Assembly (NCBI RefSeq): GCF_000003815.2
Contig: NC_049987.1
Span: 18,279,164-18,343,163 of the forward strand
Direction: 5' to 3'
From: Branchiostoma floridae
Lineage: Eukaryota; Chordata; Leptocardii; Amphioxiformes; Branchiostomatidae
DNA length: 64,000 nt
Position numbers and translations under genes: made by a program. How positions within the stretch are numbered: position 1 is the stretch's first letter; every line of letters starts with the position of its first letter. The notes beneath the pieces were generated by a model. The model ran no database searches. It saw only the letters and a program-made list of their open reading frames with translations, and was not told where the DNA came from. Shown piece after piece: positions 1-64,000 of the stretch.

Positions 1-209
1 TCAATACGTAATAGTATACAGTAGTACGACCTTTGTATCATGGTGAACATACTGTACAGTACTGTAATACAGTTGGTCGTATGAAAAAAACTACATGTGT
101 GTCTTCACCGTAGTAAGTATGTCAAACATTTCATTATACAGTGACAAAGACAGTAGTAGTATGTACATGGAGCGGAAAGGGGGCACCTTAGGCGGCGCCA
201 GCAGACGAA

Positions 210-302
210 ATATTCGCGGTGGATTTAATTTCGCGGTGAAGCGGCCGCCGCGAAAACCGCGAATATTAATCCACCGCGAATATTTCTGCATTTACAGTAT
301 GT
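210..302. repeat. Palindromic CGCGGT repeat family, copy 1
   Basis: The segment is an inverted repeat built from TTCGCGGTGGATT and its complement AATCCACCGCGAA, centred on GCGGCCGC, and ends with TGCATTTACAGTA. Related copies lie at 18350-18520, 20336-20531 and 46600-46752. It sits just upstream of the acceptor of the 331-588 exon. Confidence 0.75.
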
Positions 303-330
303 CTTCATCTATCATCTTCTTTTTTTTCAG

Positions 331-588
331 TGTGCGGTCCGAACGTGCGTTGCTAGTGAGATCTCGAACAGTCTGTCTGTGTCGTCGTACAAAAGATACT
401 GGGGACAAGAGGGGATGACGTACCCATGTTACTATGAGGATGGGAACGAGAGGGAGGTTTCCCGTACAGTTGTCAAAGCCAGCAAATGGTTGGTCTTCCA
501 TGGACTCTTCTGGCCGTTGCTGATCTTGGTGCTTAGCTATGCGCTTGGGTACTTTTTCTGTTTAAAGTGTATTAGGCTTGAAGAATAG
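331..588 (+). CDS. Last exon of a probable BK-channel beta-subunit (KCNMB)-like membrane protein
   Basis: The exon follows a strong acceptor (polypyrimidine tract ending in TTTTTTTCAG at 330) and runs 86 codons in phase 0 to TAG at 586-588. It encodes an ectodomain piece with three cysteines (one in YPCYYEDG), a VFHGLFWPLL stretch, then a hydrophobic helix of about 20 residues and a short tail ending LKCIRLEE. The order 'PC(F/Y)Y - FH.LFWPLL - TM2 - short cytosolic end' is what I know from the C-terminal half of KCNMB accessory subunits, which tune calcium-activated potassium channels at the plasma membrane. Only the last exon is inside the window; earlier exons would lie to the left. The gene is convergent with the TPR gene that ends at 1072. 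A different two-TM channel accessory protein is possible. Confidence 0.5.
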   Translation, partial: CAVRTCVASEISNSLSVSSYKRYWGQEGMTYPCYYEDGNEREVSRTVVKASKWLVFHGLFWPLLILVLSYALGYFFCLKCIRLEE

Positions 589-1071
589 ACGTCTGGTGTG
601 TGGACGATTTTGAAATACTATTAGCAAATCTAGATCCTACTTGTACTTATCTATGAGAAATGATTTTTTAATATGCAATTTCTACACAAAGGAATGAAGC
701 TCACCTAAATCATAGCATCGGTCGTTGTGAAGCAATGAATTTATCCACAGATTTTGTGGTGTATACACAATATAGTACACACAAAGGTGTTACATCTAGG
801 TAGACTATAGCGACCCCCGTCTCTATTTGAGAGTGGTCACATGACTCTAACTGTACTTTGTTGCAATAGTTATGAGGTACAAGCATTACACAATATTTAT
901 TACAAAAAAATATGTTATGTGCACAAATAGTGTAAATGATTATGACGTTGTTGCGTTACTTGAAATAAAACGTCATTTTACTCTTGAGACTTACATACGT
1001 ATACGATACATCATGTGTATTATTGTCTTCCAATTGAAAGAAACAATCTTTGTTTTATGACCCTTTTTTCT
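589..1071. other. Intergenic space between convergent genes
   Basis: AT-rich sequence between the stop codons of the KCNMB-like gene (+) and the TPR gene (-). It should contain both 3' UTRs. No coding pattern or recognisable repeat was seen. Confidence 0.5.
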
Positions 1072-1206
1072 TCATTGTTCCTCAACCCAGTCTAAGAGAT
1101 AGCGGCATTGACCTTCCTCTGCCTCGGCCTCGTTTTCTTCCCAGTCGTTATTTTCACCCACGAACAGCTGCACACTCTGCCAGTACTGTGCAGCCTGCAG
1201 CGCCAT
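1072..1206 (-). CDS. TPR protein gene, exon 5 (3' terminal coding exon)
   Basis: On the minus strand an acceptor (ACTTCCGACAG) at 1207-1208 is followed by 45 codons in phase 0, ending in TGA at 1072-1074. The peptide begins MALQAAQYWQSVQLF, completing the second helix of a TPR, and ends in an acidic tail (ENEAEAEEGQ...LLDWVEEQ). The phase fits the donor of the previous exon at 1563 exactly. Confidence 0.7.
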   Translation of the reverse strand: MALQAAQYWQSVQLFVGENNDWEENEAEAEEGQCRYLLDWVEEQ

Positions 1207-1562
1207 CTGTCGGAAGTTAAATATATTGCAGAAATTTTGTAACAATGTGCATTCAGTCTTCTACAAGATTGTGAAGCCCAGTACACGCAATTTACGTTAA
1301 GATAATTAGTGAGTAACAAGCTGTACAGTTTGAAGTGATTTAACAATGAATGAAGAATCTTTAATAAACGCAAATGATAGTGTCACACTCTTGTTTTTCT
1401 TTGAAAATCGTAACAGCAAGAGCGAACTTTTGTCAGCAGCTGCAGTACTGATATTGTTTAGGTCTTCAACATAGTATAAAAGTTACTCATTATTATGACT
1501 GAAACCATTGTATAAAATTAAAGTACATTTGACGGGGAAATTTGAAAAAAAAAATGAATTAC

Positions 1563-1689
1563 CTCGAATGTGGCCCTGGCTTCTTTTTTGTCCTTCATGT
1601 CCACAAAGGTCGTTCCAAGGTTACGCAATATGGCGGACACCGCCCACGGCGCACACACCTTCCCCAGTTCAACCGCCCGTCGGTAGTAG
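1563..1689 (-). CDS. TPR protein gene, exon 4
   Basis: Minus-strand exon between an acceptor (TTAACTGTAG) and a donor (TTCGAG|GTAATT). It takes one base from the previous exon and ends in phase 0. It encodes YYRRAVELGKVCAP followed by a second helix pair, ILRNLGTTFVDMKDKKEA, which is typical TPR spacing. Joined to exon 3 the sequence reads through GEYDKAVSYYRRAVEL, a textbook TPR helix B, which supports the join although the intron is 7.4 kb. Confidence 0.7.
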
Positions 1690-2000
1690 CTACAGTTAAG
1701 GTGACGTCATTGGTTAGATGTAGTCGAAGAATTTTTCTTGTTTGCTTCATCTAAATTCAGGTTAATTCATCCTAATCTATGTATCAATAGATTATCATTG
1801 TTTATTGTTTGTTTGCAGTAGACGTTTTTGTTTATTTTGTACAGTTTTCGCTTGATAAGCCTGAAGTGTCAAAAGACTGAAATTTTATTTTTTTTGTCAT
1901 AAGGTAGGCGTCTCTTATCGAACAATTAGTCGGCAAGCGCCCTCTGGCGAAACATACAGAATCTGCAATACATGCATAAACATAAACAATAGACAAGCGA

Positions 2001-2355
2001 CAAATAGTATCCTTTTTGAGGTGCGTAATTATTGGCCCTCCAGTATGAGTGATGCGGAAATCGTCGTCTGGAGCCTAAAGTCACCTATGTGCTAAAGCGA
2101 CCATCCTGAAGCAGATGCCTAATTCCACAGAAAGCAGAAAACTTGTCGATGGGCGGGTGGGTGGGACGCTTCAGGCTCCAGACTTTGCCGGAGGGCCAGC
2201 ACACAGAAGAATGATATATTCATGCGCGCATCTCTTATTTATAGGGGGAGTGACGTCATACTTTTCGGGCCAATCATTGTGCACCTCAAATAGTATCCTT
2301 TTTGAGGTGCGTAATTATTGGCCCTCCAGTATGAGTGATGCGGAAATCGTCGTCT
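2001..2355. repeat. Short inverted-terminal-repeat element with a duplicated 69-bp end
   Basis: Bases 2001-2069 and 2287-2355 are a perfect 69-bp direct repeat. The segment 2015-2290 also has inverted ends: TTTGAGGTGC..AAT.ATTGGCCC on the left matches the complement of GGGCCAATCATTGTGCACCTCAAA on the right. The right arm (2187-2292) recurs as a near-identical copy at 7124-7229. I read it as a non-autonomous DNA element in the TPR gene intron. Confidence 0.6.
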
Positions 2356-4204
2356 TCCGCCTTTGCCATCTCTGGCTATTGAGCCCTTCCTTTTCCCTTT
2401 GAACCCCTTAACTTTGTACCTGTGTCAGTATCTATAATTAGTATAGATATCTAGCTAACGTAACCGCCCTTCAGCGTAACGCATCAACGTGTCTGTGTCT
2501 GTATACATCAACGCGTTCGTATCTGGATCTATCTGGCTAATATAACATTCCTTTGGAAGAACACTTGTCATCCGCTCCCTCTTTACCTCTTTCATCACAC
2601 CCTTTCTCATTATTCTCTCTCAACTCCCCATCTCTCATTTCCCCTCTCTCAACTCCCTTCTCTCATGTAACTCCTTTCTCATCTTACCTCTCACGCTGCC
2701 TCTCCCTTGTACGGTACCCACTCTCAAACAACCCAACACTCATATATAGCCCACTCTCATTTTTTGCTGCACGACAAACAAAATGGAGGAAGCAACGCAA
2801 AATTGTTATCTCAAAACCGTTCCTCTACGATCACTCGAAGGAAGAACGATAAGGACACGGCCAAGCCCAGTTCTGAATTATCCGCGTTAGAGGTAAAACA
2901 AAACTATTTTTCCCTCGCATCGCAGGACCATTTGTCTTGAGCCTCGACTGTCTCTATGCCCAACGGCCCCCAGCCTTATCCAACCTCAACTTTCAAGCAT
3001 CCGCTTGACGATGCTGATCCCCAACCTTTCAGAGGACGGAGACGCTCATATTTGCCACTCTTCCTGCTTAATAAACTCGACCCACCGAAGCAACAATATG
3101 GAAAGACACCAGGCTTGCACAAGTGGAGTGCAAAACTGTTCCAAACGCCCACCGCGACCTCGGAGATGCATAATGCCCAAAAGTATTATTCTGAGTCCGG
3201 ACGACCTCTCAACAGTTCAAACACGAAATTCTTTTTCCTCAATAGAGATAGCGGTAAGCCCAAGATGGAATCGAAAGACAAACATAGTGTTCCACATCAT
3301 AGCTTCGATGTTGGGATCCGGTGTAAAATCTGTAAAGGTACTTGTGTCGGCTGATTCAACTCAGTCAGTGAAGCGACAGCCAGAGATGATAAATCCGTCT
3401 AATACAATAGCGAAGTAACACCTTACGGTATCCAGCCTACGATTTCTTACAAGGTTTCCGACCTAGAAAAGTCCTTCCTTCTTTAATACCAGTCTGAGCC
3501 ATTTTATTATTAGTCTTATTACCAAAATTGTATTAACCAAAAGAGTGTTCTAATCCATGTCTAGCTTTGATGCTTCAATTATGGTACACGATCTCGGAGT
3601 GCAATACAGAGAAACGCCCCTAGGTGTCTCAAATCGAAAGCTAACAGGAGGAGCTCATGTGACCACTCCAGAGTCCCTGTCACACAGGCATGTGTGGCGA
3701 TAGGGAGTATACGTGCCTGGCAAAGGCGCATATCACAACATCTGATATCCTTGCGGTTCCACACTGGATTTCTTAGTCTACCAAATGCAGAGGCGGCCAA
3801 GAGCGATCCTTCTCTTTGCGTCGTTTTAGTACTATGTACAACACTTCCCAGGAAAACAAACTCAGATTTTCACAACTATTGTGACCTCTATGGAAAAGAT
3901 TTCTTGAACTATTTACCCGAGATGACTTCTCACTTGCAGTATTTCCTTTTCGAGCCCCTTTTCTTACATGCGACTTCAAGCTCACTTGTCGAGAACTGCA
4001 ATTTGCTGAATATTGGCGCTGAAAATGTAGCGTCATTATGCAAAGTCTCGGGCTGGGACGAAAATTAAGTACAGAGCAGAGTGGACTCATTCTTCAGTCA
4101 ACCGCCATCTATCACACCACAGTCATCTCTCAGTAAGACATCTGGACCCGCATATCTCCAGTTTTAAAACACTTTTATTCAGTTATGCCAAACTGGTTAC
4201 GAAA
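2356..4204. other. Intron sequence with a pyrimidine-rich tract
   Basis: Lies inside the 7.4-kb intron between TPR exons 3 and 4. About 2560-2760 is C/T-rich on the plus strand (many CTCTC and CATTTCC units). Short open frames here show no recognisable domain and no convincing splice sites. No other element was identified. Confidence 0.4.
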
Positions 4205-4285
4205 TGTGAATAAAGAGACTCTTTTTACACAACCAATGCTTTATTCACACCGCCGTTTCGGTGACCGTCTGTTACCTTCTTCAGG
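4205..4285 (-). mobile_element. 3' tail of a retroelement with a hammerhead-like motif, copy 1
   Basis: Read on the minus strand, CCTGAAGAAGG is followed by a stem GGTAAC/GTCACC, then CCGAAACGG, an AATAAA signal, and a tail GAGTCTCTTTATT. The arrangement CUGA-N-GA, stem, GAAA resembles a hammerhead ribozyme core. The same order recurs at 36609-36688. Such tails are known from Penelope-like elements, but no reverse transcriptase or GIY-YIG region was seen next to it. Confidence 0.4.
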
Positions 4286-4914
4286 GCAATTCTGACTGGT
4301 TCACATTGTACTGCAGGACAGGTGTCGCTGCTCACAGTTCAGATGCGGTCACAAAACAAAAAGTATTTACATATGTTAAAACAGCTTTGATGCACACATT
4401 TACAATGCGGTCCCAAACGTAAAGGAGTGTAATACATCCATAACACAATCAGTTGTCAATTAACGATGAATTGATGTAACGTTTTTTTTTTTTTTCCCTA
4501 CTTCTTAAGAATATTGTCCCACACGTGGTTAAGGAATGTGTTTCTTGCGTACTGCCTAGAAAATTCGCACTTGTATACCTTCCAGTGTAATATGCCTTGC
4601 CCTTGGTGCCTATTTAGTGCGACCGTCCTTATATAACAACACAATTTTGTGGATTCAATGCCTTCTCGATCTCATGGCGATATGATTTCTGGCTTGCGGT
4701 CTTCAAAACCTTTTACGGCGAAGTACGAGTATGTTTTCCTTCCTAAAACATCCACCGTGAGCTCCATATTCTTCTGCGGCACTTCCTGTGCCTGCCTGGG
4801 TATTTCAATTTCGTAAACTCACGGAGGTTTTAAATTTGGTTGAGTTCAATGTGAAGACGCTGGTGCCACCTCTCTGTGTATGAACGGAACTGATCTGAAC
4901 CGAGATCAATATCT
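4286..4914. other. Intron sequence, no feature recognised
   Basis: Flanks the tail-like repeat and may be the rest of that element on the minus strand. No coding homology could be recognised. A poly-T run lies near 4484-4496. Confidence 0.3.
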
Positions 4915-5395
4915 TCCCGCGACACTCGCCGGTGCCTGCCCGGGTCTTACCAACTTCGTGAGCTCTACCCGCGACACTCGCCGGTGCCTGCCCGGGTCTT
5001 ACCATCTTCGTGAGCTCTACCCGCGACACTCGCCGGTGCCTGCCCGGGTCTTACCATGGCCATCTTCGTGAGCTCTACCCGCGACACTCGCCGGTGCCTG
5101 CCCGGGTCTTACCATCTTCGTGAGCTCTACCCGCGACACTCGCCGGTGCCTGCCCGGGCCTTACCATCTTCGTGAGCTCTACCCGCGACACTCGCCGGTG
5201 ACTGCCCGGGCCTTACCATCTTCGTCGTTCGTGAGCTCTACCCGCGACACTCGCTGGTGCCTGCCCGGGCCTTACCATCTTCGTCGTTCGTGAGCTCTAC
5301 CCGCGACACTCGCCGGTGCCTGCCCGGGCCTTACCATCTTCGTGAGCTCTACCCGCGGCACTCGCCGGTGCCTGCCCGGGCTGTACCGTCTTCAT
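4915..5395. repeat. GC-rich minisatellite, about 52-bp unit, nine copies
   Basis: Nine tandem copies of a unit containing CCCGCGACACTCGCCGGTG, GCCCGGG and CCATCTTCGTGAGCTCTA. Units start near 4917, 4970, 5022, 5079, 5131, 5183, 5242, 5300 and 5352. Some copies carry 6- or 7-bp insertions (ATGGCC, GTCGTTC). The 18-residue periodic peptide on the minus strand is a by-product of the repeat, not evidence of a gene. Confidence 0.9.
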
Positions 5396-7123
5396 GAGCT
5401 GTCCTTTCCTTGTGGCACTCAAGTGTCCGGAATGGCGAGGAGGGTGAGGGGGCCTAAGAGAGGCTGACAGGCTGCTGTTCCTGCGCCACCACTTGCTGCT
5501 ACATCTTTTGTCGTACCTGCCGCATCTGAAGATCCCTGAAGTCCGAAACTTCTTACAAGGGTCGTTACGGGTGGGGGAGAACGTCACGCGTGAACCAGCA
5601 CGTCCCGGTTCCTGAGAACTATGCGGAAAACAAAACACAATTATCGATACCGCTGACGAAATTACACACAAAATCCAGCCGTAACAATATCCACACCATA
5701 CGCACTCGACATCCCCCCGCCTAGCGCTCAAAGGTGGGCAAGCCACGATAACATGAACAGTCCTAGGCCATGCGTGCTCCCCGTACATACATGCTCAACA
5801 ACCAAACGCTAAGCTTGGTAAAAATAGGCCACGCACACGACAATCACCTTACGTACGGGCAACACCCACGCAATCCAAAAAGTTAAACTTGACAAACGAA
5901 AACGTATAACAATAACATGTACGTAACAAAAACCACGCTCTAGAAACGCTGGCAGTCTGCATTACTACATCGCCCACGAGGGGGATGGCGGCGGGTTTCA
6001 ATTCCTGAAAAGAACTCCAAAAATGGTAGCCATAGTGATTCCCGATGCCATGACAGTGCTATCCTAAAATCCTGCATAAACCATACACACGAAAAAATAT
6101 ATAAAGATTTAAAGAAAATGACAAAACAACCGATCTGGATCTAGATATTTGATGGACCTCCGCACTGTAGGGAGGCGTTCGTGGAATTCCCTGGTAGAGG
6201 ATGGATGCAGATTGTGATTTCAGCCACGGCGATACTGTGAGTATCCATCTTGCTTCTTTGTTCGGGGTTTCAAACCACGTGTCTGCGTATCACTAGAATA
6301 TACACAAAAAATCAGAAAATGACAAGAAAATGGTGAACATCTCGGTCTGAAACTCTCCTCAATAACAGACAAAAGCCTCCCTTGCCTTCCAAGGTAGAGG
6401 ATGGCAACGGATTCTATTATCCCACCACGGTGACTCAGAGGGTAGCCATGTTGCATCTCCTCGACAGCGACAGCTCTAGCATCCTGGTAACACTTTCATA
6501 AAACAAGAAAAACACACAAATAGCAAACTCCTAAACAGCACCACTAATCAGCGTCGTCAAAAGGTGGCCACAGCAAAATTCAACAGAGGATGCGATCGAA
6601 TATACCAAAAACTGAAAAGAAACATTCTAAATATTAAAGGTAGCTCTCTCCCGTCGGACCTGCATACAGCGGCAAAGCGTTCACAAAACACTCAGCAAAC
6701 AGGCAACAGACAAAACGCGACAATGAAACTATGTGACAGTCAACCGGAAAAATTTGCAAAAACGTGAAGTTCTTCCGTACGGCAGAAACATGACTCTGCG
6801 AGCCCTGCAACAGGCCTAGACTACAGATATCAAACATGTCTCACCACAACACCATACCACAAAACGAACAAGTAAATCTCCAGACCGGGCTCAGATAGTG
6901 CCTTCCTGTGTTCGACCAAACCTTGCGTGGTACCGTGTATCTCTGATACAATACCCGAGAGAGTACGAGCTGCCGTCACGAGCTTGAGCTGCTGCACCGC
7001 ATCGTGTAGTAGCGAGTCTCCCGCCGGCATTCTCGTGGCCTTTTCCCGGCAACGACGTGGCCTTTTCCCGGCAAGTTTTCTGCGCTGGGGCGATGAAGGA
7101 CGTACGCTGCTAGCTTCAGACGA
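5396..7123. other. Intron sequence, probably old transposable-element DNA
   Basis: No exon was recognised. Between about 6150 and 6480 two loosely similar blocks share GGTAGAGGATGG, CCACGG and AAAATCAGAAAATGACA-like strings, suggesting a degraded duplication. Short open frames lack domains. Confidence 0.35.
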
Positions 7124-7229
7124 GCCGGAGGGCCAGCACACAGAAGAATGATATATTCATGCGCGCATCTCTTATTTATAGGGGGAGTGACGTCATACTT
7201 TTCGGGCCAATCATTGTGCACCTCAAATA
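7124..7229 (-). repeat. Second copy of the 106-bp element arm, with CCAAT, CRE and TATA-like motifs
   Basis: Matches 2187-2292 almost base for base. Read on the minus strand it contains GGCCAAT, then TATGACGTCACT (CRE-like), then CCCCCTATAAATAAG (TATA-like) in promoter-like order and spacing. Because the arm belongs to an inverted-repeat element, the promoter-like look may be incidental. Confidence 0.7.
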
Positions 7230-8940
7230 ATAGATCGTTTTCATGTGACGTCACAGTCACGTTCGAACGGCCATGTTGGATGATAAGCTGCTCGATCTCC
7301 ACACGGCTGTGTGTTGCACGTGGTGGGCCCGTACATGGAAAGAAGTTTTTTTGTGGTTATTATTTACAAACGGGCTGGTTGTTCGATGTGCTAACTGCGA
7401 GTTCCATGAACACAGGATACAGCGTACTCGCCGTTTCTATCTAACTACACAGTTATCCCTTTTTAACTCGATTGAATCACTATTCTAGCGGCCAGCCAAC
7501 ATGGGTCCCCGTGCGGAGTTTGCTCATCTGTGATCAATTGTTACAAATTTAGTCGTTTTTTTGTACGTAAAGACGTGGTCTTTTAGAAAATAGTACTCTC
7601 CTCTGGAGGAAAATAGTCATTTCATGGAATACGGCCCATCTACATTTCGTTATTCTAGTTATTTGCACAATGAGCATATACGTTTCCCACGTCAGAGGTT
7701 GAACTTCTACCTCAAGTCAAGTCAAGTGTAGTGACAGGTTAACCGGTTAGACAGCATTACAGACAGGGTGTGACACGGGCAGGTCAGCACTGCAAGCTTA
7801 AAGATCTCTAAATTTGTCACCAACTTTGTCTCACAGGTGGGAATATATTTACTGTGTACGTTCTAGTTGAAGAAATGAAGGTTGTCTTCTGTCGCAGTGA
7901 GCAGGGTTTGAAAAGCTTCGTAGAATGCATGCGCAAGTTACCACGCACACATATGCGTAGCTATTATTGTAGAAAATATGTCACGACCAAACATTAGCCT
8001 CAGGGAATTCTTCTGGTTTTCATAATGGCGATACGATCGAATGTTTATCTTGTTCTCAGTTAAGCGTATTGGGGGAGAATACAATAACGTTACGATGTCG
8101 AGGTGATGTACAAGTTGGTGGAGTTAAGACATTGTAGTCCAACTTTGTCGCAGTATGGCTGAAAATACGTAGTTTGGGTTGTTACATTTTGCACTAGATG
8201 TGTTTACAAAATCTCTCACTGGCTGGGTTTAATGAGGGGGGCTGAAACTGTCGGGCTAGGAGAGCGTTTTTAGTCAGGCTATGGTTACGTACGAAGTAGT
8301 TGAGTCAGACCGTACCTCAGGCCGGAAGACAAGTCGTATTGAAGCTCGTTGGGTGAACTACGCGCGAGTTCTCCAAATTACGTCGCGCCTTGTCAAACAA
8401 CGTCGTAGTTGGCTGAAGCACGCCGTAGCTCAGTTTTGACCGGAGTAGAAAACCATTCACACGGAGTCAGAGTTGGAGAAGCGCCAAATCTTGCCCCTTG
8501 TGAGGCAAGTGGATAGTGAGGGCAGCTGGATACTGGGGTAGACTGTGTAACGCAAACTCCGCTGTATAGGGCTGTAACTAGTCTAGTCCTCAGTGCGCAG
8601 CCTATATGATAGGAGTGTACATAACGCTTAACGTTATATAGTCGCCCAGGGTAGCGGTAACAGATGTCCGGGTATTCAACCATCGGCAAGAGCGTTAGAT
8701 CGTCGAATGCCTTTTCTCTTAAAGCACATGGATCAAGACCTATTATTGCAACTTTGTCCTGATATCTAGCCTTGGCTACATCACTATATCATTCACAGTA
8801 CGGAGACAAAACAGCACACTTGAACCCGCCGCAAGTAACTTTGATAGCACCGTTCTGTGTTCTAGTCATCCAGGTTATCATCCAACATGGCGCCCACGCG
8901 AGGCGAAGCGGTTTTCGAACGTTCTGTGAAAACGATCTAT
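7230..8940. mobile_element. Candidate 1.7-kb DNA transposon with inverted ends
   Basis: The left end ATAGATCGTTTTCA, followed by GTTCGAACGGCCATGTTGGATGATAA, is matched in inverse order at the right end, TTATCATCCAACATGG...TTTTCGAACGTTC...TGAAAACGATCTAT. The arms are diverged. No transposase domain was seen in the interior, and no clean target duplication was found. It abuts the 106-bp arm copy on its left. Confidence 0.5.
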
Positions 8941-8967
8941 ACTGGAAGTAATTTGACAACATTGTAC

Positions 8968-9052
8968 ACACACGTGATAGTACACGTGATGGCACACGTG
9001 ATAACACACGTGATTGTACACGTGATTGTTCACGTGATTGTACACGTGATGG
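8968..9052. repeat. Array of seven CACGTG boxes, 12-bp period
   Basis: Seven tandem 12-bp units of the form (A/T/G)(C/T)ACACGTGAT each contain the palindrome CACGTG, a canonical E-box. The array ends 8 bases before the GT donor of TPR exon 3 (9059-9060 on the minus strand), so it occupies the start of that intron. Confidence 0.9.
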
Positions 9053-9060
9053 AGACATAC

Positions 9061-9238
9061 CTTACGGCCTTGTCATATTCCCCTTGGTATTTGTACAGAT
9101 TGCCCAGGTCCTTTAGCACATCTATAGTCCTGTCGTGGGCGAGGCCGTAGATATGCTGGTATATGAAAAGGGAGGTCTGTAAGCTCCGCTCGGCTTCGCT
9201 GTTCTTGTACTCACAACCTATGCATTGGTACGTGTTCG
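9061..9238 (-). CDS. TPR protein gene, exon 3
   Basis: Minus-strand exon with acceptor TTTCATTTCCAG and donor GTAAG|GTATGT. It takes one base from exon 2 and leaves two, fitting exon 4. The 58 codons include SEAERSLQTSLFIYQHIYG (helix A/B of one TPR) and VLKDLGNLYKYQGEYDKAV (the next). The pattern A.RS...L.IY....G..H..T...L..LGNLY...G.YDKA is the kinesin-light-chain-like TPR type. Confidence 0.8.
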
Positions 9239-9724
9239 CTGGAAATGAAAGAAAAAAACTACGTGCAAAAATATGTAACATGCATTGGCATAATACCGGT
9301 AGTAAGACTTATACCGGTAGATTAAAAATACTGGAACTTAAAGAGATCTACACATGCAACAATAGTTATTTCTGAGCTGTGCACACTTCAGACATCTAGG
9401 TGTCCAATACATCATTTACAAAGCATCGATAACAATGCATTCGAAGACAACAAGGCCAAAAGTTTTCAGTATCTTTTTCGGGGTAGGCAGCTCGTCGTGG
9501 GACGAACACACTGTCACATTCATTGCCAAATTTATAGATCATAATTACACATGCTCACGGCACAAGACGAACATGATTCAACAACAATCTTGAATTTCTG
9601 TTGGTGATCTACAACTCATGTAAAAGTGTGAAGAATCGTTGCATAATAGCCCGGATCTACGACTGAATGGGCAAAATTGAACGTACGCAGCCATTTTCCC
9701 GCCATTTTTATATCTACGCTAGCA
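9239..9724. other. Intron sequence upstream of the LINE
   Basis: Contains two ACCGGTA-type short repeats near 9293-9317. No coding feature was found. The LINE homology begins near 9725. Confidence 0.4.
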
Positions 9725-9881
9725 GTGAAGTGTTACAGAGGAGGGTTCGTTGACTGAGGAAGGCGAAGGTTACACCTTCTTCTGGAAAGGCCTCCCTGAG
9801 GATGAAAGAAGGCTATATGGAGTAGGTTTTGCAATTCGAACAGAACTCCTGAAAGTAGCAAAGGAAGACCCTCAAGGACTA

Positions 9882-10978
9882 ACGCAAGGTTACCAGTTTA
9901 CGTGCAGGACCAGTTTACGGTCAGTTATGGGCAGGTGCAGACTTCGAGGTGAATTGTGAAAAAGAAAATTCTCTTCAGTAGGCAAGGAGTACGTCTTTAG
10001 TATCTATGGACATATATCTTATTTATGATATATGTTTGCATCCAGCAAAGCAGCCGACTAAACGTTTGAAAAGCCTGACAACAATTTAAATTGACGCATG
10101 GGATCATAGAACACTGTTATAGATGGCCCGGTTTTAATCGTAATTCTCAATCGCTAACTTCGTCCCCTCTTTCTAAATCCTACAAACTCTATAACAATTG
10201 CAACATCGCCTGAAACCAAACCTGCAGTTCTTATCTCAAGAATCCATGGTGATTTTATGTATGTTATCCAAAGGAAGTCTTAAAAACTACATGAAAACAA
10301 GTGACTGTCGTCGCCGAGCCGGTAGTTTTCGAACGCCATGTTGCATCACGTGACTGTGCATTTCAAGCTTGTGCACTGGAGAGCAGGGCAAAATCGCTAA
10401 GGGGCGCTGTTTTAGCCAAACTCATGTGGGGAGGGCACGGCGCGACGGAGCCATATGTATACTGAACGCGTTTCAAGGCCAATAACTATCTATACAATCA
10501 ATAAAAACATATAAATGCGTCGCCGATGTCATGAGTACCATTGGGCAAGTTGTGGAACAGCATGGCGCTAGGGGTGGCGTTCTGTTGGGGCAAAGATGAC
10601 TTACCGGTAAGTTTAGCGGCGATGCAAAGTGCACGGCATGGCGTCGATGTAAACATTTATCCATCGTGTTATCTCAGTGGACTACTTGGGGAACTTTTTA
10701 TGGGAAATGATCAATTATATGGCCTTTAGAAAAATAACTCCAGAGAGAAACACCCAACTGACCGTAAACTGGTCACCCTGAAAGAATTCTTGGCTGCAGA
10801 CTTGTTTTTTAAAGAAGCTCGCACGGCGATAAATCCAACAGAAGAAATATGATGCCACACAAAAGTTGATGCAGACCGACTAAGATATCTTCCAAAAGGA
10901 GAGTTTTTCATTTCTGCCTGAGAGTTTTCCGTAAAACTGCGTTGTTAATATATCGACCGTAAACTGGTAACCTTGCGT
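9882..10978. mobile_element. TA-flanked DNA transposon nested in the LINE endonuclease
   Basis: The ends ACGCAAGGTTACCAGTTTACG (left) and its exact complement (right) form terminal inverted repeats of at least 21 bp, flanked by TA at 9880-9881 and 10979-10980. A second inverted pair, CCAGTTTACGGTCAGTT and AACTGACCGTAAACTGG, lies at about 9910 and 10760. Removing the insert plus one TA leaves the LINE frame continuous (..QGL then SER..). It is 1097 bp with no transposase domain, so non-autonomous; the TA target suggests a Tc1/mariner-type or similar mobiliser. Confidence 0.88.
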
Positions 10979-10992
10979 TAAGTGAAAGGATA

Positions 10993-13893
10993 ATGACATG
11001 GCGTATACCTCTACAGAACAACAGATACCTGACTCTGATAAGCACATACGCACCCACACTTGTTGCTAGTGATGCGGAAAAAGACTCATTCTACGAGGCC
11101 TTAAACACAGCCGTAAGAGCAGTTCCACATGCAGACAAACTGGCCATACTAGGGGACTTCAACGCCCGAGTTGGAAACAGCCATCACCTGTGGCAGAGAG
11201 TGATGGGAGTCCACGGCGTAGGCAAGTGTAACGACAACGGACTGTGCCTCCTCTCCTTCTGTGCTGAGCACGACCTCGTGATCACAAATACACTTTTTCA
11301 ACTGCGCACAATGCACAAGACCACATGGATGCATCCAAGGTCAAAAAGATGGCACATGCTGGACTATGTCCTAGTACGGCAACCTGACCGGAAAGACGTT
11401 AAAATCACACGAGTAATGAGAGGAGCACAAGGATGGACTGACCATAGAATGGTACGCACAAGACTTGAAATACACATCAAGAAACACGCACGTAAGAATG
11501 CACATGCTGGAAAACTTAACACCTGGGCCCTAGAAGACAGTGGCAAAAGAGAAGAACTACAAACGGCACTGGCCAGTCGTCTTACCCACGCACTGGAAGA
11601 CTTGCCTGCAGACACAGAGCTCCTGACCACTGCCTGGGAAGCAGTAGCCAGCACCCTCAACACCACTGCACGCCAAGTACTTGGCACCACCACTAAACGG
11701 AATAGAGACTGGTTTGACGAGCAGAGAGAGGACATACACACCCTCCTAAGGGAGCAACACTCCGCTCATGCCGCCGTCCTAAGGAGCCCATCACCAGCTA
11801 ACAGAGCCAGGCTTGCTGAAGTCCGGTCTCAAGCACAGCGAGAAATAAGGAAAATGAAAAACGAATGGTGGACCCGCCTCGCCACAGAAATACAGGGCTA
11901 CGCGGACAAGGGAAATCAGCAACAATTCTACTGTGCTCTGAAGGCTGCCTACGGGCCAAGGCGAGGTACAAACTTCCCAGTCCGAAGCGCAGATGGAACA
12001 ACCCTTATAACCGAGAAAGCTGCCATTCTGGCCCGATGGGCAGAACATTACAGACAACTCCTGAATAGACACACAGAAGTCGATGACAGTGTCCTGGACG
12101 ACGTCCCAAAGCTCCCAGTGCTGGAGAGTATCGATGATCCCCCAACACTTGAAGAGGTGAAGGCATCAGTGAACTCCCTCAAAAACAACAAGGCAGCAGG
12201 CCCTGATGAAGTTCCAGGTGAAATCCTGCGGCACGGTGGTGAGGCAGTTGCCCTCTGTCTGCACTTCTTCGTGGTGGCTTGCTGGAACTCAGGCTGTGTC
12301 CCTCAGCAATGGAAAGACGCAGACCTTGTCAGCATCTACAAGAAGAAGGGAGATAGGGCATCCTGTAGCAACAGTCGTGGCATCTCACTCCTGTCAAGCG
12401 CGGGCAAGGTGCTCTCTAGGATCATGCTCCTGAGACTCATCAAGGCAGTAGCGGAAGAGGTCCTCCCAGAAATCCAGTGCGGCTTCAGAAAGGACCGCAG
12501 CACTGTCGACATGATCTTCGTACTTAGACAAGTTCAGGAGAAATGCAGGGAACAACACCAGGATCTCTACATGGTCTTTATAGACCTAACCAAGGCCTTC
12601 GATACAGTAAACAGGCCGTTGCTGTGGGAGGTACTGGGGAGATTTGGTTGTCCCGACAGGTTCCTAAGGGTCCTTAAAGCACTGCAAGATGGAGCTAGAG
12701 TGAGAGTCATAGGCGGCGGGGGCAAGTCCGATCCCTTCGAAGTCTGCACAGGTGTTAGACAAGGATGCGTCATTGCCCCAGTGATCTTCAACTTATTCCT
12801 CGCTGCAGTGATGCTGGCAGCCAAGCAGCGAATAAAACCCGAGGACTGCCTCTCTCTCACATACCGGCTGGACGGCAACCTGTTCAACCTGCGCAGGCTG
12901 AAAGCTCACACGAGGGTCACACAAGAGGATATACTGGAGCTACAATATGCTGATGATGCTGCCGTTACTGGCTCAACAGCTGCAGGACTACAGAGAAACC
13001 TCAACACACTGGATGATACCTATACACGGGCTGGGCTTCTCATTAACTGTGGTAAGACGGAGGCCATGGACCTGGGACGGCCTGGTACAGAGCCTGCCGC
13101 GTTCTCCATCAAAGACACAGCACTGAAGAGTGTCCCAGCATTCACCTACTTAGGATCGGTGCTAAGTGTCACAGGCGACATCACGGATGAGGTGCAGAGA
13201 CGCATCGGGCTAGCCTCTTCATCCTTTGGGAGACTTGCATCCAGGGTATTTCTCAACAAGGACCTCACAATTAAAACCAAAGTGGCAGTTTACAAAGCTA
13301 TCTGTCTGTCTATCCTCTTGTACGCTAGCGAGGCCTGGACACCATACAGACGGCACATTCGCATGCTCGAGCAGTTCCACACGAGATGTCTGCAAAGAAT
13401 ACTTGGACTTAAGTGGTGGCACAAGGTCCCACATGCCGAGATTCGTCGCAGGGCTGACATCGAACCACTGGAAACACTGCTCCTCCAGAGGCAACTCAGG
13501 TGGGCCGGCCATGTCATACGCATGCCTGGCAATCGCCTACCTAGACACATGCTGTACGGGGAACTAACCAAGGGTAAACGAACAGTAGGGGGACAGCATA
13601 AACGCTTCAAGGACAACCTGAAAGCAAACCTCAAGAAGTGTGGCATACCTCCGCAGGGTCTCGAGACCTCTGCAGCTGACAGAAACAGATGGAGACAGGA
13701 GTGTGCTGCGGGAGCTGCAAGATTCACCGCCAGCTTCAACCAGCAGTACGAAGAAAGAAGACAGCGCCGGCACCTGCCAACTAGCAACACATCCACTTCC
13801 AGCATCCACATATGCGAAGAGTGCGGCAGGACGTGCAAATCCAGAATCGGACTTACCAGCCACCAAAGAACACATGCGGTCAACCGAACGTGA
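10993..13893 (+). CDS. LINE polyprotein: endonuclease C-half, reverse transcriptase, C2H2 finger
   Basis: One open frame of 966 codons. Residues 1-160 are the second half of an APE-type endonuclease: ISTYAP near 16-21, GDFNARVG at 54-61, DYVLV at 124-128 and TDHRMV at 149-154. The reverse transcriptase follows, with GFRKDRST, FIDLTKAFDTVNR from 529, GVRQGC from 587 and the catalytic YADD at 652-655. The C-terminal region has the RWAGHVIRMP-type conserved block and ends with a C2H2 finger (C941, C944, H957, H961; CEECGRTCKSRIGL). The enzyme nicks target DNA and copies its RNA there. The first ATG is internal to the endonuclease, so the true start is lost. The frame has no stop over 2.9 kb, suggesting recent activity. 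I place it in the jockey/CR1/RTE-wide assemblage but cannot name the clade. Confidence 0.93.
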   Translation: MTWRIPLQNNRYLTLISTYAPTLVASDAEKDSFYEALNTAVRAVPHADKLAILGDFNARVGNSHHLWQRVMGVHGVGKCNDNGLCLLSFCAEHDLVITNTLFQLRTMHKTTWMHPRSKRWHMLDYVLVRQPDRKDVKITRVMRGAQGWTDHRMVRTRLEIHIKKHARKNAHAGKLNTWALEDSGKREELQTALASRLTHALEDLPADTELLTTAWEAVASTLNTTARQVLGTTTKRNRDWFDEQREDIHTLLREQHSAHAAVLRSPSPANRARLAEVRSQAQREIRKMKNEWWTRLATEIQGYADKGNQQQFYCALKAAYGPRRGTNFPVRSADGTTLITEKAAILARWAEHYRQLLNRHTEVDDSVLDDVPKLPVLESIDDPPTLEEVKASVNSLKNNKAAGPDEVPGEILRHGGEAVALCLHFFVVACWNSGCVPQQWKDADLVSIYKKKGDRASCSNSRGISLLSSAGKVLSRIMLLRLIKAVAEEVLPEIQCGFRKDRSTVDMIFVLRQVQEKCREQHQDLYMVFIDLTKAFDTVNRPLLWEVLGRFGCPDRFLRVLKALQDGARVRVIGGGGKSDPFEVCTGVRQGCVIAPVIFNLFLAAVMLAAKQRIKPEDCLSLTYRLDGNLFNLRRLKAHTRVTQEDILELQYADDAAVTGSTAAGLQRNLNTLDDTYTRAGLLINCGKTEAMDLGRPGTEPAAFSIKDTALKSVPAFTYLGSVLSVTGDITDEVQRRIGLASSSFGRLASRVFLNKDLTIKTKVAVYKAICLSILLYASEAWTPYRRHIRMLEQFHTRCLQRILGLKWWHKVPHAEIRRRADIEPLETLLLQRQLRWAGHVIRMPGNRLPRHMLYGELTKGKRTVGGQHKRFKDNLKANLKKCGIPPQGLETSAADRNRWRQECAAGAARFTASFNQQYEERRQRRHLPTSNTSTSSIHICEECGRTCKSRIGLTSHQRTHAVNRT

Positions 13894-13925
13894 CGTCATC
13901 GTCGGCAACGACGGACAGCCCTAAG

Positions 13926-14593
13926 CAGTAAGCAAGTTACGTCATAGCGGTTGTGACGGACAGGAGTTAAATGAAAATTCTTGACAGTATACGTCCGTTT
14001 TCTCATGACATTTTGTATGCTCATGCAGGTTTATGTTTTATGCATTTACTGACAGAAAAGGAAGGAACATCAGAGGATGTATAAATGTACATAGCGGCAG
14101 TTAATTGTGCCGTGTTTCTTCCTACCGGTATTTTTTACCCCCTCCCAACCACGCGCCCTTTCGCCGTGTAATTCCACGGCGTGTTACAATTACAATATTA
14201 CGCTTTTAGCAGGACAAGAGTGGCAGAAAAGTTACACAGAAGAAGTGGCAAGGGTAGGCTATAACAGCAACATGTAACTGGAGAAAATGATGCGTTGACA
14301 ATTTGTCAAATCAGTATGGCTAGAGAAATCGTCGTAAACGTACCGGTATTATGATAATAGATGTTACATGGAACTTCCATAGAACGCATGTTTCTTCCTG
14401 AATACTTTTTGTAGGAAGTTCGCATCATATTCACATTTATGCACCTGATAAATATAGATATAGAGAGATTCGATTGTATCTATAAACGAACTTACCTCAA
14501 AAGAGAACCAAGAAGTTGTAAGAACAAACAATAAGTACATTGTGTAGAATATGCACTATCCACTACATAACCAATGAATGTCTACCTACTCAC
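13926..14593. other. Intron between the LINE and TPR exon 2
   Basis: AT-rich with short ACCGGTA strings. No coding or repeat structure was recognised. Confidence 0.4.
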
Positions 14594-14959
14594 CTAACTG
14601 AAGCAGTGGCTTCCTGCTCGGTGTGCCGTGGTCCAGGTTCTCTTTAGCGTACGTCTCTAGGACACGGGCGGCGTTCCTGAGGAGTCTCACCGCCTGGTGT
14701 GTATGTGAAGTCCCCGGCGACAGGTCCATCCGCTCACGGGCCCGGTCCTGATTCATCCACGCTACTGCCAGCCGAGTCCTCATACCTTCTAAAAGGTACC
14801 TGGTACAGTGATCAGAGATGGCAGACTTTACCCCCTCAGACAAATCACAAAATACAAATCTCAAAAGAGTCAGATCTTTTCTTGCATCGTCTATCATGGC
14901 TTTCATCAGTGCCTTAGGATTATTCTGAAGGATATTTAAGATATTTAATTTTGTAAATG
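14594..14959 (-). CDS. TPR protein gene, exon 2
   Basis: Minus-strand open stretch ending at donor TTAG|GTGAGT with one base left over, which pairs with the two bases opening exon 3. It encodes a helical region (ALMKAMIDDARKDLTLLRF ... HQAVRLLRNAARVLETYAKE ... LLQL) leading into the first TPR. The upstream boundary is uncertain: CACACCAAAG (start 14959) and ATCCTTCAG (start near 14926) are both possible acceptors. Neither phase fits the exon 1 donor, so a small exon or an indel in the CA-repeat intron may be missing. Confidence 0.6.
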
Positions 14960-15032
14960 CTTTGGTGTGTAAACAAAAGAGATGTCGACCAGTCCAAAAC
15001 CACGGCCATATATCATAAAGTTCTGCTGTTGA

Positions 15033-15215
15033 GACACACACACACACACATACGCACACAAACACACACACACACACAAATTCACACACACGCACATAAA
15101 CACACAACAGACCCACACACCATATATTTTAAAGTTATGCTCTTGACACATACACACACACACCGACACATATATGCACGCAAACATACACACGCACGCA
15201 CACACATACACAGCC
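15033..15215. repeat. (CA)n-rich microsatellite cluster
   Basis: Long runs of CACACA interrupted by ACACAT and ACGCAC units lie in the intron between TPR exons 1 and 2. Open frames across it on either strand are simple-sequence artefacts. Confidence 0.95.
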
Positions 15216-15282
15216 ACCAACACACAACCTTCTCAGTGAAGGTAATGACTGTTATGATAGAATTCGAACCTATAATACCTAC

Positions 15283-15797
15283 CTTTTCTTCTTTGTGGGT
15301 CCCGTCTCTTCCATCAGTTGAACTCCCTCCCTACAGACGCTCTCTGCCTCATACAGGTCTGTCTGTAGATCAACCAGCCTAGTAAAAATCTTAGACAGCG
15401 CTTGGACCCTCTCATCTCCGTTCATGCACTCCACAACCTGTAAGGCTCTTCGCAAAGCCATGGACCGATACGCCCTCCCGAACATCTCCCCGCCGAACGA
15501 CAGTTCTGCCCGCCCGATGATTTTGTCCACATCGTCACCAGTGACTCGCCACCATTCGTGGGTAGGTGCTGCTGCTATCAGACAGGAGCTCCCGAACAAC
15601 AAAGCCATACGAAGCCATCCGATCCTTTTGAAATATTCAACTGCTTCCTGTACAAGATCCACCTTTTCAGTGTTGGGTGTCGACGGAACAACTTGCCGTA
15701 AGTTCTGATTGTCGAGGTTCTTGAGTTTAGATGGAGAATAAAGTCCTTTAAGTACGTGCCAGATTGTTACTAAACGCACCCTTGTTATAGTCGTCAT
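15283..15797 (-). CDS. TPR protein gene, exon 1
   Basis: An ATG at 15797 opens 171 codons plus two bases, ending at donor GAAAAG|GTAGGT. The peptide starts MTTITRVRLVTIWHVLKGLY and is mostly helical, with EAVEYFKRIGWLRMALLFGSS, YRSMALRRALQVVECM and LVDLQTDLYEAESVCREGV. The last stretch (A..L..DLY.AE...REG..L) is TPR-like. With the other exons it predicts a cytosolic protein of roughly 430 residues, probably a scaffold; TPRs bind other proteins. I do not recognise the exact family. The introns of this gene hold the LINE, minisatellites and E-box array. Confidence 0.65.
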
Positions 15798-16892
15798 ATC
15801 TACTACTAGATATAACGTCGACTGGTCTCAACTTTCAACATTCGCCTCGGTTCTAGAACGACATACGGTCGAACACAAAGGGTAGTCACAACCGAAGCCT
15901 TGGTAACACGCTTGACAAGTTCTAAAAACGTTCGAACAATTTCCACAACACTCAGGAATTCATTCAATCGTTTGTGACGCATAAGATATCGTTGAATGCT
16001 GAGTGTCAGCGATACAATGGCCTTATTTGGATTCTTAGAATAGTAGCTTATGCGTTATTTCTTATATTCCGTTGTTTCAGGAACAATGGCAACGGACTCA
16101 CTATATCGTTAACGTACGTGAAGATGGATGTCGAGAGAGTGACTACAAACTGTACACGATTTACTAAATATTTGACCGCTACATCTTTAACACACTGGAC
16201 AGGGATGCCATCTAGCAAGCGTGATGTTAAGTGCAAGCGTAAGACCTCTAAAGAACACCCAGATCTTAACCTGCTTAGCTTTTTCATCAGGACTTCCGTG
16301 CCTCAGTAGTGCAGACGTCACAGTTGAGTTGCGCAGTAGAGGGCGCAGATTGGGAATACGATTATGGTGCCACTTAAAATAAATCCTTGAAAATAATTTT
16401 CCCTTGAATAATTTAGCTCAACCTGGAGACTATTGGGGTTAGAAGGAAAAGGTAAGGTCTCAGCCTTCCAATTTTGGTCAAATTTTGCTCAGTTTAGCAG
16501 TTAAGTTGGCGTGCGGAAGGACTTTAGTTGTTAAGTCATATATCAGGATAAAGCTAGGGTCAAAGGTAAGGTGTCTTCCATAGAGCGAGCATTCCTCAAG
16601 TTTGAGATTACCCTTGTGATTGTTTGGTGGAGGAAAATCTTTAAGAAGGTCGCTTATTAATGCTTGGAAAATATTTGGGACCGAGAAAAAGTGGCCGGCT
16701 TAAAGAGGTGACCTTTTGGCTGGTTTGACTCTATTGTTTTGGTGGACCAATGTGTCTGCGTGATGATTCGCACTGTCATTCCGTAACCTTGCCGCACATT
16801 CGCGTATCAGTACGTATCGTTAGCGTGTCAGTGTATGTGTGTGTATGTGCGCGTGTGTGTGTGTTTGTGTTTGCATTTGTGTGTGTGTATGT

Positions 16893-16949
<57 letters not shown>

Positions 16950-18349
16950 GGGTAGAGAGGTTCAGTTTGTCAGACGACGCCACAAAATGTATATGTGGAA
17001 GGCTAAAAAAATATTCGTCGTATGCGTTCAATTAAATATACATTTGTGTTATACAACGTATATGAAAACGAACAAAATTCACAATATTAACCACAAACCG
17101 TGGTGACCAATTATTTGAATCACATGGTGTTACCATTCTCACCTTACTCAACCAGCGTTTTCCTATTGCCCCCGGCTGGATTTTTCAAAAGCTCTAACTT
17201 TAGTGTCAGTTTAATCGTCAGTGAGTTGGAATGACCTCTTTTGGGAAGGGCTTTGACTCACATTCCGGGCTACTGAAAGCAGTCGGGCTATGGCGAAGAA
17301 AGACATGTATGTGTCGAAGAAACATAGGATAACCAGGCATCCAGTTTTTACCGTGGATTTGCCGGGCTCTCTTCGGGGCAGATGACACTTTCCACCGCCG
17401 GGGTAATTGTTCGCACCCGATAGGAGTTGAATGTCAAAGGTTCTACCCAATCCACTATAGACTGGATGTCTTGTTACAAGGGACAATACTGTTGCTAGTT
17501 GTTGCTGCCTTAGTTCTAGTAAAATATTATTGACTCTCTGTACACTCAAATATATTGCAACTTATAGCCACTGTACTAAGATTCTATTCAACTGGTTCGG
17601 CATTGATTGAATAGAGTATAAATTTCACAATGCTCGGGGCAAAATCTATTATTTAACGCAGTCTCCCGAAGACTAACATATTTTAAAGACAAACTATCAC
17701 AAACGACAGTAACTAAATCAACGTTCTTCGAGGAAGGTGAAAAGATACGCCAAGAAGCAGTAGGTAAGAAGATACGCCAAAAACAAGAAACTGGAGATTG
17801 CAAAGTCATATTTAGTTGCTTGATGCACATAAATAGTTGTGGTCAATTGCAATCTACAGCTAACCGTGCACACCAACGCCACCGTGACCTCCAGAAATGA
17901 CGCTGTAGCCGCATAGTTTTCGTTCAGGACTATTCATGCCCGCCGGACTAGTTTCGCCTTGTGTGTGGCTTCTTCATATTCTCCAAGCAGAGGTTGGGGC
18001 GCGGAGACAGATTCTCTGGCAAGTATAAAATTCTGATTGAGCAGGGATGCTCTTGGGTGACATGTGACCACAAGTTGTTTTGAGAATAGGCAAAAATTCA
18101 ACGCGCACGCGGATGTCACCCATAATTTAAGTCAGCATGGCCAAAACTAATTAACTAAAAGTACTTCGATGAAGGTGAGACATCAAGGTAATAAGATACG
18201 TCATAAAGCAGTTACTCACACAACTGGAAATTGCAAAGTCATATCCAGTTGCTTGAGTTACCGATATTTGACGTAAATCAAAGCGTTACTGCACATGTAA
18301 CGTTACAAAGGAAAATGTTTGCGATGATTGATTTAAGTAGCAAGGAGAA
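15798..18349. other. Intergenic region, no gene recognised
   Basis: Upstream of the TPR gene start. It contains a (GT)n microsatellite at about 16836-16948. An open stretch near 17211-17549 on the minus strand has no domain I know. An acceptor-like TTGTTTCAG near 16080 is followed by a short open frame without homology. Confidence 0.4.
16836..16948. repeat. (GT)n microsatellite
   Basis: GTGTGT runs with a few TATGTG and TTTGTG interruptions, followed by an uninterrupted stretch of about 50 bp. Confidence 0.95.
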
Positions 18350-18520
18350 AATGGGGTAGTTTGGAGTGTTCGTAGTGGTTTTAATTGAGAAGGGGAAGAC
18401 TGGTAGAAGACAGAACAATGATTTTCGCGGTGGTTTTAATTTAAAGTTCAAATTTAAGGAATAGTTTGGAGAAATGGAGTTTTCGCCCGGCGGGTTTAAG
18501 TCCGCGGTTACCATACTCAT
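18350..18520. repeat. CGCGGT repeat family, copy 2 (degraded)
   Basis: Contains TTTTCGCGGTGGTTTTAATTT and CGGCGGGTTTAAGTCCGCGGT, related to the core of the 210-302 copy but diverged. Confidence 0.5.
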
Positions 18521-20335
18521 CGGAAGAACCGGTGCCTAAAGTTATGGACATCCGGATAGTCAGTCGGAAACCAAGGTAGTACACACCTACTTGCGACCTG
18601 GCAAGGATGAATAAGACGGACAGAACATATGTAGTGAGTTGAAGGGAGTAAGGTGGGCGGAAGTTGGAACGAAAATCTTCTCATTGGCAAAGTTTTCGGT
18701 GAATCTGTCGCTCAAAAATATAAAAACCAACCGCAAACATTTCAACATTTACAGTATATGGTTTCAACGTAACATTAGCTAATTGGCAAATTTCAATTCT
18801 TCTTTTGTTTCTATCCTGAAAGATAGTTGTATGCGTAAAGAATAATCTAGCAGGGGATTCCCCCCAGGCGTGGTAATTATAGATTCACAGCTGGTGGGTA
18901 CCGGTTTGGGCCGGCTAAATTGAGTGTCGCAACAATTAGCGCCTGCGCCTAGAAACAAGGCTTTAGACCATTGAAAACCCTTTCTTGGTGGGATCTTATG
19001 TTAAATTTGTGCATTATGGGAGTGACTGTGGTAGGAAAGACCATATACTTGTCGAATCAGTTGTAAAAGATGAGCTTACCCCATCTCTATTTTTAAACCC
19101 CTCTGACATAGTGGTTTGAGCCTAAAGGGTCAAACCAAGGGCTCTGATTAGGGAGTCTTTCTAAAGGCTATCCTTATAGGAAATTATTGCAAATGAATTT
19201 GATGAGACTGGACACAGTAGGCTATAAATTGAGGGCAAGTTTGTATGGCTAGAATTTTGGATTCTTGGGATAACGACACATTTGTTTCCTCCCTATTACA
19301 TGGGGGGAAAAAATCAAATGTAATTGTGCAATCGCCCAAATCCGGCTTGCCTCGTCACATGACGTAACATCGCCGCTAATTGATGTTTACATTTTGAGTC
19401 TAGCAGTCGTCCGCTCGTAGCAAGGATCGGACATAATTTATATGAGATATAACGTCCTTGCTCGTAGCAGTGGGGCCAGCCAGCATTTTCCTGGGGATAT
19501 TTCTCATCCTCATAGCCATAGATCGGGCTTTTCAACGTCATTGAAGGTTTTAAGGTCAGTAAATTTACCCAGGTTTGTACTGTCGTTATGAGGGCTATTG
19601 TGTTTAAGGTGTTAGAAAGAGAGTATGATTTTTTCAGTAGGGTAAATAGAGATCGCTCAAGGTCATTTTAGCCATTCTATCAGTGTTATGCCTTTTATTT
19701 GTATATGATAGCCACTACGAGGCTTTGTAATGGGTTATAGATAGCTGAATTTGGTATAAATTTGGTGAATAGTTGATCAGAAGGGAAGGCCCGATGTAAG
19801 GGTTGACATTTTCCCTTGGGAGTGCGACAGGGAAACCCTACAAATAGTATAATGGTCTCCTTGTTTGACTTTTGCTAATTTTCTTTGCAACCAGCGGTTT
19901 TAGTCTGATATGAACGCCAATTGTGTATTTTAAACCTGGCTTAAGTTTGCTACCTACGAATCTGGTATGTCTTGAGCGTCGTTCTTTTGTGAAAATCCTT
20001 GCTTTTCAAGATATAATCGACATCCGCTACATGTAAATAAGCTTTCACAACATGAGACAAACGCACCGTTTTATGCCTTTGGGGCACGTATATACATGTA
20101 TTAGGAACAACAATACTCTCCAAGCAGAGGTTAGGTTCCGACTATTTTTTGACGTTTTTATACAGTACGTTTTTATCGCGGGCTTTCTATCTTGTACGAC
20201 ATGAAGAAAACAGTACAAAAACGCCTTAAAATGACGAAAAGACAGCCGGAGCCTAACCTCCGATTGGGCAGTAGTACAACACGTGAAGCAAGTACTGTTC
20301 GTTCGTCCCATAGCCTTTTAATCAGCCGTAGGTAA
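18521..20335. other. Intergenic region, no gene recognised
   Basis: No splice-site-bounded coding stretch was recognised. A 75-codon minus-strand frame at 19314-19541 has no known motif and could be old repeat sequence. CTCCAAGCAGAGGTT near 17979 recurs near 20117, hinting at dispersed repeats. Confidence 0.35.
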
Positions 20336-20531
20336 ATGCAGAAATGTTCGCGGTGGATTAATTTTCGCGGTGACCACTTCACCGCGAACTTAAAACGACC
20401 GCGAACATCTTTCAATTATTGTATTAGACTGTAGTCTATGGTGTTACCGCGAAATTAAATCCGCCGCGAAAAGTCATTTTTACCCGCTACCGCGAAATTA
20501 AATCCGTGCGAACTTAAATGCATTTACAGTA
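20336..20531. repeat. CGCGGT palindromic repeat family, copy 3
   Basis: Inverted units GTTCGCGGTGGATTAATTT and its partners ACCGCGAACTTAAAAC and ACCGCGAAATTAAATCC, ending in TGCATTTACAGTAT as in copy 1. Confidence 0.75.
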
Positions 20532-20599
20532 TCCTGTTTATTAATTTCCCCTTTGTTTTGTTTCTTTCTATTGAAGGTCGATCGACAAATCCCATAGTC

Positions 20600-20704
20600 A
20601 TGCAGAAAACCGGTGAATGCCTGGCCAGCGAAAGCCCATGGGGGTCAACTCACCTCCAAAAACCTTTGGAAAAGCCAGCTGCAAACCTTACCACCTGTGC
20701 AGCG
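20600..20704 (+). CDS. Possible alternative or relict 5' exon of the M20 peptidase gene
   Basis: ATG at 20600 opens 35 codons ending at a perfect donor GCG|GTAAGT in phase 0. The peptide (GECLASESPWGSTHL...GKP/EKPA) is clearly homologous to the exon at 23479-23571 (GDCLASERPWGSHLNPPLGKP), which also ends in phase 0 at GTAAGT. It could splice to the same downstream exon at 23795 as an alternative first exon, or be left from a partial tandem duplication. A weak acceptor (TCTATTGAAG) precedes it, so the exon may extend upstream. Confidence 0.4.
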
Positions 20705-20759
20705 GTAAGTCGTGTCTTTTCTTAGGGAGAAATACATATGAATCTTTAATGAGGTTAGA

Positions 20760-20928
20760 ATAATGAATGAATGAATGAATGAATGAATGAATGAATGAAT
20801 GAATGAATGAATGAATGAATGAATGAATGAATGAATGAATGAATGAATGAATGAATGAATGAATGAATGAATGAATGAATGAATGAATGAATGAATGAAT
20901 GAAAGAAAGAAAGAATGAAGACCTTTAT
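20760..20928 (-). repeat. (ATTC)n tail of a LINE
   Basis: About 37 uninterrupted AATG units on the plus strand. They sit exactly at the 3' end of the minus-strand LINE fragment that follows, so I read them as that element's expanded tail. Confidence 0.9.
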
Positions 20929-21335
20929 TGTACATACCCACTGGGTTCAGTACAGGTCGCAACAAGATATACATGGAATATGTACAATGGATCTACAATA
21001 TTCAAGAATCGTATTCTGCTACGTGAATTCGACTTCTCATTTCTTTGTGATATTGAAAATATAGAATCAGATATGCTTTAAAAGTAAATGTTTGTGTAAA
21101 TTCATAAGGAATATAAATTTGCCTATATTACTTAGTTGTATAAAGTGGGGGAACATGGGTTCTATTAGTCTGTCGCTATAGAGTTCAGCTCTCTCTTTCT
21201 TGTACAAACTACATTCTACTACAAAATGATGTTCGTCTTCTAACTTATCTAGATTGCAGTATCTACATATTCGTTGTTCTAGAGGAGTGCGGTTATGTCT
21301 TCCGGTTTCAATGTGTAATTTGTATGAGGATAAAA
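20929..21335 (-). mobile_element. LINE 3' fragment (C-terminal coding end plus 3' UTR)
   Basis: On the minus strand an open stretch ending at TGA (21067-21069) reads RICRYCNLDKLEDEHHFVVEC..YKKERAELY, the C-terminal Cys/His block typical of L2/CR1/Crack-type LINEs. AATAAAGGTCTTC and the (ATTC)n tail follow. The element is strongly 5'-truncated. Confidence 0.8.
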
Positions 21336-21581
21336 ATACCAGGAATGCAACCCGCCCGTCCAGTTCATCAGCCCCCTACCCGGGATTTTTTACTGGGTTA
21401 CTGGTTCCTAAACTTCCTTGGTTTGGAAGTTTTATCAATTGGTACGACCTTAATTGTTTCGGCGAAAACTCAAAAGGCCAACTAAAAATTCCTACTAAAA
21501 ACAGAAACAAAACTATGCTTAGCAGACAGGCACACTCAGGTGAAACACCCCCAAGCAAACTCAGGTGACCTGAATACGACC

Positions 21582-21712
21582 CGAGTTGTTAGCGAGCTCT
21601 AAATTACAAAGAGGTATGACCCTGGTGCCGACGAAGAAACTCTGCCATTTGTTTTTAGGCATCAGGGTCATGCCTCCTCGTAATTTAGAGCTCGCGATCG
21701 CTGACAACTCGG
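21582..21712. repeat. Foldback element
   Basis: Arms GAGTTGTTAGCGAGCTC..AATTAC...ATGACCCTG.TGCC and the complement GGCATCAGGGTCAT...GTAATT.GAGCTCGC..GCTGACAACTC pair over about 55 bp around a short loop. Confidence 0.75.
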
Positions 21713-21929
21713 CCGAGCTAAATTCTTGATTTGTAAACGGGGCTTTAAGGGGGCTTAAGGGTGTGGAGCAGCTGCCATTCGGCGCCACCCAGGAGACCTC
21801 AATACGACAAAAGTTGCCGAATATGCGGGCAAATGACTGTATGTTTTGAACCCCTACTCTTCTCGATAATTGCGGTGGGTTCTTTAAATTACTCATGTTG
21901 TGGCTCTCCCCAAACACATTCGGAAACTT

Positions 21930-22005
21930 TTTAACGTCCTATCCGAGGGACTGCCCTAACTGCGAAGCTAGGTACTCATATTCACCTGAGTGAAGTTAGG
22001 AAAGT
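21930..22005 (-). repeat. SINE-like fragment
   Basis: On the minus strand CTTCACTCAGGTGAATATGAG, TACCTAGCTTCGCAG and CTCGGATAGG match strings in the 63315-63500 copy (CTTCACTCAGGTGAAGATGAG, CACTCGGATAGGG). Confidence 0.5.
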
Positions 22006-22389
22006 CGTACTGTAAAGCAGTACTGTAACAAGCCGCTAGATAGCCCAAAATTTAATTTTTAAGATATCAAGACCTACCCACATGCTAAGTATCAATACAA
22101 TACATGTAGGCATTTACCTGATCATCTACACCAATACGCTACCAAAAAAACAAACCGGGGCGTTGGTTTGCGATTTTCAACGTTGGCTATTAGTTCTCTT
22201 ATGCAGGGATAGGGATTTTGCCGGAGGAGGGAGTTTGCCGAGGAAGGTACTTTGCCGTGGAAGGTAGTTTTGCCCCGCATCGTTCGCTAAGATGATACGC
22301 AGTCGCCAAAAATAGGTGTCAGCATATTTAGATTATAGATTACAGCATTGCCTAGGGCTTGCGCGGGGACTTAACTAAAAGATACTGTT

Positions 22390-22530
22390 GAAAGAAAGTG
22401 TGTGTGAGTTTTAGTTTCACGGTTGTGTGTATACGCATGTATTTTGGTTTGTGAAACTATGTTAGTGTTCGTGTGTATGTTAGTGTCTGTGTACAGATTG
22501 TGTTTGTGTGTATGTGTGTGTGACTCTTCT
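22390..22530. repeat. GT-rich simple sequence
   Basis: Interrupted (GT)n with GTGTGTATGTTAGTG units. Open frames here are artefacts. Confidence 0.7.
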
Positions 22531-22819
22531 AAGTGTAAAGTAAATACGGTGTGTTCACACAACAAAAACGCGTCGTACGAAAATTTTCCTTGTGTGAACC
22601 GGCCCCAAAATGCATTAGAACAGTGAAAACAGGAACACATTTGCTATTAGCGCTGCCAACGGTGCTAGTCAACAGTTTGAAAGTGTGAATTGCTGTTATT
22701 CACATAATTTAACGTTACGTCCCAGGCGGGTACTTTCTTTGTTACTATCGAAATCCAAGATGGCTTTACCGGTGGACCGCGACTATGAAACTAGCTTGCA
22801 TAAGAATGGAAGGTATGGA

Positions 22820-22940
22820 TAAGGGTTTGAACAGACTTGTGTGTATATCAAGACAGATCGTAGCATGATAGGGTTCGAACCCAGGACCTCAGGCTCCCGG
22901 GCCAGATACCCTGAAGTTACCCTACACGACCCAACAATGA
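22820..22940 (-). repeat. tRNA-derived SINE-like copy
   Basis: On the minus strand GTCCTGGGTTCGAACCCTAT contains a perfect pol III B-box core (GGTTCGAACC). A degenerate A-box-like TAGGGTAACTTCAGG lies about 40 bases upstream. The sequence does not fold as a functional tRNA, so a SINE head is more likely. Confidence 0.5.
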
Positions 22941-23041
22941 CCCCACAACAGGTCACAATCGTGTTTTTATCAAATGAATGAAAGAAGACCTTTATTAACA
23001 GCCTCATTACTCATACTGGGTACCTACTGGCTGGCAAAATA

Positions 23042-23445
23042 CACCAGATGATTATTATTATTATTATTATTATTTATTGCACATTTTGCACCACTGGGCT
23101 AAGTACAGGTCACACGGTAACAATCATATACATGTAACAATAGTAAGAAACACACCTATGTCCAACGTTTATATACGTCTAATCTATTCTAGGACATTCG
23201 ACTTCCTCTCGCTTCTTGGTAATTGCATAAATGTAGCTAGCTGTATGGTTGGTTAGAGTTGGTTTGTCAAAGGTTGTAAGAAACATTATTCTATCTTTAC
23301 TATTCAAGTATATGAAGTGTGGAAATTTACTTAATAATAGTGGAATAGAATGTATCGCTCTTATACCAAGGAGGTTAAAAAGACCTCTTTCAACCTCCTT
23401 GCTTATACAAAGGACAATCTACAGTAAAATGTACTTCATCTATTA
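23042..23445 (-). mobile_element. LINE 3' fragment with (TAA)n tail
   Basis: On the minus strand DEVHFTVDCPLYKQ-like coding sequence (one frameshift) continues in a frame with FPHFIYLNSKDRIMFL and a stop, then an untranslated stretch and AATAATAATAATAATAA. It is a relative of the 20929-21335 element, more decayed. Confidence 0.7.
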
Positions 23446-23478
23446 TATGCTGTATAGCAAAGTGCACGTCTCGCAGTT

Positions 23479-23571
23479 ATGGAGAGTGTCGGCGACTGCT
23501 TGGCGAGCGAACGTCCATGGGGATCTCACCTCAACCCTCCCTTGGGAAAGCCATCTGCTCCTTGTACAGAG
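23479..23571 (+). CDS. PM20D2: M20 dipeptidase gene, probable first coding exon
   Basis: ATG at 23479, 31 codons, then donor GAG|GTAAGT in phase 0, matching the phase-0 acceptor at 23794. The peptide (MESVGDCLASERPWGSHLNP) is not part of the M20 fold. Because the next exon has its own in-frame ATG at 23849 that agrees better with the usual family N-terminus, this exon could be 5' UTR or an N-terminal extension. Confidence 0.45.
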
Positions 23572-23794
23572 GTAAGTGGTTGTTATTGATCTGTAGTGCC
23601 ATATTACCGCCACACTAACTAAATCATAGGAACGAATCCGGTTTGGAAATGTGACGTTAGCCTTATCATATAACCTGGGAAAATAACGGGTATATATCAT
23701 AAAAATTGCAGTGACTATGTAGGTCCACCCATATATATCGCTAGTATCATTGCACAGTCCCTAAAATAAACGACCATTGTTTCCATGTTTTCAG

Positions 23795-24214
23795 AACGGT
23801 CCCGTTCTCGCACGACCTTTGATCACAGTCGATCGCAAACCTCCAACGATGGACGTTCAACAGATCAAGGAAAAATCCAGTTCCGCGATCCAATCCCGCT
23901 CGGAAGAACTCTGGGATCTGAGCCAAGAGATCTGGAAGAATCCCGAACTCGCCTTTAAGGAACATTACGCGCACAAAGTCTTGACAGACTTCTTGGAGAA
24001 ACAAGGGTTCCGTGTGGACAGACACTACAAGTTGGAGACGGCGTTCAGGGCGGTGTGTGGGGAGGAGGGAGGGGTGCACGTGTGTGTGATATGTGAGTAT
24101 GACGCCTTGCCTGGGATTGGACATGGCTGCGGACACAACTTGATCGCAGAAGTGGGCGTGGCGGCCGGGATCGCGATCAAAGAAGTGATCCAAGACTTTC
24201 CACAACCCGTTAAG
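23795..24214 (+). CDS. PM20D2: M20 dipeptidase (PM20D2-like), catalytic exon
   Basis: Acceptor CATGTTTTCAG, donor CCCGTTAAG|GTTGGT, 140 codons in phase 0. From the internal ATG at 23849 the peptide (MDVQQIKEKSSSAIQSRSEEL) leads into WDLSQEIWKNPELAFKE and then CEYDALPGIGHGCGHN followed by LIAEVGVAAGIAIKE. The last segment holds the metal-site motifs of M20 metallopeptidases (His of HGCGHN). Human PM20D2 is a cytosolic dipeptidase that removes mis-made beta-alanyl or GABA dipeptides with Lys, Orn or Arg during carnosine metabolism; that substrate choice is inferred here. The introns contain several small inverted-repeat elements. Confidence 0.85.
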
Positions 24215-24403
24215 GTTGGTGACATCCCATTTTTGTATAGTCTTGCAGCTAAAGGACCGTTACACTAAAGTTACCCATCTTTCAAAAGTGTCTTTGTTTC
24301 TTATTAACTGTTATACAAGTTTTGGCGATGCTGATTTCAGTCAAAAATTTTATCATAAAAAATTGAATTACACGTAACATAAGTTCTGTGATAAACTTGT
24401 GAG

Positions 24404-24602
24404 AGGGTCAGCATGGGGGGTCCTGACAACGGTTTACGCTGAATTCAGGAGAGCCCCCTACGTATTAAGCTAAATCAAGGAAGGCAATTACGCTAAATTT
24501 CGTCGCCTCGCTACGATTTACGTAGATAAGATGGTTTTCCCTACGAATTACGGGAAATAAAATAGGCTGCCTACGCCTTACGTAAAAGAGCATGCAGACC
24601 CT
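24404..24602. repeat. Short hAT-like inverted-repeat element
   Basis: Ends AGGGTCAGCATG and CATGCAGACCCT, flanked by CTTGTGAG and CTTGTGAA (7 of 8 bases alike, as an 8-bp target duplication). The interior has repeated TTACG-containing strings (CTACGAATTACGG, GCCTTACGTAAA). Confidence 0.6.
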
Positions 24603-24950
24603 CTTGTGAATCCGAAAGGGGGTTCGCCACTGCATTTTTTGTAAGATTTGCTGTGCCTAGTCTTATTTCGGCAACTTGTTCAAAACATAACCAAAGTCTA
24701 TAACACTCTTGACATGCTATACACGTAGACGAAAACACACATGTACACGGAATGTCACGCTCTAGCAGATAAGTATAGGATTTCCATTTTCTGTGCTTGT
24801 TTCCAAGTCCTTTAGGAAACATTTGAGGACAGACTCTGTCAAACGGTCTGTTAACCTTAAACAATGAGACCTAGGGTGAGAAAGGTTTGAAGATTTTGAC
24901 AAATCATGGATAGTCCAAGCACGTACAGAGATCGCAAAGGTTTGTTTGTA

Positions 24951-25261
24951 AAGGTGGGGTCACACATGCGTATATATTCAAGTCCGTTTGAGGTGCGCAT
25001 GACGCTCTTAGTCTCTACCAGGCTCCACAGGTCGCGGGAAAAATAGTACAAATTGGACAAATATAGATACATAACCTGCCAGATGATTTAGCTGACCGAG
25101 AAATATGGTTAGCGACCCAGCCAACTCGTCTGACATGTTACCTGTTTACGTTTGTCCAATTTCTATTATTTGTGCAACGACCTGTGGAGCCTGGTGGAGG
25201 CAAATACTCCCATGCACACCTCATACGGACTTAGATATATACGCAGGTGTGACCCCACCTT
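24951..25261. repeat. Nested inverted-repeat elements just upstream of an exon
   Basis: The outer arms AAGGTGGGGTCACAC.TGCGTATATAT and its complement pair across 311 bp. Inside lies a second pair (CTACCAGGCTCCACAGGTCGC and GCGACCTGTGGAGCCTGGTGG style arms) whose family recurs at 26479-26699. The right end is 23 bp from the acceptor of the next coding exon. Confidence 0.75.
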
Positions 25262-25284
25262 AACACAGATATTGTGACGTGCAG

Positions 25285-25433
25285 GTGACAGTGCTCGGGA
25301 CACCTGCGGAGGAACAAGGCGGCGGAAAGAACATCCTTATTGACCATGGCTGTTTCAAGGACGTCGACTTCGCCATGATGGCGCATCCAGATATCTGCAG
25401 TATCGCCAGGTGGCGCTGTCTCGCGAGAGTCAG
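25285..25433 (+). CDS. PM20D2: M20 dipeptidase, exon 3
   Basis: Acceptor GACGTGCAG, phase 0, donor AGTCAG|GTACCC leaving two bases. It encodes [18 protein letters not shown], the conserved TPAEE.GGGK block with the catalytic and metal-binding glutamates of M20 enzymes, then FAMMAHPD, another family-conserved string with a metal-region His. No frame damage is seen. Confidence 0.85.
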
Positions 25434-25532
25434 GTACCCGCTACGCCGGTTGCTCGTATCTTCGTTACTACTTTCTTTACGTCAATTGCTACCATAAGAA
25501 TACTCTGTTTTGGGTTAGAAAACCATACACAC

Positions 25533-25632
25533 NNNNNNNNNNNNNNNNNNNNNNNNNNNNNNNNNNNNNNNNNNNNNNNNNNNNNNNNNNNNNNNNNNNN
25601 NNNNNNNNNNNNNNNNNNNNNNNNNNNNNNNN
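25533..25632. other. Assembly gap (100 N)
   Basis: The run is exactly 100 N, a conventional placeholder. The dimerisation-domain exon expected between the flanking peptidase exons is not visible on either side and probably lies here. Confidence 0.95.
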
Positions 25633-25929
25633 GTAGGTTTTACTCAAGCCAATGAGAAAGCAAGAAGAAACTGACCAATTAGAAGAAAGCATTTGACATT
25701 GATTATGAGGCTGTGATACCATTGGCCAGCAAACATTGAAACGTTATGCATCTTAACCATAACGTTTCTATCAGATTTAAAAAAAAAAAACAGAAACGGA
25801 TCGCTACGCTCGGTGGTTTATTCAGTTGTCACAGGAATATATACATATATATATATGGAGTCGTTGCAAACACTTAATATTCCTCGTACAGTATGACTTA
25901 TATATTTCAAACGCGTGCCGTCCTTACAG

Positions 25930-26084
25930 GTATCATACTTGACGGCGGAATCCATCCCGACGTCATTCCTTCAGAGACGAAGCTGGAGTTTCAGTTGCGC
26001 GCCCCCTTGCGGTCGGACCTGGACGGGCTGGAGGAACAGGTGGTGGCGTGTTTTAAAGCCGCAGCCACCGCGACAGGATGTGAG
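25930..26084 (+). CDS. PM20D2: M20 dipeptidase, exon after the gap
   Basis: Acceptor CGTCCTTACAG, two starting bases, donor TGTGAG|GTACCC in phase 0. It encodes GIILDGGIHPDVIPS (the G.I..GG..P..IPS block of the dimerisation/catalytic interface), then LEFQLRAP and CFKAAATATGCE. The incoming phase needs an exon leaving one base, but exon 3 leaves two, so at least one exon is missing between them. Confidence 0.85.
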
Positions 26085-26478
26085 GTACCCACTTATATGC
26101 CGTCACACAGTTACGAATGCGCATGAATTGTTTGAGTCTCCTAATACAGTTTCTTTTTTTGTCTAGAGCACCATTTTACAATTATTTTCCCCAAACAGTG
26201 CTCTTTGAGCCTAGCCCACAGTCTTAAAAGTTCATAACGCCAAATTAGAACACATCAGAAAGCACCAGAATACGGCCACGTGCTGGCTTTGTCTGTTTCT
26301 AAGGGACCTTAACCTTTGACCTTACCCAGAATTCCAGTGAAACTGGAACTGTGATGTTGCTTATGGACTAATGAGGTTTTGTTTTGAGTGACATTTGAAG
26401 GTAATTAACTCATTGCTTGATAGGATGTGATTTCTTCCTTTCAACCTACCCAAATTGAGTCTTAGATTGTATTTTTTT

Positions 26479-26699
26479 TAGTCTCTACCAGACTCCCGCC
26501 TGGCCGAACATGAATTATGGCCAAGTTAGGAATAAAAGCCTAGTAAAAGTTAATTAGCCTAGGAGTGTTGGCCGGCCTGGCGGTCGCAAACTGTTACAGT
26601 ACTCTTTGGTCATCTAACTCATTTGGCGTGTTTTCTGTCTTATTTGACCAATGCAATTTATACCATTTTCCAGCGACCTCTGGAGTCTTGTAGAGGCTA
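26479..26699. repeat. Inverted-repeat element, second copy of the inner family at 25010
   Basis: Left end TTAGTCTCTACCAGACTCC and right end GCGACCTCTGGAGTCTTG then TAGAGGCTAG are inverted relatives and share sequence with the inner arms of the 24951-25261 structure. Confidence 0.6.
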
Positions 26700-26811
26700 G
26701 TGTTTTGTATTGTAGCTAGGGGTTGCCCTCTTCTAGTGTTTATTGAACTGCCTGATCCTTCTTTAAATGTCATTTTACATCAATTTGTTCTGTATTCACA
26801 TTATACAACAG

Positions 26812-27067
26812 CTGGAATACAAGTTCAACAAAGGTCCGGAGTACTATCTCAACGTGCTACAGAACGATACCCTCATCTCGCGTTACGAGGAAAACTCGCG
26901 AGACTTGGGGGTGGAATTCTGCACCGACCGGAAGGTGTTTGCCGGAGAGATGTTCTCGGGATCTACCGACATGGGGAACGTGTCACACGTCGTGCCAAGC
27001 ATTCACCCCGAGTTCTCTATCGGAGATACTGCTGCTACACACTCTGCACTCTTCACAAAAGTTGCAG
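26812..27067 (+). CDS. PM20D2: M20 dipeptidase, penultimate exon
   Basis: Acceptor TTATACAACAG, phase 0, donor GTTGCAG|GTGAGA leaving one base. It carries the second half of the catalytic domain: FSGSTDMGNVSHVVPSIHP, with the STDMGN..H..P.IHP pattern that supplies further metal and substrate contacts, and ATHSALFTKVAG, where the T-H pair is conserved in the family. Confidence 0.85.
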
Positions 27068-27339
27068 GTGAGATTTGTGCGTTTTTGGTGACGCCTCAGG
27101 GGTGAGCCCAGTGGCATAGTATGATGTGCAGTCTGCAAGAGTTCTTAGAATTATACAGTAATGTGTCTATGAGAATGCGAAATGTACCAATCAGATTAAT
27201 ATTCTAAAAAAGGAAACCTATAATATTAGTCCGGGAACCTATCTCACTCAGTTTTATTCAGTTATAGTTGAAAAAAAAATGTTCTTTTTCGCTGGAGAAA
27301 TTACCGAGTACACAAATATAAATGTGTAAATAATGTCTC

Positions 27340-27720
27340 CTCTTCTCACTCCTCGTTTCTCTCTTTCTCTCTCCTAATCTCTCATCTCTCACGTTCGTTC
27401 TCGCATAAAGTCCATTTTTCTCTGATCCACTGTCATATGCATTCCTCTCCCGTTCCCTCACTCAATTTCTCTCTCTTTCTTTGTCCCACTCTCTCTCGAT
27501 CATCTCTTTCCCGTTCGTTCCTTCTCTCATCTTCTCTTTCTCTTTATAATTATCCTTCTTTGCCCCACTTTCTCATTTCTCTCCGGTTCTTTCTCACAAT
27601 TTTTCTCTCAGCTTCTCTCTCCCATTCTCACGCATCTCCTTCTCTCTCTCTTTCGCTCGCTCGCTCGCTCGCTCCCATTCTCCGTTCCCCTGTCTTTTCT
27701 TTTTTTTTCTCTTTCAATGA
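27340..27720. repeat. Pyrimidine-rich (CT)n-type tract
   Basis: Plus strand is dominated by CTCTCTTT, TTCTCTCT and (CTCG)n units immediately upstream of the last peptidase exon. The long Ser/Leu/Phe frame across it is an artefact. Confidence 0.85.
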
Positions 27721-27755
27721 TTCTTGATTATAACCTTCTGCACATGTTTCTTTAG

Positions 27756-27889
27756 GCGCTCCTGAGGCCCAGCCCTACACTCTGACCCAGGGCAAGGTGC
27801 TGGCGAGGATAGCCATAGATGTCATCTGTCAACCTCAACTCTTTAAGAAAATGAAAGAAGACTTCAAACACGATATCGCCAATACGTAG
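27756..27889 (+). CDS. PM20D2: M20 dipeptidase, last coding exon
   Basis: Acceptor ATGTTTCTTTAG, two starting bases that complete the Gly codon, and stop TAG at 27887-27889. It encodes APEAQPYTLTQGKVLARIAI and a C-terminal helix (FKKMKEDFKHDIANT), matching the family's C-terminus in type and position. Confidence 0.85.
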
Positions 27890-28856
27890 TGCCATGCATG
27901 TACCTTTGTCGTGTCAACTTGAAGATAAATTTCTTCCAGCGCAACCACGTACAAAAGCCTTCGTCTTAAACTAGAAATGCCAATAGCCAACGGACGTAAA
28001 GCCACTCTCTTATTGGTTGGATCGATAATTGCCATGCTATTATTGGCTGAACTGGTAATTGTGATGGACAGTTATGATTGGTCTATATTTATGTCCCACA
28101 TGCTAGCGCTTCGACGACTTGTGAGCTGCTATCAACTGATTGTAGACAAGTGAACTGTTCTAACGCCCACCGCTAGGTGGCATTGCTGCAGTGTATTAAT
28201 AATATTGCGGTGCCAAACGTAACCGCTTCATTCTGCCATAACCTGTTACAGACTGGATGTGACCTCCCGTTTTAGGGAACCTTTGAGAAAATGTATTGTC
28301 CTTCCTTGAGAAGTTAAAAGAACATTGACCTCCAATTTGGAGGAAATTTTGAAAGCATTTACCCCCGTTTTAGGGGAAGTTGGATTCATTATTTCCCCTT
28401 TTCTCACTACTATTGCAAACAAAACTAGATGCATCGTCATTATTTACTTATGTCAAGTGGGATAATCCATTCCAGAACCAGGGGATTGAAGGTAAAATAC
28501 TAGTAACTATGATTACAGTCATCTATGGATGAAATGTTATAATAAATATGTCGTAATGACTATGATAACAGTCATATATGGATGAGATGTTATAATGACT
28601 ATGTTATAATAAGTATGATAACAGCCCTATATGGATCCGATGATATGTTATTTATGGCAGGACTCAACACTTGACGTGAGTCCGTCACAGATATTCAGTG
28701 TACAAATACTAATAAACGTATCTTCATTTGATATACATAACCGATTTATTAGCCTAGCCTATAAGAATCATTCTTCTTTTAACATCAGGAATTTCTATGA
28801 AAGAATTCTAAAAAAATTATAGAAAGACCTCTTCAGGGAATAATGACTGTACTTTC
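27890..28856. other. 3' flank of the peptidase gene
   Basis: No clear AATAAA occurs within 500 bp of the stop. At about 28495-28640 there are two to three diverged copies of a roughly 75-bp unit with ATATGGATGA.ATGTTATAAT. No gene was seen. Confidence 0.4.
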
Positions 28857-28859
28857 ATG

Positions 28860-29700
28860 TGTGTGGATGGTGTTCAGTACCAAGGACGGGTGTGTTTACT
28901 TGTGTGTGGATGGTGTTCAGCACGAGGGACAGATATGTTTACCTGTGCGTGGATGGTGTTCAACATAAGGGACAGGTGTGTTGACCTGTATGTGGATGGT
29001 GTTCAGTACCAGGAACAGGTATGTTTACCTGTGTGTGGATGGTGTTCAGCACGAGGGACAGGTGCATTTGCCTGTGTGTGGATGGTGTTCAGCACCAGGG
29101 ACGGGTGTGTTGCCTGTGTGTTGATGGTGCTCAGCACCAGGGTCAGGTGCGATTGCCTGTGTGTGGATGGTGTTCAGTACCAGGGACAGAAGTGTTCACC
29201 TGTGTTTGGATGGTGTTCAGCACCAGGGACAGATGTGTTCACCTGTGTGTGGATGGTGTTCAGTACCAGGGACAGATGGATGTTTTCACCTGTGTGTGAA
29301 TGGTGTTCAGCACCAGGGACAGATGTGTTTACCTGTGTGTGAATGGTGTTCAGCACCAGGGATAGATGTTTTCGTATGTCGATGGTGTTCAGCACCAGGG
29401 ACGGATGTGTTTACCTGTGTGTGGATGGTGTTCAGCACCAGGGACAGATGTTTTTACCTGTGTGTGGATGGTGTTCAGCACCCGGGACAGATGTGTTCAC
29501 CTGTGTGTGGATGGTGTTCAGCACCAGGGACAGATGTGTTTACCTGTGTGTGGATGGTGTTCAGCACCAGGGACAGATGTTTTCACCTGTGTGTGAATGG
29601 TGGTCAGCACCAATGACGAATGTAATTGTGTGCGGAAGCTTTTCAGTACCAAAAGCAGGTCTCTTCACCTTTGTGTGGATGGCGTTCAATGAGAAGGACA
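28860..29700. repeat. 43-bp minisatellite, about 20 units
   Basis: Tandem units of GTGTGTGGATGGTGTTCAGC followed by ACCAGGGACAGATGTGTTTACCT, mostly 43 bp apart (near 28911, 28954, 28997, 29040, 29083 and onward). The outer units, especially 29600-29800, are diverged. Since 43 is not a multiple of three, each plus frame cycles through three peptide repeats and stays open, so the Cys-rich frames here are not evidence of a gene. Confidence 0.95.
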
Positions 29701-30069
29701 GGTATGTTTGAAAGTGCGTGGATTGTATTTAACAAAACGACTGGTTTGTTTGTCTATGTGTGCATTGTATTCAACAATAATGACAGACGTCTATTCATAG
29801 ACGTTAGCACAAAGAAAAGTCGTGGTCCTCTGTGTTAGGTTGTTTTGTATGTCAGTTATCCTCAATGACAAAGTAGTTATCATCAATTCTGTATTCTTTG
29901 TTGCATGTACCAAGCTGACCCATAATAAGAAAAGACAAAAATTTGTAGAACATAACAATGTTGACACAAAAAATACTGCGCTCTGTATACAGATGCATTA
30001 GATGGACGGATGGATGGATGGACTGCTCTTTGTCATATCATTATAGATCGGGTCTCTCACATAATTTGA

Positions 30070-30312
30070 TTACTCTTCCAATAGCTTGATTTGTAAAGAG
30101 ATCTTCACCTGTTTGTTTGATATGTAAACCCCTTCTGTTAGTTGTTGTTCTAATATGTGCCATAATATGCCCAGTGTATCACCTCTGCTTCCAGTGGAAG
30201 CGTCGTATAGTAAAATCTCCCGAATATTGCTGCGTACTTTGCCTTCAAGCGTATCGGCAACGTCGCGTACATGTTGCGCCGCCATGCGGAAGGAGGCCGC
30301 ACTCACCCCATT
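30070..30312 (-). CDS. Unassigned open frame, possible 3' coding exon or relict
   Basis: Minus-strand frame of about 78 codons (VSAASFRMAAQHVRDVADTL ... LLYDASTGSRGD ... QIKLLEE then TAA). It looks amphipathic and codon use is plausible, but I recognise no family. It begins right at the edge of the dispersed repeat at 30313-30535. AATGGG|GTGAGT just inside could be a donor, which would argue against coding beyond it. Confidence 0.25.
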   Translation of the reverse strand, partial: NGVSAASFRMAAQHVRDVADTLEGKVRSNIREILLYDASTGSRGDTLGILWHILEQQLTEGVYISNKQVKISLQIKLLEE

Positions 30313-30535
30313 CTGTTGTCATTAGCGTTTCTTGTCGTTAAAAATGGGAAATTATTAGGCGATAGTGTCGGGTATAGATTACGATCCAATGTTCCAGATC
30401 GCTGTCATTAACGAGAGTTGTCGGTGGTAGATTAAAAAGGAGCTGCCGCGCAATGCGTGATGGGAGTCGAGCAGACCAGCTGATCAGCATGATCAAAATG
30501 GCGGCCTTTTCGTAGCGATAGCCCGGTATCCAGCC
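30313..30535 (+). repeat. 223-bp dispersed repeat, copy 1 (inverted relative to 47464-47686)
   Basis: Runs from CTGTTGTCATTAGCG to GCCCGGTATCCAGCC. The copy at 47464-47686 is in opposite orientation and differs at only about five positions. It contains GGGTATAGATTACGATCC and GATCAAAATGGCGGCC. One end shares GG(T/C)ATCCAGCC with several foldbacks in the window. Confidence 0.85.
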
Positions 30536-31923
30536 TGGCGTCCATCCCTGGCGTTATCCGGTCGGCAGTCGAACGGACTTCCCTGGAAAGAAGGTTCTTT
30601 GTCCAAAGGTAAAGTATACTTCTAGTAAGGCGGTTTTCAGAACATGGCTAAAATAAGGTTCCTTTGTTCTACCGGGACCAGAGTAACCAGACCAGTTTAT
30701 AAGCTAAAGGTATTTGACAAAATTGTCTTGCATGCTTCAATATTCAGTTTAATTTAGTAGACTCCTTGATGCAGGCCACTCAAAATGCTGAGGAGACCTT
30801 TTCAAGTAACAAGTAAGTAAGTTAAGGCACTGAAGTTAGATATTTGTTTGGCTCTCTGGTCCGCATATTGAGATATTTTCCCAGTTTCAATGCATATCAC
30901 TTGCTTTAGGGGGTTCCAAGAAAAGATGGGCTAGGCTAGGCAGTGCAGGCTACCTCGGCAGGTACTAGTAACCTCCCCATTTTATAGGGCTTTTTCAGTC
31001 ACATAATCCTCCCCCTAGCAACTAACCGGCCACCATATCACAATAGTGAAGTCTGCCATTTTGGTGTACCAGCTGCAGATTCAGCCCTCCTATGTAGTGA
31101 GGCCCTACTGCAACTCTCCATGAAAATTGTAAATATTTCCCGAAACAATGCACAATTTACCTTCAAAAAATTTAGTTTCATAATCGCAGTGTTTTGCCTT
31201 GGGGTGGGATGTTGGTTCTGCACCGGCAAAGTGCACACAAATTGGGTAACAGTAAGATTTGTTCTGCGATTCTCCAACAAAGCTGGAACAAACAAACAAA
31301 GGGAAACACTATTGTGACGACTCAGGGATAATATTTGATTTCTGCAATACGAAGAGCAGATCTAACTGTGTGTAGTACACATTTCGTATCAGGACAAGGC
31401 AGCAAGCGATGGGCTAGTTTCAATGTCCACTTGGTACCCACTTCCGGTGATAGTTAGTGATTAACTCTAGTAGCAGGAAGAGCATATCCCCTAGTCCTCT
31501 GATGAATTTCTATGGAACAAAAAGAAGACTACATGATGCTGACTGTGCACTCAAAATGGTCCTGTCTTGACACATGCTAGGTCAGGGATAGATAGGGTTG
31601 TTGTGAAAATAATGCTGCTATCTTGCTACCGATAGCAAAGGATGTCCAGAATGATTGTTAGATCCTTGTCAGCTGTTGTGTCCGTCATACTCATAGCCTG
31701 CATGAAAATTTTCACCGCTCCTCACCTACACTGTATGTACCCCTTGACCTCTGCATGGGTCGTTGGAGCACCATGACTGTTCCATTGAAAATTCTACGGC
31801 ATTGAAATTGCACAATGGCCTACAACAAATGTGACTGCGCCATTACCAAAATCAAGCGCCAGTTGAAAACAGTACCCTTTCTATTATGCTTGGTTAATTA
31901 GGTGGGTATCAGTACAGGGATTG
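30536..31923. other. Region without recognised gene
   Basis: A possible donor (TCCAAAG|GTAAAG near 30608) could end a non-coding first exon of the plus-strand gene whose last exon is at 35788, but nothing confirms it. No other features. Confidence 0.3.
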
Positions 31924-32284
31924 CAGGGCTCGAAATTAATTTTTGGGATTAGGTGCACTAGTGCACCCAGCTTAAAAAATTGGGTGCACCAACAAAATTT
32001 TGGGTGCGCCAGTTAAATTTAAGTAATAACATAATAGTAAAACTTAGTTACAAGCTATCAAATTCTTAAACAAGTACCATGACAGACAGTTTTATTATCT
32101 TTCTAACACTTAGATGTCAAGAATATGATGTATACTAGTATACTTTGATATCTTTACATACATGAACCTAAGAAAATACATTGTATTTGGGTGCACCCTG
32201 TGCACCCACAGAAGATAATTCTGGGTGCACAGCTCCAATTTTGGGTGCACCTGGGTGCACATGCACCCAGTATTTCGAGCCCTG
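31924..32284. repeat. hAT-like non-autonomous element with GGTGCAC clusters
   Basis: Ends CAGGGCTCGAAAT and ATTTCGAGCCCTG. The subterminal regions hold clusters of GGGTGCAC and its complement (at least ten copies). The CAGGG...CCCTG termini fit hAT, but no target duplication was seen. Confidence 0.7.
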
Positions 32285-33995
32285 GACTGTCACAAAATTC
32301 TTGTATCACCGGGCAGGAAAAACTGACACGAAAGAGATCAGTTATTCGTCTTATTCTGTCTTTTAAGGGAGATAGTTTGCTGAGTTCGCTAATATTAAAC
32401 AGTCACCCAGTCATGCCAAAGGAGAAAAAAGGAAGTATGATGAAACAAAATTAACTGATGAATGTTACGCCTTCGTTTTCTATCTGCATGTTAGTTGTTG
32501 ATAATGAAAATAACTTAAATGTTCTTCCATTGTACAATTTGAACATACACATAATACAGATGGTAACTTGCAACATTGAGACCTCTCAGTAACACATACT
32601 AGTACACATGTCTTGCTCTCCAAAATATGATATGGCGCTACTGTACTACTATATTAGTAGGTCTGGACTTGAACCTGATCCTATGAACTGTGGTGTCATC
32701 CTGACCTTGGTGTCATATTGGCATAACAATTACTACTTACATGTAGGATGTTTGACCCAGAACCCAGAGGTCCTGGGTTTGAATCCCCTGACATCATGAG
32801 TGACATGCCACTGATATTGTGCCCATTGGAAAGGCACTAGACATTACTTTCCTCACTTCACTTAGGTGGAAACTGGTACCTACATGTAACTGTGGTACAT
32901 CCCTTTGATCATGATAGGAATCCGATGTTAAAACTTAAATGGTGGCCCAGTGTTTGAAGAGAGAGACACCTCGGTCATGTTAAAGAGTCCACCACACAGA
33001 GTAGTACCACTACTACTAGTAATTTATGGCATACATGTATTTATTAATCTTGTAGGGTCGTCTCTTCAGTTTTCGAGAAGCTGATTTCCAAGGGAGCCCT
33101 TCAAATTAACAGTAATCATATACTGTATAATACATGACATAAATGAAATACAATACTGCATACTCTGTATCTCTCCAAGGAGGTTATATTCAGATCTCTC
33201 TTTATTTCTATCTCTCCCTCCCCCTCTTCACTATTACATTTATCTGTCCTCAAAACTTGCAAGAAATTCTGAAAAGCGTGTTTAAATTGTGGAATGGCTC
33301 AAACTTAAAATGATAGATCTGCCATGTCAGTGTCAGCAGCAACATTGAAGTTGGGTTCAAAGCAATGTAGCGACTAGCACATCAGTGTGCCACATTAGTC
33401 TATTGTACCAGTTTGAAAGTGCAACTCATTGTGGTACACAATAACTGCTTCCATCTTTCTATTTTATATTATTTGGTGTTGCTCAAGTCAATGCAACGCT
33501 AGTGTAGGCCACCTCTAGAAACTGAACTAAGGCCATGTTCATATGTAGATTTACATCCTATGGGAACCCCCAAAATGATGCAAGCGTGCGACTAAAACAG
33601 TTTGGCCAAAAAATTAGTCTTCATTATGAAATCTAAGTGGCCAGGAAGGTTAGGCAAATGACCAGATATTGAGTATTGAATATAGAACAATAGAAATTAT
33701 TTTTGTTATTTGAGTCTAATTTTGACATCTTCTTTGTCCATGGAATTGATGTTGGCATACTGAAACATTAGCATAGTATATTTAGAATGTTTTTTTTTTT
33801 TTTTTTGCAATTTACCTCATATTTGCAGCAGCTTTGTACGGTTTACATCATGGTTGAATTTTTTTTTTTTAAATGGTGGAAAATTGACTTTTGTATAATA
33901 CCACAATGTACTAAAGTTGATTGATTCTATGATTGCATGTGGTGAGAAGGAATATTGAAGTAGTGTCAGAACAGTCATAGCTGTAACTTCCTTGT
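32285..33995. other. Gene-poor AT-rich region
   Basis: Holds the SINE-like copy at 32715-32900 and poly-T runs near 33791-33806 and 33860. No coding exon was recognised. Confidence 0.4.
32715..32900 (+). repeat. tRNA-derived SINE-like copy
   Basis: GTCCTGGGTTTGAATCCCCT resembles a B box (GGTTTGAATCC). It is followed by AAGGCACTAGACATTACTTT and CCTCACTTCACTTAGGTGG, the same body strings as the other SINE-like copies. Confidence 0.5.
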
Positions 33996-34287
33996 AGGGC
34001 TGTGTACCTAGATACCCGTACCTGTATAGTCTGAACTGTACCGGTAAAATAGTCTAGGTACTGGTCCGGACCTGTTCTGTACCTAAACAAACTACATGCA
34101 GTAGTGGGTTGTATTGTTATAAGCTTGCAGTTGAAAATTAAGAATTAAACAATGATGACAGTTCATTACTATAACAGTCAGTTGGCTATTTTTATAACTT
34201 ACATATAGTTGATCAAACTTTTTAGGTACTGTTCAGATCCGAACCTTTACCTTATAAACCTGTGTACTAGTACCTGTACACAGCTCT
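33996..34287. repeat. hAT-like non-autonomous element with GGTAC clusters
   Basis: Ends AGGGCTGTGTACC and GTACACAGCTCT. Subterminal GTACC, GGTACTG and CCGAACC strings are repeated in both orientations. Confidence 0.55.
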
Positions 34288-34596
34288 ACGTCCTTGACAT
34301 ACATGTAGGTCAGGCTTCAAATCCTAGTGTACTTGAATATTGATACCTTGCATTGCAATGAGGTGGGCAGCACCTCCTCCTGTTTAAGAAAGAAGGCCAC
34401 TTCAGCATAAATTGTTTTTGTATTTATCTCTACTAGTGCACAGAAGACATTGATAGTCACTGTAGCTGCCAGCTATACTGCATGGCCACCTTGGCCCCTC
34501 CTATGGTAATATCCAAACTGTGATTAACATTGATCCAAAACATTGATGCATCTAATTTATATGGTCAATATTGACTGAAGGAAGCATTACATATGC

Positions 34597-34908
34597 CAGG
34601 GCTCAAAAGACCTTTTACTGTCTGCATACCTGCACTGGTGCAGGTAACATTGAGGATTACCTGCACCAGACAAATTTTGCCTGCAACACTGAATTTAGGA
34701 AGTACGGATCTTGCTTCAATTGTTCAGGAACTAATGCTATTTTTTAAATACTTTATGTATGGTAACAGTCAATGCAGCCTGATAACAAACCTGGTTTTTT
34801 ATATATATACACCTACATCACATTTATGTATAAAATCCAGTACATGGACCAGAAATAACTGCATAGCTCCAACTTCACCTGCATATGCAGGTGGTATTTA
34901 GAGCCCTG
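34597..34908. repeat. hAT-like non-autonomous element with ACCTGCA clusters
   Basis: Ends CAGGGCTC and GAGCCCTG with flanking CATATGC on both sides (34590-34596 and 34909-34915), a 7-8 bp target duplication. Subterminal ACCTGCA(C/T) and TGCAGGT units. A shorter copy lies at 44786-44925. Confidence 0.8.
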
Positions 34909-35373
34909 CATATGCCAAGTGCAGATGAAACAGCACTTTATAATTATAATTATAGACTTATGTTAATTTGGTCAGGCAATGGCTGGAATTGTCTAAGATG
35001 TCTAACCTTTAATGTATAGATAGCTAATGTCCCACAACAGATTGTTGCAGTGTTGTACTCCAAGGTGGGACCTGACATTGTTAAGTAATATTTGCATGGC
35101 TTGCTGGTCTGTATACCATCTCAGTACTGTACAGGTAACACGTGTATGGCATGTTGGTCTGTTACCAACTAAGTATTGTATCGGTATGATTTGTTTGTCT
35201 GTATACCACGTAAATGTAAGTACCGTATATGTAACTTATGCATAGCTTCTTGGTCTGGATACCCGGTAAGTAATGTACAGGTAATGCATGCATGGTTTCT
35301 TGATCTAGCTGGACACTAGGTAAAGTACCAAACAGGTAAAATTCGTTTTGGTCTAGAGAAGGGTAAGGTATAT

Positions 35374-35456
35374 CCTGGATACCAGACCCAAGCCCGATCT
35401 CAAAAATATCTATGATAGATTTTTTTTTAGATCAGGCTGGGGTCTGGTATCCAGGC
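35374..35456. repeat. Small foldback element
   Basis: CCTGGATACCAGACCCAAGCC pairs with GGCTGGGGTCTGGTATCCAGG around an A/T-rich loop of about 40 bp. Confidence 0.85.
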
Positions 35457-35787
35457 TAGGTAAGGTAAGGTACATGTAATGTATTGTACAGGTTCATTAC
35501 TTAATTTAGCTATCTGAGAACAAGATAAATGCCCTTTACATCTCCATTGGTGACTGGATGTTACAACTGTTTAATCAGAAGTACATCACTGAGAACACTT
35601 TTTTCTTTGTATTGAATTGTCCTGTCAGTTCATTCTAGCGATGCTGAAGAAGAGTGATGGATGTCACTTGAAATGTCCAGGACCAGGAGTAATTATGTGT
35701 TATTTAATCAAGTTCTAGAGATTGAATTGTATTTGAATATTGTTTACCTGGATGTCTTGCCTTCATAAACGTATTTCTTTTTTTCAG

Positions 35788-35886
35788 TTCATCGATGTCT
35801 GGAAACGTGAACTGGCAGAAGTAGGGAATCAGATTACACAGCAGGAGATGAAGATCATCATGAATCACTGCTGTCTGTCTATATAG
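35788..35886 (+). CDS. 3'-terminal exon of an unidentified gene
   Basis: A strong acceptor (ATTTCTTTTTTTCAG) is followed by 32 codons in frame and TAG: FIDVWKRELAEVGNQITQQE then MKIIMNHCCLSI. An AATAAA signal lies at 36000-36005, 114 bp after the stop, as expected for a terminal exon. The peptide is helical and coiled-coil-like and I do not recognise it. No upstream exon was found with confidence. Confidence 0.4.
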   Translation, partial: FIDVWKRELAEVGNQITQQEMKIIMNHCCLSI

Positions 35887-35999
35887 AGTGGTCAAACACC
35901 AGCTTTAGTTGTTTACAATGTCCTTGGTCTGACTGAAGACTACTGGTCATATAGACAAATATGAAATTGTCAGGTAGATTGGTTAGAAATGGGTGTCCT

Positions 36000-36005
36000 A
36001 ATAAA
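36000..36005 (+). promoter_or_regulatory. Poly(A) signal AATAAA
   Basis: Canonical hexamer 114 bp downstream of the TAG of the exon at 35788-35886. Confidence 0.4.
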
Positions 36006-36101
36006 TAATAGAATAAGACTGTACTGTGTTGGTTTGTTTTGTTTTCTTTGATGCCAGTCATCTGAGTGACACATGTTTAGGACAAGGTCTCTATAAAACT
36101 G

Positions 36102-36220
36102 TAGCCTGAGTACCATCCTCTGTAGTTACTGCTGGCTCAGTACTTTTGCTTGCTAATCACGGTGGTTAGCAAGGGAAAGTACTGAGCCAGCAGTCACTAC
36201 AGAAAATGGTACTCAGGCTA
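36102..36220. repeat. Near-perfect palindromic MITE
   Basis: TAGCCTGAGTACCAT at the left pairs with ATGGTACTCAGGCTA at the right, and arms of about 55 bp continue through CTGGCTCAGTACTTT and GCTTGCTAA. TA is present at both ends. Confidence 0.88.
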
Positions 36221-36608
36221 ATGAAACTGTATAAAGCATATACTGGTAGTGAATGTACAATGAATGTTGTATTTAGCACAATAATTTGTATTCTGCTGAT
36301 ACTAAGTGTAATGTGAGTTTGCTTTTCCAATTGTAGTACTGTATATACATGTATTTGTGATAGTTTGATATGCCATTTAGAAAAAAAAACTAAACGACAC
36401 CTGTTAACTCTATTGTTTCGAATGCCTTTTTTGTGCAGTGTGTCATATTCATAGGTTCATATTTTGATGCCTGAGTCTGAGAAATGTGCATCCTTGAATC
36501 CGTACATCTGCAATCACTGTATATTTGTAAACGCTTGTGACTGTATCTGTAAGCAGCAAGATCTACATTTGTGTATATAGCTACAGTGCATATACTGCCC
36601 AATATTGT

Positions 36609-36688
36609 CCTGAGGAAGGTGACAGATGGTCACTGAAATGTTGGTGTGAAATAAAGAAAGAGTTGTGAGAAAAAGAGCCTCTTTATTT
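36609..36688 (+). mobile_element. 3' tail of a retroelement with a hammerhead-like motif, copy 2
   Basis: CCTGAGGAAGG, then stem GGTGAC/GTCAC, then TGAAATG, AATAAAG and GAGCCTCTTTATT: the same order as at 4205-4285 on the opposite strand. Confidence 0.4.
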
Positions 36689-37539
36689 ATTCATTTTGAT
36701 ATAATAGGCTCTGGGGTGGATATTGATGGATTGGCCTATTGTCATCATTGATTGACTTTATCTGTATAATATTTGTTAATCTATTTGTATACATGTGTGT
36801 GGAGCATGGGTAGATACCAAATTACCTGACCTAATTCTGAAATTTAAACAAAACTGAACAAAGTATAAATGTCGACATTTATATTTAGACATCCTAGCAG
36901 GTGATTTGACAGAAAGGGGATAAATAAAGTAAATCTAGATCATATTGCCCCGATCAAATATGATATGACTCTCTATCATATTGGTTCTGTTTTAGGACAA
37001 TATATTCCATACGTTCCTGAGTTAACCATGAGGTTGGTATAATCAAATGGAAAATTTTGTGCAACATTCTATTATATCACAATTGGTTTGACTTAAGAAT
37101 CTTCTCACCAAGAACTTCTGTCTTATACTATGTCAACCAGACATGGTCAGGTTCGGATCTGAGCCTAAACCTGGACTAGTACATGTACTTGATTACGCCG
37201 AACCCGTATCCACCTCAAGTGTGGAGGTGCATAAATGAACTGGTTATGTGTTTATGTATGTGAATATGTAATTAGTGCGCCAGTAGACGAGAGGGTGGAG
37301 AAGGAAGTGCACACCCCTCCTTCACCTTAAAAACCCAAGTGCAGGCCATGCAGACCTAACCCACTCTGTCTGCCTACAATTACTAGTATCTTCCGAGACA
37401 GATGGATGCCAACCCAATCAGTGTAGAGTTTTGTAGACATGGTTTGGAAAACGTGCGGAGGTGGGGAGTGCGCCATGAGTTCGACACCAATGACATTACC
37501 AAGTAACTTGATAATGATCCATGATTTCAGCATAGCAAT
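36689..37539. other. Region without recognised gene
   Basis: AT-rich. GCGCCAGTAGACGAGAGGG near 37278 recurs as GCTCCAGTAGACGAGAGGG near 49592, with TCACCTTAAAAA- and TCACCATAAAAA-type sequence following, so a dispersed repeat is present. Confidence 0.4.
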
Positions 37540-39395
37540 TGACATAACGACTTCACAAGCATTTATCAACATTTCAGCCAAATTTAAGAAATCTGATTCT
37601 AATAGGAGACATGAAGTCCTACACGTTCTACCCAGAAACCCACGTCCCAACAAACCACATACACCTGTACTGAAGTGCGTTTGTCTTCATCAAACGAAAC
37701 GGGAGCGGTATTTTAAACATACATCTTTAACCAAAGTATGTAGCGTAATATGTAATCAGTTCAGTTCAGGTCATCCTCATACGAGGTGCTATTAACAATG
37801 TCTAACCATGCGTTTCTATCAAGCATGCGTTAGTATGTAATAACTTGTATATTTTTGTTGTTAAAAAGTTTTCCGTTATCCTGCTTGCAAATACCTAGTA
37901 CATTTATCTTCCCTTGTTTTCCGTGACCACACAACAGTTCAAACCCGTTTCCTTGGAGACATATGAAAAACCAAGACGTTCTAGTTTTGCGCACAGTGAG
38001 AGCGCGTTCCGACCGCTATGATCCAAACTTCAAAGGTTTAAAGCTCGAGTAAGATAACTACATGGGAATTCATACAGCAACTAAGGACGATTTTATTGAT
38101 ATATCGACCAAATTTGGAAGAAATCCGGCGTTTCCTTGGAGAGATATGAAAAACCAAGCCGTTCTAGTTTTGCGCAAAGTGAGAGCGCGCTCCGACCGCT
38201 TTGTTCCATGGCCAAACTTCAAAGGTTCAAAACTCAATAACCGATTAAGATAACTACATGGGAATTCATACAGCAACTAAGTAAGATTTCATTGATATAT
38301 TGACCTAATTTGGAAGAAATCCGGCGTATTTTTGGCGAGATATGAAAAACCAAGACGATCCACTTTCGCGTAAAGCGAGGGCGCTGTCCGCCCGCTATGC
38401 TCGACATAGACAATTCTAGCTCAATCTGAACCCCACATGACCGAAGTGCGTTTTCGTTCATAAAACGAAAAATAAGCGGTATTTGTCGACGAAATTTTCA
38501 CCACGGTAGGCTATTGGTCTGATCTATATGTGCCTTTAGCAGTTTTGGTCTTTCTTTGATGCAACTGACGATATAGGCCATCAATCTTTGTTCATTTTTG
38601 ACCATACTAAACCCGCAAAGTCCGACATCACAAAATTGTGTCGAATAAGGGATGTACATGGTGAAATAGACATATGACTCTGTTAAGGATATTTCTGTGG
38701 TATCATCACTTCCTTTGTGATTAATTTCACTCAATTTATTAGGAGAAATTTGAACTTTTATCTATGAACACCGTGCTATAAGTTGTGCAAGAAATAGATT
38801 ACCAGTATTTTCTAAAATTCAACAGTTCAAAATTCAATAATCATTTAAGATGATTACATGGGAGTTAATACAGCAACTAAGTAAAATTGAATTGATATGT
38901 CGACCAAATTTGGAAGAAATCCGACGTTTCTTTGGATAGATATGAAAGACCAAGACGCGTTCTAGTTTTGCGCAAAGTGAGGGCGCGCTCCGACCGCTAT
39001 GTTCCAAACTTCAAAGGTTCAAAACTCAATAACCGATTAAGATAACTACATGGGAATTCATACAGCAACTAAGTAAGATTTCATTGATATATTGACTTAA
39101 TTTGAAAGAAATCCGGCGTTTTTTTGGCGAGATATGAAAAACCAAGACGATCCACTTTCGCGTAAAGCGAGGGCGCTGTCCGCCCGCTATGCTCGACATA
39201 GACAATTCTAGCTCAATCTGAACCCCACATGACCGAAGTGCGTTTTCGTTCATAAAACGAAAAATAAGCGGTATTTGTCGACGAAATTTTCACCACGGTA
39301 GGCTATTGGTCTGATCAATATGTGCCTTTAGAAGTTTTGGTCTTTCTTTGATGCAACTGAAGATATAGGCAATTAATCTTTGTTCATTTTGACCA
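37540..39395. repeat. Satellite-like block: 195-bp subunits and a 792-bp higher-order copy
   Basis: Subunits share CATACAGCAACTAAG, GGAAGAAATCCGGCG, GATATGAAAAACCAAG and TTGCGCAAAGTGAG. CATACAGCAACTAAG recurs about 195 bp apart at 38070/38265 and 38865/39060. The stretch 38230-38600 is repeated almost exactly at 39022-39395, giving a 792-bp period. Equal minus-strand frames in the two copies are a result of duplication. Confidence 0.8.
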
Positions 39396-42279
39396 TACGA
39401 TATACTACATAGCACAGTGGCGCTTATTGATGTCTTCTGTCGAGTTAAAAAGCTTGTATCCATCAATGATGCTCTGCACAGTTAGCAAACATTCGTATGT
39501 TGATGTTCCATTTGTCAAATAGCTTTCAGAGTGCGTTTTGATAAATATATTTACAAAAAACATACGAATAATATGTAAAAGCGACCGTATATAACCTAGC
39601 AACATTCAGCGGTACTGCAGAAGTTTCCATGGCGCGGCACATTTTATGGTGGCATTTCATTTGTTCAGGTCTTTTCAGTGCACTCAAATATATTTGAAAA
39701 TTTAAAAAATACTTTACTTACCCTAGCGCAGATGTAGATGTTATCATTTTCTATGGAAGTCCTTAGCTTTCAGTTGTATCCACTGAAGGTTTTTCTGGGC
39801 GTTTGCAGTTAATGTTTGGAGATATGTTAAATTATAGATATCTCAATAACGTAATATTACCTCAGGTATGAAATCAATTTATATAACAATAATAATACAC
39901 ATATATGCTAGCCAAACGTGAAAGAAAGCGTGTTTGTTTTATAGGCGGGATACCATAATTTGCAATGTCAATATAACTTTTCCAAAACATGACAACTTCA
40001 TAACTATGCATATGGTAGCCTTTCTTTGAGTGCTGTATATAACCTTACATCACTATGATAAGTCAAAACAAAAACATCTGTTTCCTCCTTTACTAAGAAA
40101 TCTTGACTATGGCTGCTTCCCTGTCCTAAAAACTATGGACTTAAACTCATTAAGCAGATGTTGCTTTTTCAAAGTCCACTATTTATTTCATGATGACTTG
40201 ACGTAACAATGAAATAAAGCTTGACAAAACAGAGTCCCACAAATAGATAAGACCGACCGACAACTTTCATATGCAACTATAGTAATAATCTTTATTGCAA
40301 ATTCATAATCCTTTGTGTTTGCACTTATCTATTTGTATGATATAAGAAACTACTGATTGATTTTGAACAAATACAATATTGAACTTTGGACAAACACTAA
40401 ATCTTCTAAACCTTTACAGCTAATACTCACAAAGTTGATACTTTGTAAAAATCTTCCAGGCCACTGTACAGATCATAATAACCCAATATTAATCCCAATT
40501 CCAGTTAGCTTCATTCACATACAACTTCTGGCCTTTTAGTGGAATGTACAGTTCTCAGCAGGCGCGCAAATTTATGTAATAAACTAATATGGAAATATCC
40601 AGATTACCCAGAATATTAATACAAAATAAAAACAAAATAAAAGCTTCTTAAACAATTTCCTATTCCTGTTATTCCCCATCATCATGTACTTATGTCAAGA
40701 TTACATAGGAAGACTCGCACTAGGTCTCATCACATGTATCTGACATTGACAGTGACCTCATACATGTACAGTTGTACAGTTTAGCTCCAACGCTGTGTTT
40801 TGGTGTTTTGAAAGTCATCAGCAATTGCCCATATACCTAAATATTTTTGGATGAGCATCTGAAACATACAACTAATCCATCCTTCCCCATAGCTACCTTA
40901 CATGCAAAGGCTGTTACATGCATGGAATATCTAATACAACACAGAACATTAGAAAGTTCTCTGCATCATGTATAATACAAGTTAGTTGTAATTAACATGC
41001 AAAACAGATACAACCTGTATTAGCCTCAACATTTTCTACTCAATGTACTCTATTAGTACTATATCTTCAATCCAAAGAGACATGATTTTTAAAAGAATTT
41101 GAATCTGAGTTACAGCAATTATAACATGATAACAAACACAGCACACTGCGCATGCAGAATAACAAAAAAAATCTTTCTATATACAAGCTGTATGTACAAC
41201 TCTACTACTACTAGTTTAACTTTTTACAGACTAATTGTTCATTTGCTCAGTAGCAAAATGCTCCCACGACCACCCCTGGTCAAGGGACCGATGAGGACGA
41301 TGAGACATATTGTTTAAGCCACACTGCATTAAAAAATAGGACATGGCTGGTGTTACTGAATAATTCCTCTATGTAGAAACAGGTAATCCGCTGCTGCATG
41401 ATCATCAGCTTCTTGTCCCGTCATTTGTTCTTTTTAGCAATAAACTTGAGTTTGCTCAGGTTGGCATGATATAAATAAAATACAACACGGGGTATTCCAT
41501 ATCGGCTTTGGTCCCAAAGGCAAGGAGACTGGTCCCGGTATGCCTGCTTTCCTCATATGCATCAACGGTTTGGCCATGTGTTGAGTCTGGTACCTGTGAT
41601 ATAAAGAGAAAAATTTCAGCCCTACTTAAACATGTACAAGTGAAATTGATATCAAAATGATCATTCAATGGGTCAAGGCAATAATGTCAAAGACCTGAAC
41701 TCTAAGCTTAGATAGCAGACAAAATGGTAGTTTGTAGATATAACTTTGAAGATACTGCTAGCTCTTCATGGGAAATAACAGAAATCACAATTTTCACTCT
41801 TATGGCAGTGTGGTAAATGACTACTAGGTCTTTTATTATGTGAATGATACACATGATTTTAAAAGAATCTGAATCTGAGTTACAGCCATAACATGATAAT
41901 AAACACAATGTGTGAGTGGCCAACATTTCAAAACATTAGATAAATATTTAATTCATTATTAGTGTAAAATCTAAGTTAATAGTTTGAATGTAATGTGTTA
42001 ACACACATTACAAAAATGGTTATGAAAGTATAACTTTCTTTAGCTGTTTAGAACAAAATGTATATTAACTGCTAAAAGACATATAGCACAAAAGGGACAT
42101 AATTCTTAATGTAGCTCAACACCCTGTATTTCTTTACTTATTGTTTAATCACAGAAAGACAGGTTTAACCTACTAATAGTACTTAGTAAATTGCTCCAAG
42201 CCTTGCTTTTTCTTAGGCCTGCCTAGGGGGAAAATTGTGTGTTTCCTGATTCAGTCCTGAAAAAAAGTAGGGTTGGCAA
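39396..42279. other. AT-rich region, no gene recognised
   Basis: A minus-strand stretch ending near 41456 (acceptor-like TTTATATCACAG, then VPDSTHGQTVDAYEESRHTG and a stop) could be a terminal exon but has no recognisable family. AATAAA-type signals on the minus strand occur near 40290 and 41440. Otherwise no structure was seen. Confidence 0.3.
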
Positions 42280-42906
42280 CCAGCCTTGTCAGAAACTTTT
42301 AAAGTAGTAGGCTAATATCTGAAAGTAGCAGGCAAGCCGCTTTGCGGCTTGCAGCGAGCCACGAAGTGGCGAGCAGGGGGTAGGTACCGGAGGGGGGTTG
42401 CCCCCCTCCTGTAGGGGGGGTTTGGGGGGCCTCCCCCAGGAAAAATTTGTAAATTTAGACCCCTAAACATGGTTTTTGGTGTATTCTGGGCAACTTTTCT
42501 TGTCAGCTTATATCTTGGAATTAACCTCTACCATTTTGTGAAAGAATCCATCCACAATCAGGCATGTTGTGTTTCTAGTTATAGTCCAGAAAATAGTCAC
42601 AGGCACACAGAGCTAGGCCTATGCACTCAAAGGTCCAGATATTAGAACTCCGCCTCCTTGGAGGTGTGGTGGCAGTGTCTGCTGCAAGCTCAGATAATGT
42701 AAACAACAGAGAAAACCTAATACACATGTGGGACATTCGTCAAAATGACAGTTTTCAGATCCCCGAAGACCCAGTAAGCTATCAGAAAACTGCCAGAGAT
42801 TTATCAAGACAAATTGCTGGGGGATTTTGTAACAAAAGTAGGCGGCTGAAAAATGTAAAGTAGGCGGGGAAAATAGCCGGCTGCCGGCTGGATTTGACAA
42901 GGCTGG
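42280..42906. mobile_element. Inverted-end element with GC-rich interior
   Basis: CCAGCCTTGTCA at the left and TGACAAGGCTGG at the right frame 627 bp. The interior has GCCGCTTTGCGGCTTGC and GAGCCACGAAGTGGC hairpins and a run of G and C tracts (GGGGGGTTGCCCCCC). No transposase was seen. Confidence 0.6.
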
Positions 42907-43555
42907 ACTTGGTAGGTAGGGACTGTCTGTTTTCTTCTTAGGCTTTTTTAAGGCTGGCCCAAATTAGTGTGACATATTACAATACAGTTGAACAAAGTAC
43001 TAGTAAACTGAATTGCATGAGGACACTTGTCTTCCAATGTCAAACTGTTATTTTGTGCATACCATGTTATTGATATTACATTTATCCTTCCTTATACATG
43101 TACAGGACAAGCAGTGTTTTTACTTCAATGGGAAGCAGGCTGAATAAAAAATTGGAAACAATGTGACTCCACTGCCCACCAAAAAAAGGTCTAGGATTGA
43201 CAGGTTTTTCTAGGGTAGGTACCTGAGAATCAGGAAACACAACATTTTCCCCTAGGCCTTCTAATACATAATGAGATACTGATTCAAGTTCCAACTTTTA
43301 GAAAGATTAATGTATAATCATGATACACTCATAAATGATAAGAGGGGCATTCACAAAGGGCAATTATTTATATACAATTTTTTTTTGGTTCTAAGTTCTA
43401 GGATTTTTTCCAGAAAAAAATTGGACGGGTCGAAAAAAATAAAAATAACTTTTTTAAAAGGTCTGGGGTGAAGACACTAATACACAGCTTACTAGTAATA
43501 AACATAAAGAAGCAACAGCCTGAGTTAGATGGCACATTTATAGTAAATTATACAA

Positions 43556-43883
43556 AGGGTTGGACAAGTTTTTCAAAATTCACTTGTCCTATCGGGCAAG
43601 TACATAGAACATTAACTTCCCCGAACCAACTTTCCACTTGCCCAAAATTTAATAAATGACATGTATTTTTACTTTCATCAATGGAATTCTTGTTATTGGC
43701 TCTATTTTTCTTTGTTGACCAATGCTTCATTGATGCCATGACTGAAAAGTGGCAAGTATAAAAAAATTGCACTCATTGAAAAATCTTACTTGCCCGTCGG
43801 ACAAGTGGGATAGGACATGCACTTGCCCGACCATCACTTTCACTTGCCCGGGACAATAGGGCTAGTGGACTTGTTTATCCCTG
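43556..43883. repeat. hAT-like non-autonomous element with CACTTGCCC clusters
   Basis: Right end ACAAGTCC...CAGGGATAAACAAGT on the complement and left GGGTTGGACAAGT. Multiple CACTTGCCCG and GGGCAAGT units occur near both ends. Confidence 0.55.
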
Positions 43884-44785
43884 TAATGAATACCTTCCTT
43901 TGCCAAAGTTCTGAATATAAGGCGTTGTTTTAGACTGAAATTATGTGTATGTCTCTATGTGTATAATTTCCACACACAACTAACTTATGTGTATAACTTC
44001 CACACAGTCAGCATTCAGTACAGCCTGTACAGGCATTACAATTTGTATCTGTCATAATATACTGTGGTATGCACATCATGTCCCTGTTGATGTGAAAACT
44101 TGTGAATGGGTGATATTCAAAACAATCGTGTCAATGGTCCATTTTGCTAGATAGAGGTAAAATTGTCCATTTTGAACGCAACACAAATACTGGCAAGGGG
44201 TTCTTTTTAGCCTCCACCAGGCCTAAGCCCTTCTTATGGGAAAAAGGAATAGCAGAATTAAGCAAAAGATCAGGGAAATCAGCAAGTGGAATCAGTCCAC
44301 GCTAAGGTCTACAAACTCCTTTGGTAGCATAACTTCCTTGGCAAATTACTCTCCCTAGTATATGAGATTGATAGCCAGCATAGTGAGTCTGGTAGAGAGG
44401 TTAGGTTCTGTTGGCATGTAGTAATGATGGGTACTCTAGTACCGGAACAGAAAATTCAGGTTCATGTACGTTCCAGGTCCAGAGGATCAGGTCCAGGTCC
44501 AAATCTAAACCTGAACCTAATTTGTGTTGTGAATGGGCAATGGTCAATTTTGCTGCAGAAATCTGTTCAGTGGAGTATTCTACTTCCTGTTTTGGGGTTT
44601 GTACCAGTTTAAAACTTAACTGGATAAGAGTACCAGGCTATAATGTATCATGTTGGCACTGGGGTGGTTCAGAATGGCCCATTTTGCAGGGGGGGGGGGG
44701 GATTTGCAATTTTTTCACTTACCTCAATCTATACTGAAGGGGAGGGAGAAAAGTTTGTGGGTGACTTAATTTCATCATAGTCAGC

Positions 44786-44925
44786 CAGGGCTTGAATTAC
44801 ATTATTCTGCATACCTGCACTGGTGTAGGTAACATTGAGAATTACCTGCACCAGACAAATTTTACCTGCACCACTCTGAATTTAGGAAGTAAAAGCTGCA
44901 TATATGCAGGTGGTATTTCGAGGGG
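44786..44925. repeat. Short internally deleted copy of the 34597-34908 element
   Basis: CAGGGCTTGAA start, then CATACCTGCACTGGTG, CCTGCACCAGACAAATTTT, CTGAATTTAGGAAGTA and TATATGCAGGTGGTATTTCG, all shared with the longer copy; about 170 bp of its middle is missing. Confidence 0.8.
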
Positions 44926-44961
44926 AGGGGCAACATTTCTGTCCCCATTTTTTGTGTTGTG

Positions 44962-45014
44962 TGAATGAATGATTGAATGAATGAATGAATGAATGAATGA
45001 ATGAATGCATGAAT
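44962..45014. repeat. (GAAT)n microsatellite
   Basis: Thirteen near-perfect GAAT units. Confidence 0.9.
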
Positions 45015-45025
45015 GAATGAATGAA

Positions 45026-45325
45026 CTGTAACAGAAACATGTAGGACTGTTGCCTCAGAAAAGTTTAAACCAGGACAAGGCGTATCTATGTGTGTGCAGA
45101 ATTCTAAAAGAAACACAGGACTGTTGTCCCAGAAACGTTTATGACAAGACAAGGTGTAACTATGTGTGTACAGAATTGTAACAGAAACACAGGACTGTTG
45201 TCCCAGAAACGTTTATGAGTATGACAGGACAAGGTGTAGTTATGCTGTGTGCAGAAATGTAACAGAAACCCAGGATGGTTGTGCCAGAAACATTTGAGAC
45301 GGGACGAGGTGTAATTATGTTGCGT
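45026..45325. repeat. About 80-bp minisatellite, four units
   Basis: Units of GTAACAGAAACACAGGACTG, TTGTCCCAGAAACGTTTATG and GACAAGGTGTAACTATGTGTG repeat four times with 80-85% similarity by eye. Confidence 0.8.
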
Positions 45326-45357
45326 TTAATATTTTAATATTTGTACATAATTGTATA

Positions 45358-45440
45358 TAATGAATGAATGAATGAATGAATGAATGACCTTTATTTATAC
45401 TAGTGAAAATTACCTGTCGGCCTTAGCCGCTCTTTCCAGA
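45358..45440 (-). mobile_element. LINE tail fragment
   Basis: (ATTC)n on the minus strand preceded by TATAAATAAAGGTCATTC, like the 20929 LINE end but very short. Confidence 0.5.
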
Positions 45441-46599
45441 GGTCCACTACACGTAATACATTGTACATTCATGTTTGGCTGTGATCATGATTTTTGAGCC
45501 TGAGCAGCAGTGATTTTTTAATTGCTTTGTGCTTTGCCATATTGATACTTAAGATGTTGTCCCTGAAAGTAAATGAAAATGAAAATTAGCTAAGAGTAAG
45601 AGTAAGACCAGTTTGTAAATCTAGCATCCAACTCCAGGGTCCAGACATGTCCATTATAAAGGTGTTATAAATGTGTGGGATGTGTGTGCCATGTGTGCTT
45701 GTTTGTGTTCAGCTAAGGGACAATGTACATGACTACATGTGTGTGCCAATAATCTGAAACTTGAAGTTGAAACTGACAGCACCAATACTATTAAAAGAGG
45801 CCTTGGGTCTACATGGGGGTCTTGATTATGCTTTATTTAATAGATAAAGGCTGACAACACATGAAATTTAGTTAAATTTTCATTTTGATTCAGTGAGCTA
45901 GAATTTTACAATCAAGGATGTTGTGTGAACCATATGATAGATTGCACATACAAGCACCAGATGCGGAGGCAGAAGCAGGACATTTTGTAGTTTGTATGGA
46001 GGGACATGGTATTGAAGGACATATTGTTGACCCAAATTTCACCAAATCCACCAAATATTATGAAATTATTATATGCTGCGTATATTTCCTAGATGTATTT
46101 CAAGCAGCAAATTTTGCTGGTAGACATCTTTACTGGTATCAGTGGGAAAACACGAGTCTCAGCTTTATTTGCCTCCCAACATTCCCCACCTTCCCGCTCA
46201 GCCATCATTGAAATTTGAATCTTTTGTGGAAGCGTGGTGGTTACAGCCTGGGTACCATACCATCAATACTACTGGGGCTCCTTACACTCACTGCCCTGCA
46301 AAAAGTTGATTTTTTAGCAACGAGTGTAAGGCACTGATGGTACCTGGTCTAGAGAGATGGAGATGCAATTGAGATTGACCCTAAATGTGTTCTTGACATC
46401 AGCTTATATACTAAAGTACCTGAATCATAATGATAATAATTTGTATTTGGGATCACAGTTTTTCCTGCATACCTGCACTGGTGATCATTAAAGTTTTTTA
46501 AACTAAAAAGTTCCACTGCACACACAACGGTTGTCAACGTATAAGTTATAGTATATGTTGTACATGCCTTTAAGTTTGCTGGGATTAAATTTCATGGTA
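45441..46599. other. Region without recognised gene
   Basis: A plus-strand frame at 45918-46211 (97 codons) has no known domain or splice sites. An imperfect foldback (GGGTACCAT...CTTACACTC / GAGTGTAAG...ATGGTACC) spans about 46248-46345. Confidence 0.35.
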
Positions 46600-46752
46600 G
46601 CAGGGAAAAGGACATTTCGCTGTGGTTTAAAGTTCGCTGTAGCACCATGCCATGAAAAAATGTTTGCAATGGTTTTAAATTCGCGGTGAAGTGACCACCA
46701 CAAAAACCGCAAACATAAATCCACTGCGTCAACATTTCTGCATTTACAGGTT
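46600..46752. repeat. CGCGGT repeat family, copy 4 (diverged)
   Basis: AAATTCGCGGTGAAGTGACC, ACCGCAAACATAAATCCACT and CATTTCTGCATTTACAG reproduce the order seen at 210-302 with CpG decay. Confidence 0.65.
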
Positions 46753-47344
46753 AGGAGCAGGTAAACAAATTAGAAATACTACATTCTGCATATTGTAAAT
46801 TGTAGCTGATATATCTTTCATATAGACTAACCAATAGAATCTAAAGACTTTTTTTGAAGTTAATAATCTTGTCAATTTCTCAACAACAAAAAAGTCACAG
46901 TGCATACGTAACATAAGTACTAAATATTATAACCGTAACAAATTATATGACACATAATACTGACGGTCTAGTTTATATATGGGAGCTTACTTTAATCAAA
47001 ACAACGTTTATCTGCAGTGACATCTTCACGGCGATCATTATAAGGAAAACAAGAGTTCAATTTTAGAGACACAGCCACACTGTGCATTAATTGTGATGAT
47101 GATGTAAACGTTATAACTCACCTGTAAGGCTGGAACCGGGAGCGTTACGTTGACAGCCGTAATTGTACGCCGAGATTTTCTGGTTACCGCTGTGAATCTA
47201 CCTCGTGCCACCAAGCAACTATCAAAACTATGGCTCCTATCAGTATCAATTTGGTGTTATCATCACAGATGCTAGCTATAATCTTTTGAAATATAAACGA
47301 CCGTTGTACGCGTACTTGCTTTTACATCGCACATAGGCTATATC

Positions 47345-47480
47345 TAGCCTGGTATCCAGCCATATTGTAGCTCCCAAGTCTCACCTGCCATTTGCGGAGA
47401 GAACAGAAGAGACTCGGGACAGTGCTCGGGAGCTATAATACGGAGAGAACAGGAGCTATATACGGCTGGATACCGGGCTA
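47345..47480. repeat. Foldback element joined to the 223-bp repeat
   Basis: AGCCTGGTATCCAGCCATAT and GGGAGCTATAATACGG / TATACGGCTGGATACCGGGCT form inverted arms around AGAGAACAGAAGAGACTCGGG. Confidence 0.6.
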
Positions 47481-47686
47481 TCGCTACGAAAGGGCCGCCA
47501 TTTTGATCATGCTAATCAGCTGGTCTGCTCGACTCCCATCACGCATTGCGCGGCAGCCCCTTTTTAATCTACCACCGACAACTCTCGCTAATGACAGCGA
47601 TCTGGAACATTGGATCGTAATCTATACCCGACACTATCGCCTAATAATTTCCCATTTTTAACGACAAGAAACGCTAATGACAACAG
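47464..47686 (-). repeat. 223-bp dispersed repeat, copy 2
   Basis: Inverted partner of 30313-30535. The minus-strand LRR frame runs into it and uses its first bases as the last nine codons and stop. Confidence 0.85.
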
Positions 47687-48487
47687 TATCGGGTGCCGCA
47701 CTACACGTGACAGGCCACATGCGCACAGATTCCAGTCGTGTCATGTTGACAAACGCCTTTGCCAGTGAGGAGAGACTCAGCGCCAGCTCGTTTCCCGTCA
47801 GGTAAAGATTCTGTAGCTCCTGCAAGTGACCCAGCTTTTTGGCCATGGCTCTTCCACCAGCGTTTGTTATCGAGTTTTTGCCGATGTTTAAGGTCCTGAG
47901 TTCTTTCAGGTGAGGAAATTTATCTGATATCGCTTCCACTCCCTCATCTCCAATACTGTTACTTTGAATGATCAAACCTTTCAGTGCGTGTAGCAGGTGA
48001 AGCTGTTTGGCCATTAAAGCTGCTGCCTTTGCAGAAAGTCCACAGTGGGACAGATGAAGTGCATGTATTTCTCTCATGTATGGGAAAAGTTTGACCAGAG
48101 CCTCAACATCATTGTCAGAAAGAGCACGTGCCGACAACGATAGATATGACGTATATTTGACGTTTTGAAGAGGCTTTGTCATGTCTGGCAGCCCCTCCAA
48201 TGCGTCCAGCATAGCCGAGAAGAACTCTGCGTATGTGGAGAAGCCGTGTGACTCCATGTACTCACTTGAAGTTCCGTACTGTATGCAGAAGGCTACAGCA
48301 TCTGTCAATGTGTGCGGGAGCGCTTTTTCAAATCTCCAGTACCGACACACACAGGGCCAGAAGAGCCGGCTTTCCAGCAGGGACATCACAACATCATTGT
48401 AAGGATAGCGCTCTTCCAAACCCGTGGCGGCATCACTGTTCTGTTGGAAATACTCTCTGATGTAGACTGTCCACTCAGGCCACCAAT
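47658..48487 (-). CDS. Tyr-motif/TM/LRR protein gene, exon 5: LRR domain
   Basis: Acceptor TCACCCTTTCTTCAG, two starting bases completing an Asp codon, stop TAA at 47658-47660. It starts DWWPEWTVYIREYFQQ and has a helical segment (about residues 20-110 of the exon), then ribonuclease-inhibitor-type leucine-rich repeats of about 28 residues: IHALHLSHCGLSAKAAALMA, LKGLIIQSNSIGDEGVEAIS, LRTLNIGKNSITNAGGRAMA and LQNLYLTGNELALSLSSLAK. The helix-strand LRRs would bind a ligand. After RMWPVTCSAAPD the frame enters the 223-bp repeat and stops nine codons later, so the LRR domain looks shortened by that insertion, or the repeat has become the natural end. Confidence 0.75.
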
Positions 48488-48988
48488 CTGAAGAAAGGGT
48501 GATAAACAATAAGTTATTTTTAGTTTCTTTTTTCAGAGTTAAAATTAGCTATCAACTACCATAATTCCCACCGCTAGGTGTCACAGTATCAAACGTGACT
48601 AAGTTAGTATCCCCCTCAGTAGAACAAGTCAGCTTGAAAAACGAGGTTAATAAGACAAACGAACACAAATATTCATATTAGACTCATTTCCCATTCAGTT
48701 TTTCTCCTAAATTATGCTAATATTCAAAATATAAGATCAAATAATGAATATCATAAGTAGTGTTATGCACAGATACGATGTGGCAATTTAGAGTAACGTA
48801 GGGATGCAAAATAAAACCATAGTAATGCAAATTATTTGACAAACATGCAACATTTCTTTTTAAAAAAATGGTCGATTTGCTATTTACCATGCTTTCATAG
48901 GTTGCTAATTATGAACTACAGTCTTTTGTTTGCCTAATTGAACTCGTTTTTGATCTATCATGGCCACCGCGTGAGGACGGTGTATTAC
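48488..48988. other. Intron 4 of the LRR gene
   Basis: AT-rich; no element recognised. Confidence 0.6.
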
Positions 48989-49061
48989 CTGTTGTCTGGG
49001 AGGTAGCTGATGACGTCACAGACGATGTTGTGGAGGTGGTTGGACATGTTGTCTGGTCCAG
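48989..49061 (-). CDS. Tyr-motif/TM/LRR protein gene, exon 4: Thr/Ser stalk
   Basis: Acceptor TTTTTTTATACCAG, phase 0, donor ACAACAG|GTAATA leaving one base. The 24 codons (LDQTTCPTTSTTSSVTSSAT...) are almost all Thr and Ser, as in O-glycosylated stalks. That composition suggests the C-terminal side of the membrane helix is outside the cell. Confidence 0.7.
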
Positions 49062-49771
49062 CTGGTATAAAAAAAGATCACACAAGACAACTATTTTCAT
49101 TAGTGTATAACAATGCCACAACAATTCAAATGACCCTCCTTACTCCTACTTTCTTAGTAGACTATTCTTTATTTGTTTGTTTATTTGTTTCGCACTTTAA
49201 AAACAACAATAATAAATACATGATAATGAATTATAAAGCATGAACAGTACAGTGAATGTAAACGTCAATCTCTATTCAACTATATAGATATACAATACTT
49301 ATAAGAAACGGGCATGAACATGCAATAAAAAGTATTATTATAATTAGTAGTAGTGGTAATGATACCACTTTTTTAATTGTATTTGATTATATACTTTTGG
49401 CCATTTAAAACATTTATGTGTGACCTACACAAGATTCGTAAACACCATCCTGCTTTTTGAGGTTTCAGCGAACCTAGCGTATCAAAAGTACCTTTAGATT
49501 AATACTACTAGAAGACGGATACTCCAAACAACAAAGCTGCATCTGCTGGAGCCGCCTCACACGTTGCATACAGTTGCCCCTGTGAGACTTAGTGCTCCAG
49601 TAGACGAGAGGGTGGAGAAGGAATTGCACATCCCTCTTTCACCATAAAAAGTCATGTGCAGGTCAGGCAAACAGGCAAACAGCCTGTCTGCCCCCTCATC
49701 TGTCCAATCGACAGGAGAAACTAGTGTGTTCTATGGCTTGCAATAAACCACCGGTTGATGAGAGAACTTAC
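49062..49771. other. Intron 3 of the LRR gene
   Basis: Contains AT-rich sequence and, near 49590, the dispersed CAGTAGACGAGAGGG string also seen near 37283. Confidence 0.5.
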
Positions 49772-49953
49772 CGCCATGTTGTCGTTGTTGTGGAATCCCA
49801 GTCTGCTGTGTTGGCTGAAGATTACACCCACCACTGTTGCAGCAGTCACGGCAATGACGACACCAACACAGACAGCCAACACGCGCCCTGGAAGGGACCG
49901 GCAGAACTCACGGCAGTTCTGACTGCACCTCGGGTCGTCATCTTCAGCACCTA
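49772..49953 (-). CDS. Tyr-motif/TM/LRR protein gene, exon 3: transmembrane helix
   Basis: Acceptor TTTATCAACAG, two starting bases completing Val, donor ATGGCG|GTAAGT in phase 0. It encodes an acidic start (GAEDDDPRC), a Cys/Arg-rich juxtamembrane segment (CSQNCREFCRSLPGR) and one helix, VLAVCVGVVIAVTAATVVGV. Arginines sit on the N-terminal side of the helix, so the positive-inside rule predicts a type II protein with the N-terminus in the cytosol. The cysteines may be palmitoylated. Confidence 0.75.
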
Positions 49954-50034
49954 CTGTTGATAAACAAACGAGATGCTAAGCATAAAAGTTCACCTGTGTT
50001 GGTAAATGACTGTATGGATAAAGTAGACTCTTAC

Positions 50035-50381
50035 TGACCAACAATAGATTGATTGGGACTTAGCCTAAATTTTTGGCCAACTCCGCAGCCTTGCTCACGT
50101 AATGGACCCGTCTGACTGTGACTGTAGCTTCCGGTAAGTGACGTCGTAGGCACATGACTGCAGCAGAGGGTCGTAAATGCCGTGTACATCCGCGCCCACC
50201 GTCCATCGCTAAACAGAGACGGAGGGCGACACAGGCTATCTGGCATTTATGACCTTCTGCTGCAGTCACGTGTCTCCGACGTCACATTCCGAAAGCTACA
50301 GTAGACGGGTCCATTCCGTGAACAAGGCTGACGGAGTCGGCCGAAAATTTGGGGTAAGTCACAATCAATTTTAGTGTTGGT
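50035..50381. repeat. 350-bp foldback element in the LRR gene intron
   Basis: Left arm CCAACTCCGCAGCCTTG, GGACCCGTCT and GACTGCAGCAGA.GGTC is mirrored by the right arm GACC.TCTGCTGCAGTC, AGACGGGTCC and CAAGGCTGACGGAGTCGG; outer ends ACCAACA and TGTTGGT. Confidence 0.8.
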
Positions 50382-50894
50382 TAGTACGAGATGCTGCATA
50401 TGAGAAGAAAATTATATACAAATGTATTTGATACTCGTTTCCATCTATTTCCGCTTTCTACACCAATGGAAATTTAGAAACGTTATATATGATGATGATT
50501 TTAGAATTCTCTTACAAATTATAATAATATCTTTATAATCCTTTTGCTTGTAAAATTGCTTAACCTATCAATAGTCATATTACAGCTAGTATTTAAGCTA
50601 GCAGAGACTGGATCAAAATGTACGTCATTTCGGTTTTTGATTCCTGGCTACACTGGGCAAGATGTGTCCGTGTGAAATACACTTTCTTACTGCGGTTTGG
50701 GAGATGTACACAGACCAAAAGACATGGTACCGATTTCTAAAACAAGGTCAAAGACAAACAGCACATATCTCCCCTCGCTAAAATCTATTTTAGCATCCCG
50801 CTGTAAGCAAAATAAATCTTTATTCTTCGGTACAAAGAAAGAGTGAAAAGGAAAAAGGAAACATACGCGTGGTCTCTGATAGTACACTACTCAC

Positions 50895-52097
50895 CCCTTT
50901 TGTCACCCCTGGCTCGGTGTCTCATGCAAACCGCATCTTGTGCTGCCACAAACTCAGCATCCAAATCCGCATACACGTTATCTGATGTTGGCTGGCCAAG
51001 TTGGTTGTCGTCCATTTTGTAGAAAGGCTGTTGTTCGTTTTTCCCATCAGCTGATGCGACGTCCATCTCGTAAAATGGCTCATCTTGTTTGTCTTTGCCT
51101 TTGGCCGCGGTGACGTCCATCTTGTAAAATGGCTGTTCTTGTTCGTCTTTGCCTTTGGCAGCGGTGACGTCCATCTTGTAGAATGGCTGTTCTTGCTCTT
51201 CATCCGCAGGGGAGATGTCCATCTCATAGAATGGCTCAGCTGAGGCATTTTGAATCGCATCTTGTATTGCCAGAAATTCTTGGTCTAAATCAGCATAGAC
51301 GTGCATAGATAAGTTGGAATGTTCTTCATCGTTCTCGTAATGCCTAGCAGTGTGTTCTTCATCGTTCTCGTAATGCCTGGCAGTGTGTTCTTCATCGTTC
51401 TCGTAATGCCTGGCAGTGTGTTCTTCATCGTTCTCGTAATGCCTGACAGTGTGTTCTTCATCGTTCTCGTTATGTCCGTGATTTTTATCGTACTGGAAAT
51501 ATTTGTGTTCTTTATCGTTCTCGTAGTGTCCGTGATTTTTATCGTACTGGAAATATTTGTGTTCTTCATCGTTCTCGTAATGTCCGTGATTTTTATCGTA
51601 CTGGAAATATTTGTGTTCTTCATCGTTCTCGTAATGTCCGTGATTTTTATCGTACTGGAAATATTTGTATTCTTCATCGTTCTCGCAATGTCTATCGTTG
51701 TCGTAATGCCTGGCAATGTGTTCTTCATCGTTCTTATAATGTCTATCGTTCTTGTCATGCCTGGCAGTGTGTACTTCATCGTTCTTGTAATGTCTATCGT
51801 TGTCGTAATGTCTGGCAGTGTGTTCTTCATCGTTCTCGTAATGTCCGATTTTTCGATCACTCTCTTCGTTTTCAGCGTTCTGGAATTTTAACTCCTCGCC
51901 ATATTCTCTAACAGGCTTCAAAATTGCTTCTGGGTTTTCTCTTGCACGCAGTGCCTGTCTCTGCCAGTCGAGGATCCGCTTGGTAGACCAGAACCTCTGT
52001 CCCACCCGCCTGACGTAGAGCGGGTCCCGCGGGCGGCAGGGCACATCGGCCGGCTGAGGTTGTGACTCCTTCGGTCGAACCACAGCAGGTGGAGACA
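50895..52097 (-). CDS. Tyr-motif/TM/LRR protein gene, exon 2: Tyr-rich repeats and VYADLD motifs
   Basis: Acceptor CTTTATTTCTGTTCAG, two starting bases, donor AAAAGGG|GTGAGT leaving one base; 401 codons. Order: a Pro/Arg-rich start (RPKESQPQPADVPCRPRDPL...), then tandem 11-residue HYENDEEHTAR units mixed with 18-residue HYENDEEHKYFQYDKNHG units, then VYADLDQEF, five EPFYEMD/QPFYKMD units of about 17 residues, and a second VYADLDAEF..AQDAV. By the exon 3 topology this region is cytosolic. The repeated Tyr in acidic context and the V-Y-A-D-L strings look like phosphorylation and SH2-binding sites, loosely ITIM-like (V.YxxL lacks the usual -2 residue). I recognise no named family. Confidence 0.75.
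51316..51850. repeat. Coding minisatellite in exon 2 (33-bp and 54-bp units)
   Basis: Tandem TCTTCATCGTTCTCGTAATG-containing units, 33 bp apart or 54 bp when TTTTTATCGTACTGGAAATA is inserted. All unit lengths are multiples of three, so copy-number change preserves the frame. Confidence 0.95.
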
Positions 52098-53026
52098 CTG
52101 AACAGAAATAAAGAAGAAGAGAAGAATTGGAGACATGTACACAAAAATGATCTAATTCGCACTCCCCAATTTAGAATACAGTACCAAAATCATAGCTTTG
52201 AGTTTATGTGTGGGAAAATATAAATGGGTATTGAATGAAGTTCTTTGTAACATGACCAGACTGGTTATTCTGCTTCCAACCACTAGGTGGCTCTGCTGGA
52301 ACAACAATGGGGAAAATGCGGTCCCAAATATGACTGATAAGGTGGCATGACACAATATTTCGCCTAAGGGGATTTAAGTGCTTAAGGACCCCAAAGTTAA
52401 AAGGTTCAACGCCTCAAAATCTTAAGCAGGGTGCACAAGCAATTGACAAGAATTTAATATGATGAAGTGAAAGGTAGAATCTACAAAATATCTGAAAATG
52501 AGGTAAAGTTTGTATGCTCGTTCTGCTGTAAAAGAAACTTTGATTTGACCCCCAGTGGAGGTCACTATACCGCAGCCGACACAGCACGAAAGTAGTCGGG
52601 AACAGGATTCATTCGCGAAATTCTACCCAACGGAACAAACATCATAATTCATTTGAATGGCTCTATCGTGCCCGAACTCGTTTTGACCTCGGGGGTCGCC
52701 CATAAAAACTGTGTTATGCGACCATAACAAGCAGTTTGGGGGGGGGGGGTCAACTAATTCACATTTTAGAGACTGCTTTCCTCACACTGCAATGGGAAAT
52801 AGATTCAGACACTATGCCAAGGAAGGTAACAAGGGCTACTAAAATATTGACAATTAAATCATGTGAAAAATGTAGGGATACACGTGAAATATCAACAGAT
52901 ACTTATCATGCAAATAAGAGACTAATTGACATAATCAATTAAGAAAGGGCCTTAATTTCAACGTGGGAAATGGTGAGGTTCCCCACTTATACTTGTGATA
53001 TACATTTGCATAATTTATGGTAGGAT
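52098..53026. other. Intron 1 of the LRR gene, 3' part
   Basis: No exon recognised. A G-run lies at about 52738-52749. Confidence 0.4.
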
Positions 53027-54000
53027 TTAACCCTCAAACACCCGAGTGGGTTTCATTTGGACCCCAGGCGTAAATTTTGAAGTACCATTTGAACATTTTT
53101 AATCTGAAGAAAAATTCCTTCTGTGACTTTGTCAGCCACTATCTTCTATACCTTCACCTAAGTTTTTATGAAAATTGGTACAATACTGCGGAAGCTATAA
53201 AGAAAGTTCGTGATCAGTCCGTCTGAGGTCCAAACGGACCCCAGCAAAAAAGTGCAGCTTTTGAAACAAACTTTTGAGTCTAACTCTCTGACTAATTATC
53301 GTATCACCACCAAACTTACAGAGGATATTAAACATGTCAAATTAAATTATCATTAAAACTTCTGTGTCATCACCATATAATATAACGATATTATGACGTC
53401 ATTTAGCTAATAAGGGCGGCCATCTTGGATTTTGACTAATGACGCCATGAAATTAGCATAGATTATAAATTTTGAATCATGAAAATAACATTGAATTTCA
53501 TAGAATTTTATTGTTGTAAGAAAACAAGCATTGGTTACCAAGAAAACCTTGTTTAAATCAAAATTGGCAAATTTTGGCAAAAATATGCCTGTCATAATTC
53601 AGTTACCATGGCAACCAAAAAAATAATTATTTTATTGACAAATGAATTTTGCTAACAATATTTTGTGATATATTACCGTGTTTCGTAGCTTTAGCACTAG
53701 TCGTTCATGAGTTATGCGACATAAAGGTTGCTGAGGACCTCAAAATTCCCCTCTCTGGTCAGAATAGGTTTAGTGCAAAAGATGGTCCTGCTGATCTTTT
53801 GCATAAATTATGATAATGAGGTAAAATTAGCAACACCTTAACATGTCAAAATATTCCTCTTACATTGACGAAGTAATGTATGTACAATGATCCCCGATAG
53901 GAATTGGAAATGAGATTCTATTAACAAAACATTTTGGGGTCCGTTTCGTCCCCACTCGGTCATTTTAGTCGCAAAAAAAGGTCGGGTGCTTGAGGGTTAA
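53027..54000. mobile_element. piggyBac-like non-autonomous element
   Basis: TTAA on both sides (53027-53030, 53997-54000), ends CCCTCAAACACCCGAG and CGGGTGCTTGAGGG (inverted, about 14 of 16 alike). TTAA target and CCC-starting termini fit piggyBac. The interior has GGACCCCAG and CCAAACGGACC repeats and no transposase. Confidence 0.75.
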
Positions 54001-55007
54001 ACATGAAATTTTGCCAAACGAGAAGACGCCGCCAGTACAATATATGTATTTTTGGTTCAGAAAACCTTTATGAATAAAACAAATTATGCGAATAACAGAC
54101 GTATAAGTTGCATAATCAATTAAACAAGATAAAGCTATGAATCTCTGAATGGGGTATGAGGTCTCCGTACTCTCGTTTTAGTTGTGCTGCAAAAAACATT
54201 ATTGCCCAAATCTGAATATTGTTTACACGTTTACTAAAAATTGATAGTTACATTGACATGTTTGGAGAATTGGTTTAACTACACAAAAATTAAAATGGGT
54301 CACATCAAAAAAGCTTTTTAAGTTCTTGTATTCGGGTAAATAATGTTCATCATCATAGGCACAAAGTTATTCGCATATTACATACATATTTAACGAATAA
54401 TTTCCGAATATGTGGTACATGACATTATGTTAGTCAATTCGTTACGTCGGGATTTTCCGGCAAATTCGTCGAGATGCTACGTCGTTGCGAATCGGGAATA
54501 CTCGTTTGTGTTCGGAAAACGAACAAAATGGCCGACAGCAGCACTGGCGACGTCGGTGATAAATATGCGGAATTGCAGCATGTTTGTGAGATGCAATGAC
54601 GTCACATTATTAGTCTAGTATCAGTATGCCTATGCAATGAGACAGATCTATAGTGTTAACCGATGCGGAAATTAAGGTAACGCGGAGACACTGTGAACTG
54701 AAATTCGAAATTTGTGCAAACTTAACTTGAGCTATCAGAAAAGTGAAGGAACACTGTCTCAAGTAGTAACTGCTGCCATTAACCAAAAATTAAAGAGAAA
54801 TTTTGAAACATTAGTGAAAAGGCGTGCATTTTTCTCTTGTTGTTTTGTTGTACATGACATCGAAGTCAAACCCATAAGTTTAAATGGTACCTATTACATG
54901 TACCTGTATTCATACGCATATTCTTACAAATCCGCATAATCTATCCTGTATTCTGTACTTTAATTGGGTTCTGAGGAGTAATGTCCACCGGCTGTTGAAT
55001 AAACAAC
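54001..55007. other. Intron 1 of the LRR gene, middle part
   Basis: AT-rich, no feature recognised. Confidence 0.4.
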
Positions 55008-55009
55008 TA

Positions 55010-55587
55010 CGAGGGGCATTCAATAAGTAATGTCCCTGACCCATTTCCCATAGCAGGAGATTAATGAAACTTGGCACAGTTATTAGTCTTTCTCTTCATA
55101 GGAACCACCCAGAGTTATGCATTTCTCCCATCATTTGATGTAGCTCTGGACACCGTTCTTGTAGGACATCCCAGGTTGGTCCTCCGACAGATGCCTCATC
55201 AATGGCAGAAGAGGGACGACCAGGTCTGGGAGCTGTTTCCACAGACTTCCGGCCTTGTTTGAATTCAGGATGCCAGCGTTTTACAAGGTCATATGATGGG
55301 GAATCATCACCATAAGTTTTTTTCATTTCATCTAAAGTCCCTTTTGGTGTGCGTCCTTTCAAATACAAAAACCGGATCACTGCGCGACACTAAACTTGCT
55401 CCATTTCACACCTGGTCCATTTCGCACCTGACTCAGTTCAAACACCAGTAAATCAGTAACCATAATTAGTTCAGAGCTGTATTTTGCAACATAACCCATA
55501 GAGATATGACTCATTACACATGCAACATTTCATCTAGATCAGACAACTGGCAGTGGGTCATGGGCATTACTTATTGAATGCCCCTCG
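55010..55587 (-). mobile_element. Internally deleted mariner-type element, copy 1
   Basis: Ends CGAGGGGCATTCAATAAGTA and the complement at the right, flanked by TA (55008-55009, 55588-55589). On the minus strand a short frame is the transposase N-terminal helix-turn-helix region (CRAVIRFLYLKGRTP ... DLVKRWHPEFKQGRKSVE) and the mariner GRPSSA linker motif; the catalytic DD(D/E) domain is absent. A TAG occurs at codon 5. It sits in intron 1 of the LRR gene. Confidence 0.88.
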
Positions 55588-56093
55588 TATAATGGCGACA
55601 GGTTGTATATTACAAAAATAGTGGCAACAAATCCCCGTGTATTGGAAACGATAAATGGTTTGAGCAAAAATTTATTATACATTTTACAATATAAGGCCAC
55701 ACCAATTTTATTTGTTGCTTCTCTGATTCGCCTGTCAATTTGTTTTTCATTTTCAAATGAAGTCCTGAGAATGAAAAATGATACAGGTTTTGCTATCATA
55801 AACCTGTAAATATTGCCATTCACTGGTTTGGAGCCACACACACACAATTTCAGTCTAAAAACACTGCCTTTTATTCAGAACATTAGTAACAAATCAAAGG
55901 AATGGTTCATTGTATAAAATGTGCGATTAAAACACCTCAGCTTGTTGTTTTTTGTGTTATTTAGCAGTATATCTTCACCCCAGACATTTTGAATCTTTTT
56001 CGACCTGTTGGTCCAATTTTTTCGGAAAAAAGTCCGAGAAGCAAGAAATAAACTTGGTATGCCTCTAATGTTGATACAATAATGTCACCGTAC
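55588..56093. other. Intron 1 of the LRR gene, 5' part
   Basis: No coding feature beyond the donor at 56092-56093. A short (AC)n run lies near 55838. Confidence 0.5.
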
Positions 56094-56454
56094 CTGCTGT
56101 CTTCTTCCTATTGTCATGAAGTCTGTCCAACTCGTTGTCTCCACAGGACGGACCCGCCTGTACCTGCACCCGCCTTGTACTCCTCACTTTCTCCTTCTGT
56201 AGGACTGGCGGTTTCTTCTCCACTTTTACCGCTGGATTTCTGGTGGTTTCTCCGTCTCTAGGTTTAAACTTCACTTTTCGAACCTCCATATTGATATTTT
56301 CGGCCATGTACATGTGTTGTCTCTGCTGTGGAAGGTTTCTATGTATCGCCGCTTCCCCTAAATACTTCCTCTCTTCACTAACGCTCTGTAACGCCCAGAT
56401 CTGACGGAAATTACTACGTCGCAAGGCTAGATGATATTTTGGTGCGGTTACCAT
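56094..56454 (-). CDS. Tyr-motif/TM/LRR protein gene, exon 1
   Basis: ATG at 56454, 120 codons plus one base, donor GCAG|GTACGG. The leftover base completes Val with the two bases opening exon 2. The peptide (MVTAPKYHLALRRSNFRQIW ... HMYMAENINMEVRKVKFKPR ... VEKKPPVLQKEKVRSTRRVQ) is basic, without a signal peptide, in line with a cytosolic N-terminus. The join to exon 2 over a 4-kb intron rests on phase and strand only. Confidence 0.6.
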
Positions 56455-56866
56455 GGAAAGGAAATTCCCAAATTACGTCAAATCGGCATGAATCGTACGT
56501 GATTGGATGGATTCGGTCCTTGAGACTCTAATAGGTCTGCTTGTTGAATTTTTGTGGGAGGGAACTGGACATTTTGTTTCCTAAATACTAGCTTATGAAT
56601 TGTTCTTGACTCTTGTTCTAAGTGTTTCGAAAAACAAAACAAAACTTTGTGTGACCGTTCGGTCGTGTTTACCAAATTTTCATTGCACATAAAGAAAGTC
56701 AAACGTTAACAGTTCAAAATACTGCATATATTTCCGCTCCGATGTTTTTTTAACGAAGTCTTTCCGGCTTCTTTCTTTTCTGACGTCCGCCATATTGAAT
56801 TTCTCAAGATCAGCAACGAAAACAACTACTTTTATTGTAAAATCTTTCGTGGACATTAATTAATTG

Positions 56867-57371
56867 TTAGTCTTTCTCTTCATAGGAAGCACCCAGAGTT
56901 ATGCATTTCTCCCATCATTTGATACAGCTCTGGACACCGTTTTTGTAGGACACCCCAGGTTAGTCCTCCAACAGATGCCTCATCAATGGCAGAAGAGGGA
57001 CGACCGAGTCTGGGAGCTGTTTCCACAGACTTCCGACCATGTTTGAATTCAGGATGCCAGCGTTTTACAAGGTCATATGATGGGGCATCATCACCATAAG
57101 TTTCATTTATTTCATCAAAAGTCTTCTTTGGTGTGCGTCCTTTCAAATACAAAAACCGGATCACTGCGCGACACTCAACTGGCTCCATTTCACACCTGGT
57201 CCATTTCACACCTGACTCAGTTCAAACACCAGTAAATCAGAAACCACAATTAGTTCAGAACTGCTTTTTGCAACATAACCCAAGAAGATATGAATCATTA
57301 CACATACAACATTTCATCTAGATGAAACAACTGGAAGTGGGTCAGGGGCATTTCTTATTGCACGCCCCTCG
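56867..57371 (-). mobile_element. Internally deleted mariner-type element, copy 2 (left end missing)
   Basis: About 90% like copy 1 by eye from its internal TTAGTCTTTCTCTTCATAGG to the right terminus GCCCCTCG. The left terminus is lost. The transposase start (MEPVECRAVIRFLYLKG on the minus strand near 57189) and GRPSSA motif are intact. The same internal deletion junction as copy 1 is present. Confidence 0.85.
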
Positions 57372-58445
57372 TACTAAGGTGACACTGACCTAATTTTATG
57401 GAAGAAATCCTCTGGAGACCCCATTTTTTTTTGCGTGACAGTGAAAAAAAAGGATTCAAGCAAAAATGCTGCTAAACCACGGGGCTAAACATCAAGTCCA
57501 TTCTTTCCCAGGCTTGGTTTGTCTTCCATATGTTAACCTGCAGTTAGACTGTAAGGCACAATCGTCGACATTTCAATAATGTCTTTATTGCAATTCTTGT
57601 TTCTACGTTATCTACTTTACCAAAGACATTTCTTGATCCATTGGATAATCCGTTAGACGTTTCAATGTATTACATTACATAGGAGACCAGTATCACATTA
57701 CATAGGAGACCAGTATCATATTACATGGGTTTTATGCTTGTGGTTGTGTGTATGTGACTTGGGGTAAAACTGTTCAATTATAACAAAGAGCAACAGTTTC
57801 ACATATAGACCTTGCATGAGGACGGGTGAACGATTGTCATTGCGGTCACCCTAACCGCCTATTCTAGACTTGCAGAAGCCATTTTCATGAAAAATATGAA
57901 ATATCATATTGATGAGACATTGCAGGGTGAAGACTTTTAGATTTGGTGAAAAAAGGTTTTGGTTTATTTTTTAGGCCTGTGCAGACGCCTAAACCAAAGT
58001 GGTTAGTCCCTAAATTGACGTCATCAGAAACCAAGATGGTGGCATTTTTTAAATTTGAAAATGGACACTTGAGATAGCGGGCTACTGTGTGGAGGGAGTT
58101 GTTATGACTTGGAATGTTCACGGATGAGATTATGACACCCTGAACTAGCATATTGTTACATTATCGCCTATACAGCTTGCCATTCGTGTTCTGTGCCCTA
58201 CATAAGGTATATCGGTATGTTGGCGGCGTCGTTGCGGCCAAGCAATTTTACAGAGCACTCAACAGATTTTATCGATATAGATAAAGAAAACGAATATTTT
58301 TACTCTTTGTTTTGATGCAAACTTGTACGTATTGTATGCCTATTATAGCGTCAAGGGTAACGCAAATAAATTTAGACCGCCGCTACGCCTCCAACTTACC
58401 ACAGTCCGGTGAGATACCTCTGAAGAATACACATTTCCGGTCGCT
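57372..58445. other. Spacer downstream of the GPCR gene
   Basis: No gene recognised. ACATAGGAGACCAGTATCA is tandemly repeated near 57680-57720. Should include the GPCR 3' UTR. Confidence 0.4.
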
Positions 58446-59606
58446 TCAATGTACATCCACGCTGGCGTTTCCGCAACACTTCACGAAGAGCCGTGCAACC
58501 CCTTGTCGAACCTCTCTCAGACGAAACCCGTAGATCAGCGGGTTGATTGCTGAGTTGAAGATGACGAAGACCAGCATTTCGGAGAGTCCAAGATGGTCTT
58601 CAGTCATCGTGGCCAGCCTGATAGAAATTGGCAGCCACCCGACCAGGAAAACGACGGTGATGATGACGATGGTGAAGGCGGATTTCCTGTTGACGCTTGA
58701 CTGGGAAGCCACCGTCGCTTCTTGTGCAGCAATGGCGTTCATGTGCTTCCAGAGGCACCAAAATACCCCCAGGTTGAAGTAGACGATTGCCGCCATCGGG
58801 ATGAAGATGAACACCAAGACGAGTATCCCGTAGTTGTCCGGCAATCCACCGCCCGTTGGTAGGCAGTCTCCCGATGTTTCTGAATGCCTGCAGTGCCAGC
58901 CGAAGTTGGGCAGCATCGCCAGCAATCCAGACAAAACCCAAACGGTCACGATCACGACCTTGCACTTCTCGTTGGTGACGTTGTTGACGTAGGTCATCCC
59001 GTGCACGATGAACCAGTAGCGCTCAGCCGTTAGCGCCAGGAGGCTGTAGGCAGAGGACAACCCGGAGAGGAATATTGCCGTCCATCGGAGCCTAGACGCG
59101 ACAATGACTGTCCCAGCATCTGTAGTATTCGACAGTAATACCGAACTACTGGCATATACGAAGGCTGCGCCGGTCAAGACGTCGCTTGATGCCAGGTTAG
59201 CCACGACGATGTACACGGGCTTGTGGAGTCGTTCATGCCTGATGATGGCGGCAAGTGGGAGGCTATTAGCTACGACTGACCAAACACCAAGACATAAACC
59301 AACGAACACGAACTGTTTAAAGCGGCGTTTTCTGTCTGACGATGGACAAAGAGCCTCAATCTGCTTGCATCCATTGGCATTTGAAGTGTTGTTTTCTGGT
59401 ATATAGGAACCGTTGGCACCCGCTAATGTGCTCCTGTGCTCAGACCGACCGTTCTGCAGCGTGGAGTTGGAGGATTCGCTCGCTTTGTCACTGTCGGCTC
59501 CGGTAGCCACGGTCCTCCCAACGGAGTGAATTGTGGCCATGAGAACAATGCACAACGCCCAGATGTAGATGCCTCGCTCTTTACAAATCACCATTGTTCT
59601 GTACAT
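58446..59606 (-). CDS. Intronless class A GPCR, LPA/S1P/cannabinoid-like
   Basis: 386 codons, ATG 59606 to TGA. Hydrophobic segment at about 13-30 may be a signal peptide; the N-terminal tail has N-glycosylation sites (NSTL 47, NGSY 65, NNTS 72). Seven helices at about 99-121, 130-152, 168-192, 216-236, 259-283, 309-331 and 340-360. Class A marks: NLASSD in TM2, ERY (195-197) for DRY, GWLP in TM6 where CWLP is usual, NPLIY (355-359), then CC (377-378) as palmitoylation site. The TM3 cysteine is missing, while the second extracellular loop has its own pair (GWHCRH...GDCLP). That is typical of the lysophospholipid/cannabinoid/melanocortin group. Ligand unknown. Confidence 0.9.
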   Translation of the reverse strand: MYRTMVICKERGIYIWALCIVLMATIHSVGRTVATGADSDKASESSNSTLQNGRSEHRSTLAGANGSYIPENNTSNANGCKQIEALCPSSDRKRRFKQFVFVGLCLGVWSVVANSLPLAAIIRHERLHKPVYIVVANLASSDVLTGAAFVYASSSVLLSNTTDAGTVIVASRLRWTAIFLSGLSSAYSLLALTAERYWFIVHGMTYVNNVTNEKCKVVIVTVWVLSGLLAMLPNFGWHCRHSETSGDCLPTGGGLPDNYGILVLVFIFIPMAAIVYFNLGVFWCLWKHMNAIAAQEATVASQSSVNRKSAFTIVIITVVFLVGWLPISIRLATMTEDHLGLSEMLVFVIFNSAINPLIYGFRLREVRQGVARLFVKCCGNASVDVH

Positions 59607-59650
59607 GTGCGCTTACTTAGACAGATATTCATTTGCGTGTTGGTTTAGCA

Positions 59651-59659
59651 CCTTTTATA
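59651..59659 (-). promoter_or_regulatory. TATA box of the GPCR gene
   Basis: TATAAAAGG on the minus strand, 45 bases upstream of the ATG, which would give a transcription start near 59625 and a short leader. Confidence 0.55.
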
Positions 59660-61409
59660 CGTCCCTGAGGTGTTCTGTGTTTATTTATATCAGGGTACGT
59701 ATCTCGCATTACTGTTCGGATATCTCGAACCTAGTCGTAAATTCACACTATCACATGTCACGATAATTAGAATTGAAAGCATTTGAAAAACATACGTTAA
59801 GGTCACCCCCCCCATTGGCAAATATGAATGTTTGATGGCTGAGAGTATGATGCAGTTTTGTCATAGTTTTTACCAAAGCACAATTGTTTTTCCAACGCGC
59901 AGAGTGTAACATGCTGTATAACTATATATGGTAGTCAGAAGAAGCACAAGCCTTTACATTGATATCAACTGCCGAAAATGTAACCTTCTTCGGTTGGCAA
60001 AGGTAACTGGCATTTAATCACATTATCGAAGTAGCGTGTTACTTCCTACGAAAATCAGAGCTAATAATCACGACTTTTAGATGAGGGCCAACATGAGAAC
60101 ATTGGTCATAATGTGTTGAGCTAGCTTTTCATCTAAAGCAGTGGTCATATGGGACTTTCAGGTGATCTCCAAAACTAGGGCAGCTGAAAGGAAATACTAA
60201 GTTATAATGTTAATAGAAATAGCACCATAGTGTGCATCCTCAGTCTTATGTTAAACATATTTCTTTTAGTAGGATGACTTGGTATTTTGTTTCGTATGCC
60301 CTAGTTTAAAAAGGCTATTTACATGCATAAATACATAGTGATACTGATAAACGAGTTGTAGTATTAATTAACAAAGTGTGATCTGACCAATTTCTGAAAT
60401 AATTTTTTTAATTCCATCGATACCCTAAAGNNNNNNNNNNNNNNNNNNNNNNNNNNNNNNNNNNNNNNNNNNNNNNNNNNNNNNNNNNNNNNNNNNNNNN
60501 NNNNNNNNNNNNNNNNNNNNNNNNNNNNNNAGTATGTTATTGTATTATAAAGGTCTTAATACTACATAGGAACAATAGAATAAAACAAACTCAAAAAATT
60601 ATTATCTCTCATCAGTCTAATGGTGAAAGTAACGATACTATTCTATGGCTTCTGTGTGCCTTCTCTCTTGCGACTGTTTGAAGTTAGCAGAACACAGTAT
60701 TTTGCCTATTGGGACTTGCATGGCTAAGGACCACAAAGTGAGAAGTTAAAAATTTATTTAGGGTACAATATTTAGGGGTCACATAAAAGTGGCTTTAAAA
60801 GAGAACGAGCAGATAAACTTGAGCTCATTTCCACATGTTTTGTAGATTTTACAATAGCTTTTGAGACGTCGATGCCTCTTACCATGTAAATCCCCTAGAA
60901 GAAAAACTGTGTTCCGCTACCTTTAAACACTCGCATGACGAGTGAGAACACACAGAAACAATGGAATGGCATCGATTGTATCACCCTTAAGATAATCATA
61001 ATCATAGGACTATTTCTTCAGTTTGTGTTACCAAACTGTAGCATAGAGGCCTATAGTGGTAATACCATACTAGTCACCCGGGCAATCGATTGAATTTGCA
61101 AAACTAGTCCAAAATCTAGATTAAGTAGTACTACGTAGTCTTTTGAAACTGGGGCAGGGGAAACCAAATACGAAGTTATAATTCTAACAGGAATATCTTC
61201 AACGTGTAACTTACAAGCCACACTCTAGTGCAACTTCTGTTATAATTATCAGTACAGTCAGTACTTGGTTCCGTCTGCTCTAGTTGGGAAGATCGTCTCG
61301 ATTTCGTAGATGACGACAATCTACTGCATAGAGTGAAAATCTACCTCTTGAGTCAGCACATTATGACCAATGTTCTTATGTTAGCACTTATCCGATTTGT
61401 AGTTCATAC
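59660..61409. other. Upstream spacer with an assembly gap
   Basis: N run at 60431-60530. The strings GAACATTGGTCATAATGTG near 60098 and CACATTATGACCAATGTTC near 61358 are inverted copies, suggesting related element ends either side. No gene seen. Confidence 0.4.
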
Positions 61410-61937
61410 GCAGCCTAACTGTGACCTTTCGGACTTTGCCTGCAAATTTGAAGACCTTGAAGACCCCTTCACACGAGAATAGGAATGAGCCGGAATGCCG
61501 TCTGAATGAAATTCGTTGTATGTTCCTGGGAATTCGTAGTGTATTCTAAACAATTCTCACTGCATTCTAGATATTCTTGCTCATTCTTGTGGCAGGCCGG
61601 TTTTCCATCGAATGAGATCAGTATGTTTCGAATAATGTTGGAATGCCTTAGAATGTGGTCGTACTGCGGTTAGAATATCTCGAATACATGCCGTTCGATA
61701 TTTCTCCACCTCAAATGTACCTCGAAAGTTTAAAGCATGACAAAGACATTCGGAACGGTCACCAGAGTAGGCACACATATCTGGAATGCAGTGAGAATTT
61801 CTAGAATACACTACGAATTCTCAGGAACATACAAAGAATTTCATTCAGACGGCATTCCGCCTCATTCCGATTCTCGTGTGAAGGGGCCTTTGAGCACAAT
61901 TTTGCAGGCAAAGTCCGAAAAGCCACAGTTAGGCTGC
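61410..61937. repeat. 530-bp element with very long inverted arms
   Basis: GCAGCCTAACTGTG, GGACTTTGCCTGCAAA and CCCCTTCACACGAGAAT..GAATGAG on the left recur in inverse at the right; arms are about 170 bp and about 85-90% alike. Confidence 0.85.
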
Positions 61938-62224
61938 TTGTAACCTACAAAAGCTTGTTTGTGACTGACTTCAGCAATGGAGCAGTCCGACCGGTTTGTA
62001 TACAACTAGAGGCAAGGGGCGCTTGGCGTGTATACGTCACAATGAAGAGTGTGGATCATTGACTATTCATTAGTCACACACAGCACAAATGTAATGGGTT
62101 AGGATTTTACATTCATCAATGCAGTAACAAAGACTTTTAAATTATTTGCATTAATACTTTCGTAAGTATGGATGAAGTGTACCTATTCCGTCTTGAATTA
62201 CCCACATGCGATTAACGTTATCTT

Positions 62225-62702
62225 ATGTGGGGTGTTTAGCCATGAACCCAGGGGTCATGAGTTCAATTCTGTAATACTACCGATCTCATGCCGTTAGGAA
62301 ATGCACTTAACTTGACCCCGCCCAGGTGTAAAACAATGGGTACCTGACTTCGGTTGGGGAGGTAAAAGGCGGTGTAAGGAGAGGGTTAGGCTCCGCTTCG
62401 ATATAACGTGCCCTAGACACAATGGATAACAATCCACTACCCTACGACTTTTCAAAGGCTTGGGACTACCTTTACCTTGTAAAACTTGTTGTTCTTTGTA
62501 TGTGGCACAATAAAATGAGTTGCGTGTAGTGCCACATTTTCCAAGTCTGTCCATACACGTATCAGTGTCGATCGTGAATCGTCATAGGTCAATTATCTCA
62601 GGACAGATGTGATGCCAACAACAGTTAGTTGTTATTAATTGCCATACATTGTACCCTGTGCGATTGTTGAGCAATAAATTCATTCATTCATTCATTCATT
62701 TG
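62225..62702 (+). repeat. SINE-like element with (ATTC)n tail
   Basis: Begins with a degenerate tRNA-like head (GGTCATGAGTTCAATTC as B box), followed by GCCCAGGTGTAAAACAATGG and CTGACTTCGGTTGGGG, and ends ATAAATTCATTCATTCATTC. The tail type is shared with the LINE ends in the window, which could supply its mobilisation. Confidence 0.55.
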
Positions 62703-62943
62703 TATGGGTGTGGTTCAAATCTCTTTGGGCGTTGTAGTGACAAAACCCAATGACGTGATACTCGCGGCAGGTACTGTCTCGTCGCGGATGTCCACAAATT
62801 CTGTCTGACCTAGCGTACATTTAATGTTTTAGAAGGACTCTTTAGGCTTGAACTTTGAACGTCACCGGCTGCAAATCAATCCTAGTGTTCTGGACGCAGC
62901 ATTGGCGTTTGTCAACACAAGGTAACTGCTATACAAATCCCGT

Positions 62944-62982
62944 TTCATTGACCTTGGTAAAAGCCTCGCAGGGGGGGGGGGT
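62944..62982. repeat. G-run
   Basis: GCAGGGGGGGGGGTG at about 62969-62982, of unknown meaning; nothing else in the neighbourhood. Confidence 0.4.
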
Positions 62983-63314
62983 GTATACGCCAGGATATAC
63001 ATGTAGTGTTTGTAAGCGTTTTTTTTTCAACGATGAGTTTTCGTGATCAGTATTAGGAATCTAGATATCTTCCGATTATGAAGGTCGTAACGATAGTATG
63101 GTCTTTGGTGCTTGGTTGAATGTTTGCGAATATAAAAGACAAACATACACAAACTCCCTGTTGGCACCCCATCGAAAAGCCCCTATGTTAGCCTCATAGC
63201 GTATGGTGTTACACTTGAGGTTATATATCTTTGTGTCTTCTACGGAAAGTGCTCATATATTTATCCTCCTTACTTTTCCTGACGTCTGAAAACGCCTTGT
63301 CGCAGCGGTAGTGT

Positions 63315-63500
63315 GATGTCATGGTATTTGAAAACAAACCCAGACGCAGAGGTGGTCGGGGTCACATCCAGTCACGCTACCGATATTGTTCCCTTGGGAA
63401 GGGTACTTAACGCAATGTCAACTTTCCTTTATATATCTTCACTCAGGTGAAGATGAGTACCTAGCTTATGTCATTAGCGTCACTCGGATAGGGTGTTAAA
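63315..63500 (+). repeat. SINE-like fragment
   Basis: TCCCTTGGGAAGGGTACTTAA, CTTCACTCAGGTGAAGATGAG and CACTCGGATAGGGTG match the 21930-22005 copy and the general body of the other SINE-like copies. Confidence 0.5.
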
Positions 63501-63639
63501 TAGAGGTCCTTCATAATAACGTTTATTGCAAATTCTTGCCCGTGTGCTAATTGCAGGTAACATAAAAGATACAACTCTAGATCCTAGGTTATTGGGTTCG
63601 ACTCCGTCTAAAGTCTAGACATGTAGGTAAATTAGATTA

Positions 63640-64000
63640 TTTTCGTCTAGACATGTGGTTAGGCGCGTGTCTAGTATTGATGTAAATAGCTTGGAAGGCA
63701 ACTAGGTACTGAAATTCCTCTGTAGTTGCCAGGTCGTCTTTTACCCCGCCTTTATGAATAGCAACAATGTGGCTGTCACGCCAGTCTTGGGGAAAGTAAC
63801 CGGAAGATAAGAATATGTTAAACAGTTTCGCTAGCGGTTCTACGAGAATATGTGACGAACATTTCAACATCTCATTACGAATGAGGTCACCATCTGAAGC
63901 TTTCCCGTTTTTCAGGTTAGAGATAGCTTTTTTTTTAATTGGATCATCCAATGAATTACAATGTGTATTTTGAAGCTTGTCTTCTGGATTCAATAGCTCT
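63640..64000 (-). mobile_element. LINE reverse-transcriptase fragment at the window edge
   Basis: On the minus strand KKAISNLKNGKASDGDLIRN, EMLKCSSHILVEPLAKLFN and YFPQDWRDSHIVAIHKGG form the N-terminal reverse-transcriptase region typical of CR1/Crack-type LINEs. The sequence degrades after that (DDLATTEEFQYL), so the fragment is truncated at its 3' side and cut by the window at its 5' side. Confidence 0.85.

Follow-up and report, generated by a model that had tools for sequence, protein, structure and literature searches.

A candidate type II receptor gene of Branchiostoma floridae joining a tyrosine-motif tail to ribonuclease inhibitor-like leucine-rich repeats

Does a minus-strand locus of Branchiostoma floridae encode a single membrane protein in which a tyrosine-rich tail and a domain of leucine-rich repeats (LRRs) lie on opposite sides of one helix? 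A sequence-only reading of the window (the whole 64,000-nucleotide stretch analysed, from contig NC_049987.1) had proposed such a protein. We consider that there are even chances that the gene encodes a single-pass type II tyrosine-docking receptor, with the LRRs outside and the tyrosine tail inside the cell.

Five exons on the minus strand join in frame into 882 codons including the stop (Table 1), and the resulting protein has 881 residues, close to the 880 or so that had been predicted. The intron phases across the four joins are 1+2, 1+2, 0+0 and 1+2. All minus-strand GT and AG dinucleotides within 47000-57000 were ranked with a generic weight matrix of textbook frequencies. The donors of exons 1-4 took ranks 6, 3, 4 and 15 among 588 GT sites and the acceptors of exons 2-5 ranks 5, 47, 18 and 2 among 584 AG sites, thus bearing out the earlier claim of good splice sites with matching phases. 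For exon 3, the sequence offers another acceptor 3 bases upstream (49954, rank 36) that is likewise in frame. Exon 4 codes for only 24 residues, and leaving it out leads to a premature stop. Codon usage does not favour the frame of the gene model in exon 1 (forward frames 6.8, 14.8 and 14.6) and does not support it over codons 1-72 of exon 2 (16.3, 20.5 and 16.3, with one antisense frame at 27.0). For this reason the start codon at 56454 is uncertain, and translation may in fact begin downstream of it, for example at Met56 (56289).

Table 1. Features of the candidate receptor gene, in positions of the window
Feature	Position	Strand	Basis
Exon 1, basic N-terminal segment	56094..56454	-	Open frame; donor rank 6/588; codon usage not favouring the frame
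Exon 2, putative cytosolic tail with 12 YxND, 2 VYADLD and 5 PFYxMD	50895..52097	-	Open frame; motif counts
HYxND repeat array, residues 206-379	51322..51843	-	Tyr kept in 12/15 copies
First VYADLD, residues 387-392	51283..51300	-	Motif scan
Stretch with 5 PFYxMD, starting at residues 409, 425, 443, 461 and 478	51010..51234	-	Motif scan
Second VYADLD, residues 495-500	50959..50976	-	Motif scan
Exon 3, Cys530, Cys534 and Cys538, then hydrophobic helix 545-566	49772..49950	-	Hydropathy; Cys positions; donor rank 4/588
Exon 4, larger part of the Thr/Ser-rich stalk	48989..49061	-	Ser/Thr content; exon needed for frame
Exon 5 part 1, helical region of about 100 residues before the LRRs	48159..48487	-	AlphaFold2
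Exon 5 part 2, 4 clear RI-like LRRs; stop codon 47660-47658	47658..48158	-	Pfam, PDB sequence match, repeat spacing
Possible ATTAAA polyadenylation signal, about 90 bases past the stop	47563..47568	-	Sequence

The protein has one hydrophobic helix, with a best 19-residue hydropathy mean of 2.69; no window whose start lies ahead of residue 520 or beyond residue 570 exceeds 1.2, in agreement with the single transmembrane helix proposed before. No hydrophobic segment was found at the N-terminus (best window starting in residues 1-60, -0.02). The 25-residue flanks of the helix contain six Lys and Arg residues on the N side vs one on the C side, and Ser or Thr occupies 16 of the 22 residues at 585-606, as expected from the basic flank and stalk that had been read as N-in. 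Three juxtamembrane cysteines on the N side form a CxxxCxxxC pattern. The charge bias and the missing N-terminal segment agree with a type II internal signal anchor, so that the 544 residues before the helix would be cytosolic and the 315 after it extracellular. There is only one N-glycosylation sequon after the helix (shuffle mean 2.47), and there are two in the tail (shuffle mean 2.01).

The LRR class predicted for exon 5 could be confirmed. Pfam LRR_6 matches above its family cut-off (E 6.8e-9), and the best PDB sequence match is ribonuclease inhibitor (E 6.1e-18). Four clear repeats start at 746, 774, 802 and 830, probably with one more ahead of them. Their spacing of exactly 28 residues, together with LRR_6, places them in the RI-like class, whose consensus is 28-29 residues long (LxxLxLxx(N/C)xLxxxgoxxLxxoL; PMC2946307, PMC4598782) and which is the class of the cytosolic NLRs (PMC4598782). 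Fold matches to the LRR part were weak, the top one being the NLRP1 LRR domain (E 6.8e-3). The 110-residue stretch preceding the repeats, modelled alone with AlphaFold2, gave a best model with mean pLDDT 73.0 and pTM 0.69 (five models, 73.0-40.1), and a fold search with it returned no clear match. Exon 5 matched six Pfam families at E up to 1, none of them an LRRNT or LRRCT cap. A NACHT domain was found neither in exons 1, 2, 3 and 5 at the same threshold nor in the 110 pre-LRR residues at E up to 10.

The two VYADLD motifs and the tyrosine-acidic repeats described ahead of the helix are indeed present in exon 2, part of which consists of tandem repeats of 33, 51 and 54 bases. VYADLD did not occur in any of 2000 shuffles of the tail, and its two copies differ by four silent and no replacement changes. 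Among the PFYxMD copies (four adjacent comparisons) differences are mostly silent (pS 0.54, pN 0.048), whereas the six codons that follow look neutral (pS and pN both 0.40). The YxND array is a different case: serial comparison of its copies gave 5 silent and 39 replacement changes (pS 0.146, pN 0.150), which indicates no constraint, and three of 15 copies have lost the tyrosine. The tail contains 12 YxN (shuffle mean 2.17, maximum 8), a count inflated by tandem amplification. The Grb2 SH2 domain requires Asn at +2 and is less strict at +1 and +3, with a preference for a hydrophobic residue at +3 (PMC3694890). All 12 YxND sites have this Asn, with E (8), D (2) or K (2) at +1, but all carry Asp at +3. 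YxxL/I occurs twice, near the shuffle mean of 1.79, and the tail has no match to the classic ITIM [SIVL]xYxx[ILV] or to an ITAM (paired YxxL/I 6-12 residues apart). The suggestion of working tyrosine motifs is thus independently supported for PFYxMD and VYADLD, by their silent excess, but not for the YxND array.

In the type II receptor, helix 545-566 would act as signal anchor, and the outer part would run from the Thr/Ser stalk through the helical region to some five RI-like LRRs. If the LRR domain binds a ligand or drives clustering, a Src-family kinase could phosphorylate the tail, and the phosphorylated PFY[EK]MD, VYADL and YxND sites might then dock SH2 proteins, the YxND sites favouring adaptors of the Grb2/Gads type. 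Receptor and scaffold roles would thereby be combined in one molecule, which may function in the manner of LAT-type adaptors though it does not itself belong to them. Several findings speak against this receptor: the unconstrained array with its Asp at +3, an LRR class of cytosolic NLRs without caps, the single outer sequon, the missing ITIM and ITAM patterns and the unsupported frame of exon 1.

The same type II receptor might instead be mainly inhibitory, with the two VYADL as ITIM-like sites that dock phosphatases of the SHP/SHIP type and the YxND array as a neutral spacer. We consider this unlikely, though not negligibly so. It would fit the purely silent VYADLD differences and the unconstrained array, and the amphioxus receptor BbLcLRR is reported to have ITIM-like sites such as HDYSEV, to associate with SHIP1 and less so with SHP1/2, and to break the classic rule at -2 as well (PMC8211107). 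However, the tail lacks the classic pattern altogether. Moreover, PFYxMD shows silent excess too, and we know of no phosphatase motif that it fits. It seems less probable still that two genes were merged, so that exons 1-3 or 1-4 would encode a tyrosine-repeat protein and exon 5 would be an LRR gene of its own or a piece of an NLR. The linkage of exons 3, 4 and 5 is a prediction from the sequence, RI-like LRRs are typical of NLRs (PMC4598782), and NLRs are reported to be expanded in amphioxus, with 118 genes in B. floridae (PMC4852459). Against a split stand the exon 5 acceptor and exon 4 donor (2/584 and 15/588), the matching phases, a frame that needs exon 4, and a scan of exons 1-3 and 5 in which NACHT was not matched.

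A reversed or internal topology, with a lumenal, perhaps sulphated acidic tail and cytosolic LRRs, is improbable. Tyrosines in an acidic context would suit sulphation, and the tail has two sequons vs one after the helix. NLRs with the same LRR class are cytosolic (PMC4598782). But no N-terminal hydrophobic segment is present to export a tail of 544 residues, the tail sequons only equal their shuffle mean, and the Lys and Arg bias and the cysteines lie on the N side, with the stalk on the C side. Similarly, we find it hard to believe that the gene is decaying or was never expressed and that its open frame arose mostly as a side effect of tandem repeats. These repeats do keep several exon 2 frames open on both strands, codon usage over the whole exon separates the coding frame (83.5) little from one antisense frame (79.7), and the array shows no constraint. 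Against this stand the five open exons joining in frame and, in PFYxMD, a silent excess specific to the motif, with neutral neighbouring codons.

If the type II receptor is real, an RI-like LRR domain, of the class found in cytosolic NLRs, would have moved to the cell exterior, and the gene would be a candidate immune-type signalling receptor. It may be undescribed. In a search mainly of openly accessible literature, no title or abstract opening among the matches listed mentioned RI-like LRRs in a type II protein. A study of amphioxus slp76 reported slp76, GADS and Itk but did not find any LAT-like molecule, and among other options it raised that of an unknown recruiter bound to the membrane (PMC5431462). 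The protein predicted here, which would combine many tyrosine motifs and an LRR domain at the membrane, is a concrete candidate for that recruiter. That it fills this role as a one-piece receptor-adaptor, an extracellular NLR-type LRR sensor joined to a LAT-like multivalent tyrosine scaffold, is a speculative proposal with a small chance of being correct.

LAT, LAB/NTAL and LAX likewise have one helix and a long cytosolic region with many tyrosine sites, including Grb2-binding YXN, and LAT and NTAL/LAB also have juxtamembrane cytosolic cysteines (PMC3291652, PMC2803307). The amphioxus protein has the single helix and a long multi-tyrosine region, presumably on the cytosolic side. It lacks the short outer part of these transmembrane adaptors (PMC2803307), having 315 residues after the helix, and has CxxxCxxxC in place of the CXXC reported for four of seven members. 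Its predicted orientation is N-in, unlike theirs, and the likeness described here is one of features. Among amphioxus membrane LRR proteins, BbLcLRR is tyrosine-phosphorylated via Lck in Jurkat cells made to express it (PMC8211107), and FrLRR coimmunoprecipitates with Grb2 (PMC10199209). As described there, BbLcLRR carries typical LRRs with LRRNT/LRRCT caps and a WSC domain, all before the helix, and FrLRR has a folate-receptor domain, Slit2-type LRRs and a C-terminal predicted helix or GPI site; in our protein, the helix precedes RI-like LRRs with no cap matched. NLRs and ribonuclease inhibitor share RI-like LRRs of 28-29 residues, but NLRs are soluble and cytosolic (PMC4598782), whereas in the candidate protein the LRRs follow a membrane helix and NACHT was not matched in exons 1-3 and 5. 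The hybrid "shortcut" genes of amphioxus are described as joining caspase, TIR and other domains rather than a tyrosine tail; as in the candidate gene, a receptor part is fused to a downstream signalling part, for example in TNFR-caspase (PMC2575513).

Five minus-strand exons, put forward by the sequence-only reading as a candidate type II receptor, were all found and join in frame to encode a product of 881 residues. The observation was confirmed; the interpretation is supported in part only, with new internal evidence suggesting that two tyrosine motifs are under constraint. Scored with a generic weight matrix of textbook frequencies, the splice sites come out strong: in the minus-strand interval from 47000 to 57000, the donors rank 6, 3, 4 and 15 among 588 GT and the acceptors 5, 47, 18 and 2 among 584 AG. 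The weakest acceptor precedes exon 3, where an alternative at 49954 ranks 36 and adds one residue in frame. The two acceptors (49951-49954, minus strand) lie 3 bases apart, each in frame. Exon 4 (73 bases) looks like a true linker, since skipping it leads to a stop shortly past the junction. By coding-potential score, the gene's frame is the best overall in exon 2 (83.5; one antisense frame reaches 79.7). Neither in exon 1 nor across the first 72 codons of exon 2 is the gene's frame favoured over other frames, and the start codon is therefore uncertain.

In the predicted cytosolic tail, 30 Tyr fall within residues 122-544, and the net charge over residues 200-500 is -50 when Asp+Glu are subtracted from Lys+Arg. 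We counted the two VYADLD motifs claimed before, and the Tyr-acidic repeats proved to include 12 YxND; there are also five PFYxMD. Constraint was assessed by comparing repeat copies within the tail with each other, which needs no orthologues. Four adjacent comparisons of PFYxMD gave 5 silent and 3 replacement differences (pS 0.54, pN 0.048), all three replacements being E/K at the variable position; the six codons that follow gave 8 and 21 (pS 0.40, pN 0.40). The VYADLD copies differ by 4 silent and no replacement changes; across 17 codons the counts are 5.5 and 7.5. Constraint was not seen in the serial comparison of the HYxND array (5 silent, 39 replacement; pS 0.146, pN 0.150), a comparison that partly mixes repeat types; eight like-with-like pairs of units differ little (silent changes per pair 0 to 1, replacements 0 to 6). 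Because of these comparisons, PFYxMD and VYADLD are the best-supported candidate working motifs; YxND is the most numerous motif, yet is not among them.

Residues 545-566 form the sole strongly hydrophobic stretch of the product, in agreement with the single helix proposed earlier, and no hydrophobic segment was found near the N-terminus of the predicted protein. An orientation with the N-terminus inside and the LRRs outside had also been proposed. The 25-residue flanks (6 Lys+Arg before the helix, 1 after), Cys530, Cys534 and Cys538 directly ahead of it and the 22-residue stretch behind it (16 Ser or Thr) agree with this predicted topology, but the single N-glycosylation sequon after the helix, below the shuffle mean of 2.47, does not help.

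Exon 5 opens with about 100 residues that, folded alone from a single sequence, form seven helices in AlphaFold2 (best model mean pLDDT 73.0, pTM 0.69; other four models 67.7 to 40.1) and have no clear match among solved structures. The LRRs start at 746, 774, 802 and 830, and the RI-type assignment holds: the spacing is a constant 28 residues, Pfam LRR_6 matches (E 6.8e-9) and the best PDB sequence match is ribonuclease inhibitor. LRRNT or LRRCT caps had no Pfam match in exon 5. The RI-like class is described as that used by NLRs, and the typical class as that of TLRs (PMC4598782).

The product may well work like a TRAP-type transmembrane adaptor. TRAPs are described as single-helix proteins in which little lies outside the cell and a long cytosolic region bears the Tyr, with a juxtamembrane CXXC in four of seven (PMC2803307). 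LAT is reported to have three YXNX sites, and the Grb2-binding motifs of LAX to hold 5 of its 10 Tyr (PMC3291652). The Grb2 SH2 domain is said to require Asn at +2 and prefer a hydrophobic +3, with +1 and +3 less stringent (PMC3694890); Asn stands at +2 in 12/12 YxND sites and a hydrophobic residue at +3 in 0/12. We do not class the product as a TRAP, since it departs from their description in both the short ectodomain and the CXXC. A less likely alternative is an inhibitory role via the VYADL sites, which we keep because the amphioxus receptor BbLcLRR is reported to use ITIM-like sites that likewise deviate from the classic rule (PMC8211107). As to the adaptor reading, the amphioxus slp76 study reports that a LAT-like molecule was not found, and raises two possibilities: LAT's work may fall to an unknown molecule bound to the membrane, or no such molecule exists (PMC5431462). 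Amphioxus hybrid genes are described in which receptors are fused directly to downstream parts (PMC2575513). Taken together, these reports would make the five-exon gene a reasonable candidate, not more.

Neighbouring features in the window
Feature	Position	Strand	Remark
LINE-like element, 976-codon open frame	10963-13890	+	reverse transcriptase, Pfam RVT_1 E 5.3e-33
Open stretch	23768-24265	+	matches Xaa-Arg dipeptidase, PDB 8xzc, E 9.7e-29
Minisatellite, 43-base unit, 17.6 copies	28858-29612		underlies long + strand open frames
Mariner-type element, two similar copies	55000-55600, 56880-57400	-	mean column identity 87%
Rhodopsin-type GPCR open frame	58446-59609	-	Pfam 7tm_1 E 1.7e-31

In the LINE-like element, endonuclease and C-terminal C2H2 zinc-finger matches fall slightly under their cut-offs, and the dipeptidase-like stretch matched nothing in Pfam at E 0.01. 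One mariner-type copy lies within intron 1 and the other upstream of exon 1; the latter, the sole copy scanned, matches Mos1 HTH_48 (E 1.4e-10). The GPCR frame shares the strand of the five-exon gene and lies upstream of it, roughly 2 kb from exon 1.
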